Assembly (NCBI GenBank): GCA_002685075.1
Contig: NYWO01000108.1
Location: 27,281-91,280, forward strand
DNA: 64,000 bases
Direction of reading: 5' to 3'
Source of the DNA: Arcobacter sp.
GTDB taxonomy: Bacteria > Campylobacterota > Campylobacteria > Campylobacterales > Arcobacteraceae
Shown here: piece after piece, positions 1 through 64,000 of the stretch
How positions within the stretch are numbered: the first letter of the stretch is position 1
How the letters are laid out: every line of letters begins with the position of its first letter
The notes under the pieces: generated by a model
Seen by the model: only the letters and a program-made list of their open reading frames with translations
What the model was told of the DNA's origin: nothing
The model's database searches: none
Program-made: the position numbers and the translations under genes

Positions 1-1545
1 CCAGATGTAAAAGAACAAACTCAAAAAGTAAGTTTTGGAACTTCTGGACATAGAGGAAGCTCAATAAAATCTAGTTTCAATGAAAATCATATTTTAGCAA
101 TAACTCAAGCACTTTGTGAGTATAGAAAAGAAGCTGGCATCACAGGAGTAATGCACATAGGAATAGATACTCATGTCCTATCAACACCTGCACAAATTAC
201 TGCATTACAAGTATTTCTAGCAAATGAAGTATCATGTAAAATTGCAGTAAATAAAGAGTATACACCTACTCCTGTTTTATCTTTTACTATTTTAGAATCA
301 AATAAAAATAGTAAAATTTTAAATGATGGTGTTGTTATAACTCCTTCACATAATCCACCATCAGATGGGGGATTTAAATATAATATGCCAAATGGTGGAC
401 CAGCAGATACTGATGTAACTTCACTTATTGAAAATAGAGCAAATGAAATTCTTTTAAATGAGCTAAAAGAGGTTAAAACTATAAGTAAGGATGAAATATT
501 TACATCTAAATTCTTAGAATTATATGATTTTATAACACCTTATGTAAAAGCATTAGACACTATTATTGATATGGATAGTATCAAAGAGGCTAATATAAAA
601 ATTGGGGTTGATCCCTTAGGTGGTTCGGGATTAGAAGTTTACAAAAAGATAAAAGATATCTATAAAATAGAACTTGATATTGTAAATGAAAAAATAGACC
701 CTACTTTCTCTTTTATGTCTTGTGACCATGATGGAAAAATAAGAATGGATTGTTCATCACCATACGCTATGTCTTCACTAATAGCACTAGCAGAGAAATA
801 CGATATTGCTTTTGCTAATGATCCTGATTTTGATAGACATGGAATTGTTACAAAAAGTGTAGGACTTATGAATCCAAATCATTATTTATCAGTTGTTATT
901 TGGTACTTATTCTCAAGTAGAAATTGGAAAGAAGATATAGCTATTGGTAAAACTTTAGTTTCAAGCTCAATGATTGATAAAGTTGTTAATTCATTAGAAA
1001 AAAAGCTTTATGAAGTTCCAGTAGGTTTCAAATGGTTTGTTGAAGGTTTATATGAAGGAACTTTAGCTTTTGGTGGAGAAGAAAGTGCTGGAGCATCATT
1101 TTTAAGAAAAGATGGAAGTGTATGGTCTACAGATAAAGATGGAATTATTTTAAATCTTTTAGCAGCTGAAATGACTTCTAAACTAAAAAAAGATCCTGGT
1201 AAAATTTATAAAGAGTTTGAAGAAAAGTTTGGAAAATCTTATTATAGAAGAGTTGATGCTCCTGCTAGTTTTGAACAAAAAGTAAAATTAAAAAACCTTA
1301 GTGTTGAAGATATTACATCTAAAACTTTAGCAAATGAAAAAATAGAAAATATTTACACAAAAGCAAGTGGAAATAATGCAAGTATTGGTGGACTTAAAGT
1401 TACTACTAAAAATGGATGGTTCGCAGCACGTCCTTCTGGAACAGAAGATATTTACAAAATATATGCTGAGAGTTTTATAGATGAAAAACATCTAGAATTA
1501 CTAATTAAAGAAGCACAAGATTTAGTTAGTAAAAGTATAGAGTAA
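1..1545 (+). CDS. pgm: Phosphoglucomutase (alpha-D-glucose phosphate-specific type), 5' truncated by window edge
   Basis: Frame +1 is open from base 1 (PDVKEQTQKVSFGTSGHRGSS...), with TSGHRG, TPSHNPP, DPDFDRHG and RPSGTEDIYKIYAES motifs. The ATG at 151 in the ORF track is internal. Confidence 0.95.
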   Translation, partial: PDVKEQTQKVSFGTSGHRGSSIKSSFNENHILAITQALCEYRKEAGITGVMHIGIDTHVLSTPAQITALQVFLANEVSCKIAVNKEYTPTPVLSFTILESNKNSKILNDGVVITPSHNPPSDGGFKYNMPNGGPADTDVTSLIENRANEILLNELKEVKTISKDEIFTSKFLELYDFITPYVKALDTIIDMDSIKEANIKIGVDPLGGSGLEVYKKIKDIYKIELDIVNEKIDPTFSFMSCDHDGKIRMDCSSPYAMSSLIALAEKYDIAFANDPDFDRHGIVTKSVGLMNPNHYLSVVIWYLFSSRNWKEDIAIGKTLVSSSMIDKVVNSLEKKLYEVPVGFKWFVEGLYEGTLAFGGEESAGASFLRKDGSVWSTDKDGIILNLLAAEMTSKLKKDPGKIYKEFEEKFGKSYYRRVDAPASFEQKVKLKNLSVEDITSKTLANEKIENIYTKASGNNASIGGLKVTTKNGWFAARPSGTEDIYKIYAESFIDEKHLELLIKEAQDLVSKSIE

Positions 1546-1557
1546 TAAATAAATTAT

Positions 1558-1598
1558 AAAAATCTAGTCCAATTATTTATCTAATGGGCTAGATTTTT
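1558..1598. terminator. Hairpin terminator between convergent pgm and slyD-like genes
   Basis: AAAAATCTAGTCC - 15 nt loop - GGGCTAGATTTTT inverted repeat with T-rich tail. Confidence 0.7.
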
Positions 1599-1609
1599 AA
1601 AAGATGAAC

Positions 1610-2032
1610 TTAAAGAAGAGAGTCAATTTTTACTTTATAATCTAAATCTTTCCCAGCTAGAGGATGATTAAAATCAACAGTTACTTCTGTTTGAGTAATC
1701 TCTTTTACAATAATTTGAGTAAGTTCACCCTCTTCATCTTCACCTTGAATTTGCATTCCAACTTTTAAATCTTTTATATTTGCAAACTCTTCAATTGGTA
1801 AAGTTTGAATTGCACTTGCATCATATTCACCATATGCTTCAGCAGCTGGAACTCTTATACTTGCTGCTTCACCTGGTTTCATATTTATAATTCTTTTTTC
1901 AAGTCCTGCAATTACTTGTCCTACACCAAAGTTAAACTCAAAAGGCTTATTACTTCGGCTTCCATCAACTAGTTCACCATCAACTCTAACTTCAAACAAA
2001 ATCTTAACTGTTTGATTTATTTCAATAGGCAT
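1610..2032 (-). CDS. FKBP-type peptidyl-prolyl cis-trans isomerase, SlyD-like
   Basis: 140 aa; FEFNFGVGQVIAGLEKRIINMKPGE and VDFNHPLAGKDL motifs. Confidence 0.9.
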   Translation of the reverse strand: MPIEINQTVKILFEVRVDGELVDGSRSNKPFEFNFGVGQVIAGLEKRIINMKPGEAASIRVPAAEAYGEYDASAIQTLPIEEFANIKDLKVGMQIQGEDEEGELTQIIVKEITQTEVTVDFNHPLAGKDLDYKVKIDSLL

Positions 2033-2093
2033 TTATAGCCTCCTATTTTTTATTTATATAACGTATAGTATAAAATATCTACTAAATAACCCT

Positions 2094-3486
2094 TTATATA
2101 TCCTCTAAAGGAAGTGTAATTTTAAATTCTGCACCAATTAAAGTTTTGTCATTATTTTCAATTTCAATATTGCTAACTAGAATTTGTCCTTTAAACTGTT
2201 TAGTAATAATTTGATTTGTCATATAAAGTCCAATACCAGTTCCAATTGAAGAATGTTTTGTTGTAAAGTATGGATCAAATATCTTCTCCATAATATTTAA
2301 AGGCACACCATTTCCACTATCTTTTATACTAATTTCTAAATTTTTATCAATTATCTTACTTTCAACAAATAAAAATCTATCTTCACTATTTTCTTGGTTA
2401 TATACAATTGCATCTTTTGCATTATTAAAAATATTGATTAAAGCTTAAATAAAAAGATTTTCATTTAATAGTAACTTTGTATCTACACTTTTATTATAAT
2501 ATTTAATATAATTATCTTTTAATGAATCTTTTGTAAGTTCTTCTAATTTACAAAAAGCATCTTTAATATCACTTGTATCACCTCTGAAGAAATTTCTAAA
2601 ATCGTCTATAGTTTTAGATAAATATTGTACTTGACTGTTTATCTTATCCATAGATTCAAAAACATCATCTTTATTTATATTAGCATTAAATTCAAGCTAC
2701 ATTTTTAAATAAGTAAGTAAAATGGCCTAAAGAAGCAATTTTTTGTGCATATTCTAGTTTTTTTTCTAATATCTTCTTTTTCTGATATTCTTTTTTTAAT
2801 TTATTATTCCAATATATTAAACTAAATAATGCAATTATAACGATTGACAATAAAATCATTTAAAATTGGTAATAAATCAAAATTCTCTTTTGTTATTCCC
2901 ACACCTCTTTTGATTTCAATTCATTTAATTTCTCGTTCATATGTGACTGAGGATAACAAAGTATATCTATGTCACCTTTTATTAAAGAAGAAAGAGCTAT
3001 AGCTAAATCTGAAAAAACAATTTTTTTAGAGCTTATTTCATTTGTAATAAGTTTATTACAAGCATTTGCAGATATTACACCTACTTTATTTGTTTTTAAG
3101 TCTTCCATATTTGATATACTAAAAGTATTATGTTTCTTAAATAGTCTGATTTTAAAAGTATCTGTAGGTTGTGTGAAGTTAAATAATAATTCTCTATTCT
3201 TTGTAATTCCTACATTTGGAACAATATCTATTTCTCCATTTTTAGCTAATTCAAATACTTCTTTCCAGGTATTAATAACTTTATATTCAAATTTAAGATT
3301 AACTTTTTTTGATATTTCTTTGAATAATTCATAAGTATAACCATTAAGTTTATTATCATCTTCAATTATATAATAAGGTTTCCAATCTTTTAAAAAAGCT
3401 ACAGTATAAGTTTTAGTAGTTGAAGAAGAAAATAATGGAATAAAAAACAAAAACATACTTAAAAATAATTTTTTCATAAAAAGCAC
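2094..3486 (-). pseudogene. Decayed periplasmic-binding-domain (SBP_bac_3) sensor histidine kinase
   Basis: Collinear fragments on the minus strand: SBP domain (3486-2893), TM/coiled-coil remnant in another frame (LLSIVIIALFSLIYWNNKLKKEYQ), HisKA-like piece (2651-2445), in-frame TAA, then N-box/HATPase (ALINIFNNAKDA...FDPYFTTKHSSIGTGIGLYM) to 2094. Confidence 0.85.
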
Positions 3487-3670
3487 TTTGTAATAAGATA
3501 ATATAAAGCATATCTATTATTTGCTTTAAGTTATGTCTTTATAAATAAGCAACATTTATAATAAAAATAATGAGTTTATATATAACTTTTTTTTATGATA
3601 AATGAAAGATATTTGACTATATATTTTATTTACTTACTGTATAATAATACTAAAATACATTTAGGAAAAT

Positions 3671-5050
3671 ATGATTATGCATAAGATATACTTATCATTA
3701 CTACTTACATCATTTACTTATGCTCAAACAATTAATTTTAATGACGCTTTAAATCTTACTTTTAAAAATAATAAAGACTTAAAAAACCAAAAATTAAATA
3801 TTGATTTAGCAAAATTAAACGCAGAAAATGTAAATGCACTTTCTTATGGAAAACTTTCATTTGAAGAACAAGTCAATAGAACAAATCATGCAGGATATGT
3901 TTTTAACTCAAAACTTTCCTCAAGAGAGGCTAGTTTTAGTGATTTTGGTGCAATTGAATATACAGGACCAAACGCAGTAACTGTTCAACCAGAGAATCTA
4001 AACAATCCAAAAGATAGAAATAACTTTAATACAAAACTAAATTATGATATCCCATTATTTACAGGGTTTAAACTTTCAAATCAAAAAGAGATATTAAAAC
4101 TTCAACATAAGGCAAATGAAGTGAAATATAACCTAAATAAAAGACAGATATCTTATGAAGTTTTAAAAGCTTATAATAGTGCTGTAGTAGCAAAAGAGTT
4201 TATTCAAGCTTCAAAAAAAGCTAAAGAATCTATATCTTTTATAGTTAAATCAGCAAAAGCCTTTCATAAAGAAGGTTTAGTTACAAAAATCGATGTTAAA
4301 CAGGCCCAAGTTCATAACTTAAATATAAATACAAAATATCTAGAAGCACAAAATAAGTTTGAACTTGCTCTTGCTTATCTTAAGTTTCTAACATCAAAAA
4401 ATGAAATAAATGATGTAGAAAACTTAAAATATATAGAAATAGAAGATTCAAATTTTGATAATTTATATAAAAAAGCTTTAGAAAATGCAGATGAATTAAA
4501 AATGCAAGATATAAATAATAAGGCAAAAAAGAAAAATATAGAGATTTCAAAAGCTGATTACTATCCCACAATTTATTCCCATTTAGAATATGGTTTTAAT
4601 AATGATAAATTAACACTAAATAATCAAAAAGATTATTATAATGCAGTAATAGGACTTAAATATACTATTTTTGACAAGACAAGAGATATAGAAAAACAAA
4701 AGAGTCAAATAGAATATAAAAAATCTCTTTTAGATTATGAGAAATTACAAGAAGCAATTAAATTAGAATTAAAAAAATCACTTCTTGATTTAAATTCAAA
4801 AGAAAAAATTTTGAAAGAAAAAAAAGAAACACTTGTTTTAGCAAATGATATTTATAAACAATCACAGCTTATGTATAAAAACCACTTAATAGCAATAATA
4901 GACTTATTAGCTCAAGAAGCAAGTTTAAGAAATACACAAGCTGAACTAATAGTTGCAAAATATGAAAAGTCTTTAGCCCTTGCTAAAATAAATCTTATAA
5001 GTGGAAATAGCTTTGTAAAAAACAACACAACTTTAAAGGTAATAAAATGA
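3671..5050 (+). CDS. TolC family outer membrane efflux protein
   Basis: 459 aa with signal peptide, coiled-coil OEP pattern, first gene of an RND operon. Confidence 0.88.
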   Translation: MIMHKIYLSLLLTSFTYAQTINFNDALNLTFKNNKDLKNQKLNIDLAKLNAENVNALSYGKLSFEEQVNRTNHAGYVFNSKLSSREASFSDFGAIEYTGPNAVTVQPENLNNPKDRNNFNTKLNYDIPLFTGFKLSNQKEILKLQHKANEVKYNLNKRQISYEVLKAYNSAVVAKEFIQASKKAKESISFIVKSAKAFHKEGLVTKIDVKQAQVHNLNINTKYLEAQNKFELALAYLKFLTSKNEINDVENLKYIEIEDSNFDNLYKKALENADELKMQDINNKAKKKNIEISKADYYPTIYSHLEYGFNNDKLTLNNQKDYYNAVIGLKYTIFDKTRDIEKQKSQIEYKKSLLDYEKLQEAIKLELKKSLLDLNSKEKILKEKKETLVLANDIYKQSQLMYKNHLIAIIDLLAQEASLRNTQAELIVAKYEKSLALAKINLISGNSFVKNNTTLKVIK

Positions 5051-5805
5051 TAAAAAGTATATTAATAATTTGTATTTCATCTGTTTTTATTTTTGCAAAT
5101 AATATCGAGTTATCAGGAACAGTAATTTCTGATAATGAAAAAGTAATTACAAGTAGAAATATGGGTTTTATAAAAGAAGTATATGTAAGTGAAGGCTCAT
5201 TTGTAAAAAAAGGTGAGTTACTTTATGAAATTGATTCTTCAAGTGTTGATTCTTCAAAACAAGAAGCCTTGTTAAATCTTAAAATGCAAGAAAATAAACT
5301 TGCCAATATTCAAGTAAATTACAATAGATATAAAAGATTATATGCACAAGATTTAGTACCTAAATATGATGTAGAAGAATTAGAGCTTAATCTTTTAAAT
5401 ATGAAAAATATGATTTTAATTGCAAAAGCAAAACTAAAAGAAGTAAATTTTCAATACAACTACTTAAAAATAAAAGCACCAAATGATGGACTAATTATAA
5501 AAAAATCTATAAAAGCAGGTGAGATGTCTATGCCAAGTGCCCCTGCACTAATTCTTTCAGATCTTTCAAGTTTAAAAATAAAAACTGATATTTCAGAAAA
5601 CAACTTAGGAAAAATTAAATTAAATCAAGAAGTGAAAGTTTCTATTCCTTCTATAAAATTAGAGACAGTTGGTAAAATTGATGCGATAATTCCAAGTATA
5701 AATACTGTTACACACTCTTTTATCTTAAAAATTTCTTTTGATAAAAAAGAGTCTGTGATTTATCCTGGTATGTATTCTAAATTAATTATTGAACCTTTAA
5801 ACTAA
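5047..5805 (+). CDS. RND efflux periplasmic adaptor (membrane fusion protein)
   Basis: 252 aa; GFIKEVYVSEGSFVKKGELLYEID lipoyl-like half motif, IKAPNDGLIIKKSIKAGE; ATGA overlap with the upstream gene. Confidence 0.9.
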   Translation: MIKSILIICISSVFIFANNIELSGTVISDNEKVITSRNMGFIKEVYVSEGSFVKKGELLYEIDSSSVDSSKQEALLNLKMQENKLANIQVNYNRYKRLYAQDLVPKYDVEELELNLLNMKNMILIAKAKLKEVNFQYNYLKIKAPNDGLIIKKSIKAGEMSMPSAPALILSDLSSLKIKTDISENNLGKIKLNQEVKVSIPSIKLETVGKIDAIIPSINTVTHSFILKISFDKKESVIYPGMYSKLIIEPLN

Positions 5806-5813
5806 GGCTTTAT

Positions 5814-7382
5814 ATGCAAAATATTGATAAAAATTTAAATATAGCAGGAAGATTATCATTATCTTTTATAAATCATCCTTTAACACTTATCTTAGGAGTA
5901 TTTATTTTAGTTTTAGGGTATATATCACTTGTATTTATGCCAAGAGAAGAAAATCCACAAATAAAAGTAAGTGGAGGTGCAGTTATAGTTGCACTTCCAG
6001 GTGCAACTCCTAGTGAAATTCAAAAGGTAATAATACAACCTTTAGAGAAAAAAATAAAAGAAATAAAAGGTGTAGAACACATCTATTCATTTGCAAAAGA
6101 TTCATATGGTATTGTACAAGCTCAATATTTTATAGGTCAAGATAAAGAAGAATCAAATCTAAAACTTTATGATCAAGTTATGAGAAATATGGACTTAATG
6201 CCAAGTGGAGCTATGCAGCCTATTATAAAAACAATGGATATTGATACAGATATTCCAATAGCAACTATGGCTTTTTATTCAATGAAAAAAAATGGAAAAG
6301 ATTTAATCACTCAAACGCAACTTTATAAAGAAGTAAATAAAATCACAAGAGAAGTAAATAAAATTCAAAATGTCGCACTTGTTGATTTAAAAGGTGAAAA
6401 AAAAGAGCAATACAATATTCTAATAGATTCAAATAAAATCTCAGCTTATAATTTATCTATTGGTCAAGTTATGAAACAAGTACAAGCCTTATCTTACAAA
6501 ACAGCAGATATCAATGGAAATACAAAAACTGGGGATGTAGTTGTATTTGGAATAAAACAAGCAATTGAAACAAAAAAAGATATAGAGAACATAATCATTA
6601 CCTATGAAAACAGTGTTGCAATTTACTTAAAAGATATAGCAAGTGTACAAAGGTCTTATGATATTCAAAATAATAAAGAAGCTCAACTATATCAAAAAGA
6701 TCTACAAGGAAACTTTGAAGAAATAGAACAAGTTACTATGAGTATATCAAAGCTAAATGGCTCAAACTCTGTTCTTATAAATGAAGAGATATTTGAATAT
6801 ATGGATTCAATAAAAGAAGAACTACTTAATAAAAAAATTGCATTTACAATTACAAGAGATGATGGATACACAGCTAATAATGCTGTAAATTCACTTGTTC
6901 AAAACTTATTAATATCTATTGTAATTATTGCTATTTTACTTATTTTTACTTTAGGTTTTAAAGAAGCTATGATTGTTTCATTAGCAGTTCCTATGATTTT
7001 ATCACTTACTTTATTCGCTGGATTTTTACTTGATGAAACAATTAATAGGATTACTCTTTTCGCTCTTTTAGTATCCCTTGGAATGTTAGTAGATGCTGCA
7101 ATTATTGTAATTGAAAATATCCATAGACACAGAAAAGAAAATCCAAATATAGATATTTCAATAACAGCTATAAATGCAACAAATGAAATTGGAAATGCAA
7201 CAAATATAGCAACACTAGCTATTGTAATGACTTTTATACCTATGTTCTTTGTAGGTGGAATGATGGGACAATTTATGCACCCTCTTCCTATTTTTATATC
7301 AATTTCACTTGTTATGTCACTATTTGTAGCGTACTCATTTACTCCATATTTAATGAAAAAAATTTATAAGGTTACAAAATGA
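5814..7382 (+). CDS. RND efflux permease, N-terminal half (TM1-6)
   Basis: 522 aa; PREENPQIKVSGGAVIVALPGATPSEIQ, and TM4 motif LGMLVDAAIIVIENIHRHR; ends directly after TM6. Confidence 0.9.
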   Translation: MQNIDKNLNIAGRLSLSFINHPLTLILGVFILVLGYISLVFMPREENPQIKVSGGAVIVALPGATPSEIQKVIIQPLEKKIKEIKGVEHIYSFAKDSYGIVQAQYFIGQDKEESNLKLYDQVMRNMDLMPSGAMQPIIKTMDIDTDIPIATMAFYSMKKNGKDLITQTQLYKEVNKITREVNKIQNVALVDLKGEKKEQYNILIDSNKISAYNLSIGQVMKQVQALSYKTADINGNTKTGDVVVFGIKQAIETKKDIENIIITYENSVAIYLKDIASVQRSYDIQNNKEAQLYQKDLQGNFEEIEQVTMSISKLNGSNSVLINEEIFEYMDSIKEELLNKKIAFTITRDDGYTANNAVNSLVQNLLISIVIIAILLIFTLGFKEAMIVSLAVPMILSLTLFAGFLLDETINRITLFALLVSLGMLVDAAIIVIENIHRHRKENPNIDISITAINATNEIGNATNIATLAIVMTFIPMFFVGGMMGQFMHPLPIFISISLVMSLFVAYSFTPYLMKKIYKVTK

Positions 7383-9034
7383 GACTAGAAAAATTTATAT
7401 TTAATATATTAGAAAGTAAAACAAAATCTTTTTTAGTTTATCTTATTACATTTATTTTGTTCTCTTTAAGTATAGCTACATTTCCTAGTGAAATTGTGAA
7501 AGCAAAAATGCTTCCAAGTAAAGATTCAAATACTTTTTCTGTTTATGTAGATTTAAAAGATGGCTCAAGTAAATTACAAACTAAAGAAGTGACAAGATGT
7601 ATTTCTTCAAATCTTCAAAAAAACGAATTAGTTACAAATATTTCAGTGTTCATTGGGGAAGGTCAGCCTTTAGATTTTGCAGCAATGGTTAAACAAAGTG
7701 CTTTAAAAAACAAACAATCTCAAGCTGAAATAATGGTAAATATTAAAAAAGCAGAAAATAGAGATATTACAAGTTATAATTTAATAAGCAATTTAAGAGA
7801 AAATATTCAAAGAACCTGTTCCTTATATGATGCAAACATAAAATTTATAGAACTTCCTGCAGGACCACCTGTTCTTGCTTCCATAGTTGCAGAAATCTAT
7901 GGTGGAGATACTTTCCAATCAAGAAGAGGTTTTTCACAAAAAATAGCATCTATTTTAAAAGAGCAAGCTACTTTAGTAGATATTGATATAATGGCTGATA
8001 AGGATTATATTAAATATCAATTAGAACTTGATAATAATAAAATCATTAAAAGTGGTATTAATTTGGAGCAAATAAAAAATATTCTTTATTTAGCATATGA
8101 AGGTATGGAGATTTCTGTTGTTAATGAAGAAAAGGCAGAAAACCAAATACCTATATTTTTAAGATTAGATGATTCAAGACTTTTAGAAAGTTCAACAAAA
8201 CAAAGTCTTGAAAGTAAATTACAAACATTAAAAGTAGTAAATAAACAAGGTCTTATGATTAGTCTAGCTTCATTTATTACTATTAAAGAAGTAATAAAAG
8301 AGCCTACATTAACATCAAAAAATTTAAATATGATGATAAATGTAATTGCTGAAACAGACAAAGATAGTCAAATTTACCCTCTATTAGATGCTAGAAATCA
8401 GATACTAAATGAATTAGCAGAAGATTATATAATCACAAAAATAAATATGCTAAATCTCTCATTTAAAGATAAAATTACAGATGAAGAGTTTGATTTAGTT
8501 TTTGATGGTGAATTAAAAGTTACAATTGATACTTTTATAGATTTAGGAGGAGCATTTATAATTGCTTTAGTTTTAATCTTCTTCTTAATGGTAATGTATT
8601 ATAAAAGTTTTGCTCTTTCAGGAGGAATTGTATTAGCTAGTTTTATCTCAATTGTTGGAGTGATTTTTGCTCATGTCATAATGGATATAATTACTGTGGA
8701 TACATTTTATTTAACAGCCACATCATTAATTGGTTTTATTGGATTAATTGGAATAAATTCAAGAAACTCAACTTTAATAATAGATTTTTCTAAACAATTA
8801 GTTATAGATAAAAAGTTAAGCATAAATCATGCTATAGCACAAGCTACTGCAACACGTTCTAAGCCAATTATCTTAACAGTTCTAACAATGGTATTCGCAA
8901 GTTCACTTTTAGCTACTGATGCAGTCTTTGGAGGTTTAGGGATTGCTTTAATAGGTGGAACACTGATATCATATATTGTATCAATGTTCTTTGTTCCAGT
9001 AATTATAAAAAACCAATTACATAAAATCATTTAA
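7379..9034 (+). CDS. RND efflux permease, C-terminal half (TM7-12)
   Basis: 551 aa; starts just before TM7 with ATGA overlap; porter domain followed by FIGLIGINSRNSTLIIDFSKQ and TM12. Confidence 0.9.
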   Translation: MRLEKFIFNILESKTKSFLVYLITFILFSLSIATFPSEIVKAKMLPSKDSNTFSVYVDLKDGSSKLQTKEVTRCISSNLQKNELVTNISVFIGEGQPLDFAAMVKQSALKNKQSQAEIMVNIKKAENRDITSYNLISNLRENIQRTCSLYDANIKFIELPAGPPVLASIVAEIYGGDTFQSRRGFSQKIASILKEQATLVDIDIMADKDYIKYQLELDNNKIIKSGINLEQIKNILYLAYEGMEISVVNEEKAENQIPIFLRLDDSRLLESSTKQSLESKLQTLKVVNKQGLMISLASFITIKEVIKEPTLTSKNLNMMINVIAETDKDSQIYPLLDARNQILNELAEDYIITKINMLNLSFKDKITDEEFDLVFDGELKVTIDTFIDLGGAFIIALVLIFFLMVMYYKSFALSGGIVLASFISIVGVIFAHVIMDIITVDTFYLTATSLIGFIGLIGINSRNSTLIIDFSKQLVIDKKLSINHAIAQATATRSKPIILTVLTMVFASSLLATDAVFGGLGIALIGGTLISYIVSMFFVPVIIKNQLHKII

Positions 9035-9066
9035 AAGTATTAGATTTTACTAATACTTTTATTTTT
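9033..9066 (+). terminator. Rho-independent terminator of the RND operon
   Basis: AAAAGTATTA-GATTTTAC-TAATACTTTT followed by ATTTTT. Confidence 0.75.
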
Positions 9067-9076
9067 ACTGCTTAAT

Positions 9077-9538
9077 TTATAAATCAAAAACCATTGCAAT
9101 TTCATCGCAAACAGGAAAGTGTTTACAACGAATACAATCAGCCCAAATTTTATGTTCAGGAATTGCTTCTTTTTCAATTACTCTAAAGCCTGCTTTTTCA
9201 AAAAAACTTTGTGCATAAGTTAAAGATAATATTTGTTCTAACTTATATTTTCTTCCTTCTTTAATACACTCTTCTACAAGTTTTTTTCCAAGGTCTAAGC
9301 CTCTAAAATTTTTAGATACAACTAGACTTCTAACTTCTGCTAAACGCGCAGAATGAATATGTAAAGCAGTGAATCCAGCCATTATTCCATTTACTTCTAC
9401 AATTGTGTAAGATCTAATTGTATTAGCCATTTCATCTTCTGTTCTTAAAAGAATATTTCCATTTTCAACTTCAGCTTTTACAAGCTCTTGCATTGAAGTA
9501 ATTGAAGTTACATCAGGCTTATAAAACTTAACTTCCAA
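9077..9538 (-). CDS. GNAT N-acetyltransferase, ArgA-like (N-acetylglutamate synthase-like)
   Basis: 153 aa; AEVRSLVVSKNFRGLDLGKKLVEECI acetyl-CoA motif, YAQSFFEKAGFR, and C-terminal CIRCKHFPVCDE. Confidence 0.85.
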   Translation of the reverse strand: MEVKFYKPDVTSITSMQELVKAEVENGNILLRTEDEMANTIRSYTIVEVNGIMAGFTALHIHSARLAEVRSLVVSKNFRGLDLGKKLVEECIKEGRKYKLEQILSLTYAQSFFEKAGFRVIEKEAIPEHKIWADCIRCKHFPVCDEIAMVFDL

Positions 9539-10130
9539 ATAAGTACTCCGTAATTCTATTTTGAAGAGATTCTACACCTTTTTTCTTTAAATTAGAGATG
9601 AATATTCCATCAGGGTTTGCTCTTTTTAATTTTTGTAAGTCATTTTGTTTCAATTTATCTATTTTTGTGAAAGCATTGATAATAATTTGATCACCTCTTT
9701 TATTGGCCTTTAGAAATTCATCAACATTTTTATCAATAGGTAAATCAGGATGTCTTGAATCAATTAAATGTACAAAAATCTGCAAACATTGTCTTTGTTC
9801 TAAATATCCTGTTAAATTAGAATTCCAATCTTTTTTTAAACTTTTAGAAACCTTTGCATAACCAAATCCAGGTAAATCTACAAATCTTGCATAAAGAAAA
9901 GGAACTTCTTCTTTATCTGTTTTAAACTTAATATTAAAATAGTTAATAAGTTGAGTTTTTCCAGGTGTTGATGAAGATTTTGCTAAACCTTTTCTATGTG
10001 TTAATGTATTTAATAAAGATGATTTTCCTACATTTGATCTACCTAAAAAAGCCACTTCTGCTTTATCAGGACTTGGTGAATCTTGAATACTTTGTGCTGA
10101 TTCCATAAAGTTTGCTTCAACTATTCTCAT
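9528..10130 (-). CDS. engB: Ribosome biogenesis GTP-binding protein EngB/YsxC
   Basis: GRSNVGKSSLLN, TPGKTQLINYF, DLPGFGYA, FTKIDK. Confidence 0.95.
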   Translation of the reverse strand: MRIVEANFMESAQSIQDSPSPDKAEVAFLGRSNVGKSSLLNTLTHRKGLAKSSSTPGKTQLINYFNIKFKTDKEEVPFLYARFVDLPGFGYAKVSKSLKKDWNSNLTGYLEQRQCLQIFVHLIDSRHPDLPIDKNVDEFLKANKRGDQIIINAFTKIDKLKQNDLQKLKRANPDGIFISNLKKKGVESLQNRITEYLFGS

Positions 10131-10142
10131 TTAATATTTTCC

Positions 10143-10628
10143 TTACTTTTGCGAGCCACGCTCAATATTTATGATAAATCTTACAGGCTTATTATCACTA
10201 CCACTTACTTTTGCTTCACCAGTTAATTGATTTACATAAATTTTTTCACCATAAATTTTTTTATCATCATTCTTTTCTTCTAAAAATCCATTTCCAAGAA
10301 CTGTGTATTCTTGTTTTAAAGGAGAATAAATAATTTTATTACCCTTTCCAACATAATGTTTTAGATCTGTAATAATTTCAAAATCTACATTTCCCGTTGC
10401 TATATATTTTGAAGGAATTTTTCCTGTACTTCCTTTTTTAGTTACAAAATATATATCAACTTTTTGTGCATTTAGTTTATCTTTTCCCATTTGTATTTTT
10501 ACATTTCCAGTGAAAGTTGAAATACCTTTTTTATCATTTGCTTCAAAATTCTGCGCATCTATAACTAATTGCTGAGTTTGAGCTAATAATAGTGTAGAAC
10601 ACACTAATAAACCTGCTAAAAATTTCAT
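10143..10628 (-). CDS. lptA: LPS transport periplasmic protein LptA
   Basis: 161 aa with signal peptide, OstA-like repeats (IDAQNFEANDKKGISTFTGNVKIQMG), next to lptC/kdsC. Confidence 0.85.
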   Translation of the reverse strand: MKFLAGLLVCSTLLLAQTQQLVIDAQNFEANDKKGISTFTGNVKIQMGKDKLNAQKVDIYFVTKKGSTGKIPSKYIATGNVDFEIITDLKHYVGKGNKIIYSPLKQEYTVLGNGFLEEKNDDKKIYGEKIYVNQLTGEAKVSGSDNKPVRFIINIERGSQK

Positions 10629-10637
10629 TGCTTACCT

Positions 10638-11171
10638 TTATTTTTTATTTTTAACTTCTATTTCAAAATGAACATCTTTAGATCTCATATAATTTTTTGT
10701 TCCATCTAAATATAAGTTTGTTCCTTTAACTGTATTCTTATAATAATAACCATTATAAGGCACATTATTTGTTGCTAATTTTGTTTTTATATTATAATCT
10801 AATGCATCTGTATTTAAATTTATAAAGTCATCTCTATTATATTTTACATCTCTTTGTAAAGTTAAATCATCGCCTTTTTTTATAATAACTTGTGCTTCTA
10901 AAGTTTCAATTTTAAAATCTTTTTTATCTAAGTTATTTCTTAAAAGAATATTTGCATCATACATTTCATCTCTAGTTTTATATTTAATAGCATGACTACC
11001 TTGAACTATTCTTGATACATTTTTATCTGTAATTGTGTACATTAATGGCTTTTCAAAAACTACTAAAGGAATATCTTTAATATCATTATTCTTTGCTCTA
11101 TTTTCAACAGGAATAAAATATGATCCAACTGCTAAGAGTAATAATGAATAATTAAAAAGTTTTATATCCAT
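10638..11171 (-). CDS. lptC: LPS export protein LptC-like
   Basis: 177 aa, N-terminal TM, position between kdsC and lptA. Confidence 0.7.
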   Translation of the reverse strand: MDIKLFNYSLLLLAVGSYFIPVENRAKNNDIKDIPLVVFEKPLMYTITDKNVSRIVQGSHAIKYKTRDEMYDANILLRNNLDKKDFKIETLEAQVIIKKGDDLTLQRDVKYNRDDFINLNTDALDYNIKTKLATNNVPYNGYYYKNTVKGTNLYLDGTKNYMRSKDVHFEIEVKNKK

Positions 11172-11659
11172 GCGTTTAAAAAGTCCTCTTCAAGTCCATC
11201 TTCTTTACAAATATGTTCAATCATTTCTCGAACAGCTCCACTTCCACCTTGATTTTTACAAACTACATGTACAAAATCTTTTAAATATTCTGTTCCATTT
11301 AAAGGTGTGAAAGAAAGTCCTGCTTTTTTAAGCATTCTATAGTCATTTAAATCATCACCAATAGCTGCAACTTGATTCCATGCCAATCCTTCATCATCAA
11401 GTATTTTCTGTAGTACTTCATCTTTATTATGAATTCCTTGATGTAAGTGCTCAATTTTTAAATCTTTTGCACGTCTTTCAACAATTAAAGAGTTTCTTCC
11501 TGTAATAATTGCAGCTTTTTTCCCAAGTTTTTTTGTCCAAGTAGCAATTGCTAAACCATCAGCAACATCAAAAGACTTTAACTCATCTCCAGAATTAGTA
11601 TATGTAATTTGACCATTTGTTAATGTACCATCAACATCTAATACAATAAGTTCAATCAT
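11162..11659 (-). CDS. kdsC: 3-deoxy-D-manno-octulosonate 8-phosphate phosphatase (HAD, KdsC)
   Basis: LDVDGTLTNG, ITGRNS, AAIGDDLNDYRML motifs. Confidence 0.9.
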   Translation of the reverse strand: MIELIVLDVDGTLTNGQITYTNSGDELKSFDVADGLAIATWTKKLGKKAAIITGRNSLIVERRAKDLKIEHLHQGIHNKDEVLQKILDDEGLAWNQVAAIGDDLNDYRMLKKAGLSFTPLNGTEYLKDFVHVVCKNQGGSGAVREMIEHICKEDGLEEDFLNAWI

Positions 11660-12228
11660 AGAACACCTTTTGTACTAGGAATTCCTAATCTTTCATTTTT
11701 AACAAGTGCACGTCTTAAAGCAACAGCAAAAGCTTTAAAAGAAGCTTCCAAAATATGGTGTTTATTTCTTCCTCTATCTTGAATGATATGTAAAGTTATT
11801 CCAGCATTTCCACTTACTGCATGAAAAAATTCTTCAGCTAATTCAACATCAAAATCCCCTACTTTTCCTGAAATATTTACTTCATAAACTAAATAAGGTC
11901 TATTTGATAAGTCTAAGGCACAAGTTGTTGCTGCTTCATCCATTACAACAGTTGCATTACCATATCTCTCAACTGCTTCTATAGGAAAAATCTCTTGCTT
12001 TAAAGCTTTTCCTAATACAATTCCACAATCTTCAACTGTATGGTGCGCATCAATATGTAAATCTCCATCACAAGACAATTCTAAATCGATTCCACTATGT
12101 TTTGAAAGTGCTTCTAACATATGGTCAAAAAAACCAACACCTGTATTAATATTTGATTTACCACTACCGTTAATATCTAATTTACATTTAATATCTGTTT
12201 CTTTTGTTTTTCTATTTTGTTCTACCAT
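11656..12228 (-). CDS. hisB: Imidazoleglycerol-phosphate dehydratase
   Basis: NTGVGFFDHML, DAHHTVEDCGIVLG, HHILEASFKAFA. Confidence 0.96.
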   Translation of the reverse strand: MVEQNRKTKETDIKCKLDINGSGKSNINTGVGFFDHMLEALSKHSGIDLELSCDGDLHIDAHHTVEDCGIVLGKALKQEIFPIEAVERYGNATVVMDEAATTCALDLSNRPYLVYEVNISGKVGDFDVELAEEFFHAVSGNAGITLHIIQDRGRNKHHILEASFKAFAVALRRALVKNERLGIPSTKGVL

Positions 12229-12236
12229 TTTAAACC

Positions 12237-13133
12237 CTATTTTCTTATTATAATAGCACGACTTAAACCATTTGTATCTTTAAATATTTGTGCTTGATTT
12301 TCTGAACTAAAACCTCTTATTAGTACTTTATGTAAAAATCTATCATTAGAAACAACTTTTACTATATCAACTCTATTTTGATTATTAGTTATTGCTTCAT
12401 ATTTTCTTTTTGTTATCATTGCACCTTCTAGTTTACTAAAAGCACCAACTTGTAAATTATAATTATCATGAATTACAGTTTTTTCTTCTATTACCATAGG
12501 AGTAACTGGCTCTAATTTAGTTACCTTTTGAGATACTACTGGCTTTTGATATGCATGTTTTATAGGTGCATTATAATTTTGTATTTCCCCATTATATCCT
12601 AAAACAGTTACTTTTACCCTTGCAGTTCCATCTTTTACCATATCAATTTTATGGGCTGCTGTATTAGATAAATCAATAATTCTTCCATCAACAAAAGGAC
12701 CTCTATCATTAACTCTAACAACTACGCTCTTACCATTTTCAAGATTATCAACTCTTACTACTGTATTCATTGGCAAAGTCTTATGAGCAGCCGTTAAGTC
12801 ATACATATTGTATGTTTCACCATTTGAAGTCTTTTTAGCATGAAAATTTGGTCCATACCATGAAGCAATTCCTCTAAACTCATCATTTATATTTGGAATA
12901 AAAGGATAATATTTTTCACCAAAAACAGTGTAAGGACGTAAGGTAGCTCTATGCATTGCTTTTGAATTTCTAATATTACTATTTGATGTATCTTTATATA
13001 TTTTATTTATTTCAGATTTGTTTACTACATGTTTTTTAGAAGAACATCCTGTTATTAAAAGCGCTCCTGCTAATAAACTAGTAGTTATTCCATATTTAAA
13101 AATTTTATTAATATATTGCAATTTTATCTCCAA
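12237..13133 (-). CDS. rlpA: Septal ring lytic transglycosylase RlpA family protein with SPOR domain
   Basis: GIASWYGPNFHAKKTSNGE, RVNDRGPFVDGRIIDLS, lipobox-like LLITGC, C-terminal SPOR repeat. Confidence 0.9.
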   Translation of the reverse strand: MEIKLQYINKIFKYGITTSLLAGALLITGCSSKKHVVNKSEINKIYKDTSNSNIRNSKAMHRATLRPYTVFGEKYYPFIPNINDEFRGIASWYGPNFHAKKTSNGETYNMYDLTAAHKTLPMNTVVRVDNLENGKSVVVRVNDRGPFVDGRIIDLSNTAAHKIDMVKDGTARVKVTVLGYNGEIQNYNAPIKHAYQKPVVSQKVTKLEPVTPMVIEEKTVIHDNYNLQVGAFSKLEGAMITKRKYEAITNNQNRVDIVKVVSNDRFLHKVLIRGFSSENQAQIFKDTNGLSRAIIIRK

Positions 13134-14502
13134 CTTTTATTTTATTCGATTTCAAGTTATTATCTCTTTTTATTTTTTTAATATTAAGTTTAAATTTATG
13201 TGCAATTCTACTTAAAGAATCACCTTTTTTAACTTTATATATTGTTTTATTTGAACTCTTTCTTGTTGTTTTATTTACTTTATACTTATCAATAGGAATA
13301 ACAAGTTTTTGCTTTAATAACAATCTATTAGATTTTAAATCATTAAACTTTTTAATTAAACTATATTTTACTTTAAACTTATAAGCAATACGTAATAAAG
13401 TATCACCTTTTTTAACTCTATAAATTACAAAAGAGTCATTTTTAATTCTATTTTTATTTTTATTATAAATACCTAATTTTGAATAAGGAATATTTACGTC
13501 ATAACGTTTTACATCAAAAGGTACAATTTTTTGTTTTATATGTATATTCATTTTAGCTAATGTATTATATTTCATATTTAATACTTTAGAAATACTTCTT
13601 AAATGCAAGCCACCTTTTACTTTAACAGTTGTAATTGTAGCATTTATATCTCTATCAAAAATATAACCTTTTTTAAGAAAATTTCTATTAGCAATCATTG
13701 CTAAAACTACAATTTTTCTTAAATAACTTCTACTTTCTCTTGGTAAATATTGTCTATCTAATTTTTCTTGTATTTTTAAAAGATCTCTAGCTGTAATTGG
13801 AATATTCCATTGTTTTATATCTTTGTATATTCTATTAAGTTTATAAAAATCTTTTCTTGTTCTTAAATACTCTTTGATTATATTTCTATATTCTGTGATT
13901 TTTTTAGAGTCTTTTTTATTAGGATAAAGTTGTACATATTTATCTATACTAGCTCTTGTAATTGCTTCAATTATTCTACCTTCACCACAATTATAAGCTA
14001 ATATTGATAAATACCATTTATTAAATCTTTTATGGTGTGATTTTAAATACTTAGAAGCTGCATGCGTTGATTTTATAAAATCTAATCTTTCATCAACATA
14101 TTCATCATTTCTTAACTTATAAACTTTTGCGGTCGCTGGCATAAACTGCCATAATCCAAGAGCATTTGTAGAAGATTTAGCATCTATTTTGAAATTTGAT
14201 TCAGCCATAGATAAAAATAAAAAGCTTGAAGGTAAGCCTTCTTGATTTAAAACTTCTTTTATTTTTGAAATATAAATAGAAGATTGTCTTAAATTTCTTT
14301 TATATACATGTATATGATTTTTGTCTGATAATTTATTATATAGATCTTGAAGATGTTTATCATGAACAAAAGATTTTTCGATATCCAAGTCTTTTAAGAC
14401 TTGAAGATCTTTTTTAGTGAAATTTACTGCACTTAAATTAGTATAAAGAGAGGTGAAAATTAAAAATACAACTAATAATATCTTATTCATGTAATATCCC
14501 AC
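13108..14502 (-). CDS. MltD-like lytic transglycosylase with two or more LysM domains
   Basis: SLT domain AESNFKIDAKSSTNALGLWQFMPATAK; LysM motifs YRVKKGDTLLRIAYKF and YKVKKGDSLSRIAHKF. Confidence 0.92.
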   Translation of the reverse strand: MGYYMNKILLVVFLIFTSLYTNLSAVNFTKKDLQVLKDLDIEKSFVHDKHLQDLYNKLSDKNHIHVYKRNLRQSSIYISKIKEVLNQEGLPSSFLFLSMAESNFKIDAKSSTNALGLWQFMPATAKVYKLRNDEYVDERLDFIKSTHAASKYLKSHHKRFNKWYLSILAYNCGEGRIIEAITRASIDKYVQLYPNKKDSKKITEYRNIIKEYLRTRKDFYKLNRIYKDIKQWNIPITARDLLKIQEKLDRQYLPRESRSYLRKIVVLAMIANRNFLKKGYIFDRDINATITTVKVKGGLHLRSISKVLNMKYNTLAKMNIHIKQKIVPFDVKRYDVNIPYSKLGIYNKNKNRIKNDSFVIYRVKKGDTLLRIAYKFKVKYSLIKKFNDLKSNRLLLKQKLVIPIDKYKVNKTTRKSSNKTIYKVKKGDSLSRIAHKFKLNIKKIKRDNNLKSNKIKVGDKIAIY

Positions 14503-14527
14503 TTCTTTACATAACTAGATATCCTTT

Positions 14528-15316
14528 TTAAGATAAACTAGAAAACTCTTTAAATAATTTAATAGCATTCGTTGTAGTAAGATTGTCAATTTCTTCTCTA
14601 GACATTTCTAATAATTCAGCCATTTTATCAGCAACAAAAACTGTATAATATGGTTCATTTCTTTTTCCTCTAAAAGGATGAGGAGTAAGATAAGGTCCAT
14701 CTGTTTCTATAATTAATTTATCTTTTGGAATTTTAGATAGAACTTCTACTAATTTTTTTGCATTTTTAAAAGTTAAAACCCCACCTATACCAAAGTAAAA
14801 ATTATGATCAGCAAGTGGCAATAAATGTTCACTTGCATTAAAGCAGTGAAGAACTCCACCAACTTGTTTAGCATCATAATCTATTAATATTTGTCTTGAA
14901 TCATTTGAGGCTTCTCTAACATGAACAATTAAAGGTTTATTTACTTTTTTTGCAAACTCAATCTGAGCAATAAAAACTTCTTTTTGTTTTGCAATATTAG
15001 CTTTTTTTTCTTCATCATCTTCAGGAAGTCTAAAATAATCTAAACCACACTCTCCAACTGCTATACATTTAGGATGGTTTATATATTCTTCTAATACTTT
15101 TTCATCATACATATCTATATCATAAGGATGAATACCAACAGCAAAAAACACTTCATCATATTTTTCTGCAAGTTTTATAGCTTGAGGAAGATCGTTAAAA
15201 TCAGCACCAGGAATTAAAAAACCTTTTACATTATGCTCTATTGCATTCTTAATTACGGTATCAATATCTTCATAATATTGTTTGTTGTCTAAATGACAAT
15301 GAGTATCTATTATTAT
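14528..15316 (-). CDS. tatD: TatD family hydrolase; apparent non-canonical ATA start
   Basis: Frame is open upstream of the tracked M (15151) and encodes the catalytic motif (I)IIDTHCHLDN...; C-terminal IIETDGPYLTPHPFRGKRNEP. No ATG/GTG/TTG between the in-frame stop at about 15361 and DTHCHLD. Confidence 0.85.
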   Translation of the reverse strand: MIIDTHCHLDNKQYYEDIDTVIKNAIEHNVKGFLIPGADFNDLPQAIKLAEKYDEVFFAVGIHPYDIDMYDEKVLEEYINHPKCIAVGECGLDYFRLPEDDEEKKANIAKQKEVFIAQIEFAKKVNKPLIVHVREASNDSRQILIDYDAKQVGGVLHCFNASEHLLPLADHNFYFGIGGVLTFKNAKKLVEVLSKIPKDKLIIETDGPYLTPHPFRGKRNEPYYTVFVADKMAELLEMSREEIDNLTTTNAIKLFKEFSSLS

Positions 15317-15618
15317 GTTAAAAACCTTTTTTTTACTAAATTTAATAATCCATTTACTTCAGATAGATCTGAAGCTTTTATCCAAGCATCAATTCCAAAG
15401 TTTTTAAATGCATCATAATCTTCTTCATCATCAATCATTGCAACTGAAACATACTTTTCTTTACATACTTCAGATTTATTTTCTTCAAATTCAAAAATTG
15501 AATCAATATTTATAATGATGATATCTGCTTTTTCACTTAATCCACTATGAAAATGTTCAACTTTATGTTCATTATCAAACAATGACTCATCAATTTCACA
15601 AAATGTAATTATATTCAT
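15313..15618 (-). CDS. Small protein, weakly response-regulator-receiver-like; hypothetical
   Basis: 101-aa ORF between hslU and tatD; plausible alpha/beta alternation but no phospho-acceptor motif confirmed. Confidence 0.6.
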   Translation of the reverse strand: MNIITFCEIDESLFDNEHKVEHFHSGLSEKADIIIINIDSIFEFEENKSEVCKEKYVSVAMIDDEEDYDAFKNFGIDAWIKASDLSEVNGLLNLVKKRFLT

Positions 15619-15678
15619 ATAAAAACTCCTAAACTTCTTTAATACTTTATTCTATCTAAAAAATTATTAATTTCAAAA

Positions 15679-17007
15679 TTATAGTATATACCTAGCTGTA
15701 TCTACGTTATCTACAATCTCATCTAGTTTAACTTCAACTAGATTTTTTGTTATAATTACTTTTTCGCCTTTTTTTTCATCAGCTTCAAAAGAAATGTCTT
15801 CAATTACTTTTTCAATAACAGTATGAAGACGTCTAGCACCTATATCTTCTGTCATTTCATTTGCAGTTACTGAATATTTTGCAAAGGCTCTAATAGAACT
15901 ATCATCAAACTCTAACTCAACCTTTTCTACTGCTAATAACGCTTGATACTGTTTTAATAAAGAGTTTTTAGTATTAGTTAATATTTTATATAAAGCTTCT
16001 TCATCTAAAGATTCTAATTCAACTCTTAAAGGAAATCTTCCTTGAAGTTCTGGTAATAAATCGCTAGGTTTTGATACATGAAATGCCCCTGCTGCTATAA
16101 ATAAAATATGGTCAGTTTTAACTTGTCCAAATTTAGTTTGAACACTACTACCTTCAACAATAGGTAATAAATCTCTTTGAACACCTTCTTTACTTGGATC
16201 TTGATTTTGGTTAGTTTTACCAGATGCAATTTTATCAATTTCATCTAAAAATATAATTCCACCATTTTGAGCTCTTTTAACAGCTTCAATTCTAATAGCT
16301 TCTTGATCTAGTAAAGATTCACTAGCTTCATCTCTTAATAAAACCTTTGCATCTTTAATACTTACTTCTTTTTTAATCTTATCTTTATTAAGTCCACCTA
16401 ACATTTTACTAAGGCTTTCTTGCATTGAACTCATATCCATTGGCATATTTGAATCTAAAATCTCTACATGAGCTTTCTTAGAAACTTCAATTTCAATTTT
16501 TTTATCATCCAATGATCCATCAAGAAGCTTTTTTTCCATAACGTTATATGTTTTTATAAATGATTCTTTAGCATTTTGAGTTGCAGTATCAGGTAATGGT
16601 GGTACGAGAATTTCTATAATTTTTTTATAGACTTCATCTTCAATTTTATCTTTGATTTTATCTTCATACTCTTTTGACACAATATTAATTGATTCATATA
16701 CTAAATCTCTAATCATTGATTCGACATCCCGACCTACAAAACCAACTTCTGTATATTTACTAGCTTCCACTTTTACAAAAGGTAAAGACATCATTTTTGC
16801 TAATCTTCTTGCAATTTCAGTTTTACCAATACCAGTACTTCCTATCATAAGAATATTTTTTGGCATAATTTCTTCTTGTAAAACTGGTTCAACTTTCATT
16901 CTTCTATATCTATTTCGTAAAGCTAATGCAATTGTTTTTTTTGCATTGTTTTGTCCAATAATATAATCATCTAAGTATGCAACAATTTGCTTAGGTGTTA
17001 AATCCAT
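15679..17007 (-). CDS. hslU: ATP-dependent protease ATPase subunit HslU
   Basis: LTPKQIVAYLDDYIIGQNNAKKTIALALRNRYRR, GSTGIGKTEIARRLAK, GIIFLDEIDKIA. Confidence 0.97.
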   Translation of the reverse strand: MDLTPKQIVAYLDDYIIGQNNAKKTIALALRNRYRRMKVEPVLQEEIMPKNILMIGSTGIGKTEIARRLAKMMSLPFVKVEASKYTEVGFVGRDVESMIRDLVYESINIVSKEYEDKIKDKIEDEVYKKIIEILVPPLPDTATQNAKESFIKTYNVMEKKLLDGSLDDKKIEIEVSKKAHVEILDSNMPMDMSSMQESLSKMLGGLNKDKIKKEVSIKDAKVLLRDEASESLLDQEAIRIEAVKRAQNGGIIFLDEIDKIASGKTNQNQDPSKEGVQRDLLPIVEGSSVQTKFGQVKTDHILFIAAGAFHVSKPSDLLPELQGRFPLRVELESLDEEALYKILTNTKNSLLKQYQALLAVEKVELEFDDSSIRAFAKYSVTANEMTEDIGARRLHTVIEKVIEDISFEADEKKGEKVIITKNLVEVKLDEIVDNVDTARYIL

Positions 17008-17013
17008 ACTTTT

Positions 17014-17550
17014 TTAATCCTCTAATTTCAATAATTTAATATTTTGATTTGTATAAATACAAAGTTCACCTGCAATCATAAGTGATTCTTTTACAACTGC
17101 TTCTTCATCTAAATCTGAATGCTTTGCAAGTGCCCTAGCAGCTGAAATTGCAAAATTTCCACCTGAACCAATTGAAGCTATACATCCATCTTCTGGTTCA
17201 ACTACATCACCATTTCCACTTAAAATAAAAATATGGTCTTTATTAAGTACAATCATCATAGCTTCAAGACGTCTTAAAACTTTATCTTTTCTCCACTCTT
17301 TAGAAAATGCAATAACTGCTTTTAATAAATCACCTTTTGTTGATTCTAAATGTGTTTCAAACATATCATAAAGATTAAAAGCATCAGCAGTACTTCCAGC
17401 AAAACCTGAAAGAATTTGATCTTTATATAATTTTCTAATTTTTGTGGCATTACCTTTTAAAACTGTATTACCAAAAGTAACTTGTCCGTCACCACCTATT
17501 ACAGCTTTATTTTTGCCCTTATATGCAAGTATCGTAGTAGCATCAAACAT
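17014..17550 (-). CDS. hslV: ATP-dependent protease subunit HslV
   Basis: [37 protein letters not shown]; adjacent to hslU. Confidence 0.96.
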
Positions 17551-17554
17551 TCAA

Positions 17555-18001
17555 TTATTCTCCTATGATTATAACTTCCAGTGATGCATGAACTGCATGA
17601 CCTAATTTACAATCAATAATAAAAGTACCTTCAGCTTTGATTTTTTTATCTAATGATAAATTCTTTTTATCAATTTCAATAGAGAATTGAGTATTTAATT
17701 CTTCTGAAATTTCTTTATTTGTAACAGAACCAATTAAATGTCCATTTGCACCTATTTTGTGTTTAATAGTAAGTTTTGTTGCATTTAATTTTTCTGCTAA
17801 TTCTTTTGCTGCTGCAATTTCTTCTGCTTCTTTTGCATCTTTTCTTTTTTGCTCAGCTTTATATTTTGCTAATACGTCATTTGTTGCATGTAAAGCTAAA
17901 CCTTTTCCGATTAAGAAATTTTTTCCATAACCATCTTTAACTTCTTTAACTTCACCAGCTTTTCCCGTACCTTGTACATCTTTAATTAATAAAACTTTCA
18001 T
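17555..18001 (-). CDS. rplI: 50S ribosomal protein L9
   Basis: [31 protein letters not shown]. Confidence 0.97.
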
Positions 18002-18065
18002 ATTTACTCCATATATCTAAATTAGCGGTATTTTACTATAATTTATATGAAGTAAGTATAAATCA

Positions 18066-18110
18066 TAATACTCTTGGTATTTTAATTAACTTGCAATATC
18101 AAGAGTATTA
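18066..18110. repeat. 11-bp perfect inverted repeat at the 3' end of the recombinase-like gene
   Basis: TAATACTCTTG (18066-18076) and CAAGAGTATTA (18100-18110), 23-nt loop; one arm lies inside the last codons of the recombinase-like ORF. Confidence 0.7.
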
Positions 18111-18727
18111 GGCAAATTTTGTCTAATATTCCTTTTTTTAACATAATTATTTAAACCTATATGATTATTATATCCTAAAAGTTTTGCAATTTTTCTAACA
18201 GATAATCCAACTGATAATAACTCTTCAATTTTATCTCTTTGCTTATCAAATTTAGATTTTTGAATGGTTCCTACAGGTTTACCTAAAGCAACACCTGATA
18301 ATTTTTTTGCACTTAATGCTTCTTTTGTTCTTAGACTCATTAAGTCTTTTTCTAATCCAATAGTCATAGAAATCATACCTAGAATCATTTGAGTTAACAT
18401 ATCTTTATCATCAACTAAATCAAGATTTTGCTTAACTACTAATATTCGTATTTTATTAGTTAAAAGAAATTTAACAATTTCTAAAATAGTTTCAATTGTT
18501 CTTCCAAATACATTTAAATCATAAACAATAAGTGTTGAGTTTTTTTCACAGTTTTTTAGTAATTCTAGAATATTTTTTTCATCACTAGGAGTACTAATAT
18601 CAATCTCTATATTTTTGTAAATTTCAATATTATGTTTTTTTACATAATTATTTAAAATATCTTTCTGTTCTTCTGTATATTTCTCATTATTCTTGTTTAT
18701 TCTCATATATATGAAAACATTTGACAT
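18086..18727 (-). CDS. Serine recombinase (resolvase/invertase)-like protein, catalytic residues degenerate
   Basis: Resolvase N-domain fold text (FIYMRINKNNE...LIVYDLNVFGRTIETILEIV...LRTKEALSAKKLSGVALGKPVG) plus C-terminal HTH (LLSVGLSVRKIAKLLGYNNHIGLNNYVKKR). Confidence 0.8.
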   Translation of the reverse strand: MSNVFIYMRINKNNEKYTEEQKDILNNYVKKHNIEIYKNIEIDISTPSDEKNILELLKNCEKNSTLIVYDLNVFGRTIETILEIVKFLLTNKIRILVVKQNLDLVDDKDMLTQMILGMISMTIGLEKDLMSLRTKEALSAKKLSGVALGKPVGTIQKSKFDKQRDKIEELLSVGLSVRKIAKLLGYNNHIGLNNYVKKRNIRQNLPNTLDIAS

Positions 18728-18970
18728 GATTTATTCCTTAACATTAAGTATATTTTTAATATATAAAGTTACATAGTGTTTCGTTTATATATATAAAATT
18801 TATACAAAATGTTAACAAATTATTATTAATTTAAACTTAATTTTTAATTAATCAATGCCATATTTAGACACTTTATAGAATATGTCTTTACACATATTAT
18901 TATACAGTTTGAATTAAAAGTCTTTTTTTGATATTATCTTTTTGAATATATGTAAACAGAAAGGTATCTT

Positions 18971-19525
18971 TTGAAAATTACTGTTGGAATCTCAGGAGCA
19001 AGTGGAGCTAATTTAGGTCTTAATTTTGTTAAAAAACTTCCTAAAAATATTGAAGTTTTTTTAGTACTTTCTAAGAGTGCAAAAATTGCATTAAAATTAG
19101 AAAATGGAATTTCTGTAAAAAAAACTTTTGAACAATATCCAAATGTCAAAATATTTTTAGATAGTAATATTGCTGCACCAATTGCATCTGGCTCATTTAA
19201 AGTGGATAAAATGATTATCATTCCATGTTCAATGAATACACTTGCAAAATGTACTGTTGGAATTTCTGATTCATTGATTACAAGGGCTTTTACAGTAATG
19301 TTAAAAGAAAAAAGAGATATAGTTCTTGCACCTAGAGAAATGCCCCTTAATTCAATTGCTTTAGAAAACATGTTAAAATTATCTACCTTAGGAGTAATTA
19401 TAGCTCCTCCTGTTCTTGGATATTATTCAAGTCAACAAACTCTAGAAGAAATGGAAAGTTTCTTAATTGGTAAATGGTTTGATTTACTAAAAATTGACAA
19501 TAACTTATATGAAAGATGGAAATAA
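18971..19525 (+). CDS. ubiX: UbiX family flavin prenyltransferase
   Basis: TTG start; VGISGASGANLGL, PCSMNTLAKCTVGISDSLITRA, LAPREMPLN. Confidence 0.93.
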   Translation: MKITVGISGASGANLGLNFVKKLPKNIEVFLVLSKSAKIALKLENGISVKKTFEQYPNVKIFLDSNIAAPIASGSFKVDKMIIIPCSMNTLAKCTVGISDSLITRAFTVMLKEKRDIVLAPREMPLNSIALENMLKLSTLGVIIAPPVLGYYSSQQTLEEMESFLIGKWFDLLKIDNNLYERWK

Positions 19526-19526
19526 A

Positions 19527-20018
19527 ATGCCTAAAAATTTAAATACGAAAGAGTCATATAAAAAAGCTATCTATAGTGGTACTTTTGACCCCATTACAAA
19601 TGGACATTTAGATATTATAAGCCGTGCTGCAAATATATTTGATGAAGTAATAATTGCAGTTGCGAAAAGTGAAAGAAAAAAGCCTATGTTTACACAAGAA
19701 GAAAGAGTAAGGTTTTCAATAGCAGCAACAGAACATTTACCAAATGTACGAGTTGAAGGCTTTGATACTTTACTTGTGGATCTAGCTACACAATTAGATG
19801 TAAATACTATCATTAGAGGACTTCGTGCTGTTTCAGATTTTGAGTTTGAACTACAGATGGGTTATGCAAATGCATCAATTAATGATAAAATTGAAACTCT
19901 TTATTTAATGCCTACACTAGAGAATGCCTTTGTTTCTTCTACAATTGTAAGAGAAATTATAAGATTTGATGGGAAGTTTCAACACTTAGTACCTAAAGAA
20001 GTTTTAGAATGTATGTAG
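19527..20018 (+). CDS. coaD: Phosphopantetheine adenylyltransferase
   Basis: AIYSGTFDPITNGHLDII, IIRGLRAVSDFEFELQM. Start placed at MPKNL (19527); the tracked 19494 start is inside ubiX. Confidence 0.95.
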   Translation: MPKNLNTKESYKKAIYSGTFDPITNGHLDIISRAANIFDEVIIAVAKSERKKPMFTQEERVRFSIAATEHLPNVRVEGFDTLLVDLATQLDVNTIIRGLRAVSDFEFELQMGYANASINDKIETLYLMPTLENAFVSSTIVREIIRFDGKFQHLVPKEVLECM

Positions 20019-20575
20019 TTGTTGAAGGAATTGACACTGCTGGAAAATCTACACAGTTAGATTTATTACAACAAAAACATCCAAATGCAATTTTCACTAA
20101 AGAACCAGGTGGGACTGATATTGGTTTGAAATTACGTTCAATGGCACTTAATGGAGAAGCGAAATCTCCAATTGCTGAAATGTTTTTGTTTTTAGCTGAT
20201 AGGGCTGAACATATTGAAGAAGTAATACTTACAAATAAAGAAAAATTAGTAATCTCAGATAGATCAATGATTTCTGGAATTGCATATGCATCAGCCTTTC
20301 CATTAGAAAAAATGATTGAACTAAATCTATTAGCAACAAACAATATATTACCAAGCCATATAATTTTATTAGAACTATCAGCTTCAGAACTTAAATATAG
20401 GCTTTCACAAAAAGAAAATGATGCAATTGAATTACGTGGAATTGAGTATTTAATGAATATTCAAAGTAGAATGAAAGAAACAATAATTAAACTAGGAATA
20501 AACCATCTATTTATAGATGCAAGCCTAAAAATAGAAGAAATAGAAGAACAAATAGGAGATTTTTTAAATGAGTAA
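20009..20575 (+). CDS. tmk: Thymidylate kinase
   Basis: VVEGIDTAGKSTQ, TKEPGGT, LFLADRAEH, ISDRSMISGIAYA. Confidence 0.95.
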   Translation: MYVVVEGIDTAGKSTQLDLLQQKHPNAIFTKEPGGTDIGLKLRSMALNGEAKSPIAEMFLFLADRAEHIEEVILTNKEKLVISDRSMISGIAYASAFPLEKMIELNLLATNNILPSHIILLELSASELKYRLSQKENDAIELRGIEYLMNIQSRMKETIIKLGINHLFIDASLKIEEIEEQIGDFLNE

Positions 20576-21803
20576 AGTTGAAAAGAAAGCAATAATACAA
20601 AGTCTTAGAGGTATGAAAGATATTGTAAATGATGAAAGTGCATTATTTACATATTTTGTTGATAATGCTTCCTCTATTGCGAAAAGATATGGATTTTCAT
20701 ATATGGAAACGCCAATTTTAGAAGAAACAGCTTTATTTAAAAGATCAGTTGGTGAAAGTTCAGATATTGTAAATAAAGAGATGTATAACTTTACAGATAA
20801 AGGTGAACATGAAGTTTGCTTAAGACCTGAGGGAACAGCAGGTGTTGTTAGACATTTTGTACAAAAGAAACTAGATCGTGCTGGTGGAACACAAAGATGG
20901 TACTATTATGGACCTATGTTTAGATATGAAAGACCTCAAAAAGGTAGATTAAGAGAGTTTCATCAGTTTGGTTGTGAAGTATTTGGAGTGGCTTCAGTTA
21001 TTGAAGATGCAAATATTATTATGATGATTAAAGAGATTTTAGACTTCTTTGGAATTGGTTTCAAATTACAGTTAAATTCACTTGGTGATGAAAATTGTAT
21101 GCCTCAATATAAAGAAAATCTTGTAAAACACTTAACTTCTTTTAGAGATGAATTATGTGAAGACTGTCAGGTAAGAATTGATAAAAATCCTATTAGAGTC
21201 CTTGATTGTAAAAATGAAAACTGTCAATTAAAGTTATCCAATGCGCCTAAAATTACTAATAATCTATGTGATTCATGTAATACAGATTTTGAAAAACTAA
21301 AAGAAATTTTAGATTTTAACGGTGTTGAATATGAGATTGACACAAACCTTGTACGAGGTTTAGACTATTATTCTAAAACTGCTTTTGAGTTTGTTTCTAA
21401 TGAAATTGGAGCACAAAGTGCAATTGCTGGTGGTGGAAGATATGATAAACTTGTTGAATATTTAGGTGGTCGCCCAACTCCTGGTATTGGTTTTGCTATT
21501 GGAATTGAAAGATTATTAGAACTTGTAAAAATGAAAGAATCAAAAGAAGATACTATTTATATGGGTTCACTAGATGAAGCTTCTTTTAATACAGTTTTAA
21601 AAGTTGCAAATATAAAAAGAAAAACAACAAAAACAATAGTAGAGTATACACCAAGAGCTTTTGGAAAGCATTTTAAACTAGCAGAAAAAGTAAATGCTAA
21701 TATATTTGCTGTAATTGGAGAAAAAGAACTTCAAGAGGGAACTATCTATGTTAAAAACTTAGATACTAAAGAAGAAAAAACTATTAAATTAGAGGAATTC
21801 TAA
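20568..21803 (+). CDS. hisS: Histidyl-tRNA synthetase
   Basis: RGMKDI, LRPEGTAGVVR, GPMFRYERPQKGRLREFHQFG, VRGLDYYSKTAFEF, GGGRYDKLVEYLGG. Confidence 0.97.
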   Translation: MSKVEKKAIIQSLRGMKDIVNDESALFTYFVDNASSIAKRYGFSYMETPILEETALFKRSVGESSDIVNKEMYNFTDKGEHEVCLRPEGTAGVVRHFVQKKLDRAGGTQRWYYYGPMFRYERPQKGRLREFHQFGCEVFGVASVIEDANIIMMIKEILDFFGIGFKLQLNSLGDENCMPQYKENLVKHLTSFRDELCEDCQVRIDKNPIRVLDCKNENCQLKLSNAPKITNNLCDSCNTDFEKLKEILDFNGVEYEIDTNLVRGLDYYSKTAFEFVSNEIGAQSAIAGGGRYDKLVEYLGGRPTPGIGFAIGIERLLELVKMKESKEDTIYMGSLDEASFNTVLKVANIKRKTTKTIVEYTPRAFGKHFKLAEKVNANIFAVIGEKELQEGTIYVKNLDTKEEKTIKLEEF

Positions 21804-21805
21804 TA

Positions 21806-23611
21806 TTGAATAATTATGGAGTTGATATATGGAGTGATGACAACTTCATAATTGAAGAGGGATATGCAAAAGTAAATTATCAAAGTAAACCTTCACTAAT
21901 ATCTATAGTTAAGGAAGTAAGAGATCAAGACTTTAAAGGTCCCTTACTTTTAAGATTCCCTCATATAACTAAAAAACAAATAACTACACTTTATGATACT
22001 TTTAATACAAGTATTGATGAATATAATTACTGTGGAACATTTAACGCAGTCTTCCCTTTAAAGGTAAATCAGCTTCCTACATTTATTCATCCACTTATAC
22101 AAAATGGAAAAGAATTTAACTATGGATTAGAAGCAGGAAGTAAAGCAGAACTTGTAATTGCAATGACGTATAATAACCTTAACTCCCCTATTACAGTTAA
22201 CGGCTTTAAAGATAAAGAGATGATTCATTTAGCTTTTATTGCAAAGAGCAAGGGCCATAATATAACACTTATTATTGAAGGCTTAAATGAGCTAGAAACA
22301 ATAATAGGTGTACAAGAAGAAACACATCTTCCTTGTCCAAATATTGGATTAAGAGTTAGACTTCATAGTGGTGGTAGTGGTATTTGGGCAAAAAGTGGTG
22401 GAATTAATTCTAAGTTTGGATTAACATCAACTGAGATACTAGAAGCTTATGAAATGATTAAGAAAAATGATATGATCGAGTTCTTAACAATGATTCATTT
22501 TCATATTGGTTCAGCTATGAACTCAATTAAGCCATTAAAAAAAGCATTAAGAGAATCTGGTCACATTTATGCAGAACTTAAAAACTTAGGAGCAGTTAAT
22601 TTAAATGCCATAAATATTGGTGGTGGTTTAGCAGTTGAGTATAGTGCTTATGAAAGAAATAGATTTTATTCATTAAGAGAGTTTGCAAGTGATGTAATAT
22701 TTACATTAAAAGATATTGCTAAACAAAAAGGTGTTGAAGAGCCAAATATTTTTACAGAATCTGGAAGATTTATTTCTGCAGCCTCTACTGTATTAGTAAC
22801 TCCTGTTTTAGAACTTTTTTCTCACGAATATGATTTAGCGCATTTAAAACTAAAAGAGACTAACCCTCCTTTGATTGAAGAGTTAAATTTACTTTTTAAA
22901 GATATGATTAAAAAAACATCTTATGAATATATGCATGATGCAATTGACCATATGGAATCATTATTAACACTATTTGATTTAGGATATATTGATTTACAAG
23001 ATAGATCAAATGCAGAAATATTAACTCATCAAATTATAAAAAAAGCTATTTCACAACTAGAAGTGGAAGACTATGAGGAACTTAAAAAACTTGATGAAAA
23101 TATACAAGAAAAATATTTACTAAATTTTTCTATGTTTCAGTCACTTCCAGATTATTGGGGAATAGACCAAGAATTTCCAATTATGCCTTTAACTCATCTT
23201 GATAAAAAACCTACAAGATCTGCATCTTTATGGGATATTACTTGTGATAGTGATGGTGAATTACCTTTTGATTCAAAAAAAGCTTTATATTTACATGACA
23301 TTAATTTAAATAAAGAAGAGTATTTCTTAGGTTTCTTTAATGTAGGAGCATATCAAGATACTCTAGGAATGAAACACAATCTATTTTCACATCCTACTGA
23401 AGTAAATGTAGTTTTTAAAGATGGCAAAGTTTCACTAGAAAAAATTATTGAATCACAAACTATTATAGATATTCTTGAAGATATTGATTATGATACAAGT
23501 GACATTAAAAACAGACTTAAAGAAAATTTAGATATAAACACATACAAAATATTAGAAAAGTATTTAAATGAGAATAATTATTTAAAAACAATTTGGAGTT
23601 ATAATGACTAA
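21806..23611 (+). CDS. speA: Biosynthetic arginine decarboxylase (TTG start)
   Basis: GVDIWSDDNFIIEEGYAKVNY, FPLKVNQ, HIGSAM, NIGGGLAVEY, ESGRFISA. Confidence 0.95.
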   Translation: MNNYGVDIWSDDNFIIEEGYAKVNYQSKPSLISIVKEVRDQDFKGPLLLRFPHITKKQITTLYDTFNTSIDEYNYCGTFNAVFPLKVNQLPTFIHPLIQNGKEFNYGLEAGSKAELVIAMTYNNLNSPITVNGFKDKEMIHLAFIAKSKGHNITLIIEGLNELETIIGVQEETHLPCPNIGLRVRLHSGGSGIWAKSGGINSKFGLTSTEILEAYEMIKKNDMIEFLTMIHFHIGSAMNSIKPLKKALRESGHIYAELKNLGAVNLNAINIGGGLAVEYSAYERNRFYSLREFASDVIFTLKDIAKQKGVEEPNIFTESGRFISAASTVLVTPVLELFSHEYDLAHLKLKETNPPLIEELNLLFKDMIKKTSYEYMHDAIDHMESLLTLFDLGYIDLQDRSNAEILTHQIIKKAISQLEVEDYEELKKLDENIQEKYLLNFSMFQSLPDYWGIDQEFPIMPLTHLDKKPTRSASLWDITCDSDGELPFDSKKALYLHDINLNKEEYFLGFFNVGAYQDTLGMKHNLFSHPTEVNVVFKDGKVSLEKIIESQTIIDILEDIDYDTSDIKNRLKENLDINTYKILEKYLNENNYLKTIWSYND

Positions 23612-24356
23612 AGAAAATGAAAAAGAAGAAGAGAATAGTATTTCTTTTTGGGCTCAAATAAAAGAGGACTTTGTTGTTCCTAAATTAAATGATCCTGCAC
23701 TTGATTCAAATATTGAACTATTTTTTAACTACCCAGGTGTTTGGGCTATTATTAACCATAGGATTACAAATAAATTATATATAAATGGTTGGAGAAGAAC
23801 AGCAAGAGTATTAGGAGGAATATCTTCTTTATTTACAAAGACAGATATTCATCCCGCTGCAACGATAGGTAGACGAGTATTTATTGATCATGCAATTGGT
23901 GTTGTAATTGGTGCAACTACTATTATTGAAGATGATGTATTAATTTATCAAGGGGTAACTCTAGGTGGTGTTAGTTTAGATAAAGGTAAACGACATCCAA
24001 CTGTAAAATCAAATGCAGTTATTGGAAGTGGTGCAAAAGTTTTAGGGAATATTACTATTGGTAAAAACTCTAAAGTTGGGGCTAACTCAGTTGTTGTTTG
24101 TGATGTTCCAAAAAACTCTACAGCTGTTGGAGTTCCGGCAAAGATTCTAAAAAGAGATAATAAAGACTGCAAATTCACACATGATGATTTACCAGATATC
24201 AATAAAGAAATGTTTAAATATTTAATTGAAAGAATTCATGTTTTAGAAACTGCTGTTAAAGAAGAAGATGGCATTGATGTAAGTAAAAAAGATAAAAAAC
24301 TTGAAGATGATTATAATAAATTCATAAATGCAATGAACTCAATAAAAAAGAAATAA
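23604..24356 (+). CDS. cysE: Serine O-acetyltransferase
   Basis: DIHPAATIGRRVFIDHAIGVVIGATTIIEDDVLIYQGVTLGG left-handed beta-helix. Confidence 0.94.
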   Translation: MTKENEKEEENSISFWAQIKEDFVVPKLNDPALDSNIELFFNYPGVWAIINHRITNKLYINGWRRTARVLGGISSLFTKTDIHPAATIGRRVFIDHAIGVVIGATTIIEDDVLIYQGVTLGGVSLDKGKRHPTVKSNAVIGSGAKVLGNITIGKNSKVGANSVVVCDVPKNSTAVGVPAKILKRDNKDCKFTHDDLPDINKEMFKYLIERIHVLETAVKEEDGIDVSKKDKKLEDDYNKFINAMNSIKKK

Positions 24357-24361
24357 CATAA

Positions 24362-25093
24362 ATGTATGATTTAGCTGTTTTTGGAATTATAACTGGTTTT
24401 ATATCAGGCTTTTTCGGAGTTGGGGGAGGTATGATTTTAGTACCAATGCTTTTAGTCTCTGGTTTTGTAATGAAAGAAGCAGTAGCTATCTCTATTATGC
24501 AAATGGTATTTTCATCAATATATGGTTCATTTTTAAATTCAAAGAAATTTACAAATGTAATTAAAGATGGAATTATAATAGGTATTGGTGGTTTTGTAGG
24601 TGGCTTACAAAGTGGATATATTGTAACAAATGTATCTAATGAATTTTTACAATATCTATTTATTCTAATTTTATTTTACTCAATAATAAAAATATTTATA
24701 ACTCCAGCAGAACATGATTGTGATCAAAGATCAAAGAACAAACTTACACTATTTATTATCGGTTTCTTTACAGGACTGCTTGCTATGAGTATTGGAGTTG
24801 GAGGTTCTGTAATATTAACTCCTATTTTAATAGGTTTTTTAAAGTATGACTTAAAAGCAGCAACTGCACTTGGACTGTTCTTTGTAATATTTTCATCAAT
24901 TGCTGGATTTACTTCTTTATCATTAAGTGGACATATGCTTTATACCGAAGGTGCTATTATTGGTATTTGTTCTTTAATAGGTGTTTATTTTGGAATTTTG
25001 CTTAAAAATAAAGTTCACTCTAATTCATATAAAAAATATATTCTAGTTTTAAATACTATTATATTAGTAACTATGATTTATAAAACATTTTAA
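24362..25093 (+). CDS. TauE/SafE family sulfite exporter-like membrane protein
   Basis: FGIITGFISGFFGVGGGMILVPMLL and repeated FFTGLLAMSIGVGGSVILTPIL. Confidence 0.9.
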   Translation: MYDLAVFGIITGFISGFFGVGGGMILVPMLLVSGFVMKEAVAISIMQMVFSSIYGSFLNSKKFTNVIKDGIIIGIGGFVGGLQSGYIVTNVSNEFLQYLFILILFYSIIKIFITPAEHDCDQRSKNKLTLFIIGFFTGLLAMSIGVGGSVILTPILIGFLKYDLKAATALGLFFVIFSSIAGFTSLSLSGHMLYTEGAIIGICSLIGVYFGILLKNKVHSNSYKKYILVLNTIILVTMIYKTF

Positions 25094-25153
25094 ATAGCTT
25101 TGTAACTAAGTTGTAATTAAAATTTAGTATAATTTCATTACAGACATTAATTT

Positions 25154-25196
25154 AGATAAAAAAGATTACGCGAACGATCTTTTTTATCTTCTTTTT
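25154..25196. terminator. Bidirectional hairpin terminator between convergent genes
   Basis: AGATAAAAAAGAT - TACGCGAACG - ATCTTTTTTATCT perfect 13-bp arms, followed by T-rich tail. Confidence 0.8.
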
Positions 25197-25216
25197 AAAT
25201 ACAACTGCAATTGTAT

Positions 25217-27670
25217 TTAATTTAAATTGTCTTTTAATAGATACTCTAAAACTCCACCATACTTATAGTACTCAACTTCAATACTTGTATCTAATCTAGA
25301 TTGTAAAGTAAGAACCTTACTTTGATTGTTTTTAAAAATTTCTATATCTATTTTATCATTTACTTTTAATCTATTAGTTTTTATATTTATAAGCTCATCA
25401 CCTTTTAACTTTAAAGAGTCAATATCATCATCAATAAACTCTAAAGGTAAAATACCTACTCTTATCAGATCTTTTTTATACTCTTTTGAAAAAGATTTAG
25501 CAATGATTACTTCAACACCTAAAAGTTTTAATCCTTTTACAGCCCAATCATTTATCTCCCCGATTCCAAACCTACTTCCTGCAAAGAGTACTAGAGGAAT
25601 TTTATTTTCTTTCATTTTAAGTGAAAAATCATATATTGGCATAATTTCACTACTTTGAAAATCTTTTGTATAACCACCCTCTTTTGGACTTACCATTTTG
25701 TTTTTAAGTTTACTATTTGATAAAATTGATTTTATAATTACATTACTATTTGCATATCTATTCTCAAAAGTATCAAACTCATCAGGTCGTAGCCCTTTTG
25801 ATTGAAGAAATAAAGCTGTTGGAGAATAAGATGGTATTCTACCCTTAGCAGATATATCTTCACTTGAAATATTATCATCAAAAAGTGCTAAGATTCTTGC
25901 ATTTTTAATATCAATATATTCTATATTCTTTTTATTAAAAATATCTGTTTTATAAAGATAGGTAGAATTTGTATCCCAATCAAAAGTTTTATCTTTTTCA
26001 TATACTAATTCTTGCCAATAATTATTCCCAATAAAAATATCTTTATATAAATCTTTATAAACAGAATAATCAAGTTTTTCTAAGTATTCATTTACTTCAT
26101 TCATACTTGGCCAAATATTTGATAAAAAAATATCTTGAGTTATACTCTCTTTTGTAATATCAAAATCTAAATTACCTTTTAAACAATAAGCAACTAATAG
26201 TGCAGGAGAAAATAGCCATTTAGATTTAGTAAATCTATTTTTTTTGATTTCTTCAATATCATTTGAAAAAGCAATATACGATACATTTAAATTATATTTA
26301 TCTATATCCAAAGAAACAGTTTCATTAAGAGAGATATCTTTTTTCTCTTTTATAATAAAACCCAATTGTTCTAAATATTTAAATAAGTCTAATTTCTCTA
26401 AAAACTGCTTTTGTACTAAGGAGTCAAAAGTTATAAATCTAGCAATATTTTTATTTATTCTAATACCTAAGTCACAAGCTTTTTTTGCAATTAAGCAAGC
26501 TTGTATCAATAAAGAAGGATTAGTTGTATTTTTACAAATATCTATAAGAGCTAAAACAATATCATTATCTTTAACAAATTTTCCTTTTTTAAAGGTTTTT
26601 AGCTTATTAGCTATTTCTTTTACTAAAAACTCTTCTTCAAGAGTTTTTAAAGCAATTCCAATTGGCATAACTTTTGATAAGTCTAATTCGATTTGTTCTT
26701 CATATTCTGTATATTGTTCTATATCTTTTGATAAATATAGCATTTGCTTTTCATAATATGTTTTAATTAAAGAAGCATTAACTCCTCTTGTTTGTTCAAT
26801 AAAAAATATAGTATTATCGTCAATAGGAAAATATCCACAAACTCCTTTATACTGCGAAATAAGTTTTGATAACACTGTTCTATCTTCTAAAGATATATTT
26901 TTTAAGCCTCGTCCATAAAACTCTACAATTTTTCCATTTATATTATTATTTTTTATTATATTTTTTAAACTTATAAGAACATCATTGAAACTTGTTCCTT
27001 GAGCTAATGAGCCTGTAATTTTTATACCAATAGTTTTAGGAAGCTCAAAAGAAATAGAAGAACCTAACATAACAGATTGGATTTCAAGTCTTCCTACATT
27101 TAAAGAAAGTACACCTAAAGAATTAAGCTGTGAACTGTGAAAATCTGTACCAAGTATTGCTTCTGGAAAAATTACAACTTTTTCTTCTGTCATTTTCATT
27201 GAAAGCATTGTGGATAAGTATTCTAAGTTTACTTGATTTAAATTATTAATATTTGGAGGAATTATAGATATATTTTCAAAAGTATTTCCATAATACTTTA
27301 AAAAAGTATATCTTTCTTTATTTTTTTGTTCATTACTATCTTTATTATCAACTACAACATCAATCATTATTTTAGGACTTAAATTTTTACTTGCTGAAAT
27401 AAAATCAACTAAAGCAGGAACTGCATTAAATTCATTCATTATAATTCTATTTGAATAAAATTTTATTTGCTTTAAATGATTTCTATTTACAAAGGTATTT
27501 ATAATCTTTTCAATATCATTTTCATCAGCATTTCTAATATTTGCTTCTAATAATATCTTTAATGAATATGGAAGTTTTTTTAATTTTGAAGAATATTCAA
27601 AAACTTTTTTTAAGTCACAATAATAATATTTTTTTTGATTAAAATCAAAACTATTTAAAAATCTATTCAA
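25217..27670 (-). CDS. AcnA/IRP-type aconitase-fold protein with degenerate active site (putative pseudoenzyme)
   Basis: 817-aa intact ORF with scaffold motifs of AcnA (LPYSLKILLEA, QVNLEYLS, GKIVEFYGRGLKNISLEDRTVLSKLISQYKGVCGYFPID, DWAVKGLKLLGVEVIIAKSF, VGILPLEF), but catalytic and Fe-S motifs altered. Confidence 0.9.
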   Translation of the reverse strand: MNRFLNSFDFNQKKYYYCDLKKVFEYSSKLKKLPYSLKILLEANIRNADENDIEKIINTFVNRNHLKQIKFYSNRIIMNEFNAVPALVDFISASKNLSPKIMIDVVVDNKDSNEQKNKERYTFLKYYGNTFENISIIPPNINNLNQVNLEYLSTMLSMKMTEEKVVIFPEAILGTDFHSSQLNSLGVLSLNVGRLEIQSVMLGSSISFELPKTIGIKITGSLAQGTSFNDVLISLKNIIKNNNINGKIVEFYGRGLKNISLEDRTVLSKLISQYKGVCGYFPIDDNTIFFIEQTRGVNASLIKTYYEKQMLYLSKDIEQYTEYEEQIELDLSKVMPIGIALKTLEEEFLVKEIANKLKTFKKGKFVKDNDIVLALIDICKNTTNPSLLIQACLIAKKACDLGIRINKNIARFITFDSLVQKQFLEKLDLFKYLEQLGFIIKEKKDISLNETVSLDIDKYNLNVSYIAFSNDIEEIKKNRFTKSKWLFSPALLVAYCLKGNLDFDITKESITQDIFLSNIWPSMNEVNEYLEKLDYSVYKDLYKDIFIGNNYWQELVYEKDKTFDWDTNSTYLYKTDIFNKKNIEYIDIKNARILALFDDNISSEDISAKGRIPSYSPTALFLQSKGLRPDEFDTFENRYANSNVIIKSILSNSKLKNKMVSPKEGGYTKDFQSSEIMPIYDFSLKMKENKIPLVLFAGSRFGIGEINDWAVKGLKLLGVEVIIAKSFSKEYKKDLIRVGILPLEFIDDDIDSLKLKGDELINIKTNRLKVNDKIDIEIFKNNQSKVLTLQSRLDTSIEVEYYKYGGVLEYLLKDNLN

Positions 27671-27861
27671 AGCTCTTCACTCCGTTATTTTTCTTAATTA
27701 AAAAGTATCTAAATTTACTTTAATAATTAATTATAAATAATTAAAATTCTTCCATAAAAATATAAGTTTACAATTTATATAAAAGCATAGAAAATTTAAT
27801 CAATAATTATCTAAGAGTATAATATAATATTAGCTTCAAAAATTTAAAGGCTAATATAATT

Positions 27862-30672
27862 ATGACAGATACTATAAAAATTTTTAATGCTAAAGAAAAC
27901 AACTTAAAAAATATTAATTTAGAAATACCAAAAAATAAACTAATCGTATTTACAGGACTATCAGGCTCTGGAAAATCTACACTTGCATTTGATACACTTT
28001 ATGCAGAAGGACAAAGAAGATATATTGAATCATTATCTGCTTATGCTAGACAATTTTTAGATAAAGTTGGAAAACCTGATGTTGAAAGAATTGAAGGCTT
28101 AACACCAGCAATTGCAATTGACCAAAAAACAACTTCTAAAAATCCACGTTCAACTGTTGGAACAATTACAGAAGTTTATGATTACTTAAGACTTTTATAT
28201 GCAAGAATTGGAAAACAACATTGTCATAAATGTGGAGAACCAATTTCACAAATGAGTGCATCAGATGTAATTAATCAAGTTTTAACACTTCCTCAAAACT
28301 CCAAAATTGTAATTTTAGCACCTCTTATAAACAGAAAAAAAGGTACTTTTGCTGATTTACTAGAATCTTTAAGAGGTAAAGGTTATGTAAGAGCCATGAT
28401 TGATGGAGTGATGGTTAGACTTGATGAAGAAATAGAACTTGGTAAATCAAAAATGCATACAATCAAAGTCGTAATTGATAGAGTTGTAGTAAAAGAAGAA
28501 AACAAAGAAAGAATCGCTCAAGATGTTGAAAAAGGTTTAAAAGAGAGCTTTGGAGAACTTGAAATTGAAGTACTAAATCATGAAGATGTTGGAGTTGAAA
28601 AACATATTCATTACTCTGAGCATATGGCATGTTTTGATTGTAAAATTTCCTTTGAACCTTTAGAGCCTTTATCTTTTTCCTTTAATTCACCAAAAGGTGC
28701 ATGCTCATCATGTGATGGTTTAGGTATTAGATACGCACTTGATATGAAAAAAGTAATAAATGAAGAACTTCCTATTGAAGAAGGGGCTGTTAGAGTAATC
28801 TATGGTTTTAACAAAGGTTTTTACTTTAAAATGCTTACTGCTTTTTGTGAAGCTGCAGATATTAATACAACAATTCCATTTAAAGAATTACCAGAACATC
28901 AAAGAAAAGCAATACTTCATGGTGGAATAGAAGAAGCAAAGTTTGTATGGAAAAAACATAGCTTAAAAAGAAAATGGGAAGGTGTTGTAAAAATTGCCTA
29001 TGATATGGTTAAAGATGAAAAAGAGATGGCTGAATATATGACTGAAAAAGCATGTAGTGATTGTAATGGAAATAGATTGAAACCATCATCTCAAAGTGTT
29101 TATGTTGCAGGTAAAACAATAGGAGATATTCTAAATATTCCTATTGAAGATTCTCATAAATTTTTTCAAGATGAAAAAAACTTTAAATATTTATCAGACC
29201 AAGGTAAATTAATTGCAAAACCAATATTAAAAGAAGTTCAAGAAAGAGTCTATTTTTTATATGATGTAGGACTTGGATATATTACACTAGGACGTGATGC
29301 TAGAACTATTTCAGGAGGAGAAGCACAAAGAATTAGAGTCGCTTCTCAAATTGGTTCTGGACTTACTGGAGTAATGTATGTTTTAGACGAACCTTCAATT
29401 GGCTTACATGAAAGAGATACAAGTAAACTTATTAAAACACTTCGAGCCTTACAAGAAAAAGGTAATACTGTAATTGTAGTTGAACATGATAAAGAGACTA
29501 TTGAGGCAGCTGATTACATTGTAGATATTGGTCCACATGCTGGAAAGTTTGGTGGAGAAATCGTATTTGATGGAACACTGAAAAAAATGCTAAAAGCAAA
29601 GACTCTTACTGCAAAATATTTAACGGGTGAAAAGAAAATTGATTATGTTCATAATAGGCCACAAGAAGAGTTTATAGAAATAAAAAATGTAAGTATAAAT
29701 AATATCAAGGATTTAAGTCTTCAAATACCACTTAAAAATTTATGTGCAATTACAGGAGTTTCAGGAAGTGGTAAATCATCTCTTATCTTACAAACTTTAT
29801 TACCTGTTGCTAAAGAATTATTAAATCATGCAAGAAAAGTTAAAAAAGTTGATGGTGTAGAGATTGCAGGTTTAGAAAAACTTGATAAAGTTATCTATCT
29901 TGATCAAAGTCCAATAGGAAGAACTCCTAGATCAAACCCAGCAACATATACAGGCTTAATGGACGAATTAAGACTATTATTTTCAAAAACAAAAGAAGCA
30001 GAAATAAGAGGTTATAAAATTGGTCGTTTCTCTTTTAACGTAAAAGGTGGACGTTGTGAAAAATGTCAAGGCGAAGGTGAAATCAAAATTGAAATGCACT
30101 TTTTACCAGATATCATGGTTAAATGTGATGATTGTGCTGGTCAAAGATATAATGCACAAACTTTAGAAATTTTATACAAAGGTAAAAGTATTTCTGATGT
30201 ATTAAATATGAGTGTTGATGAAGCTCTTGAGTTCTTTGTAAAAATTCCAAAAATTCATGCAAAACTTCAAACATTAAGTGATGTTGGTCTTGGATATATT
30301 ACTTTAGGCCAAAATGCAGTAACACTTTCTGGTGGTGAAGCACAAAGAATTAAATTAAGTAAAGAGTTAAGTAAAAAAGATACTGGAAATACTTTATATA
30401 TTTTAGATGAACCAACAACTGGACTTCATTTTGCTGATGTTGATAGACTTACAAAAGTATTACATCATTTAGTTGATTTAGGAAACTCTGTAATTGTAAT
30501 TGAGCATAATTTAGATGTAGTTAAAAACTCTGATTGGGTTATTGATATGGGTCCTGAAGGTGGAAATAAAGGTGGTTTACTTGTAGATGAAGGAACACCT
30601 GAGCAAGTTGCAGCAAATCATAAAAAATCTGGCTCTCATACAGGTTACTATTTAGCAAAGGAGATAAAATAA
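27862..30672 (+). CDS. uvrA: Excinuclease ABC subunit A
   Basis: Two ABC modules (GLSGSGKSTLAFDTLYAEGQRRYIESLSAYARQFL; TGVSGSGKSSLI), Zn fingers (CxxC), 936 aa. Confidence 0.98.
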   Translation: MTDTIKIFNAKENNLKNINLEIPKNKLIVFTGLSGSGKSTLAFDTLYAEGQRRYIESLSAYARQFLDKVGKPDVERIEGLTPAIAIDQKTTSKNPRSTVGTITEVYDYLRLLYARIGKQHCHKCGEPISQMSASDVINQVLTLPQNSKIVILAPLINRKKGTFADLLESLRGKGYVRAMIDGVMVRLDEEIELGKSKMHTIKVVIDRVVVKEENKERIAQDVEKGLKESFGELEIEVLNHEDVGVEKHIHYSEHMACFDCKISFEPLEPLSFSFNSPKGACSSCDGLGIRYALDMKKVINEELPIEEGAVRVIYGFNKGFYFKMLTAFCEAADINTTIPFKELPEHQRKAILHGGIEEAKFVWKKHSLKRKWEGVVKIAYDMVKDEKEMAEYMTEKACSDCNGNRLKPSSQSVYVAGKTIGDILNIPIEDSHKFFQDEKNFKYLSDQGKLIAKPILKEVQERVYFLYDVGLGYITLGRDARTISGGEAQRIRVASQIGSGLTGVMYVLDEPSIGLHERDTSKLIKTLRALQEKGNTVIVVEHDKETIEAADYIVDIGPHAGKFGGEIVFDGTLKKMLKAKTLTAKYLTGEKKIDYVHNRPQEEFIEIKNVSINNIKDLSLQIPLKNLCAITGVSGSGKSSLILQTLLPVAKELLNHARKVKKVDGVEIAGLEKLDKVIYLDQSPIGRTPRSNPATYTGLMDELRLLFSKTKEAEIRGYKIGRFSFNVKGGRCEKCQGEGEIKIEMHFLPDIMVKCDDCAGQRYNAQTLEILYKGKSISDVLNMSVDEALEFFVKIPKIHAKLQTLSDVGLGYITLGQNAVTLSGGEAQRIKLSKELSKKDTGNTLYILDEPTTGLHFADVDRLTKVLHHLVDLGNSVIVIEHNLDVVKNSDWVIDMGPEGGNKGGLLVDEGTPEQVAANHKKSGSHTGYYLAKEIK

Positions 30673-31026
30673 ATGTTTGATAAATCAAAATTTACACAAG
30701 ACTTAGCAATAGATAGATTTATTCATGCAGTTGAAAATAACTTCTTTGTTGAAGCTCATGAGTTACTTGAAGATGACTGGAATATGTACAAAAAAATTGG
30801 TGAGAAAAACAAAGCTTTAGTATTAAAAGGTCTGATAAATGGTGCAACTGCTCTAGCTTTATATTTTGAAAAAAACAGACCTAGTGGATATGAAAAAGTA
30901 TGGCCTGTTTTTAATAAATATATGCCTTTATTAGATGAAGTATTATTAGAAAATAAAGATAGATTTTATTATGCAAAAGATTTATTGATTAAAAAAAATG
31001 CTTTGATCAAAAAAACTTTTAAGTAA
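30673..31026 (+). CDS. DUF309 domain-containing protein
   Basis: NNFFVEAHELLEDDWNMYKK...LKGLINGATALALYFEKN; directly abuts the uvrA stop. Confidence 0.75.
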   Translation: MFDKSKFTQDLAIDRFIHAVENNFFVEAHELLEDDWNMYKKIGEKNKALVLKGLINGATALALYFEKNRPSGYEKVWPVFNKYMPLLDEVLLENKDRFYYAKDLLIKKNALIKKTFK

Positions 31027-31039
31027 TTTAGAATTAAGA

Positions 31040-31384
31040 TTAATTTAATCCCATTAAGTAAGTTTTTAATCTCATCATATCCTCAGTAGGATATTGATTT
31101 TCACTATTTCCTCTAACTGCTTTTACAAAAAAATCTTTTGAAGAATCGTTATAACCAAAATTTATATTTGTTAATACTACTTCATGATGCTGTTTTGTAG
31201 CTTCATTTGTAGTTTTTTCTACATTTGAAAGAGAACTAGTATTTAAAAAATTTTCTTTTTCTACTTCTTCTAATTTAGATTGTTGATCAAGTTTAGAACT
31301 TGTGTTAATTGATTGAATTTGCTGTGCTTGTAAAAGTTTATTATCACTAAATTGATCAATATTAGATATTAATCCATATTCCAT
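31040..31384 (-). CDS. Hypothetical protein
   Basis: 114-aa ORF, low-complexity polar N-terminus, C-terminal NFGYNDSSKDFFVKAVRG...YPTEDMMRLKTYLMGL. Confidence 0.6.
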   Translation of the reverse strand: MEYGLISNIDQFSDNKLLQAQQIQSINTSSKLDQQSKLEEVEKENFLNTSSLSNVEKTTNEATKQHHEVVLTNINFGYNDSSKDFFVKAVRGNSENQYPTEDMMRLKTYLMGLN

Positions 31385-31569
31385 TATGAGCTCCTGTCTT
31401 TAGAAGAATTTAACTCTTGACATAATTATACATCATTTTTAAATATTTTGTCAAAAAAAATATTTATTAAGCTTATTTTGATATTATTAGTTATTAATTT
31501 TCGGATAACAAAGGAGTTTTTATTGGAAGATAGTTCCCAGAGGTGTGATTTAATAATAAGTGAGAAAAA

Positions 31570-32616
31570 ATGGATATTTTAATCTTTCTATTTGTTGCTG
31601 TTGTAGGAGTCTCTTTTTTATGTTCTATTTTAGAATCTATTCTACTTTCTACAAATCCAGCATATGTTTCTGTTCTTGAAAAGAAAAATAAGGTTTCAGG
31701 GCAATTACTAAAAAAACTAAAATCTGACATAGATGTTTCAATTGCTTCAATTCTTATATTAAACACAGTTGCGAATACTTTAGGTGCAACTGCTATTGGA
31801 GTTCAAGCACAAAATGTTTTTGAAGGTGACAAAACAATTGTAATGATTGTTTCAATTGTTTTAACATTTATGATTTTATTTTTTGCAGAAATAATACCTA
31901 AAACTATTGGGGCAGTTTATTGGAAACAACTAGCACCATATGCAGCAAGAATTATTAATTTATTTATATTTATTACCTACCCAATAATTTTAATTACGCA
32001 ATTTGTAACAAAAAAGATTGGTTCAAATATTACAGATACAATATCTAGAGAAGAGTTAATTCACTCTACATTGTTAAGTGAAGAAGAAGGTATTATTGGT
32101 GATTTAGAATCTGATATTATTGAAAATACACTTACTTTAAATAATATGAAAGTAAGAGAAATTTTAACACCTAGATCTGTTATGTATGCAATAGATAAAA
32201 ATACACCTATAAAAGATATTATTGAAGATAAAAGAACTTTTAAATTTTCGAGAGTTCCTGTTTATGCAGATACTATTGATAATATCATTGGTATTGTGTT
32301 AACAAAAAAATTGTTTAAACAAGCTCTAATTGACAAAGATGTTTTAGTTGAATCGATTATGAAACCAGTTATTCCTATAAATGAAAATATACCAGTATCA
32401 AAAGCTTTAAATATGTTTATTCAAAAGAAAGAACATATGTTTGTAGTTTACGATTCCTATGATCAAACAGAAGGTATTGTTACACTTGAAGATTGTATTG
32501 AGACATTATTAGGTTTAGAAATTATGGATGAATCAGATACAACTGCGGATATGAGAATACTTGCTTTAAATAAAATGAAAGCAAAAAGAAAAGAAAAAGA
32601 AAAGGAATATAAATGA
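31570..32616 (+). CDS. CNNM-transporter/DUF21 plus CBS-domain (CorC/HlyC-type) membrane protein
   Basis: N-terminal DUF21 TM region, two CBS domains (VREILTPRSVMYAIDKN...; FVVYDSYDQTEGIVTLEDCIETLLG). Confidence 0.9.
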   Translation: MDILIFLFVAVVGVSFLCSILESILLSTNPAYVSVLEKKNKVSGQLLKKLKSDIDVSIASILILNTVANTLGATAIGVQAQNVFEGDKTIVMIVSIVLTFMILFFAEIIPKTIGAVYWKQLAPYAARIINLFIFITYPIILITQFVTKKIGSNITDTISREELIHSTLLSEEEGIIGDLESDIIENTLTLNNMKVREILTPRSVMYAIDKNTPIKDIIEDKRTFKFSRVPVYADTIDNIIGIVLTKKLFKQALIDKDVLVESIMKPVIPINENIPVSKALNMFIQKKEHMFVVYDSYDQTEGIVTLEDCIETLLGLEIMDESDTTADMRILALNKMKAKRKEKEKEYK

Positions 32617-33365
32617 GTTTAAAGAACACTTTAATTAGTATTTTTATTGTAGTTATTATTGCCCTTATGGTAAGTGGTGATAAACAAGAAGAAAAAGGTG
32701 CACATTGGGAATATAGTGAAGAATTAGGACCAAAAGAATGGGCAAACCTTGATGAAAAATATAAAATGTGTGAAGATGGATTAAATCAATCACCAATTAA
32801 TATTACTAATGTTATAGATGCACAATTAAATCCATTAACATTTGAAAGTACTGCAAAAGCTACTTCATTTGCTAATAATGGACACTCTGTACAAGTAAAC
32901 TTTACAAGTGCAAACTCTCTAGCAATAGATAATCAAAAATACTACTTAAAACAAATTCATTTTCATACACCTAGTGAAAATCAAATTAATGGAGTTTCAT
33001 ATCCAATGGAAGCACATTTAGTTCATGCAAATAGTGCTGGAGATTTAGCAGTAGTAGGTGTTATGTTTGAATTAGGTGAAGATAATATTGTTTTAAATAA
33101 ATTATTAAGAAATATACCTGAAAATACAGGTGATAGTAATAAACTTAAATCTGAAATTTTAGGATACGATATCTTACCATCAAATCAAGATTACTACAGA
33201 TTTAATGGTTCGTTAACAACTCCTCCATGTTCTGAAGGTGTTAAATGGTTTGTACTAAAAACTCCAGTTTCAATTTCAAAAAGTCAATTAGCTGATTTTA
33301 ATGCTGCAATGCCTACAAATAATAGACCTATTCAAAATATTAACTCTAGAGTTATTCTAGATTAA
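32613..33365 (+). CDS. Alpha-type carbonic anhydrase, membrane-anchored or secreted
   Basis: QSPINI, IHFHTPSENQINGVSYPMEAHLVH, GSLTTPPCSEGVKWFV. Confidence 0.95.
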   Translation: MSLKNTLISIFIVVIIALMVSGDKQEEKGAHWEYSEELGPKEWANLDEKYKMCEDGLNQSPINITNVIDAQLNPLTFESTAKATSFANNGHSVQVNFTSANSLAIDNQKYYLKQIHFHTPSENQINGVSYPMEAHLVHANSAGDLAVVGVMFELGEDNIVLNKLLRNIPENTGDSNKLKSEILGYDILPSNQDYYRFNGSLTTPPCSEGVKWFVLKTPVSISKSQLADFNAAMPTNNRPIQNINSRVILD

Positions 33366-33372
33366 TTACTTC

Positions 33373-33404
33373 TAATATATACAGATTAATTTCTGTATAT
33401 ATTA
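33373..33404 (+). terminator. Perfect 12-bp hairpin after the carbonic anhydrase gene
   Basis: TAATATATACAG - ATTAATTT - CTGTATATATTA; no strong T-tract. Confidence 0.5.
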
Positions 33405-33478
33405 CCCTCAATATGTTATTAATATTCGTTCAATTTGTAAAGAAAGAACAAAGAAGTTCTTTGAAATAAGGAAACAAG

Positions 33479-33805
33479 ATGACTATTAACTTAAGAAAAA
33501 GCGAAGCAAAAGAACCATTCTCATTTATTTACGTAAATGCAGAAGGTAAGACAATTGTAAAGAGTGAAAATTACTCTCAAAAGCCAAGTGCTAAAAATGG
33601 TATTGAATCAGTTAGAAAGAACTGTCAAGATGATGCTAGATATGAATTTAAAAAATCATCAAACGAAAAATTTTTCTTTAATATTAAAGCAACAAATGCT
33701 CAATTTGTAGGCACTAGTGCCTTATTTGTAACTGAAGAAGAAAGAACAGCAGCTATTGCTGAACTTAAAGTAGATTCTGCAGATGCTAAGGTTTCAGAAG
33801 TTTAA
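33479..33805 (+). CDS. YegP-like (DUF1508) protein
   Basis: PFSFIYVNAEGKTIVKSENYSQKPSAKNGIESVRKN tandem-type motif. Confidence 0.8.
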   Translation: MTINLRKSEAKEPFSFIYVNAEGKTIVKSENYSQKPSAKNGIESVRKNCQDDARYEFKKSSNEKFFFNIKATNAQFVGTSALFVTEEERTAAIAELKVDSADAKVSEV

Positions 33806-33832
33806 AAATTTTCTTTAACAAACAATATCTTA

Positions 33833-33870
33833 AAAGTAAATGTCTAGACTTTAGGCATTCACTTTTTTTT
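33833..33870 (+). terminator. Terminator after the yegP-like gene
   Basis: AAGTAAATGTC - TAGACTTTA - GGCATTCACTT followed by T-run (one G.U pair). Confidence 0.65.
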
Positions 33871-33916
33871 GCTATAATATTAAAAAATTACATTAAAAAC
33901 GCAGAAGAGGTCTATT

Positions 33917-36298
33917 ATGAATAGCACTATTGATTATGAAAAATTAAAACTTTTTTATATCGGAAAAGAAAAGATTGATGAACAAACAACTATTCCTTTA
34001 GTTTACAAGAACAAAGACTTAAGAACACATGCTGCAATTATTGGAATGACAGGAAGTGGTAAAACAGGTCTTGGAATTTCATTATTAGAAGAAGCTGCTA
34101 TTGATAATATACCTTCAATTATTATTGATCCCAAAGGAGATATGGGAAATTTACTTTTAACTTTCCCTAACTTACAAGCAAATGACTTTAAACCTTGGAT
34201 AGAAGAACAAGATTCTATAAACAATGGTTTATCACTTGAGGAGCAAGCAGAAAAAACTGCTAAGCTTTGGGAAAAAGGAATTACAAGTGATTTTCAGAGT
34301 AAAGAAAGAATTGCAAAACTAAAAGATTCTGCTGATTTTACTATTTATACACCTGGAAGTACAGCTGGTGTTTCTGTTTCTATTCTATCTTCATTTAAAG
34401 CTCCCAGTGTTGAAGTTTTAGAAGACCATGATTTACTAACTTCTTTGATTACTTCAACAGTTTCATCTTTATTATCACTTGTAGATATAAATAGTAATTC
34501 TTCATCTAAAGAGAGTATTTTATTATCTTCAATTTTTATGAATGCATATTCTCAAAATAAGGATTTAAGCCTTAAAGAATTAATTTCTTTAATTGTTACA
34601 CCCCCATTTCCAAAAGTTGGTATTTTTGATTTAGAAACATTTTTTGCACAAGATGATAGATTAAAATTAGCACTAAAACTAAATACTATTATTGCAAACC
34701 CATCTTTTAAAAATTGGATTGAAGGTGAAGCTTTAGATATCTCAAATTTACTATATGATGAAAATGGAAAAGCAAAAGTTTCTATTTTTTCAATTGCACA
34801 TTTAAATGATTCTCAAAGAATGTTCTTTGTATCACTTTTATTAAATCAAATGGTTTCGTGGATGAGAAGACAGGAAGGGACATCTTCTCTTAAAGCCCTT
34901 CTTTACATGGATGAAATATTTGGATATTTTCCACCATCTAAAAATCCACCATCTAAACAACCTATGCTTACACTTTTAAAGCAAGCTAGATCTTTTGGAG
35001 TGGGAGTTATACTTTCAACTCAAAATCCTGTTGATATAGATTATAAAGGATTATCAAATATTGGAACTTGGTTTATAGGAAGACTTCAAACAAAACAAGA
35101 TATAGATAAGGTAATTGATGGTTTAAATGGAGCAAGTGATGGAGCCATTGATAAAAAAGAGTTAGAAAAAACTATATCAAATCTTGAAAAAAGAACATTT
35201 ATAATGAAAAATATAAATGAGAAAAATATAAAAATATTTAAAACTAGATGGGTTTTATCTTATTTAAAAGGTCCAATTTCAAAAGATGACATAAAAAAGC
35301 TAATGGAAAATAAAATTAAAAAACTAAAAACAGCTAATAAAAAAGAGAAAATAGCTGCAATAGAAACTAAACATACAAAAACTAATACAGCATCAAAAGA
35401 TTTTACAAAGCCAATTTTACCAAAAACTATAGAAGAAAAATATTTATTTAATTCACAAAGTGATGAATATTCACTTCAACCTTATTTACTATGTTCATGC
35501 AGTATTAACTTTGTAAATACAAGTAAAAGTATAGATAAAAAGGAAGAATTAAGTTATAAAATATATTTAGAAGAAAAAACAAATGAAATATCTTTTGATG
35601 AAATAGAAGATACTAAAGGTTTTGTTTTTGATACAAAAAGTAGAATTAATTGTACATATTATGAAGTTCCTAGCTTTTTACAAAATGAAAGAGAAATTAA
35701 AAAAGTACAAAAAGATTTTTCTAACTATATTTATAGAAATAATAAACTAATTTTATACAAAAACTCAAAATTAAAACTAATATCAAAACAAAATGAACTA
35801 ATAAAAGATTTTAAATTAAGAGTTCAAGATAGATTAAATGAAAAGATAGATCAAGAGATAGAAAAACTACAAACAAAATTTGAAAAAACAGAAAACTCCT
35901 TAGAAAAAAAACTTGATAAACTATTAGTAAAACTTGAAAAAGAGAAAAATCAAGCAAGTGCAAAAACAACTAATACTCTTATATCAATTGGAACTTCTAT
36001 AATTGGTGCTTTTTTTGGAAAATCTGTATTAAATAAAACAAATATTGGGAAAATAGCCAGTAGTGCAAGAGGAGCTTCAATTATTTTAAAAGAGAGAGCG
36101 GATATTAAATTTGTAGAAGAAGATATTAAAGATTTATCAAATGAAATGGAAGAGTTAAAAGAAAAACTTGAAATACAAATAGAAGAAATAAATGAAGAGT
36201 ATTCAATTAATAATTTTGAAATTGAAGAATTTAGTTTAAATCTAAGACGAAAAGATATATATAATACAAAAATAGAGATTTTATGGGAAGAAATATAA
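33917..36298 (+). CDS. HerA/DUF87-like ATPase (ATP-binding protein)
   Basis: GMTGSGKTGLGISLLEEAAIDNIPSIIIDPKGDMGNLLLTFP Walker A/B context; LLYMDEIFGYFPP; VILSTQNPVDIDYKGLSNIGTWFIGRLQTKQD; C-terminal coiled coil with Gly-rich hydrophobic segment. Confidence 0.85.
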   Translation: MNSTIDYEKLKLFYIGKEKIDEQTTIPLVYKNKDLRTHAAIIGMTGSGKTGLGISLLEEAAIDNIPSIIIDPKGDMGNLLLTFPNLQANDFKPWIEEQDSINNGLSLEEQAEKTAKLWEKGITSDFQSKERIAKLKDSADFTIYTPGSTAGVSVSILSSFKAPSVEVLEDHDLLTSLITSTVSSLLSLVDINSNSSSKESILLSSIFMNAYSQNKDLSLKELISLIVTPPFPKVGIFDLETFFAQDDRLKLALKLNTIIANPSFKNWIEGEALDISNLLYDENGKAKVSIFSIAHLNDSQRMFFVSLLLNQMVSWMRRQEGTSSLKALLYMDEIFGYFPPSKNPPSKQPMLTLLKQARSFGVGVILSTQNPVDIDYKGLSNIGTWFIGRLQTKQDIDKVIDGLNGASDGAIDKKELEKTISNLEKRTFIMKNINEKNIKIFKTRWVLSYLKGPISKDDIKKLMENKIKKLKTANKKEKIAAIETKHTKTNTASKDFTKPILPKTIEEKYLFNSQSDEYSLQPYLLCSCSINFVNTSKSIDKKEELSYKIYLEEKTNEISFDEIEDTKGFVFDTKSRINCTYYEVPSFLQNEREIKKVQKDFSNYIYRNNKLILYKNSKLKLISKQNELIKDFKLRVQDRLNEKIDQEIEKLQTKFEKTENSLEKKLDKLLVKLEKEKNQASAKTTNTLISIGTSIIGAFFGKSVLNKTNIGKIASSARGASIILKERADIKFVEEDIKDLSNEMEELKEKLEIQIEEINEEYSINNFEIEEFSLNLRRKDIYNTKIEILWEEI

Positions 36299-36792
36299 TG
36301 GCAAAAAACTTAAGCGAATTTTTAAAAAATATACAAAGTCTAACAATAAGTTCACTAGATGAAAAAGGTAACCCTTTCTCATCTTATGCTCCTTTTGTTA
36401 AATATAATAATAAATATTACACATACCTTTCACTAATGGCAAAACACTCTACAAACTTAAGAGAAAATAGTACATCATCTATTTTTTTCTGTGAAGATGA
36501 AAAAAATTGTTCTAATATCTTCGCTAAAAAAAGAGTATCAATTCAATGTGAAACATTAATGTTAGAACAAGATACAGAAAAAGAAGAAAAAATTTTAAAT
36601 GAATTTAAAGCAAAATTTGGTGATGATATGGTAAATATGTTGAAAAATATGGGTGATTTCTATCTCTTTGAATTTTCACCATTTTACGGTGAAGCAGTTT
36701 TTGGATTTGGAAAAGCTTATAATCTTGGCGGAGAAAACTTTGAAGAGTTTGTACAAAGAGAAAATACAGGGAATAAAGGACATGGAAAATGA
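36298..36792 (+). CDS. HugZ/pyridoxamine-5'-phosphate-oxidase-fold protein (heme-utilisation-like)
   Basis: TISSLDEKGNPFSSYAPFVKYNNKYYTYLSLMAKHSTNLRENSTSSIFFCEDE...RVSIQCETLML...FGFGKAY. Confidence 0.8.
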   Translation: MAKNLSEFLKNIQSLTISSLDEKGNPFSSYAPFVKYNNKYYTYLSLMAKHSTNLRENSTSSIFFCEDEKNCSNIFAKKRVSIQCETLMLEQDTEKEEKILNEFKAKFGDDMVNMLKNMGDFYLFEFSPFYGEAVFGFGKAYNLGGENFEEFVQRENTGNKGHGK

Positions 36793-37322
36793 AAGGTTTA
36801 GTTTTTACAGAATTACTTGAATATGTTGAGGAAAATTTTGGTTTTGATGTTGCAGATAAGATTATTGAAGAAGCAAAATTAGCTAATAATGGCTCATTTA
36901 CACAAGCTGGTAACTACCCATTTGAAGAATTATTAAGATTAGTTAGTGCTCTTAGTAAAGAATTAAATATCGAAATACCAAAACTTTTAGAAATTTTTGG
37001 TGAGTATATGTTTTCAAGATTAATATCTTTAAACCCACAGCTAAAAGAAAACTTTTCATCTTCTTTAGATTTAATTTCAAGAGTAGATGATATCATTCAT
37101 CCTGAAGTTCAAAAATTATATCCAGGTGCAGATTTACCAAAATTTAATCTAGTACATAGAAGTGAAAATAAAATAGTTATTGATTATATTTCAAGTAAAC
37201 ATTTAGAACCTTTTGCAATAGGACTAATGAGAGGTTCTGCCAAAAATTTTAATGAAAAACTAATTATCAGTCAAGAAAAAGTTGAAGATATTACAAGATT
37301 TACTTTAGTATTGGAAAAATAA
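36789..37322 (+). CDS. H-NOX (heme NO-binding) domain protein
   Basis: 177 aa; [26 protein letters not shown]; proximal-His region [20 protein letters not shown]; YxSxR-like YISSK followed by G-L-x-R-G. Confidence 0.88.
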
Positions 37323-37324
37323 GA

Positions 37325-38620
37325 GTGAATGAACAAAGTCCTTGGGAAAAGCGTTTTTATAGAGAAAGAAATGCTAGAAAGGAAGCTGAAGAACTTTTAG
37401 AAAGAAAAAGTACAGAAGTCTATAATATTAATAAAAATTTAGAAAAATCGATATATGAAAGAACTCTAGAATTAGAAGAGGCTTTAAAATCTGCAAATAT
37501 AGCAAAAGAAGTTAAATCAAATTTTCTAGCAAATATGTCACATGAAATTAGGACACCAATGAATGGAATCATTGGTTTTACTGAATTACTTCTAGAAACA
37601 AAACTTGATAAAAAACAAAAAGAATATGTAGATATAATTGAGTCATCAACTAAAACATTAATGTCAGTAATAAATGATATTTTAGATTTTTCAAAAATCG
37701 AAAGTGGAAAAACTGAAATTGAATTAATTGAAGTTGATATTTTAAAAGAGTTAACAAGTAACATTTTACTATTTTCTAAAGATGCACAGAAAAAAGAGAT
37801 AAACTATAGTTTCAATATTGATGAAAAAATAGCTAAGGATTTATATGTAGATATTCATAAAATAAAGCAAGTTTTATCTAACCTAATTAATAATGCCATA
37901 AAATTTACAGATAAAAATAAAAAAGTTACTATAGATGTAAAGTTAAAAGAAGATTTAAACAATAAGCAAAGAATATTATTTTCAGTTAAAGATGAAGGAT
38001 TAGGAATACATCCTAATAAACAAAGTAAAATCTTTGAAGCCTTTACACAAGCAGATAACTCAACTACTAGAAAGTTTGGTGGAACAGGACTTGGTTTAAA
38101 TATCTCCTCTACTATTGTAAAATTATTAGGAGGAGAGTTACAATTAGAAAGTGAAGAAAATATTGGTAGCAAATTCTTTTTTGAACTTGAATTTGAAAAA
38201 GTACAGAATAAACAAAAAAATAAAATTCAAATTTTAGATTCTAAGACTACCGAATATAACCAAAATTTAAATATCTTAGTTGTTGATGATAATGAAATTA
38301 ATTTACTTCTTATTTCAGAAGTTCTTAAAAATCTTAATATAAAATTTGTTCTAGCTATAGATGGACAAGATGCTATTAATAAATGTAAAGAAGAAAACTT
38401 TGATATTATTTTAATGGATATAAACATGCCTATTTTAAATGGAATAGAAACTGCTCATATTTTAAGAAGTGAGTATAAAATAAAAGCTCCAATTATTGCC
38501 TTAACAGCTAATTCACTTGAAGGTGATAAAGAAAAATTTATAAAAAATGGTATGGATGATTATTTATCTAAACCTTTTAATGTAGATAAATTTAAAACTT
38601 TAATAAATAAATTTTCTTAA
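37325..38620 (+). CDS. Hybrid histidine kinase with C-terminal receiver domain (HnoK-like by context; GTG start)
   Basis: [37 protein letters not shown] domain [16 protein letters not shown]; no recognisable own sensor domain. Confidence 0.9.
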
Positions 38621-38792
38621 AATATACAAAATTAAAATTAAAATATCTTATCATAGAAGAAAAAAAATAAAAATAAGAAGAATAGCTCTAAAAGAGTTAA
38701 TTCAAAATGGAATAAAAGACCCAAAAGAATTAGCTCTACTTCTAAAAGTTACACCTCCTACAATAAAAAAAGATATTCAAGCGCTAAAAACA

Positions 38793-38984
38793 ATGACTAA
38801 AGAAGATCTTACTTTTAAAACAAAAGCTACATCTGATGATATTTTAGAAAAAAAAGATTTGATTTTAAAAATACTTGATGATGAAAACTATTATAATGAG
38901 TCTGGTGAAATAAAGATAAAAGAAATATGCTTAGAACTTAAAACTAGTAGATCAACAGTTTTAAGTGTTTTAAATGGAGAATAA
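38793..38984 (+). CDS. Small HTH-like protein; coding signal extends upstream to about 38685 without a canonical start
   Basis: The same frame upstream of the ATG reads IRRIALKELIQNGIKDPKELALLLKVTPPTIKKDIQALKTM, an HTH-like segment, with no ATG/GTG/TTG in frame back to the preceding stop. Confidence 0.5.
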   Translation: MTKEDLTFKTKATSDDILEKKDLILKILDDENYYNESGEIKIKEICLELKTSRSTVLSVLNGE

Positions 38985-38993
38985 AACTACATT

Positions 38994-40094
38994 CTATTTA
39001 TTTGAATATATTTTACCATCTCCAGAAATTAAAATAGCCATTCCTTTTGTATTTTCAAATTGAGAAAGTATGATTAAAAGAATCATCATCAATGGAACTG
39101 ATAAAAACATTCCAACAGTCCCCCACATAGCTCCCCACATTACAAGCGATAAAATTACAACAAATTGAGATATATTTAATTTATTTCCCATTAACTTAGG
39201 ATAAATTACGTTTCCTATAATAAACTGTATCGCTGTTAAAGATATAAGAAAAAATATAACTTCAGAAAGTTCTGTAAATTGAATAAGTGCAAACATAGTA
39301 GGAATTACAACTGCAATTATACTTCCTATTGAAGGAATAAAATTTAAGATAAAAGCTAGAAATCCCCATAGAACTGCACCTTGTAAAGAGAAAAATTCAC
39401 ATATTAAATATGTTAAAAAACCTGTACTTAAACTAATAATTGTTGTAATTGAAATATACATTCTAATAGTTTTTGAAACACTAGATAAAACTTCTTTAGC
39501 TCTTGCTCTATTTTCATAATTAGGAAAAAGTGCATTTATCTTAGCATTAAAAAATCTTTGATCTAGGAGTAAAAATAAAACATATAATAAAATTTGCATA
39601 ATATTACTTACAATTGAACTAAAAGCTGCAATTACTTTATTTATCATAGAAGCAATACTAAACTGTTCAAATAACTTCTCAAATTTATCTGATAAATCAA
39701 AACCTGTTGAGAGAGATAACTTCTCAATTATTGCATAAAATTTATCATCTAGCTGTGCAATAGTAGAACTTAATTCAACCATACTTGAAGCTATAAAGCT
39801 ACCTATTTGAAGCATAGAGACTACTATTATTATTAAAGATAAAGGTATTGAGATAAATTCGCCAAAATTTGAATTCATAAAAGGAAGACGTTTGATTTGA
39901 TTTGCAAGAGCGTTAATTAAAAACCAAATTAAAATTGCAATTGCAATGGGTGTTAAAATATTACTAAGGCTTGAAAAAGCAAAAACAATTAGTGAAAGAA
40001 ATGCAAAGAAATAAAATGCTGATGCAAAATTTGTATTATATATTTTTGCAGAAGAATTGTTTTTAGTTACTATATTTTTATTTAAATGGTCCAA
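38994..40094 (-). CDS. AI-2E family transporter (PerM-like membrane protein)
   Basis: 366 aa polytopic; GAVLWGFLAFILNFIPSIGSIIAVVIPTMFAL. Confidence 0.88.
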   Translation of the reverse strand: MDHLNKNIVTKNNSSAKIYNTNFASAFYFFAFLSLIVFAFSSLSNILTPIAIAILIWFLINALANQIKRLPFMNSNFGEFISIPLSLIIIVVSMLQIGSFIASSMVELSSTIAQLDDKFYAIIEKLSLSTGFDLSDKFEKLFEQFSIASMINKVIAAFSSIVSNIMQILLYVLFLLLDQRFFNAKINALFPNYENRARAKEVLSSVSKTIRMYISITTIISLSTGFLTYLICEFFSLQGAVLWGFLAFILNFIPSIGSIIAVVIPTMFALIQFTELSEVIFFLISLTAIQFIIGNVIYPKLMGNKLNISQFVVILSLVMWGAMWGTVGMFLSVPLMMILLIILSQFENTKGMAILISGDGKIYSNK

Positions 40095-40147
40095 ATTCTA
40101 CCTTTTTAATTTATTGTATATAATAACTAATAGTTTATTTAAACTTC

Positions 40148-40789
40148 TTACTCTAAAGCTTTTTCTGAATCAGTTTTTAGCAATTCTGCAATTTTAGCAT
40201 CTATTACTTCTAAACTTTTTTCTTGTGTTTTAACAGAAATATCAGGAAGTTCTCCACCGAAAAGTTTTTGTGCTTGTTCAAAACCTTCAACTAAACCTTC
40301 TCTACTTTGTTGAAGTGCTTCTAAATTATCACCTGTCATATTTAAAACAAAAGAAGTTACTCTTGCTGATGTTTCATCAATTCCAAAAAAACCACCTTCT
40401 GAAACTAAATCTTGAGCTTCACCTTGAGTAAGTTCACTTAAAGCTTTCCCTTCATAACCAATTGATTCTAAAGATAATCCACTTTCAGTTGTCTTGCCAT
40501 TAAAAAAGTTAACATATTCATCATTTCCATTAACTAAGTTAGTTAAAATTTGTTGTGCATTTGTATTACCTTGAGTGGATTCTGCACTTTTAACTTTTAA
40601 ATAATTCATAATACTATGTGTTGATATTGAAACATTAACAGCAGCATTATGAAGCTTAGTATCATTTTTATTTTCAAATATATCAGAAGAGCCTTCTTTA
40701 GAACTTGTTATTTGTTCAGAAGCTTTTGCCATGTTTTCATTGAATGCATTCAAATATTGATTTGTTTGACTCGGATTTATAGTATTCAT
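40148..40789 (-). CDS. Conserved hypothetical protein
   Basis: 213 aa; soluble, polar N-terminus, LESIGYEGKALSELTQGEAQDLVSEGGFFGIDETSARV C-terminal domain. Confidence 0.65.
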   Translation of the reverse strand: MNTINPSQTNQYLNAFNENMAKASEQITSSKEGSSDIFENKNDTKLHNAAVNVSISTHSIMNYLKVKSAESTQGNTNAQQILTNLVNGNDEYVNFFNGKTTESGLSLESIGYEGKALSELTQGEAQDLVSEGGFFGIDETSARVTSFVLNMTGDNLEALQQSREGLVEGFEQAQKLFGGELPDISVKTQEKSLEVIDAKIAELLKTDSEKALE

Positions 40790-40906
40790 TATTTATCCTT
40801 TGTAATTATAATTATACTTCTACAATTCTTAATTTTATCTTAAAAATAATTTATAGGATTATATCAACTAAATTTTATTTATTTTAGTAAAAAATACAAG
40901 TTTTTA

Positions 40907-41494
40907 CTACTCTTTATACTGATTTAGAAAAGCATCAATTTCATTTCTCATAGTGTTATGGTAACCTTTTGCACTTGTGTATATAAAAAACACTGATTGA
41001 ATCATAAAAAAGAAGTAAGCATTTGAATATCCTATATAAACAAAGATGATATCAGCAAGAAAAAAGCATATAAATGCATACGATCTAATAATATGATTAT
41101 GACTTGAAAGTAAGAAACTCCCAAAAATAGCAATAAATGAAGCTACAAAATCCACAGGTAAAATATTAAAATCAATATTTTCAATATTTGGCAAAATTGT
41201 AAAAACTAAAATTAAACTATAAATAGAAAGAATCCCACTTATGATAAATACATCTCTACTTCTATTTTTTGTAAGTTTATATATTCCTAAAATTGCTGTT
41301 ATAAAAAATAAAATCATTTGTATTATTACAGGAATTTTTCCATTTAGTACAAAAAAAGTTAATAACGCAAGATTTGAAATAAAAAAACTAATAAATCCAA
41401 AATATAAAGGTCTTGTATTCTCTTTAGAACTTAAAGACATTAAATATGCACCTGTTATAGAAAAAATTGCACCAGTTGCTTCTAGAATTATCAT
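40907..41494 (-). CDS. Hypothetical multi-pass membrane protein
   Basis: 195 aa, about 6-7 hydrophobic segments. Confidence 0.65.
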   Translation of the reverse strand: MIILEATGAIFSITGAYLMSLSSKENTRPLYFGFISFFISNLALLTFFVLNGKIPVIIQMILFFITAILGIYKLTKNRSRDVFIISGILSIYSLILVFTILPNIENIDFNILPVDFVASFIAIFGSFLLSSHNHIIRSYAFICFFLADIIFVYIGYSNAYFFFMIQSVFFIYTSAKGYHNTMRNEIDAFLNQYKE

Positions 41495-41602
41495 TGCTTC
41501 TCACTTATTTAAATTTGTGCAATTATAATCATATAATCAAAAATACTTATAAATATAATAAATATTTGACTATAATTTCAAAAATTAATTAGAAAGTTCA
41601 AT

Positions 41603-42262
41603 TTGCAAGATTTTAAAAATAGAGAAAAATGTTATAAATGCTATAGACCAAAAACCTCATGTATGTGTGAATATACAATAAAACCTTTAAAAACAAATAC
41701 AAAATTCGTAATTCTTATGCATCCAAAAGAGTTTAAAAAAACAAAAAATGGAACAGGACACTTAACAAATAATTCTATTGAAAACAGCGAACTTCATGTA
41801 GGAATTGACTTTTCAAATAATGAAAGGATAAATGCTCTTTTAAATAATAATGAGTATGAATCTTTTGTTTTATATCCTAGTAAAAACTCTATAAAACTTA
41901 ATGAAGAAAAAATAGGTTCAAAAAAAAATGCATTAGTTTTTATAATTGATTCTACATGGCCTTGTTCTAAAAAAATATTAAGACTTAGTAAAAATCTTGC
42001 TTCTTTAAAAAAAGTCAGTTTTACTCATGATAAATCTTCTATTTTTACTATTAAAACTCAACCAAATGAACATTGTTTATCAACTATAGAATCAACTCTC
42101 TGTGTTTTAGAGCAGTTGAATAAACATAATATTGAAGATATCAAAAACTCACAGCTTGAAGACTTTTTAAACCCTTTTAAAAAAATGGTTTCTTATCAAA
42201 TTTCTTGCACAAGTGAAGATAAAAAATATATACGATTTAAAAAGAATTCTTCTTACGAATAA
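41603..42262 (+). CDS. DTW-domain protein (tRNA-uridine aminocarboxypropyltransferase-like; TTG start)
   Basis: CYKCYRPKTSCMCEYTIKP, ILMHPKEFKKTKNGTGHLTNNS, FIIDSTWPCSKKI. Confidence 0.85.
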   Translation: MQDFKNREKCYKCYRPKTSCMCEYTIKPLKTNTKFVILMHPKEFKKTKNGTGHLTNNSIENSELHVGIDFSNNERINALLNNNEYESFVLYPSKNSIKLNEEKIGSKKNALVFIIDSTWPCSKKILRLSKNLASLKKVSFTHDKSSIFTIKTQPNEHCLSTIESTLCVLEQLNKHNIEDIKNSQLEDFLNPFKKMVSYQISCTSEDKKYIRFKKNSSYE

Positions 42263-42414
42263 TATCTTATAAACTAAATGACAAGAGAAACATATAAAAA
42301 TTATTTATATACTTAATTATATTTTTTTACTCTATATTTGTACATATTAAAGAGGCTTTAGTTATTTTTCACTATAATAAACAAAAATTATAAATTTATT
42401 TGGAGATAAACCTA

Positions 42415-44349
42415 ATGTACAATTCTAAGTTTGTATTTACTGCTTTATTTCTTTGTACTTCATTATTTGCTGCAACAGATATTAAACCATCTGAAATCGA
42501 GAAAGAAGTTCAAGTTGAGAAATATGAAAAAGTAGAAAATATAGTACCAAGTGAAGAAGAAGTCTTCATGACAAACAGCACTGAAACGGTAAAAAAGTTG
42601 CTGTCATATAAGAAAACACCTAACTCATTCTTATCTAAAACATCAATTAGAAATTATTATAAAAATTTTGATAATAAATTAATTTGGAGTGATATAAATG
42701 GAATTAAAGATATTTCACTCTCTTTATTAGAAACAATAAAAAATGATCCTGTATTGAAACCAAATGTAAAAAAAGCTTTTAATCTTGATCTAATATTAAA
42801 TGAATTAAAAAATCTAGAAAAAACTAATGATAAATACATAGAAAGCATGACTAAAATTGATTTTATGCTAACAAGTATTTATGACAAGTATATGAGATAT
42901 TTATCAAAAGGTTATATTAACTGGAAAGGCTTTAAAAAAGAACTTAAAAAGTTAGATGAAACAGAAGAAATTCTTGCTGATTGGGAAAAGTTTAATGTAA
43001 ATAAAAACTCAGCAAAACTTTTAAAAACTGCAATATTAGATAATGATTTATCTATTGCATTTAATGAAGTAAATTACACTTATCCAAAAGCAAAAGAGTT
43101 AGCCAATACTATTAATGAATTTGAAAAACTAGCAAGTGAAGGTGGATATATAAAACTTCCAAAGTTTAAAGTATTAAAAATTGGAGATAAATCAAGTATA
43201 GTAAAAATTTTAAGAGAAAGGTTGTTACAAAGTAAAGATCTTAAAGTTAATGATTGTGATATTCAAACTACTATTACACCAGATACAATTTCACAAGTTA
43301 AAAGAGATATGCAGGAAGTTGAAAAAGATACACAAGTAGCAGGACCTCCTTTGGTTGATAAATGTGAAATATATGATGAAGATTTAAAAGAAGCCGTTAT
43401 ATCATTTCAAAAAAGTCATGGCTTATTAGCTGATGGAATTATAGGTTCAACAACAAGAAAATATTTAAATATCTCAATTGAAAGTAAAATCCTTAAAATG
43501 AGACTTAATCTTGAAAGGATGAGATGGCTTCCTAGATCACTTGGTGAGAAATACTTACTTGTTAATATCCCTGATTTTAGATTAAAAATGTATGATAACA
43601 ACGAAGTAAAACTAGATATGAAAACTGTTGTTGGTACAAGAAAGAACCCTACTCCAATTTTTTCTAATAAAATGTCTTATATTGTTTTAAATCCATATTG
43701 GAGAATACCACCTAGAATTGTAAAAAGAGAAATTATTCCTAAACTAATAAAAAACCCTACATATTTACATGGCAAAGATATTAAACTATTTGAAAACTGG
43801 GACCACACTTCAACTGAATTTGATTTAAACTCAATTGATTGGAGTTTATATGATGAAAATAGAGTTGCTACAACAAATCTTACAACAACAATGATTGATG
43901 GCAAAGAAGTTCAAGTTGAAGAGACTATTGAACCTCCAAAGGGACCAACTATGAGATTTATCCAAATGCCAAGTGATAAAAATCCATTAGGAAGAATGAA
44001 ATTTATGTTCCCTAATAAATATGCAGTTTATTTACATGATACTCCTGCAAAAAGATATTTTAAATATACAAAAAGAGCTTTATCTCATGGTTGTATACGA
44101 TTAGAAAGTCCAGAAGAACTATTAAAAGTAATTGCATCTGAAGATAATAACTTTGATTATACAAAAGCTTCTAGTATTTTAGAAGACATAGAAAAAAAAC
44201 AAATTGGTTTAAAAAAGAAAATACCTGTACATATGGTATATTTAACATCATGGATTGATGAGAACAATAATTTACAATTTAGAGATGATATATATAGATA
44301 TGATAGAATGCAGAAAAAATTAATGTATAAAACTAATAAACATATGTAA
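42415..44349 (+). CDS. L,D-transpeptidase family protein with peptidoglycan-binding domain (YcbB/LdtD-like)
   Basis: PG-binding AVISFQKSHGLLADGIIGSTTRKYLN; YkuD region LNPYWRIPPRIVKREI, YLHDTPAKRYFKYTKRALSHGCIRLE. Start moved from TTG 42400 to ATG 42415. Confidence 0.93.
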   Translation: MYNSKFVFTALFLCTSLFAATDIKPSEIEKEVQVEKYEKVENIVPSEEEVFMTNSTETVKKLLSYKKTPNSFLSKTSIRNYYKNFDNKLIWSDINGIKDISLSLLETIKNDPVLKPNVKKAFNLDLILNELKNLEKTNDKYIESMTKIDFMLTSIYDKYMRYLSKGYINWKGFKKELKKLDETEEILADWEKFNVNKNSAKLLKTAILDNDLSIAFNEVNYTYPKAKELANTINEFEKLASEGGYIKLPKFKVLKIGDKSSIVKILRERLLQSKDLKVNDCDIQTTITPDTISQVKRDMQEVEKDTQVAGPPLVDKCEIYDEDLKEAVISFQKSHGLLADGIIGSTTRKYLNISIESKILKMRLNLERMRWLPRSLGEKYLLVNIPDFRLKMYDNNEVKLDMKTVVGTRKNPTPIFSNKMSYIVLNPYWRIPPRIVKREIIPKLIKNPTYLHGKDIKLFENWDHTSTEFDLNSIDWSLYDENRVATTNLTTTMIDGKEVQVEETIEPPKGPTMRFIQMPSDKNPLGRMKFMFPNKYAVYLHDTPAKRYFKYTKRALSHGCIRLESPEELLKVIASEDNNFDYTKASSILEDIEKKQIGLKKKIPVHMVYLTSWIDENNNLQFRDDIYRYDRMQKKLMYKTNKHM

Positions 44350-44357
44350 ATAAAAGT

Positions 44358-44388
44358 AAAATAAAAAGAGTTAAACTCTTTTTATTTT
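44358..44388. terminator. Bidirectional hairpin terminator
   Basis: AAAATAAAAAGAGTT-A-AACTCTTTTTATTTT between convergent genes. Confidence 0.75.
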
Positions 44389-45515
44389 ATTAGTTGAAGA
44401 TTATCTTTTATATGATTAATATTAGATACGTTTAATATATGTTCAGGCTTTAAAACCTTCATAAAAAATCTAACTTCGGCATTTGTAAAACCATCTAACT
44501 CTTTATCTTTAATAGAAACATCATCTTTTTGAAGTCTAATTCGTTTTAATTTACCATTTTCTTCTTTAGCATAATAAACTAAATCAAGTTCAGATTGATT
44601 AACTTTTTCAATAGTTACAATAACTCTATTAGTTCTAACCTTTAGATTAAACTCTGGATATAAAATTAAAAAGTCCTCTTTTGAGATATATCCTATATAA
44701 AGTTTTGTATAAATATCAAAAAATAAACCAAGTTTAGCAGAAGAGAAAAACTTTAAATCCACAGTAAATTTTGGATGAGCTCTTGATTTATTTAAAATCC
44801 ATTCTAATGTTGGAAAATATTGAAACTTTTGATATTTTACTCTATATGTTTCAATATATTTTTTATGTCTTTGTGCTTTTAATGTTGTATTATTCTTCTT
44901 TGTTTTTTTAGCAAAAATAATTCTTTTTATTAAATCATCGTCATCTAAATCTTTAGTAACCCAAACAGTTGCATAATCAGGAAAGTTACGTAAACCAACT
45001 GATCCTTTAGTAACTATTATTAATGCTCTAATTATTAAAGTAGGAAATATCATCTTTAAAAGTGCATATTTTTTTACAAGCCGTTTATTTAAACTAGCTG
45101 TTTTTTTTGATGTACTCATTTCTACAAAGTAAACTGAATCTTTAGTAAAGAATAAAGCATCAAACTCACTAATGTCTTTATATGCTGATTTATATACTAT
45201 TTGAGCACTTTTATCTATTAAAAGTCCACTTTTTATAAAAGCATTCTCTTTATCTTGATATGGGCCTTTTAATACAAACCTAGTAATCAGATCTTCATCA
45301 AAAACATATTGAAGTAAAAGTTCATAAACTACGTTTTCATAAACCTCTCCTCTAAAACTACTATATGAAGATATATAAGCAGGATCATCTTGAGAAATGT
45401 TATTCCTGAATAATGATTTTAAACTTTTACTATCGTATGGGTAATGAAATAGATTTTCTTCTATGTCATGTATGTCTAAATTTTTTATTTTTTCTGTAAT
45501 ATTAAATTGTTGCAA
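44382..45515 (-). CDS. Hypothetical protein with PD-(D/E)XK-nuclease-like core; start probably TTG at 45515
   Basis: FRGEVYENVVYELLLQYV...ISEFDALFFTKDSVYFVEMSTSKKTASLNKRL. The ORF-track N-terminus (45647) overlaps the divergent SDR gene start and is unlikely. Confidence 0.55.
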   Translation of the reverse strand: MQQFNITEKIKNLDIHDIEENLFHYPYDSKSLKSLFRNNISQDDPAYISSYSSFRGEVYENVVYELLLQYVFDEDLITRFVLKGPYQDKENAFIKSGLLIDKSAQIVYKSAYKDISEFDALFFTKDSVYFVEMSTSKKTASLNKRLVKKYALLKMIFPTLIIRALIIVTKGSVGLRNFPDYATVWVTKDLDDDDLIKRIIFAKKTKKNNTTLKAQRHKKYIETYRVKYQKFQYFPTLEWILNKSRAHPKFTVDLKFFSSAKLGLFFDIYTKLYIGYISKEDFLILYPEFNLKVRTNRVIVTIEKVNQSELDLVYYAKEENGKLKRIRLQKDDVSIKDKELDGFTNAEVRFFMKVLKPEHILNVSNINHIKDNLQLIK

Positions 45516-45648
45516 AATTATTAAAGTAAATAAATACTTTTTCCCTTTATTTATAAGTAAAAGGATTATATCCAAATAAATATTAATCAAGTTTAATTTA
45601 GTATATAATACAAGTAAATGATAATTTATGAAAAAAGGAAATAACATA

Positions 45649-46338
45649 ATGTCAAAAAATATTCTAATAACAGGCTGTAGTTCAGGATTAGGACTAGCTC
45701 TTACAAAATACTATTTAGAAAAAAATTATAAAGTTTATGGAATTGGTAGAAATAAACCAGATATTAGTAATGAAAATTTCACATTTTACTCTTTTGATTT
45801 ATCAAATACTTCTTTAATTAAAATACAATTAGACAATTTTATTACATCTATAAAAGATATTGATACTGTATATTTAAATGCAGGAATGCTTGGAGAAATA
45901 AAAGAAATTGGCAAACTCAGTATTGAAGAGATAAGAAAAGTATATGAATTAAATGTATATTCAAATAAAGAACTTTTAGATATTTTAGCAAAAACAAATA
46001 CAAAAAATATTATTGCATTATCATCAGGAGCTTCTAAAAATGGTTCAAAAGGATGGGCTTCATACTCTTTATCAAAAGCTGGATTAAATATGCTTGTAAA
46101 TCTTTATTCAAAAGAGTTAGTAAGTACAAAAATCCTTTCTGTTGCTCCTGGAGTTATTCAGACTCCAATGACTGATTATATAAGACATGAAATAGATGAT
46201 GATATTTTTACTTCAGCAAAAGTTCTAAAAGCAGGTGTTATTCAACAGCCAAGTGAAGCTGCAAAAAGATTAGATGATTTAGTAAGTAGAATAGATGAAT
46301 TTGAATCAGGTTCATTTGTTGATGTAAGACAGATATAA
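45649..46338 (+). CDS. SDR family oxidoreductase
   Basis: NILITGCSSGLGLALTKYYL, LNAGMLG, ALSSGASKNGSKGWASYSLSKAGLNML. Confidence 0.92.
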   Translation: MSKNILITGCSSGLGLALTKYYLEKNYKVYGIGRNKPDISNENFTFYSFDLSNTSLIKIQLDNFITSIKDIDTVYLNAGMLGEIKEIGKLSIEEIRKVYELNVYSNKELLDILAKTNTKNIIALSSGASKNGSKGWASYSLSKAGLNMLVNLYSKELVSTKILSVAPGVIQTPMTDYIRHEIDDDIFTSAKVLKAGVIQQPSEAAKRLDDLVSRIDEFESGSFVDVRQI

Positions 46339-46341
46339 AGA

Positions 46342-47007
46342 ATGAAACTTTTAATAAAAACTATTTTAATTCTAGTAAGTATTTTTACTATTACATTACT
46401 TACTATTAAATTTACTGGAATTTTAACAGTTGAAGATATCAAAGAAATATTTGCAAATTTAAAATCTCAACCTTCATATATTTTAGGCTCTATGATAGTT
46501 CTTTTACTATTTATTGATTTATTTATTGCTGTTCCTACTATGACTATTATTATACTTGCTGGATATTTTATTGGTTTTGAATTAGCTTTATTTTATACAA
46601 CTATTGGACTTTTATCTGCTTCTTTAACTGGATATTTTTTATCAAAAAAATATGGAATGAAAGTTTTAAATAAATTATCATCAAATGAAGAACAAAAACA
46701 AGAAATGACTGATTTATTTAATAAACATGGTGTTTTAGTTCTTGTATTATCCAGAGCAGTTCCTATGCTTCCTGAGATATCATCTTGTCTTGCAGGTACT
46801 TGTAATATGTCATTTAAGAGATTTTTATTTGCATGGTTTTTAGGAACAATACCTTATGTATGTGTAATTACTTATGCAGGTTCAATTAGTAACCTAGATA
46901 ATCCCATGCCAGCAATTTATGCAGCACTAGGAATTACTTTACTATTTTGGTTTATATGGATGGTTTTTATGAAGATCAATAAAAGAAAGGCTTTAAAAGA
47001 GAATTAG
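46342..47007 (+). CDS. TVP38/TMEM64 (VTT domain) family membrane protein
   Basis: ILAGYFIGFELALFYTTIGLLSASLTGYFLSKKYG; VLVLSRAVPMLPEISSCLAGTCNMSFKRFLFAWFLGTIPY. Confidence 0.9.
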   Translation: MKLLIKTILILVSIFTITLLTIKFTGILTVEDIKEIFANLKSQPSYILGSMIVLLLFIDLFIAVPTMTIIILAGYFIGFELALFYTTIGLLSASLTGYFLSKKYGMKVLNKLSSNEEQKQEMTDLFNKHGVLVLVLSRAVPMLPEISSCLAGTCNMSFKRFLFAWFLGTIPYVCVITYAGSISNLDNPMPAIYAALGITLLFWFIWMVFMKINKRKALKEN

Positions 47008-47272
47008 CTTTTATTCTGAAGAAACATTGAAATTATAATGTTTCTTCCTTTCTCTTTTGATTCATACATTGCAACATATACTCTATCAATAAAGTTTTCT
47101 ATAGTATCATTTGTATAATACACAGTAGCACCTATACCAATAGTAAATTTTATATAAAAGAATAATAAATCCTTCTTCATTAAATTTAGCAGAAATAGTC
47201 TGTATCTAGAATACAAAGTGAAATTTCCTTTGATAGCTTTTGTAATATAACATTACCCATTCCATAAAAAAG
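47004..47272 (-). pseudogene. Remnant of a GGDEF (diguanylate cyclase) domain
   Basis: Frame-broken pieces: GMGNVILQKLSKEISLCILDTDYF (GD-x-VLQ region) then FTIGIGATVYYTNDTIENFIDRVYVAMYESKEKGRN; the GGDEF signature segment is missing. Confidence 0.8.
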
Positions 47273-47650
47273 TTACAAGCCTAAATTCCTCATAAAATTT
47301 CCTGCAATTATTGAGCTTCTTTCTTTAAACTTATTTGCAATATTCTCAGTAAATATTTTATCAACAGAATCAAAAAAAAGTCTTAACCAAGTTGCAAAAG
47401 CTTCTTTGTGTAAACCTTCAATTTGTAGATGTGGAGCAAATGGTGATCCGTTATAGTCACCATGCCCATGAGATATCGTGTACCAAAAATCTGTTAAAAG
47501 AGTGATGTGCTTTTGCCAAATATCTGATTTTAAATCATCTCCTAATTTTTCAATGAAAAATTGAGATATCGTTTCATCTTTTAAAATTTTCGTATAAAAA
47601 GTAAGCACTAATCTATTTAAATTCTCTTTTGTTATTTTTTCTTCTAACAC
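47273..47650 (-). CDS. Group III truncated hemoglobin
   Basis: 125 aa; LVLTFYTKILKDETISQFF, WYTISHGHGDYNGSPFAPHLQIEGLHKEAFATWLRLF. Confidence 0.88.
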   Translation of the reverse strand: MLEEKITKENLNRLVLTFYTKILKDETISQFFIEKLGDDLKSDIWQKHITLLTDFWYTISHGHGDYNGSPFAPHLQIEGLHKEAFATWLRLFFDSVDKIFTENIANKFKERSSIIAGNFMRNLGL

Positions 47651-47660
47651 GGATATCCTT

Positions 47661-48917
47661 TTATTTTTGTTTCTTCTTTTCTATAGTCTTAATATTTATT
47701 AACATTAAAATAGAAATAATAAGTGCCACGATAAAGAAACCAGCAAAAACATATAATGTTTGAGAATAAGAACCTGTTGAATCTTTTACCATTGAAATAA
47801 TTAAAGGCCCAACTAATCCTGCTGCTGCCCATGCAGTTAATATATAACCATGAATTGCACCTAATTCTTTTGTTCCAAAAATATCTCCAATATATGCAGG
47901 AATTGATGCGAAACCACCACCATAACAAGACATAATAAAGAATAATAAGAATTGGAATACTACTATTTCTGTAACAGTTGGTAATATATAAAAAGCAAGT
48001 GCTTGAGTTGCAAAGAAAATTATATAAACAACTGGACGTGTTAAATAATCAGATAATGAAGCCCAGAAAATTCTTCCAGCTCCGTTAAATATTCCCATTA
48101 AACCAACAGCTGCTGCTGCTGCAATAGCTGATAATCCAATTACTTCTTGAAGTAATGGTGATGCCACACCAATGATTGCAATTCCACAAGTAACGTTTAT
48201 AAATAACATTAACCAAAGACCATAAAATCTTGGAGTTTTAACTGCTTCATTTAAACCTAATAGTGCTAAATCTTCTTTTAGTTTTTTCTTACCTTCTTTG
48301 ATTTTCTTTTCAAATTTCTTAGGTAAATAGCCCTCTTCTGGTTTTTCTAAATATAAAGCAGATGCAAACATAACTACAAAATAAAGTGCACCTAAAATAA
48401 AGAATGTTCCAGAAATTCCAACAGCTTCAATTAGAACTTTAATAGTAGGTCCCCAAATAGCAGAAGCAAAACCAAATCCCATAATAGCTAAACCTGTTGC
48501 CATTCCTCTTTTATCTGGAAACCATTTAACTAATGTTGATACAGGTGAAATATAACCAATTCCTAAACCACAACCACCTAATACTCCATAGAAAAAGTAT
48601 AAAAGCATTTTTGATTCCATCATAATAGCAAGTCCAGAACCCATTGTTCCTAGACCAAATAATGATGCTGCGATAATTGCAGATACTCTAGGACCATTCT
48701 TCTCAACAAATTTCCCCATAAGTGCAGCACTTAATCCTAAAAAGAATATTGCAATACTAAAGGCAATTGTAACATCCGTTAAAGTCCATTCCATTTGTTC
48801 TTGAATTGGTTTAACATATACACTCCAAGCATATACAGAACCAATACAAATATGAACACCAACAGCACTTAAAGCCATTAGCCATCTATTTTTTTCAATC
48901 AAAATAATTCTCCCCAA
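47661..48917 (-). CDS. MFS transporter, OFA (oxalate/formate antiporter-like) family
   Basis: HICIGSVYAWSVYVKPIQEQMEWT; GCGLGIGYISPVSTLVKWFPDKRGMATGLAIMGFG. Confidence 0.9.
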   Translation of the reverse strand: MGRIILIEKNRWLMALSAVGVHICIGSVYAWSVYVKPIQEQMEWTLTDVTIAFSIAIFFLGLSAALMGKFVEKNGPRVSAIIAASLFGLGTMGSGLAIMMESKMLLYFFYGVLGGCGLGIGYISPVSTLVKWFPDKRGMATGLAIMGFGFASAIWGPTIKVLIEAVGISGTFFILGALYFVVMFASALYLEKPEEGYLPKKFEKKIKEGKKKLKEDLALLGLNEAVKTPRFYGLWLMLFINVTCGIAIIGVASPLLQEVIGLSAIAAAAAVGLMGIFNGAGRIFWASLSDYLTRPVVYIIFFATQALAFYILPTVTEIVVFQFLLFFIMSCYGGGFASIPAYIGDIFGTKELGAIHGYILTAWAAAGLVGPLIISMVKDSTGSYSQTLYVFAGFFIVALIISILMLINIKTIEKKKQK

Positions 48918-48961
48918 TTTTTTAAATTAGTCGAATTGTATCAAAAACTATTTAGATTTGA

Positions 48962-49186
48962 TTAAAAGGAGTGCTTAAGTTTAAAAGAACTTGGACTTTT
49001 TATAAACTCATAAATACAAGATTTACAAATGCAAGATTTTTTTTTTTTTGAAGTTGGAACTAAATCAATTAGTTCCTTTGGGATTTTTATACTCATACAC
49101 CAACATGAATTTGAAGCTAAAACTTCACAACTATTATCTTTTTTACAAAAAGGACAAAGTTTAGCTTCAAAAGTCATCTTAATCAT
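48962..49186 (-). CDS. Cysteine-rich CWC family protein containing an A13 homopolymer
   Basis: [48 protein letters not shown]. Confidence 0.8.
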
Positions 49187-50387
49187 CTTTGTGACAAGCT
49201 GCTGTGAAGATTACATCTGTTGAAGAATTAAGCGCTGTTTCCATTGAATCTTGCACAACACCAATTATAAATCCAATAGCCACAACTTGAAGGGCTATAT
49301 CATTTGAAATACCAAATAATGAACAAGCAAGTGGTATTAAAAGCAAAGATCCTCCAGCAACGCCGGATGCTCCACAAGCAGCAAGTGCTGAAACAAATGA
49401 TAATAATAATGCAGTTCCTAAATCAATACTCATTCCAAGTGTATGCACAGTTGCAAGTGTTAATATAGTAATAGTAACAGCTGCTCCTGCCATATTTGTT
49501 GTTGCTCCTAAAGGAATAGAAATAGAATAAGTATCTTCTTTTAAGCCTAATTTTTTACATAAATTCAAGTTAACTGGAATATTTGCTGCTGAACTTCTTG
49601 TAAAAAAAGCTGTTATTCCACTTTCTTTTAAACATGTAAAAACAAGTGGAAAAGGATTTTTCTTAGTTTTAATAAATACAATTATAGGATTAATAATTAA
49701 AGCAATAAAAAGCATAGTACCAACAAGTACAAGTAATAGTTTTGAGTAACTTAAAAGTGCTTCAAAACCTGTTTGAGCAAAAGTATTTGCAACTAAACCA
49801 AAAATACCAAAAGGTGCAAGTTTAATTATAAATTTAACAATTTTTGTAATACCAGTTGATACATCAAAAAATACTCTTTTTGTTTCATTTGAACTGTAAT
49901 GCATAGCAAAACCAATAGCAATAGCCCAAACTAAAATACCAATAAAGTTTCCTGTTAAAAGTGCGTTTACAGGATTGTCAACCATATTATTTAATACAGT
50001 TTTTAATACATCTATAACACTATCAGGTGGTGTTAAAACTTTATCTGCAGCATTAATAAGTATAAGTTCAACAGGAAAAATAAAACTTGCAATAACTGCA
50101 ACTAACGCAGCTAAAAAAGTACCAATTAAATATAAAAATATAATTGGCTTCATTCCAGTATCAACACCAACTTCTTTTGTTGCAATTGCTGTTGCTACTA
50201 AAACAAAAACTAAAATAGGAGCTATTGCTTTTAAAGCACCTACAAAAAGTGTTCCCAAAATAGAAAAAGACATGGCTAATTCCTTTGAAATCATAGCCAC
50301 AACAACACCTAATATAATACCCACTAATATTTGTATTACTAAATTACCATCTGCATATTTAGTAACAATACTTTTCCTATTTTCCAT
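49179..50387 (-). CDS. sstT: Serine/threonine:Na+ symporter SstT
   Basis: 402 aa dicarboxylate/amino acid:cation symporter; [51 protein letters not shown]. Confidence 0.9.
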
Positions 50388-50482
50388 TTAATAATCCTAA
50401 AATTAATATCAAAACGCAAAATTATATCAAAGATAGTTTTCAAGATAGATTATGTGTTAATTACTTTTAAATTATACAATAG

Positions 50483-51394
50483 TTACATTTTTTTGAAAAT
50501 CAGGTTTTTTAAAGATTTTTCTTCATTGTTTGAAGGAAAAGTCTCTAAATTATCTAACCTTTCTACAAATTTAAAGGTAGGAGCAAACTCTTTAAATATA
50601 TTTTTTATAAAATCACTATCTAGTTCAGGTGCATTAAGTGCTGAAAATACAATACATTCTTCGCTTGCGAGTTGATCAAGTTTTTTGATTATCTTTTCAT
50701 AATCCTTACTTGCTGCAAAACTTCCTTTTTGAAATGAAGGTGGATCAATAATTATAACATCATAAGGACCTTGTTTTTTAATTCTATTCCATGATTTTAA
50801 AATATTATAAGGCATAAAATGGATATTTGAAGTATTTAAACCATTTATGCGATGATTTGCACGGCCAGTTGTTAAAGCACTTTTTGACATATCTACATTA
50901 ACTACTTTTAAAGCCCCTGCTTTAGCTGCACTTAGTGAAAAAGCACAAGTATAAGAAAATAAATTTAATACATTTTTATCTTTTGCTATTTTAGATATAT
51001 ACTCATGCCCTATTTTCATGTCAGGGAAAAAACCAATATTTTTATTTGTAAAACTAATTTTATATTTTATTGAATTTTCAATTGCAATATTTTCTTCTTC
51101 TAAAATTCCAATTAATACTTCGCAAGGAGATTTATCTAAGTATCTTCTTTGTAGTACTAATATTTCATATTTTGATGTCCTAAAAACTTCTTTAATCATT
51201 TTTAATAATTGATTTTCTAGTTCTTTTTCAATCTGCTCAAATAAAACAATAAATAAAACTCTATCAATAGAGTCAATTGTTAAATAATTATAATCCCCAT
51301 AGAAATTTCCTCTTCCATGAAAAACTCTTTTAAACTCTTCATTTTTATCTTTAATATTTTTTACTACTAAACTCTTTAGTTCTTCAATTTTCAC
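50483..51394 (-). CDS. Class I SAM-dependent (RlmI/RlmKL-type) RNA methyltransferase
   Basis: VLNLFSYTCAFSLSAAKAGALKVVNVDMSKSAL, YDVIIIDPPSFQKGSF. Confidence 0.88.
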   Translation of the reverse strand: MKIEELKSLVVKNIKDKNEEFKRVFHGRGNFYGDYNYLTIDSIDRVLFIVLFEQIEKELENQLLKMIKEVFRTSKYEILVLQRRYLDKSPCEVLIGILEEENIAIENSIKYKISFTNKNIGFFPDMKIGHEYISKIAKDKNVLNLFSYTCAFSLSAAKAGALKVVNVDMSKSALTTGRANHRINGLNTSNIHFMPYNILKSWNRIKKQGPYDVIIIDPPSFQKGSFAASKDYEKIIKKLDQLASEECIVFSALNAPELDSDFIKNIFKEFAPTFKFVERLDNLETFPSNNEEKSLKNLIFKKM

Positions 51395-51879
51395 TGCTTG
51401 TCCATTTTATATTCTTCTATTTTTAATACTTCATATTCTTTTATAGTTTCATTTATTCTAAATTCAAACTCATCATTTAACTCTTTTCCTAATAAGGCTT
51501 TTCCTAAAGGAGATTTATTTGATATTTTATTTTCACTAGGATTAGTTTCATGTGTTCCTAATATTATAAAAACTTTTTCTTTATTTTCATTAAAATCAAA
51601 AAGTGTAACTTGTGAACCAAAATTTACTTTTTTATGAGGAATTTTACTAATATCAATAACTTCACTATTATTTATAATCTTATTTAAAAAACGAAGTCTC
51701 TTATCTAAGTTTCTTATTTCTGCTTTAGCTGTTATATACTCAGCATTTTCACTTCTATCGCCATGTTCAGCAGCTATTTTCTTTTCTTTTACCCAATAAG
51801 GTTTTTCAACTTCTAATAATTGTTTAAACTCTTTTAAAATTTTGTCATATCCAAAACTTGTAATTAATTCTTTTGCCAT
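51391..51879 (-). CDS. GreA/GreB family transcript cleavage factor
   Basis: KKIAAEHGDRSENAEYITAKAEIRNLDKRLRFLNK; SNKSPLGKALLGKELNDEFEF. Confidence 0.9.
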   Translation of the reverse strand: MAKELITSFGYDKILKEFKQLLEVEKPYWVKEKKIAAEHGDRSENAEYITAKAEIRNLDKRLRFLNKIINNSEVIDISKIPHKKVNFGSQVTLFDFNENKEKVFIILGTHETNPSENKISNKSPLGKALLGKELNDEFEFRINETIKEYEVLKIEEYKMDKQ

Positions 51880-51924
51880 TTGATATTATAGTATAATATT
51901 TAAAATCAATTATTAGGATTAAGT

Positions 51925-52806
51925 TTGCCATACGTATTAAAAAAATTTGAAGTAAAAGAAAAAAAGCTAATAGATGACTTTTTAATACAAGATGCCAAAC
52001 TATCTTCAAAACTATCTCAAAGTTTATTAGCCAAAGGAAAAGTTTTAAATCAGGATAATAAAAGACTTCAAAAAAACCAAACAGTAAAAAAAGGATTTAT
52101 AAAAGTAAGTGTTTTTCAAGCTATTACAAAAGGTCTTAAACCACTTTTTCAAACAGAACACTTCGCAATTTTTGATAAACCGTCAGGACTTTTAGTTCAT
52201 CCAACTGCTATAAATGATGAATATACATTATTAGATGAAATCAAATACCATTTTGATGATAATGCATCTTTAGTTCATAGAATTGATAAAGAAACTTCAG
52301 GGCTTGTATTAGTAGCAAAAAACAAATACTCTGAAATGATTTTAAAAGAGATGTTTGAAGAAAAAAAATACCAAAAAACATATAAAGCTATTGTAGAAAA
52401 TGAAGTAAAAAATAGTATTGAAATAAACTCACCTATTACAAATGATACAGGGATTATAAAACTAAAAATGAAAGTAGATGAAAAAGGCAAGGCTTCAACT
52501 ACAAGTATTGAGCCTATTTCTTTTGATAAAGAAAAGAATCAAACTTTAGTTTATTCATATCCAAAAACAGGCAGACAACATCAGATTAGAGTTCATTTAG
52601 ATTCAATAGGACACAGAATTGTTGGAGATCCAATTTATGGTATTAAAGAGGAAAGTGCAGATAGAATTTTAAAAAAAGAAGTTACTATTGAGCAAAGAAA
52701 CCTTTTATCAGGTAATAAAAGGCTTCTTCTTCATGCCTATTCTTTAGAGTTTGAATACTTAAATATTAAATATAAGTTTATTTCAAAACAAAAATTTAAT
52801 GCATAA
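51925..52806 (+). CDS. RluA family pseudouridine synthase (TTG start)
   Basis: FAIFDKPSGLLVHPT, LVHRIDKETSGLVLVAKN, TGRQHQIRVHLDSIGHRIVGDPIYG. Confidence 0.94.
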   Translation: MPYVLKKFEVKEKKLIDDFLIQDAKLSSKLSQSLLAKGKVLNQDNKRLQKNQTVKKGFIKVSVFQAITKGLKPLFQTEHFAIFDKPSGLLVHPTAINDEYTLLDEIKYHFDDNASLVHRIDKETSGLVLVAKNKYSEMILKEMFEEKKYQKTYKAIVENEVKNSIEINSPITNDTGIIKLKMKVDEKGKASTTSIEPISFDKEKNQTLVYSYPKTGRQHQIRVHLDSIGHRIVGDPIYGIKEESADRILKKEVTIEQRNLLSGNKRLLLHAYSLEFEYLNIKYKFISKQKFNA

Positions 52807-54355
52807 ATCTTTTAAAGTCTTTTGGATAAGGGGCTTTTAAAAGATCACCTGTTCTTAAAGGTTTATATAATTCATCATATCTTTTATATTTAGTTTCATC
52901 TAATCTATAAAACACATGTTTTCTAGTTAATTTGTCAAAATCATCAAGACCAGAAGAAGCTAATAATTCTACAAAACTCTCAATAGTACCTTGATGATAA
53001 TTAGCAACTCTTTGCTTTTTATCTTCAACTATTAACGCACTTCCTAATCTTTTATTCTGAGTAGCAACACCAGTTGGACATGTATTTTTATGACAATCTA
53101 AAGCCTGAATACAACCTAAAGAAAACATCATTCCTCTTGCACTTGCACATAAATCAGCACCAAGAGATAGTTTTTTTAGAATATCCATTCCATTTAAAAC
53201 TTTTCCAGAAGCAATAACTTTAATATCTTTTTTTAAATCAAAACCAATTAAAGCGTCAACAACAAAAACTAAAGCTTCTCGTAATGGCATTCCTACAGAG
53301 TTTGTATATTCTAAAGGAGCAGCACCGGTACCACCCTCACCACCATCAACTGTAATAAAATCTGGTTTTAGTCCAGTTTGATGCATAACTTTACAAAGTT
53401 CAATAAACTCTTCTTTTCTACCAATACAAAGCTTAATTCCAATTGGTTTTCCATTAGATAAATATCTTAAATTTGTTATAAATTCCATCATCTCTTTAGC
53501 TGTATTAAAAGCTGAATGAACAGGAGGAGAGTCAACTTGAGTATAAGGTTTAACACCTCTACCTTCTGCAATTTCAGGAGTGTTCTTATTTGCAGGTAAA
53601 ATTCCACCATGTCCAGGTTTTGCACCTTGTGATAATTTTATTTCAACCATTTTTACATTTTCATAGTTTGATTTCTCTTTAAATAAATCAGCATTAAAAG
53701 TACCATCTTCATTTCTACAACCAAAATATCCAGTTCCTACTTGCCAAATTAAATCACAATTTACTTCAAGATGATATTTACTAATTCCACCCTCACCTGT
53801 ATTTAATGCAAAACCACCAATCTTTGCTCCATATCCAAGTGATCTTACTGCAGCTGAACTAAGTGCTCCAAAACTCATAGCAGAAACATTGAAAATACTT
53901 GCATTATAAGGTTTTGAACAAGAAGAATTACCAATTAATACTCTTGGGTCATGATCTAAATCTTTTGCTTTTACAGCACTTAAAGAATGACCTATCCATT
54001 CATATCCTGCTTTATAAACATCAACTTTAGTTCCAAAAGGAATTGTACTAACTAATTTTTTAGAACGTCTATAAACTAAACTTCTTTCTTGTCTGTTAAA
54101 AGGAACACCATCAATATCTGATTCCATAAAATACTGTCTAATTGGTGGTCGTAATTCTTCAAATACCCATCTAAGTCTTCCTACTATTGGGAAGTTACGC
54201 CATAAGGAATGCTTTGTTTGCTTCATATCATAAATTGCTAAAGCAATAAATCCTGAAATAATTATAATTAACCATAAAAATGATATTTTAATAATTAACC
54301 AAATACCAAATATTACAGCTAAAAATATTAAAGCTTTTTTTGTGTTTTTTTTCAT
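52796..54355 (-). CDS. FMN-binding glutamate synthase (GltS)-like family protein
   Basis: NVSAMSFGALSSAAVRSLGYGAKIGGFALNTGEGGIS, KPGHGGILPANK, ITVDGGEGGTGAAPLEY, CHKNTCPTGVATQ. Confidence 0.94.
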   Translation of the reverse strand: MKKNTKKALIFLAVIFGIWLIIKISFLWLIIIISGFIALAIYDMKQTKHSLWRNFPIVGRLRWVFEELRPPIRQYFMESDIDGVPFNRQERSLVYRRSKKLVSTIPFGTKVDVYKAGYEWIGHSLSAVKAKDLDHDPRVLIGNSSCSKPYNASIFNVSAMSFGALSSAAVRSLGYGAKIGGFALNTGEGGISKYHLEVNCDLIWQVGTGYFGCRNEDGTFNADLFKEKSNYENVKMVEIKLSQGAKPGHGGILPANKNTPEIAEGRGVKPYTQVDSPPVHSAFNTAKEMMEFITNLRYLSNGKPIGIKLCIGRKEEFIELCKVMHQTGLKPDFITVDGGEGGTGAAPLEYTNSVGMPLREALVFVVDALIGFDLKKDIKVIASGKVLNGMDILKKLSLGADLCASARGMMFSLGCIQALDCHKNTCPTGVATQNKRLGSALIVEDKKQRVANYHQGTIESFVELLASSGLDDFDKLTRKHVFYRLDETKYKRYDELYKPLRTGDLLKAPYPKDFKRFMH

Positions 54356-54492
54356 TTAAATTCTTTTTTTTGATTTGTTTTAGTATTATAATAAGAAAAT
54401 GATTAAAAGCATTATTATTTTAAGAAATGATAGTACACAAATAGTAAATATTTTTTGTTTATAATACAATAATTAAAAAACTAAGGAAAAAC

Positions 54493-55866
54493 ATGAAAAA
54501 GTTTGATTTGATAATTATAGGAGCAGGACGAGCAAGTAACCTTGCAGTAACAGCTTCAAAAATGGGAAAAAAAGTTGCAATAATTGAAAAATCAAAATTT
54601 GGAGGTACTTGTCCAAATAGAGGTTGTGTACCTTCAAAACTATTGATTGGATATGCTCATGTTGCACGTGCGATTAAAGAATCAAATAGGCACTTCATAG
54701 ATTCAACTATAAATAAGATTGATATAGAAAAAATATTTGAAGAGACAAACAAATATATTTCAAAAATTGATCCTTCTTATAAAAGTAGATTTAATGAAAA
54801 TGTAGAAATTATATATGGAACAGGAAAATTTGTTTCTAACAATATTGTAAGTGTAAATGGTGAAGAATTAACTGCTCCTAAAATTGTAATAGCAACGGGA
54901 ACAAAACCGATAAAAGCACCACATGAAAAAGCATGGACAAGTGATGATATTTTTCCTCTTGAAGGTGAGATTCCAAAATCAATCACAATAGTTGGTTCTG
55001 GTTTCATAGCTTGTGAATTAGCAAACTTTTTTGCAGCAGTTGGAATACAAACAACACTACTTGTAAGAAGCCAAAGAATTCTAGGAAATGAAGATAGCGA
55101 TATTTCTGCTATTTTTAAAGAAGAGTTTTCAAAAAATGTTGATATTTTATTTGATACAAGTATTGATGAGATAGATTATACAAATAATCAATTTGATTTA
55201 ACACTAATAAATAAAGATAATAACAAAACAAAACATAAGTCACAAGCATTGTTATATGCAACAGGAAGAGAATCTAATACCAATAGTTTAGATTTACAAA
55301 ATACTGATATAGAAGTAGATGAAAGAAACTATATAAAAAGAGATGATTTCTTTGAAACAAATGCAAAAGGTGTTTATGTTGTAGGAGATGCAAGTGGTGA
55401 AAATATGCTACAACATGCAGCTGCTCAAGAAGTAAATTATTTAGGAAAGATTCTGCTTGAAGGGGAAAAAGAACCTTTAAAATTTAAATACATGCCTCAT
55501 GCAGTTTTTACAGAACCAGAAATTGCAAGTGTTGGAATAACTGAACAAAAAGCAAAAGAGCAAAATATTGAATATGTTACAAGTATAACTCCATGGCTTG
55601 CAAGTGCAAAAGCTATGTCAACTAGACTTAAATACCCAAGAACAAAGTTTATTATAGACCCAAATACTTATGAAATTTTAGGATGTCATTTAATAGGTCC
55701 TGAAAGCTCAACTATGATGCATCAAATACTAGCTGTAATGCATTTAGACAATGATGTTAGGCACTTAAAAGAGATGTTATATATTCATCCAGCATTAAGT
55801 GAAGCTATTTTACCTGCTGCTGTAGGAGCAGTAAAAGCTATAGAATCTTATAAAAAAGATAAATAG
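54493..55866 (+). CDS. FAD-dependent pyridine nucleotide-disulfide oxidoreductase (dihydrolipoyl dehydrogenase/mycothione reductase-like)
   Basis: FDLIIIGAGRASNLAVTASKMGKKVAIIEKSKFGGTCPNRGCVPSK; VYVVGDASG; C-terminal MLYIHPALSEAI. Confidence 0.9.
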   Translation: MKKFDLIIIGAGRASNLAVTASKMGKKVAIIEKSKFGGTCPNRGCVPSKLLIGYAHVARAIKESNRHFIDSTINKIDIEKIFEETNKYISKIDPSYKSRFNENVEIIYGTGKFVSNNIVSVNGEELTAPKIVIATGTKPIKAPHEKAWTSDDIFPLEGEIPKSITIVGSGFIACELANFFAAVGIQTTLLVRSQRILGNEDSDISAIFKEEFSKNVDILFDTSIDEIDYTNNQFDLTLINKDNNKTKHKSQALLYATGRESNTNSLDLQNTDIEVDERNYIKRDDFFETNAKGVYVVGDASGENMLQHAAAQEVNYLGKILLEGEKEPLKFKYMPHAVFTEPEIASVGITEQKAKEQNIEYVTSITPWLASAKAMSTRLKYPRTKFIIDPNTYEILGCHLIGPESSTMMHQILAVMHLDNDVRHLKEMLYIHPALSEAILPAAVGAVKAIESYKKDK

Positions 55867-56094
55867 GTATTTTTATAATTTAATTTGTGAAGTTTCTATA
55901 ATCAAAAAAGCTTAAAGCTTTGTGAGATTTTATAGTTTTTACTTTTTTAATACTTTGTAGAACACGAAAAACTAATATGAGTACTTCGTGCTCTAAAACC
56001 TAGAGATTAAGAAAAAGAATATATAGAACATTGTGTCATTTTTTTTTCTTAGATTAGATAGTTTATTTTACAAGGTCATAAAAGATATTACTTA

Positions 56095-56300
56095 TCTATT
56101 ATTTAATCTATACCCTTTAGGTGTTATTTCAACATTTTTAAAAAACCTTGTAAATTGTGAAGCATCTTGAAAATTTAAAGATATTACTAGACTATAAATT
56201 ATTTGTCAGAGCATATCAATAAATTTTTTGCTTCTTTTATAATCCTTTTATGGATAAAATGAAGAGTACTTTTACTAGTTTTTCTTTAACTGTATCACTT
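56095..56300 (-). pseudogene. Remnant of an AraC-family regulator (C-terminal HTH)
   Basis: Minus-strand read in two frames: HKRIIKEAKNLLICSDK (then stop) and LVISLNFQDASQFTRFFKNVEITPKGYRLNN, the canonical AraC second-HTH sequence; no start, frame-broken. Confidence 0.75.
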
Positions 56301-56427
56301 ATGTCAGCCGAACTGTTAAAATAATCAAGTAAATTTAGACTAAAACCAGATCAATATTATATAATTTTGTATATTAATACAAATTTTACAAAATTGAGAT
56401 AAACTAAAGATATCAAAGGGATAAGTT

Positions 56428-57732
56428 ATGAGCATCAGATTTAAATTTAGTTTTATGATATTTGTTTTATTGACATCTGTATTTATTAATATATCATTTA
56501 TCTATTTATTGGAAAAATACAGTTCAAATAAACTTCTTGCAGTTAATGATACACATGAAATTATTATTGCTTCTAATAAACTAATAAGTCTTATCAATGA
56601 TGCAGAAACAGGTCAAAGAGGATATTTACTTACCCAAAATTTAGAATATCTTGAACCCTATCATATTGGAAAAAGGGATCTTTTTATAGTACTTGAATTT
56701 TTAACAAAGCAGGTTCAAGATGAGGAACAAAAAGAGAATTTAAAAAACTTAAAAAAACTTATCACAGAAAAATTTTCTGATATGCAAAAAACAATTGATT
56801 TAGGAAAAAATAATCAATTTGATGAAGCTATAAACTATGTAAAAAGAGGTATAGGGAAAAACTATATGGATCAAGTTAAAGCTGTGACAGCAAAATTTAT
56901 CTATAGAGAAAATTTTTTATTACAAACACGAAAAGGGAACTACCAATCAAACAGAGTAACTATTATGACCCTTATGTATGTGGAACTTACTTTTATTATA
57001 TTATTTAGTTTATTGGCATGGTTTATCGTCTCAAAATCATTTTTTGAACCTTTAAAACTTCTTGTTAATAGTACCAAAAAAGTTGAGAGTGGAGAAAAAA
57101 TAGATATTAATGAGATCACAACGCAAGATGAAATGGGATATTTAATAGCAAATTTTTATAAAATGCATGAAAAAATCATAGAAAGAGAGAATCATCTATC
57201 TCATATTGCAACACATGATACTCTGACCTCTTTAGCAAATAGAGTAAAATTATATGAATATTTAGATACCTCTTTACAAAATGCAAATGATACAAATACA
57301 CAAACATATGTATTATTTATGGATTTAAATAAATTTAAAATTATCAACGATACATTTGGTCATGAAGCAGGAGATCTTATGCTTCAAACTGCAGCAAAAA
57401 GATTTAAGAGTATTCTTCGAGAAGAAGATGAATTATTTAGAATTGGAGGAGATGAGTTTTTAATAGTTATTCAAAATATTATAGAGCAATCACAAATAGA
57501 TGTAATCATTAAAAAGCTATTGGATTCTACCTTTGAACCGATTAATTACAACACACATAAAATGGAACTCTCTGTAAGTATAGGTATATCTTCATATCCT
57601 GATACAGCAAATAATAAAGAAGAACTAATCAAGTCAGCCGATATAGCGATGTATGAAGCGAAAAAGAATAGTGAAGAGAACTTTGCATATTTTAATAAAA
57701 GTATGATGAGAAGAAAATCCGACAAAATTTAG
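56428..57732 (+). CDS. Diguanylate cyclase: CHASE3-like sensor, HAMP, GGDEF
   Basis: INDAETGQRGYLLTQNLEYLEPY (CHASE3), HAMP after TM2, ILREEDELFRIGGDEFLIVI, ISIGISSYPDTANNKEELIKSADIAMYEAKKN. Confidence 0.92.
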   Translation: MSIRFKFSFMIFVLLTSVFINISFIYLLEKYSSNKLLAVNDTHEIIIASNKLISLINDAETGQRGYLLTQNLEYLEPYHIGKRDLFIVLEFLTKQVQDEEQKENLKNLKKLITEKFSDMQKTIDLGKNNQFDEAINYVKRGIGKNYMDQVKAVTAKFIYRENFLLQTRKGNYQSNRVTIMTLMYVELTFIILFSLLAWFIVSKSFFEPLKLLVNSTKKVESGEKIDINEITTQDEMGYLIANFYKMHEKIIERENHLSHIATHDTLTSLANRVKLYEYLDTSLQNANDTNTQTYVLFMDLNKFKIINDTFGHEAGDLMLQTAAKRFKSILREEDELFRIGGDEFLIVIQNIIEQSQIDVIIKKLLDSTFEPINYNTHKMELSVSIGISSYPDTANNKEELIKSADIAMYEAKKNSEENFAYFNKSMMRRKSDKI

Positions 57733-57984
57733 TTAAATAAAAAGTGTAACTAGACTTCATTTGACATAGGTATCTACAAAACCATTAAGTAGTGGAGAGG
57801 TAATATGGATTCATACTTAGAATTTAAAAGTATCTAAGTTAAAATAATAAGTTCTATAACCTGTACTATTTCAAATATTCCTTAAATAAATAGTATTAAA
57901 TATATAATATTAACTTATAATTGATAAATATCATTTTTTTATCTTTTTGTTTTAAATACACTTCATAAAACAAAAGGATAAAAA

Positions 57985-59148
57985 ATGAAAATATTTCTAT
58001 TAGCTATTCTTCTACTTATAGAATTGAATGCAAATGATTACATAAAAAATAATACATGTAAAGCATGTCATCCTACAATTTATAGTGAATTTTATAATTC
58101 ATCGCATAGAAAAGCTTCAATTTTTGAAGATCCAATTCATAAAGCAGTTTGGGATTTACATCCAAATAAACAAAAAGGATCTTATACTTGTGCAAAGTGT
58201 CATACTCCAAGTGATTTAGAACTTCTTAAAAAACTAAAAGAAAATAAAAAAGCACTACCTATTAAAAATATTGTACAAACCCATGAAGCAATTTCATGTG
58301 TTTATTGTCATAGTATAAAAAGTATTGAAAAACATGAAAAAGTTAATACTAATATTTTAACAAAAGAAAAGAAAGTGTTTTTTGCAGCAAATGAAGAAAA
58401 TAAAGAACTAAAAGATAAAAAGTATAAAGATGAAGTTTCAATGTTTGGGATGATGAAAAAAACTTCAGGTTCACCCTATCATACAATTGATTACTCAAAT
58501 GAAGATTTTTATACAGGGAAAATGTGTATGGGGTGCCATCAGAAGCTACAAAACAATAATAACTTTGATTTATGTAGAGTTGATATGAAAGGTGCACAAA
58601 ATGAGGAAAAAAACTGTATAACTTGTCATATGCCAAAAGTAAAAGGAACAGCAACTTCTATTAAGATAACAGATACTCATAGATTCCACGGTTTTGCTAG
58701 TGCTTCTAATAATCAAGATTTATTAACAAAATATGTAAAAATCAAATTTAAAGAAAAAAGTGATAACTTTGAAATTGCTATAAAAAATGAATCTAGCCAT
58801 AATTTATTTTTACAACCTTTAAGATTAGCACAATTAAGAGTTAATGTTTTAAGAGGAGATAAAAGAATAAAACTTGATACAAAATCTTTTATGAGAATAA
58901 TAGGAAAAGATGGAAAACCTACTATGCCTTGGCTTGCAAATAGTGTAGTCAAAAATAATATGATTAAAGCAAATGAAAATAGAGTTATTACCTATGATTT
59001 TAAATTAAAAGCTAATGATTCTATTGAAGTTGTATTTGGTTATTACAAAGTTAATCCAAAAATGTGGAAAAAGTTAAAACTTGAAAATGATAAAAAAAGT
59101 ACAAAATTTAATATATTAAAAAGTGAATTTTATAAGAGTAGTAAGTAA
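57985..59148 (+). CDS. Pentaheme cytochrome c family protein
   Basis: Signal peptide and five CxxCH motifs: CKACH, CAKCH, CVYCH, CMGCH, CITCH. Confidence 0.93.
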   Translation: MKIFLLAILLLIELNANDYIKNNTCKACHPTIYSEFYNSSHRKASIFEDPIHKAVWDLHPNKQKGSYTCAKCHTPSDLELLKKLKENKKALPIKNIVQTHEAISCVYCHSIKSIEKHEKVNTNILTKEKKVFFAANEENKELKDKKYKDEVSMFGMMKKTSGSPYHTIDYSNEDFYTGKMCMGCHQKLQNNNNFDLCRVDMKGAQNEEKNCITCHMPKVKGTATSIKITDTHRFHGFASASNNQDLLTKYVKIKFKEKSDNFEIAIKNESSHNLFLQPLRLAQLRVNVLRGDKRIKLDTKSFMRIIGKDGKPTMPWLANSVVKNNMIKANENRVITYDFKLKANDSIEVVFGYYKVNPKMWKKLKLENDKKSTKFNILKSEFYKSSK

Positions 59149-59150
59149 GT

Positions 59151-59227
<77 letters not shown>

Positions 59228-59300
59228 TTCTAAAAGTTGTTAAGGTCTATGATAGCTAATTAAGCTTAATGCAATCTCAACAACTTTTTATTTAAGTAAA

Positions 59301-60179
59301 TTAGTCTTCTTTTAAATACTCATGTGCCATATATGAACTTCTTGCATATGGGCTAGCTTTTACATATTCAAAACCTAAATCCATTGCTAACTTTTCATAT
59401 CTTGCAAATTGTTCAGGTTTTACATATTCAATAACTTTTTCATAGTCGCCAGAAGGAGCAAGATATTGTCCAATACTTAAAAACTTACATCCAACTGCTA
59501 ATAAGTCTTTAAATACAGCAATCATTTCTTCTTCTGTTTCACCTAATCCTACCATTAAAGCAGATTTTGTTTTTATTTTATCACCACCAAGCTCTTTTAA
59601 TCTTCTTAAAACATCTAAAGATCTTTCATATTTCCCATTTCTTCTTACTCTGTATAGACTTGGAACTGTTTCAACATTGTGTCCAATGATAGTTGCCCCT
59701 GATTGAACAACTCTTTGAAGACTCTCTTCTTTAGCTTTGAAATCAGGAATTAAAATTTCCACTTTAGTACCAGGAGCTTTTTCTAAAATATCTTGTGTAA
59801 CTTTGTAAAACTGTTCTGCTCCACCATCTTTTAAATCATCTCTTGCTGGACTTGTAATTACTACAAATTTAAGACCTAAGCTTAAAACTGAAGTTGTTAC
59901 TTTTTGTATTTCACTTTCATCAACTCCACTTGGTAATCCTGTTGTTACATTACAATAAGTACATCTTCTTGTACAAATAGCTCCTAAAATTAAAAAAGTA
60001 GCATTTTTATTTGCAAAACATTCACTAATATTAGGACATTTTGCTTCTTGACAAATTGTATGAAGTCCTCCAACATCTTTTAAAAGGTTTTCCATTTCTA
60101 TTTGAGTATGTGGTGTTAGTTTTTTTCTTAACCATTCTGGTTTTTTAAATTTTAATTCTTTTGTCATTTCTTTTGTCAT
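59301..60179 (-). CDS. lipA: Lipoyl synthase
   Basis: CQEAKCPNISECFANKNATFLILGAICTRRCTYCNV. Start placed at MTKEMTKELKF (60179), just after the lplA-like stop. Confidence 0.96.
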   Translation of the reverse strand: MTKEMTKELKFKKPEWLRKKLTPHTQIEMENLLKDVGGLHTICQEAKCPNISECFANKNATFLILGAICTRRCTYCNVTTGLPSGVDESEIQKVTTSVLSLGLKFVVITSPARDDLKDGGAEQFYKVTQDILEKAPGTKVEILIPDFKAKEESLQRVVQSGATIIGHNVETVPSLYRVRRNGKYERSLDVLRRLKELGGDKIKTKSALMVGLGETEEEMIAVFKDLLAVGCKFLSIGQYLAPSGDYEKVIEYVKPEQFARYEKLAMDLGFEYVKASPYARSSYMAHEYLKED

Positions 60180-60180
60180 A

Positions 60181-60897
60181 TTATTTTCCTTCATATAATT
60201 CATAATATATATTTTGTTCATTTTCATCTAATTGCGATTCTATAAATTGCGCATTAAAAGTCTTTTCAAATGCTGTTTGTAAAATATTAGCTGCTTCATC
60301 AAAACTTAATTTAATAGAAAAGTCTTCTAATGAAGACCCATATTTTTCATCTTTTCTAATTGTCGTTAAAGGTATTGAGCCATGTTGAAAAATTACATTT
60401 TTTGCTCTTTTCTGAGCATTACCACCAATCTTTTCTCCATTGATTATAATATCATAAGCCTCAAATCCTACTTGACAAAATGCATCTTTACTTAAAACTA
60501 TCCCCTCAGTGTCTTTTGCAAAATTTGCTTTTAGACCTAAATGGGAATAGAAGTTAAGAATAAAAGAACAAATTAACTCGTAAGTTTCTTTTACACTTTT
60601 ATTTTCTATATAACTTGATGGAATTATTAAAGAGTATGAAATATCATGTCCATGGAATAATACTCCTCCTCCAGTAATTCTTTTTGCAAAATTATTTTTA
60701 TAATCTTCTATTAATGTTACGTAATCACTAGGGTTTTGAGAAAGTCCAAAAGTAACACTAGTTTGCCAAGAATAAATTCGTAAAACAGGTAAACTATCTT
60801 TATTAAAAGTTTTAAATAATGCAGAATCTAAACAAGTATTAGCTTTTGCACTAAGATTTTCAGATTTAATTAATCTGAACTTATTGTTAAAAATCAT
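60181..60897 (-). CDS. Lipoate-protein ligase / lipoyltransferase family (LplA/LipM-like)
   Basis: KRITGGGVLFHGHDISYSLIIP, NGEKIGGNAQKRAKNVIFQHGSIPL. Confidence 0.9.
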   Translation of the reverse strand: MIFNNKFRLIKSENLSAKANTCLDSALFKTFNKDSLPVLRIYSWQTSVTFGLSQNPSDYVTLIEDYKNNFAKRITGGGVLFHGHDISYSLIIPSSYIENKSVKETYELICSFILNFYSHLGLKANFAKDTEGIVLSKDAFCQVGFEAYDIIINGEKIGGNAQKRAKNVIFQHGSIPLTTIRKDEKYGSSLEDFSIKLSFDEAANILQTAFEKTFNAQFIESQLDENEQNIYYELYEGK

Positions 60898-61083
60898 TTT
60901 AATCCTAACTTATTTTTTTATTTATCTATTATTATAATATTTATATTTAAGAATAGTTTAAACTAATTACAATTTTTAGTTAAAAACTAAGTTTATTGTA
61001 ATTTAAAGTTTATTATAATCTAAAAAATTAATTTTTTTTATTAAATAAACATTAAGAATTAAAAATTATATCAAAGGATATTT

Positions 61084-63756
61084 ATGTCGTTGTTAAACTT
61101 AGAAGATATTAATCCATTAGAAACAGAAGAATGGATGGAAGCATTAGAAGCTGTTATTGATGAAGAAGGTGTTGATAGAGCTCATTTTTTACTTGAAAAA
61201 CTTATTGACAAATCGAGAAGAAGTGGTTCAGATATACCACATAGTGGAAATACGGCATATTTGAATACTATTCCTGTAAATCAAGAACCAAAAATGCCAG
61301 GAGATAGAGATTTAGAGAGAAAAATTAGATCAATTATTAGATGGAATGCTCAAGCTATGGTTTTACGAGCTTCTAAAAAGAAGTTAGAACTTGGTGGACA
61401 TATTGCATCATTCCAGTCATCTGCTACATTATATGATGTAGGATTCAATCATTTCTTTAAAGCTCCAAATGAAAAAGATGGTGGGGATTTAGTATTTTAT
61501 CAAGGACATATTTCTCCGGGTATCTATGCAAGAAGTTTTGTAGAAGGAAGATTAACTGAATCTCAAATGGATAACTTTAGACAAGAAGCATTTGTAGATG
61601 GTTTATCTTCATACCCACATCCAAAACTTATGCCTTCATATTGGCAGTTCCCAACTGTATCAATGGGTCTTGGACCAATACAAGCAATTTATCAAGCAAG
61701 ATTTTTAAAATATCTTACAAATAGAGGTATTAAAGATTGTAGCGAGCAAAAAGTATATTGTTACATGGGTGATGGAGAGTGTGATGAGCCTGAATCTTTA
61801 GGTGCAATCGGACTAGCTGGACGTGAAGGTTTAGATAACTTAGTATTTGTTATTAATTGTAACTTACAAAGACTAGATGGTCCTGTACGTGGTAATGGAA
61901 AAATTATTCAAGAGTTAGAAAGTGAATTTAGAGGTGCTGGTTGGCAAGTTCTAAAAGTTGTTTGGGGTGCTAAGTGGGATGAATTATTAGCAAAAGACAA
62001 ATCTGGAAAACTATTACAATTAATGGAAGAAACTGTTGATGGTGAGTATCAAAACTTTAAACAAAAAGGTGGAGCTTACACAAGAGAAAAATTCTTTAAT
62101 AAGTACCCTGAAACTGCAAAACTTGTAGAAAATATGAGTGATAGTGAAATTTGGCAATTAAATAGAGGTGGACATGACCCTGTTAAAGTATATGCTGCTT
62201 ATAAAAAAGCAAACGATACAAAAGGAGTTCCTTCTGTAATTCTTGCTAAAACTGTAAAAGGTTACGGTATGGGTGAAGCTGCTGAGGGTAAAAATATTGC
62301 TCATGGTGTTAAAAAAGTAGATACATCAGTACTTAGACAGTTTAGAGATAGATTCGATATTCCAATTTCAGATGAAGATGTTGAAAATTTAAAATACTAT
62401 AGACCATCAGAAGATTCTCCTGAATATAAATATATGCAAAAGCATAGAGAAGATTTACATGGACATGTTCCACAAAGAAGAGAGAATTTTTCTCAGTCTT
62501 TAGAAATTCCAACATTAGATAAATTTGAAGCTGTTTTAAAAGGTAGTGGGGATAGAGAAATTTCTACAACTATGGCATTTGTAAGAGTTTTAAATATTTT
62601 AGTTAAAGATAAAAAAATTGGTAAAAATATCGTTCCAATTGTTCCAGATGAAGCTAGAACATTCGGTATGGAAGGTATGTTTAGACAACTTGGTATTTAT
62701 GCTAATGAAGGTCAAAAATATATTCCACAAGATAAAGATCAAGTTGCTTTCTACAAAGAAGATAAAAAAGGTCAAGTACTTCAAGAAGGTATTAATGAAT
62801 TAGGTGCAATGGGTTCTTGGACTGCAGCAGCTACATCTTACTCTGTAAATGATTGTCCTATGATTCCTTTTTATATTTTCTATTCAATGTTTGGATTCCA
62901 AAGAACTGGAGATATGTGTTGGGCAGCAGCTGATCAAAAAGCTAGAGGTTTCTTAGTTGGTGGAACATCTGGTAGAACTACACTTAATGGTGAAGGTTTA
63001 CAACATGAAGATGGTCATTCTCATATTATTGCAAATACTATTCCTTCTTGTGTAACTTACGATCCTACTTATGGATATGAAGTTGCTGTTATTGTTCAAG
63101 ATGGTATGAATAGAATGTACGGTGAAGCACAAGAGAATATCTACTACTATTTAACAACATTAAATGAAAACTATAAACAACCTGCAATGCCAGAAGGTGT
63201 AGAAGAAGGTATCTTAAAAGGTATTTATAAATTTAAAACTTATGAAGCTAAAAATGATTATAAAGTTAAATTATTAGGTTCTGGTACTATTTTAGAGCAA
63301 GTTAGACTTGCAGCTGAAATTTTAGCAAACGATTATGGAATTGCATCTGAACTTTATTCTGCTACTTCTTATAATGAATTAGCAAGAGAAGCACAAAATG
63401 TTGAAAGAGATAACCTATTAAATATTGATGCTGAAGATAAAATTGCTTATGTAGATCAAGTATTAGGAAGTGATGATGAAAATATCATTATCTCTGCAAC
63501 TGATTATATGAAAGCTTACTCTGAGCAAATTGCTCCATTTGTAAAAGGTTCATTTAAAGCACTTGGTACTGATGGTTTTGGACGATCAGATTCAAGAGCA
63601 AACCTAAGATCATTCTTTGAAGTTGATACAGACTTTATCGTATTTACAACATTAGCACAACTTGCAAGAAATGGTAAAATCGAGAAATCAGTGGTAGCAG
63701 AAGCTATGAAAAAACATAATATTGATCCTACTAGAATCAATCCATTAAATGCCTAA
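61084..63756 (+). CDS. aceE: Pyruvate dehydrogenase E1 component, homodimeric type
   Basis: 890 aa; ETEEWMEALEAVIDEEGVDRAHFLLEKLI, GHIASFQSSATLYDVGFNHFF, YCYMGDGECDEPES...NLVFVINCNLQRLDGPVRGNGKIIQELE. Confidence 0.97.
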   Translation: MSLLNLEDINPLETEEWMEALEAVIDEEGVDRAHFLLEKLIDKSRRSGSDIPHSGNTAYLNTIPVNQEPKMPGDRDLERKIRSIIRWNAQAMVLRASKKKLELGGHIASFQSSATLYDVGFNHFFKAPNEKDGGDLVFYQGHISPGIYARSFVEGRLTESQMDNFRQEAFVDGLSSYPHPKLMPSYWQFPTVSMGLGPIQAIYQARFLKYLTNRGIKDCSEQKVYCYMGDGECDEPESLGAIGLAGREGLDNLVFVINCNLQRLDGPVRGNGKIIQELESEFRGAGWQVLKVVWGAKWDELLAKDKSGKLLQLMEETVDGEYQNFKQKGGAYTREKFFNKYPETAKLVENMSDSEIWQLNRGGHDPVKVYAAYKKANDTKGVPSVILAKTVKGYGMGEAAEGKNIAHGVKKVDTSVLRQFRDRFDIPISDEDVENLKYYRPSEDSPEYKYMQKHREDLHGHVPQRRENFSQSLEIPTLDKFEAVLKGSGDREISTTMAFVRVLNILVKDKKIGKNIVPIVPDEARTFGMEGMFRQLGIYANEGQKYIPQDKDQVAFYKEDKKGQVLQEGINELGAMGSWTAAATSYSVNDCPMIPFYIFYSMFGFQRTGDMCWAAADQKARGFLVGGTSGRTTLNGEGLQHEDGHSHIIANTIPSCVTYDPTYGYEVAVIVQDGMNRMYGEAQENIYYYLTTLNENYKQPAMPEGVEEGILKGIYKFKTYEAKNDYKVKLLGSGTILEQVRLAAEILANDYGIASELYSATSYNELAREAQNVERDNLLNIDAEDKIAYVDQVLGSDDENIIISATDYMKAYSEQIAPFVKGSFKALGTDGFGRSDSRANLRSFFEVDTDFIVFTTLAQLARNGKIEKSVVAEAMKKHNIDPTRINPLNA

Positions 63757-63766
63757 GGAGTAAAAG

Positions 63767-64000
63767 ATGAGTACTATTCAAGATATATTTATTCCAGATT
63801 TAGGTGGAGATACTGATGTTGATTTAATTGACATTATGGTCTCTGTTGGTGATACAGTTGAAGTTGAAGATGGTTTAATTACATTAGAAACTGAAAAAGC
63901 TTCTATGGATGTTCCTACAACACATAGTGGTGTTATAAAAGAAATTTTAGTTGAAGTTGGAGCAAAAGTTAATTCTGGTGATTTAATTGCTAGAGTTGAA
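63767..64000 (+). CDS. aceF: Dihydrolipoamide acetyltransferase (PDH E2), truncated by window edge
   Basis: MSTIQDIFIPDLGGDTDVDLIDIMVSVGDTVEVEDGLITLETEKASMDVPTTHSGVIKEI lipoyl domain, adjacent to aceE. Confidence 0.93.
   Translation, partial: MSTIQDIFIPDLGGDTDVDLIDIMVSVGDTVEVEDGLITLETEKASMDVPTTHSGVIKEILVEVGAKVNSGDLIARVE

Follow-up and report, generated by a model that had tools for sequence, protein, structure and literature searches.

A probable AcnA-derived pseudoenzyme family with a putative macromolecule-binding role at a conserved locus in Arcobacteraceae

Why would a bacterium keep a full-length aconitase scaffold in which the residues that carry the chemistry have been replaced? The question is raised by a single gene in a stretch of 64,000 nucleotides from an Arcobacter sp. 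genome, referred to here as the window. Aconitase is a classic example of moonlighting, an enzyme when it carries its cluster and a regulator when it does not. The best overall explanation, which we consider likely, is that the gene encodes a pseudoenzyme derived from AcnA and a putative macromolecule-binding protein.

An intact aconitase-like protein with a degraded active site

The pseudo-aconitase gene (25217..27670, minus strand) encodes an 817 amino acid protein of AcnA/IRP1 architecture. Its 817 codons contain no internal stop, and the TTG start at 27670 is preceded nine bases upstream by the Shine-Dalgarno sequence GGAG. Pfam places aconitase domains 1-3 at residues 55-499 (PF00330, Aconitase, 186 bits; 26174..27508, minus strand) and the C-terminal swivel domain at residues 619-745 (PF00694, Aconitase_C, 74 bits; 25436..25816, minus strand), and the AcnA/IRP domain order is present over the full length of the protein. 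The NCBIfam AcnA model NF006757 aligns with residues 6-816 at 598 bits and does not reach its cut-off of 686; the other NCBIfam AcnA models also miss theirs (582 bits against 945 and 556 bits against 905). Among solved structures, human IRP1 is the best sequence match (E 5e-112), and IRP2 and a cytoplasmic aconitate hydratase rank with it as the closest. AlphaFold, given the window protein together with 26 relatives, predicts an aconitase fold with confidence (mean pLDDT 88.3, pTM 0.87), and in Foldseek the resulting model matched IRP1 and a modelled B. subtilis AcnA with TM-scores of 0.75-0.81, normalised to the query. The open reading frame, the Pfam and NCBIfam matches and the match to IRP1 confirm the original prediction of an uninterrupted 817-residue protein on an AcnA/IRP scaffold.

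Active-site and cluster residues were scored in an alignment whose other members were E. coli AcnA, a canonical AcnA encoded by another Arcobacteraceae genome (L040) and eight Arcobacteraceae AcnDs; the AcnD of the window genome was compared as well. Residue numbers are presumed to follow pig mitochondrial aconitase, onto which they were mapped by motif. In domains 1-3 the D100-H101, GTDSHT, N258/E262, C358, C421/C424 and R447/R452 motifs are degraded through the changes H101→N, H147→N, S166→F, N258→K, E262→Q, R447→D and R452→K. The other substitutions are D568→E, R580→Y, S642→E, S643→I and R644→N, the last four assigned to the swivel domain. Both the catalytic base and the substrate arginines are absent, with Ser642, R447, R452, R580 and R644 reading E, D, K, Y and N. 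Of the three cluster cysteines only C358 is present (C379 of the protein), C421 and C424 having gone with a 7-residue loop deletion. Every motif change listed in the original prediction, including retention of the first Fe-S cysteine and loss of both others, was reproduced against E. coli AcnA and the AcnD of the same genome. By this scoring, the window protein retains 5 of 18 near-invariant positions in the active site and cluster compared to 95 of 175 near-invariant positions elsewhere. The canonical proteins in the alignment keep every scored position except the first arginine of GSRR, which is a histidine in AcnD. Ser642 is the catalytic base of mitochondrial aconitase and its replacement abolishes activity; the PDB entry 1c96, an S642A variant with citrate bound, is consistent with this role.

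Among the 34 full-length orthologs described below, mean retention is 0.42 at active-site positions versus 0.62 at other canonical-invariant positions (P = 0.004; P = 0.015 when only polar canonical-invariant positions are compared). S642 is present in a single ortholog, and S642, S643, R447, R452, R580 and R644 all belong to the most variable fifth of ortholog columns, with no replacement consensus. The missing consensus at most of the lost positions disfavors new chemistry in the same cleft. A cleft rebuilt for a different, cluster-free reaction would fit the continued conservation of D100 (30/34), D165 (28/34) and the first arginine of GSRR (33/34), but most cleft positions vary even within a genus, and the positions that are newly conserved among orthologs are scattered along the chain and mostly lie off the motifs, which makes such an enzyme highly improbable. 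The possibility that other cysteines rescue the cluster was rejected, as no new cysteine column comes near conservation; the commonest extra cysteine, at residue 278 in 24 of the 34 orthologs, is also a cysteine in E. coli AcnA.

The best-preserved ortholog, L022 (the same locus as L081), keeps 16 of 18 canonical residues, the three cluster cysteines among them, and exceeds the cut-off of the AcnA equivalog model TIGR01341. Three further orthologs (L016, L034 and L039) also hold all three cysteines. L022 could retain some activity, and the family would be mixed if its least degraded members were working aconitases and only some branches, Poseidonibacter included, were dead. However, L022 carries N-T-R where S642-S643-R644 is expected and K in place of R452, and the rarity of S642 throughout the family speaks against this reading as well, so that we consider it quite unlikely. 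The family is very probably one of cluster-free pseudoenzymes under purifying selection, kept for fold and surface rather than for the active site.

Occurrence, descent and selection at one locus

Relatives were identified by searching genome contigs with a 19-member alignment; the window protein as a single query retrieved none. Full-length open orthologs with 36-85% identity are encoded in 34 of 107 Arcobacteraceae genomes, the window genome included, and the gene is not a local oddity. Among named relatives, Poseidonibacter lekithochrous (84% protein identity) comes nearest to the window genome, followed by P. ostreae (72%). Two of the 107 genomes carry orthologs shortened in frame, which lack approximately residues 334-531, the domain carrying the cluster cysteines, and keep the remainder. 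These lie at L042:4847-6715 and L043:4859-6874, and the former has a TTG start too. Fragments or broken copies are found in three genomes, G101 and G093 being among those with broken copies. Outside Arcobacteraceae, the 398 genomes of the class yielded AcnD-like matches only (E <= 1e-60). A sequencing or frameshift artefact is ruled out by the presence of 34 intact orthologs at one locus.

The pseudo-aconitase gene is divergent from uvrA (27862..30672, plus strand), as originally predicted, and convergent with a gene (24362..25093, plus strand) that we take, from its sequence by eye, to encode a TSUP-family (sulfite exporter-like) permease. Both neighbors are syntenic in most orthologous loci. 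The TSUP-uvrA position is common to nearly all loci examined, including those of orthologs down to 36% identity, with extra genes sometimes inserted, and this conserved place indicates vertical descent. Recent horizontal gain of a diverged aconitase is ruled out by the same synteny within Arcobacteraceae. Clean loss, with the TSUP gene directly adjoining uvrA, is seen in four genomes (G059, G088, G014 and G083); clean losses and broken copies together indicate that the pseudo-aconitase can be dispensed with, and no linked partner gene accompanies it. Its junction with uvrA or with the TSUP gene holds varied inserted genes (L059, L060, L063, L068-L070, L075), several of them weakly similar to a 435-codon ORF (56425-57729) or to a histidine-kinase-like ORF (at 37325) of the window, and from these arrangements the junction looks like an insertion hotspot.

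A conserved promoter-like or 5' leader region that includes the Shine-Dalgarno GGAG extends over 27671..27760 (minus strand). The 85 nt upstream of the gene differ by 5% from P. lekithochrous versus 28% at 4-fold sites, and by 5-32% across congeners versus 28-53% at 4-fold sites. This excess persists in congeners in which other genes separate the pseudo-aconitase from uvrA. The whole 190-bp intergenic region (27671-27861; L056-L058) has a mean column identity of 92% among four Poseidonibacter-type genomes, higher than that of coding sequence, and contains an inverted repeat, TTAGC...GCTAA, on the uvrA side. Consensus promoter and terminator scans around the gene gave results near background. 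Between the convergent genes, an AT-rich perfect 13-bp inverted repeat (AGATAAAAAAGAT...ATCTTTTTTATCT; 25155..25190) with a short GC-containing loop (tacgcgaacg) was read by eye and was missed by a G+C-based terminator scan; it is a possible bidirectional terminator. The TTG start is found in 28 of the 34 orthologs and a recognizable Shine-Dalgarno sequence in 31, while an ATG that could serve instead lies within 60 codons in almost none. Conservation of a weak start codon suggests that output may be deliberately low.

In a quick tree, the 34 orthologs form a single clade separate from AcnA and AcnD (SH-aLRT 100). The changes required on this tree number two for S642, six for C421, four for C424, eight for C358, five for R580 and nine for R644. 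Most simply, S642 was lost once at the root and returned once, in L026. Because S642 needs two changes and the other residues four to nine, the catalytic base was most likely lost first, with the other residues following in parallel across lineages. Loss across the orthologs is concentrated at the active site and, as reconstructed here, stepwise; the coordinated loss envisaged in the original prediction is not borne out by the tree, on which orthologs lost different subsets independently.

The pseudo-aconitase evolves under constraint, although faster than its neighbors. Between the window and five congeners its dN/dS (Nei-Gojobori) is 0.19-0.27, approximately three to five times the values for neighboring genes (uvrA, TSUP, cysE, speA, hisS and CorC, 0.02-0.13); acnD gives 0.09-0.11. 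At the larger distances, synonymous substitutions have reached partial saturation. The higher dN/dS of the pseudo-aconitase implies that part of the change represents relaxed constraint. The window and P. lekithochrous share 84% identity in this protein and mostly 90-98% in flanking proteins. When base changes as at 4-fold sites between these two were simulated neutrally, a mean of 70 stops (minimum 48) was expected, and none is observed. With an intact frame and a dN/dS far below 1, the gene displays neither the disruption nor the neutral evolution of a pseudogene.

A relic in slow decay, meaning a weakly constrained AcnA copy that is no longer needed and whose disruption is yet to come, would fit the fast evolution, the several clean losses, the few broken copies and the parallel, patternless loss of active-site residues. 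It is very unlikely given 34 full-length ORFs across deep divergence, the low dN/dS, the lack of stops even where sister species are compared, the 116 columns in which conservation among orthologs reaches at least 90%, and a promoter region and TTG start with Shine-Dalgarno that are themselves conserved. The search for orthologs and the dN/dS measurement had both been proposed with the original prediction, and its view that selection maintains a non-catalytic role rather than simple decay taking its course is upheld by dN/dS, the 34 orthologs, the fixed locus and the upstream conservation; the IRP-like and sensor roles that it offered as examples fare less well, as discussed below.

Constraint has also been redistributed along the protein. 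Residues 1-50 show an identity of 0.53 among orthologs versus 0.32 in canonical AcnA, and residues 501-550 are likewise more constrained in orthologs, whereas residues 151-200, which contain GTDSHT, show 0.47 versus 0.67; in this comparison the canonical set is more diverged than the pseudo-aconitase set.

Other aconitases and possible functions

A prpB-prpC-acnD-prpF cluster of the window genome contains the gene for a canonical AcnD, and AcnB and LeuC are encoded as well, which answers the question, posed with the original prediction, of whether canonical aconitases exist elsewhere in the genome. A second, canonical AcnA was rejected, AcnB, AcnD and LeuC being the only such proteins besides the pseudo-aconitase. 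The AcnB sequence (L054, contig C135:1-824) is a C-terminal fragment of a gene cut by the contig end. While the full AcnD lies on contig C67, an AcnD-like fragment of ca. 121 residues (199 bits to TIGR02333) on a contig of its own (C152:7233-7595) represents either contamination or a second copy. Across the 107 Arcobacteraceae genomes, AcnB is found in 103 and matches to the AcnD model in 85. A separate locus in a genome with a dead copy, L040:5429-8077 (G034:C5), encodes a fully canonical AcnA with all scored residues, which was probably acquired separately. In Arcobacter butzleri, two aconitate hydratases are predicted, AcnB serving the TCA cycle and AcnD the methylcitrate cycle (PMC2147049). 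With AcnB and AcnD covering these reactions, neither pathway should need the pseudo-aconitase.

These observations suggest the following scenario. An AcnA lineage would first have lost Ser642, before the carrier Arcobacteraceae genera split, and the [4Fe-4S] ligands and substrate-binding arginines would then have been lost lineage by lineage. The resulting protein, with no cluster, citrate isomerization or tricarboxylate binding, would be permanently apo-like and may act by binding another macromolecule, for example in regulating or scaffolding AcnB, AcnD or another TCA-cycle enzyme. The movement of constraint from the active-site cleft to the N-terminus and the domain 3-4 linker favors a protein over RNA as the partner, a preference that we hold tentatively.

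An RNA-binding post-transcriptional regulator, performing the IRP/apo-aconitase function without the enzymology and binding mRNAs constitutively, has precedents in M. tuberculosis, whose apo-AcnA binds an IRE-like element (PMC7527780), and in Streptomyces, whose AcnA is described as an IRP-family member (PMC3912134). In addition, IRE-bound IRP1 stands near the top of the Foldseek list. IRP1 contacts the IRE loop through S371, K379, R269, T438 and N439 and the C8 bulge through a pocket of S681, P682, D781 and W782 (PMC4184891). The pocket is largely kept in orthologs (S681 26/34, P682 27/34, W782 31/34, D781 20/34) and reads S, A, D and W at S681, P682, D781 and W782 in the window protein, but these residues may be structural. 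The loop contacts are mostly gone: S371 is found in 4/34, T438 in 11/34 and N439 in 7/34 orthologs, K379 is not conserved and R269 is mostly K. The window protein has I, E, K, K and N at S371, K379, R269, T438 and N439 and does not have the full set of loop contacts. Net charge of the orthologs is not clearly raised (pI 5.2-7.8), and an Rfam search around the gene returned no match. The residue pattern is ambiguous and appears to tilt against IRE-type binding, not against other RNA binding; overall, we regard an RNA-binding regulator as rather unlikely.

The other role suggested originally was that of a ligand sensor, which would still bind citrate, methylcitrate or a related acid and signal the status of the TCA cycle. 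The retained aconitase fold, as predicted, and the presence of sensor-type genes inserted beside uvrA near several orthologs are compatible with sensing. However, the arginines that bind tricarboxylates, four in number, survive in only 12-29% of orthologs and are all absent from the window protein, and the inserted genes differ among species, leaving a sensor as the least probable of the alternatives.

Returning to the favored reading of a macromolecule-binding pseudoenzyme, the Arcobacteraceae proteins would represent a natural separation of the two halves of the moonlighting aconitase, the chemistry being done by AcnB and AcnD. With the enzymatic half gone, whatever selection preserves would have to be the non-enzymatic half. 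A pseudo-aconitase free of iron and substrate might then be a dedicated regulator, of RNA or of TCA and methylcitrate enzymes, an IRP-like role split from catalysis and of bacterial origin; this is a conceivable extension that we advance with less than even confidence. The 34 natural variants, whose active sites are degraded to different extents from a common starting point, the loss of Ser642, make a non-catalytic role of aconitase directly testable. They also represent an annotation trap: orthologs like L022, although they lack the catalytic base, would be called aconitate hydratase by the NCBIfam AcnA equivalog model.

Comparison with known systems

Searches of the open-access literature for pseudo-aconitases in bacteria and for aconitases in Arcobacter returned no description of Arcobacteraceae pseudo-aconitases, which is not proof of absence. 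The window protein is tied to bacterial AcnA (TIGR01341/NF006757) by descent, by the order of its domains, by an alignment over the whole length and by its predicted fold; in contrast to AcnA, it has no catalytic base, two cluster ligands fewer and no substrate arginines, and scores under all NCBIfam AcnA cut-offs. AcnD (2-methylisocitrate dehydratase, TIGR02333) of the same genomes is a superfamily paralog with ca. 28-32% identity, but it keeps the canonical residues and is encoded in the prpB-prpC-acnD-prpF cluster.

Eukaryotic IRP1 and IRP2 are the closest solved structures, use the aconitase fold without catalysis and mostly share the C8-pocket residues. Unlike the pseudo-aconitases, IRP1 has a full active site, cluster ligands and the IRE-loop contacts. 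The bacterial apo-aconitase RNA regulators, M. tuberculosis AcnA (PMC7527780) and Streptomyces AcnA (PMC3912134), are similar in that the aconitase fold works outside catalysis; they are active enzymes that switch upon cluster loss, whereas the pseudo-aconitase should not regain a cluster.

Regulation of active paralogs by pseudoenzymes is well documented (PMC5106787, PMC5201418, PMC3663545). The trypanosome prozyme (PMC5201418) and the dead deoxyhypusine synthase paralog (PMC3663545) resemble the present case in being selected dead paralogs beside active enzymes, although the regulated partner is here only putative. If the inference holds, the family, descended from AcnA and no longer possessing what defines an aconitase, uses the fold without its chemistry in the manner of these pseudoenzymes.
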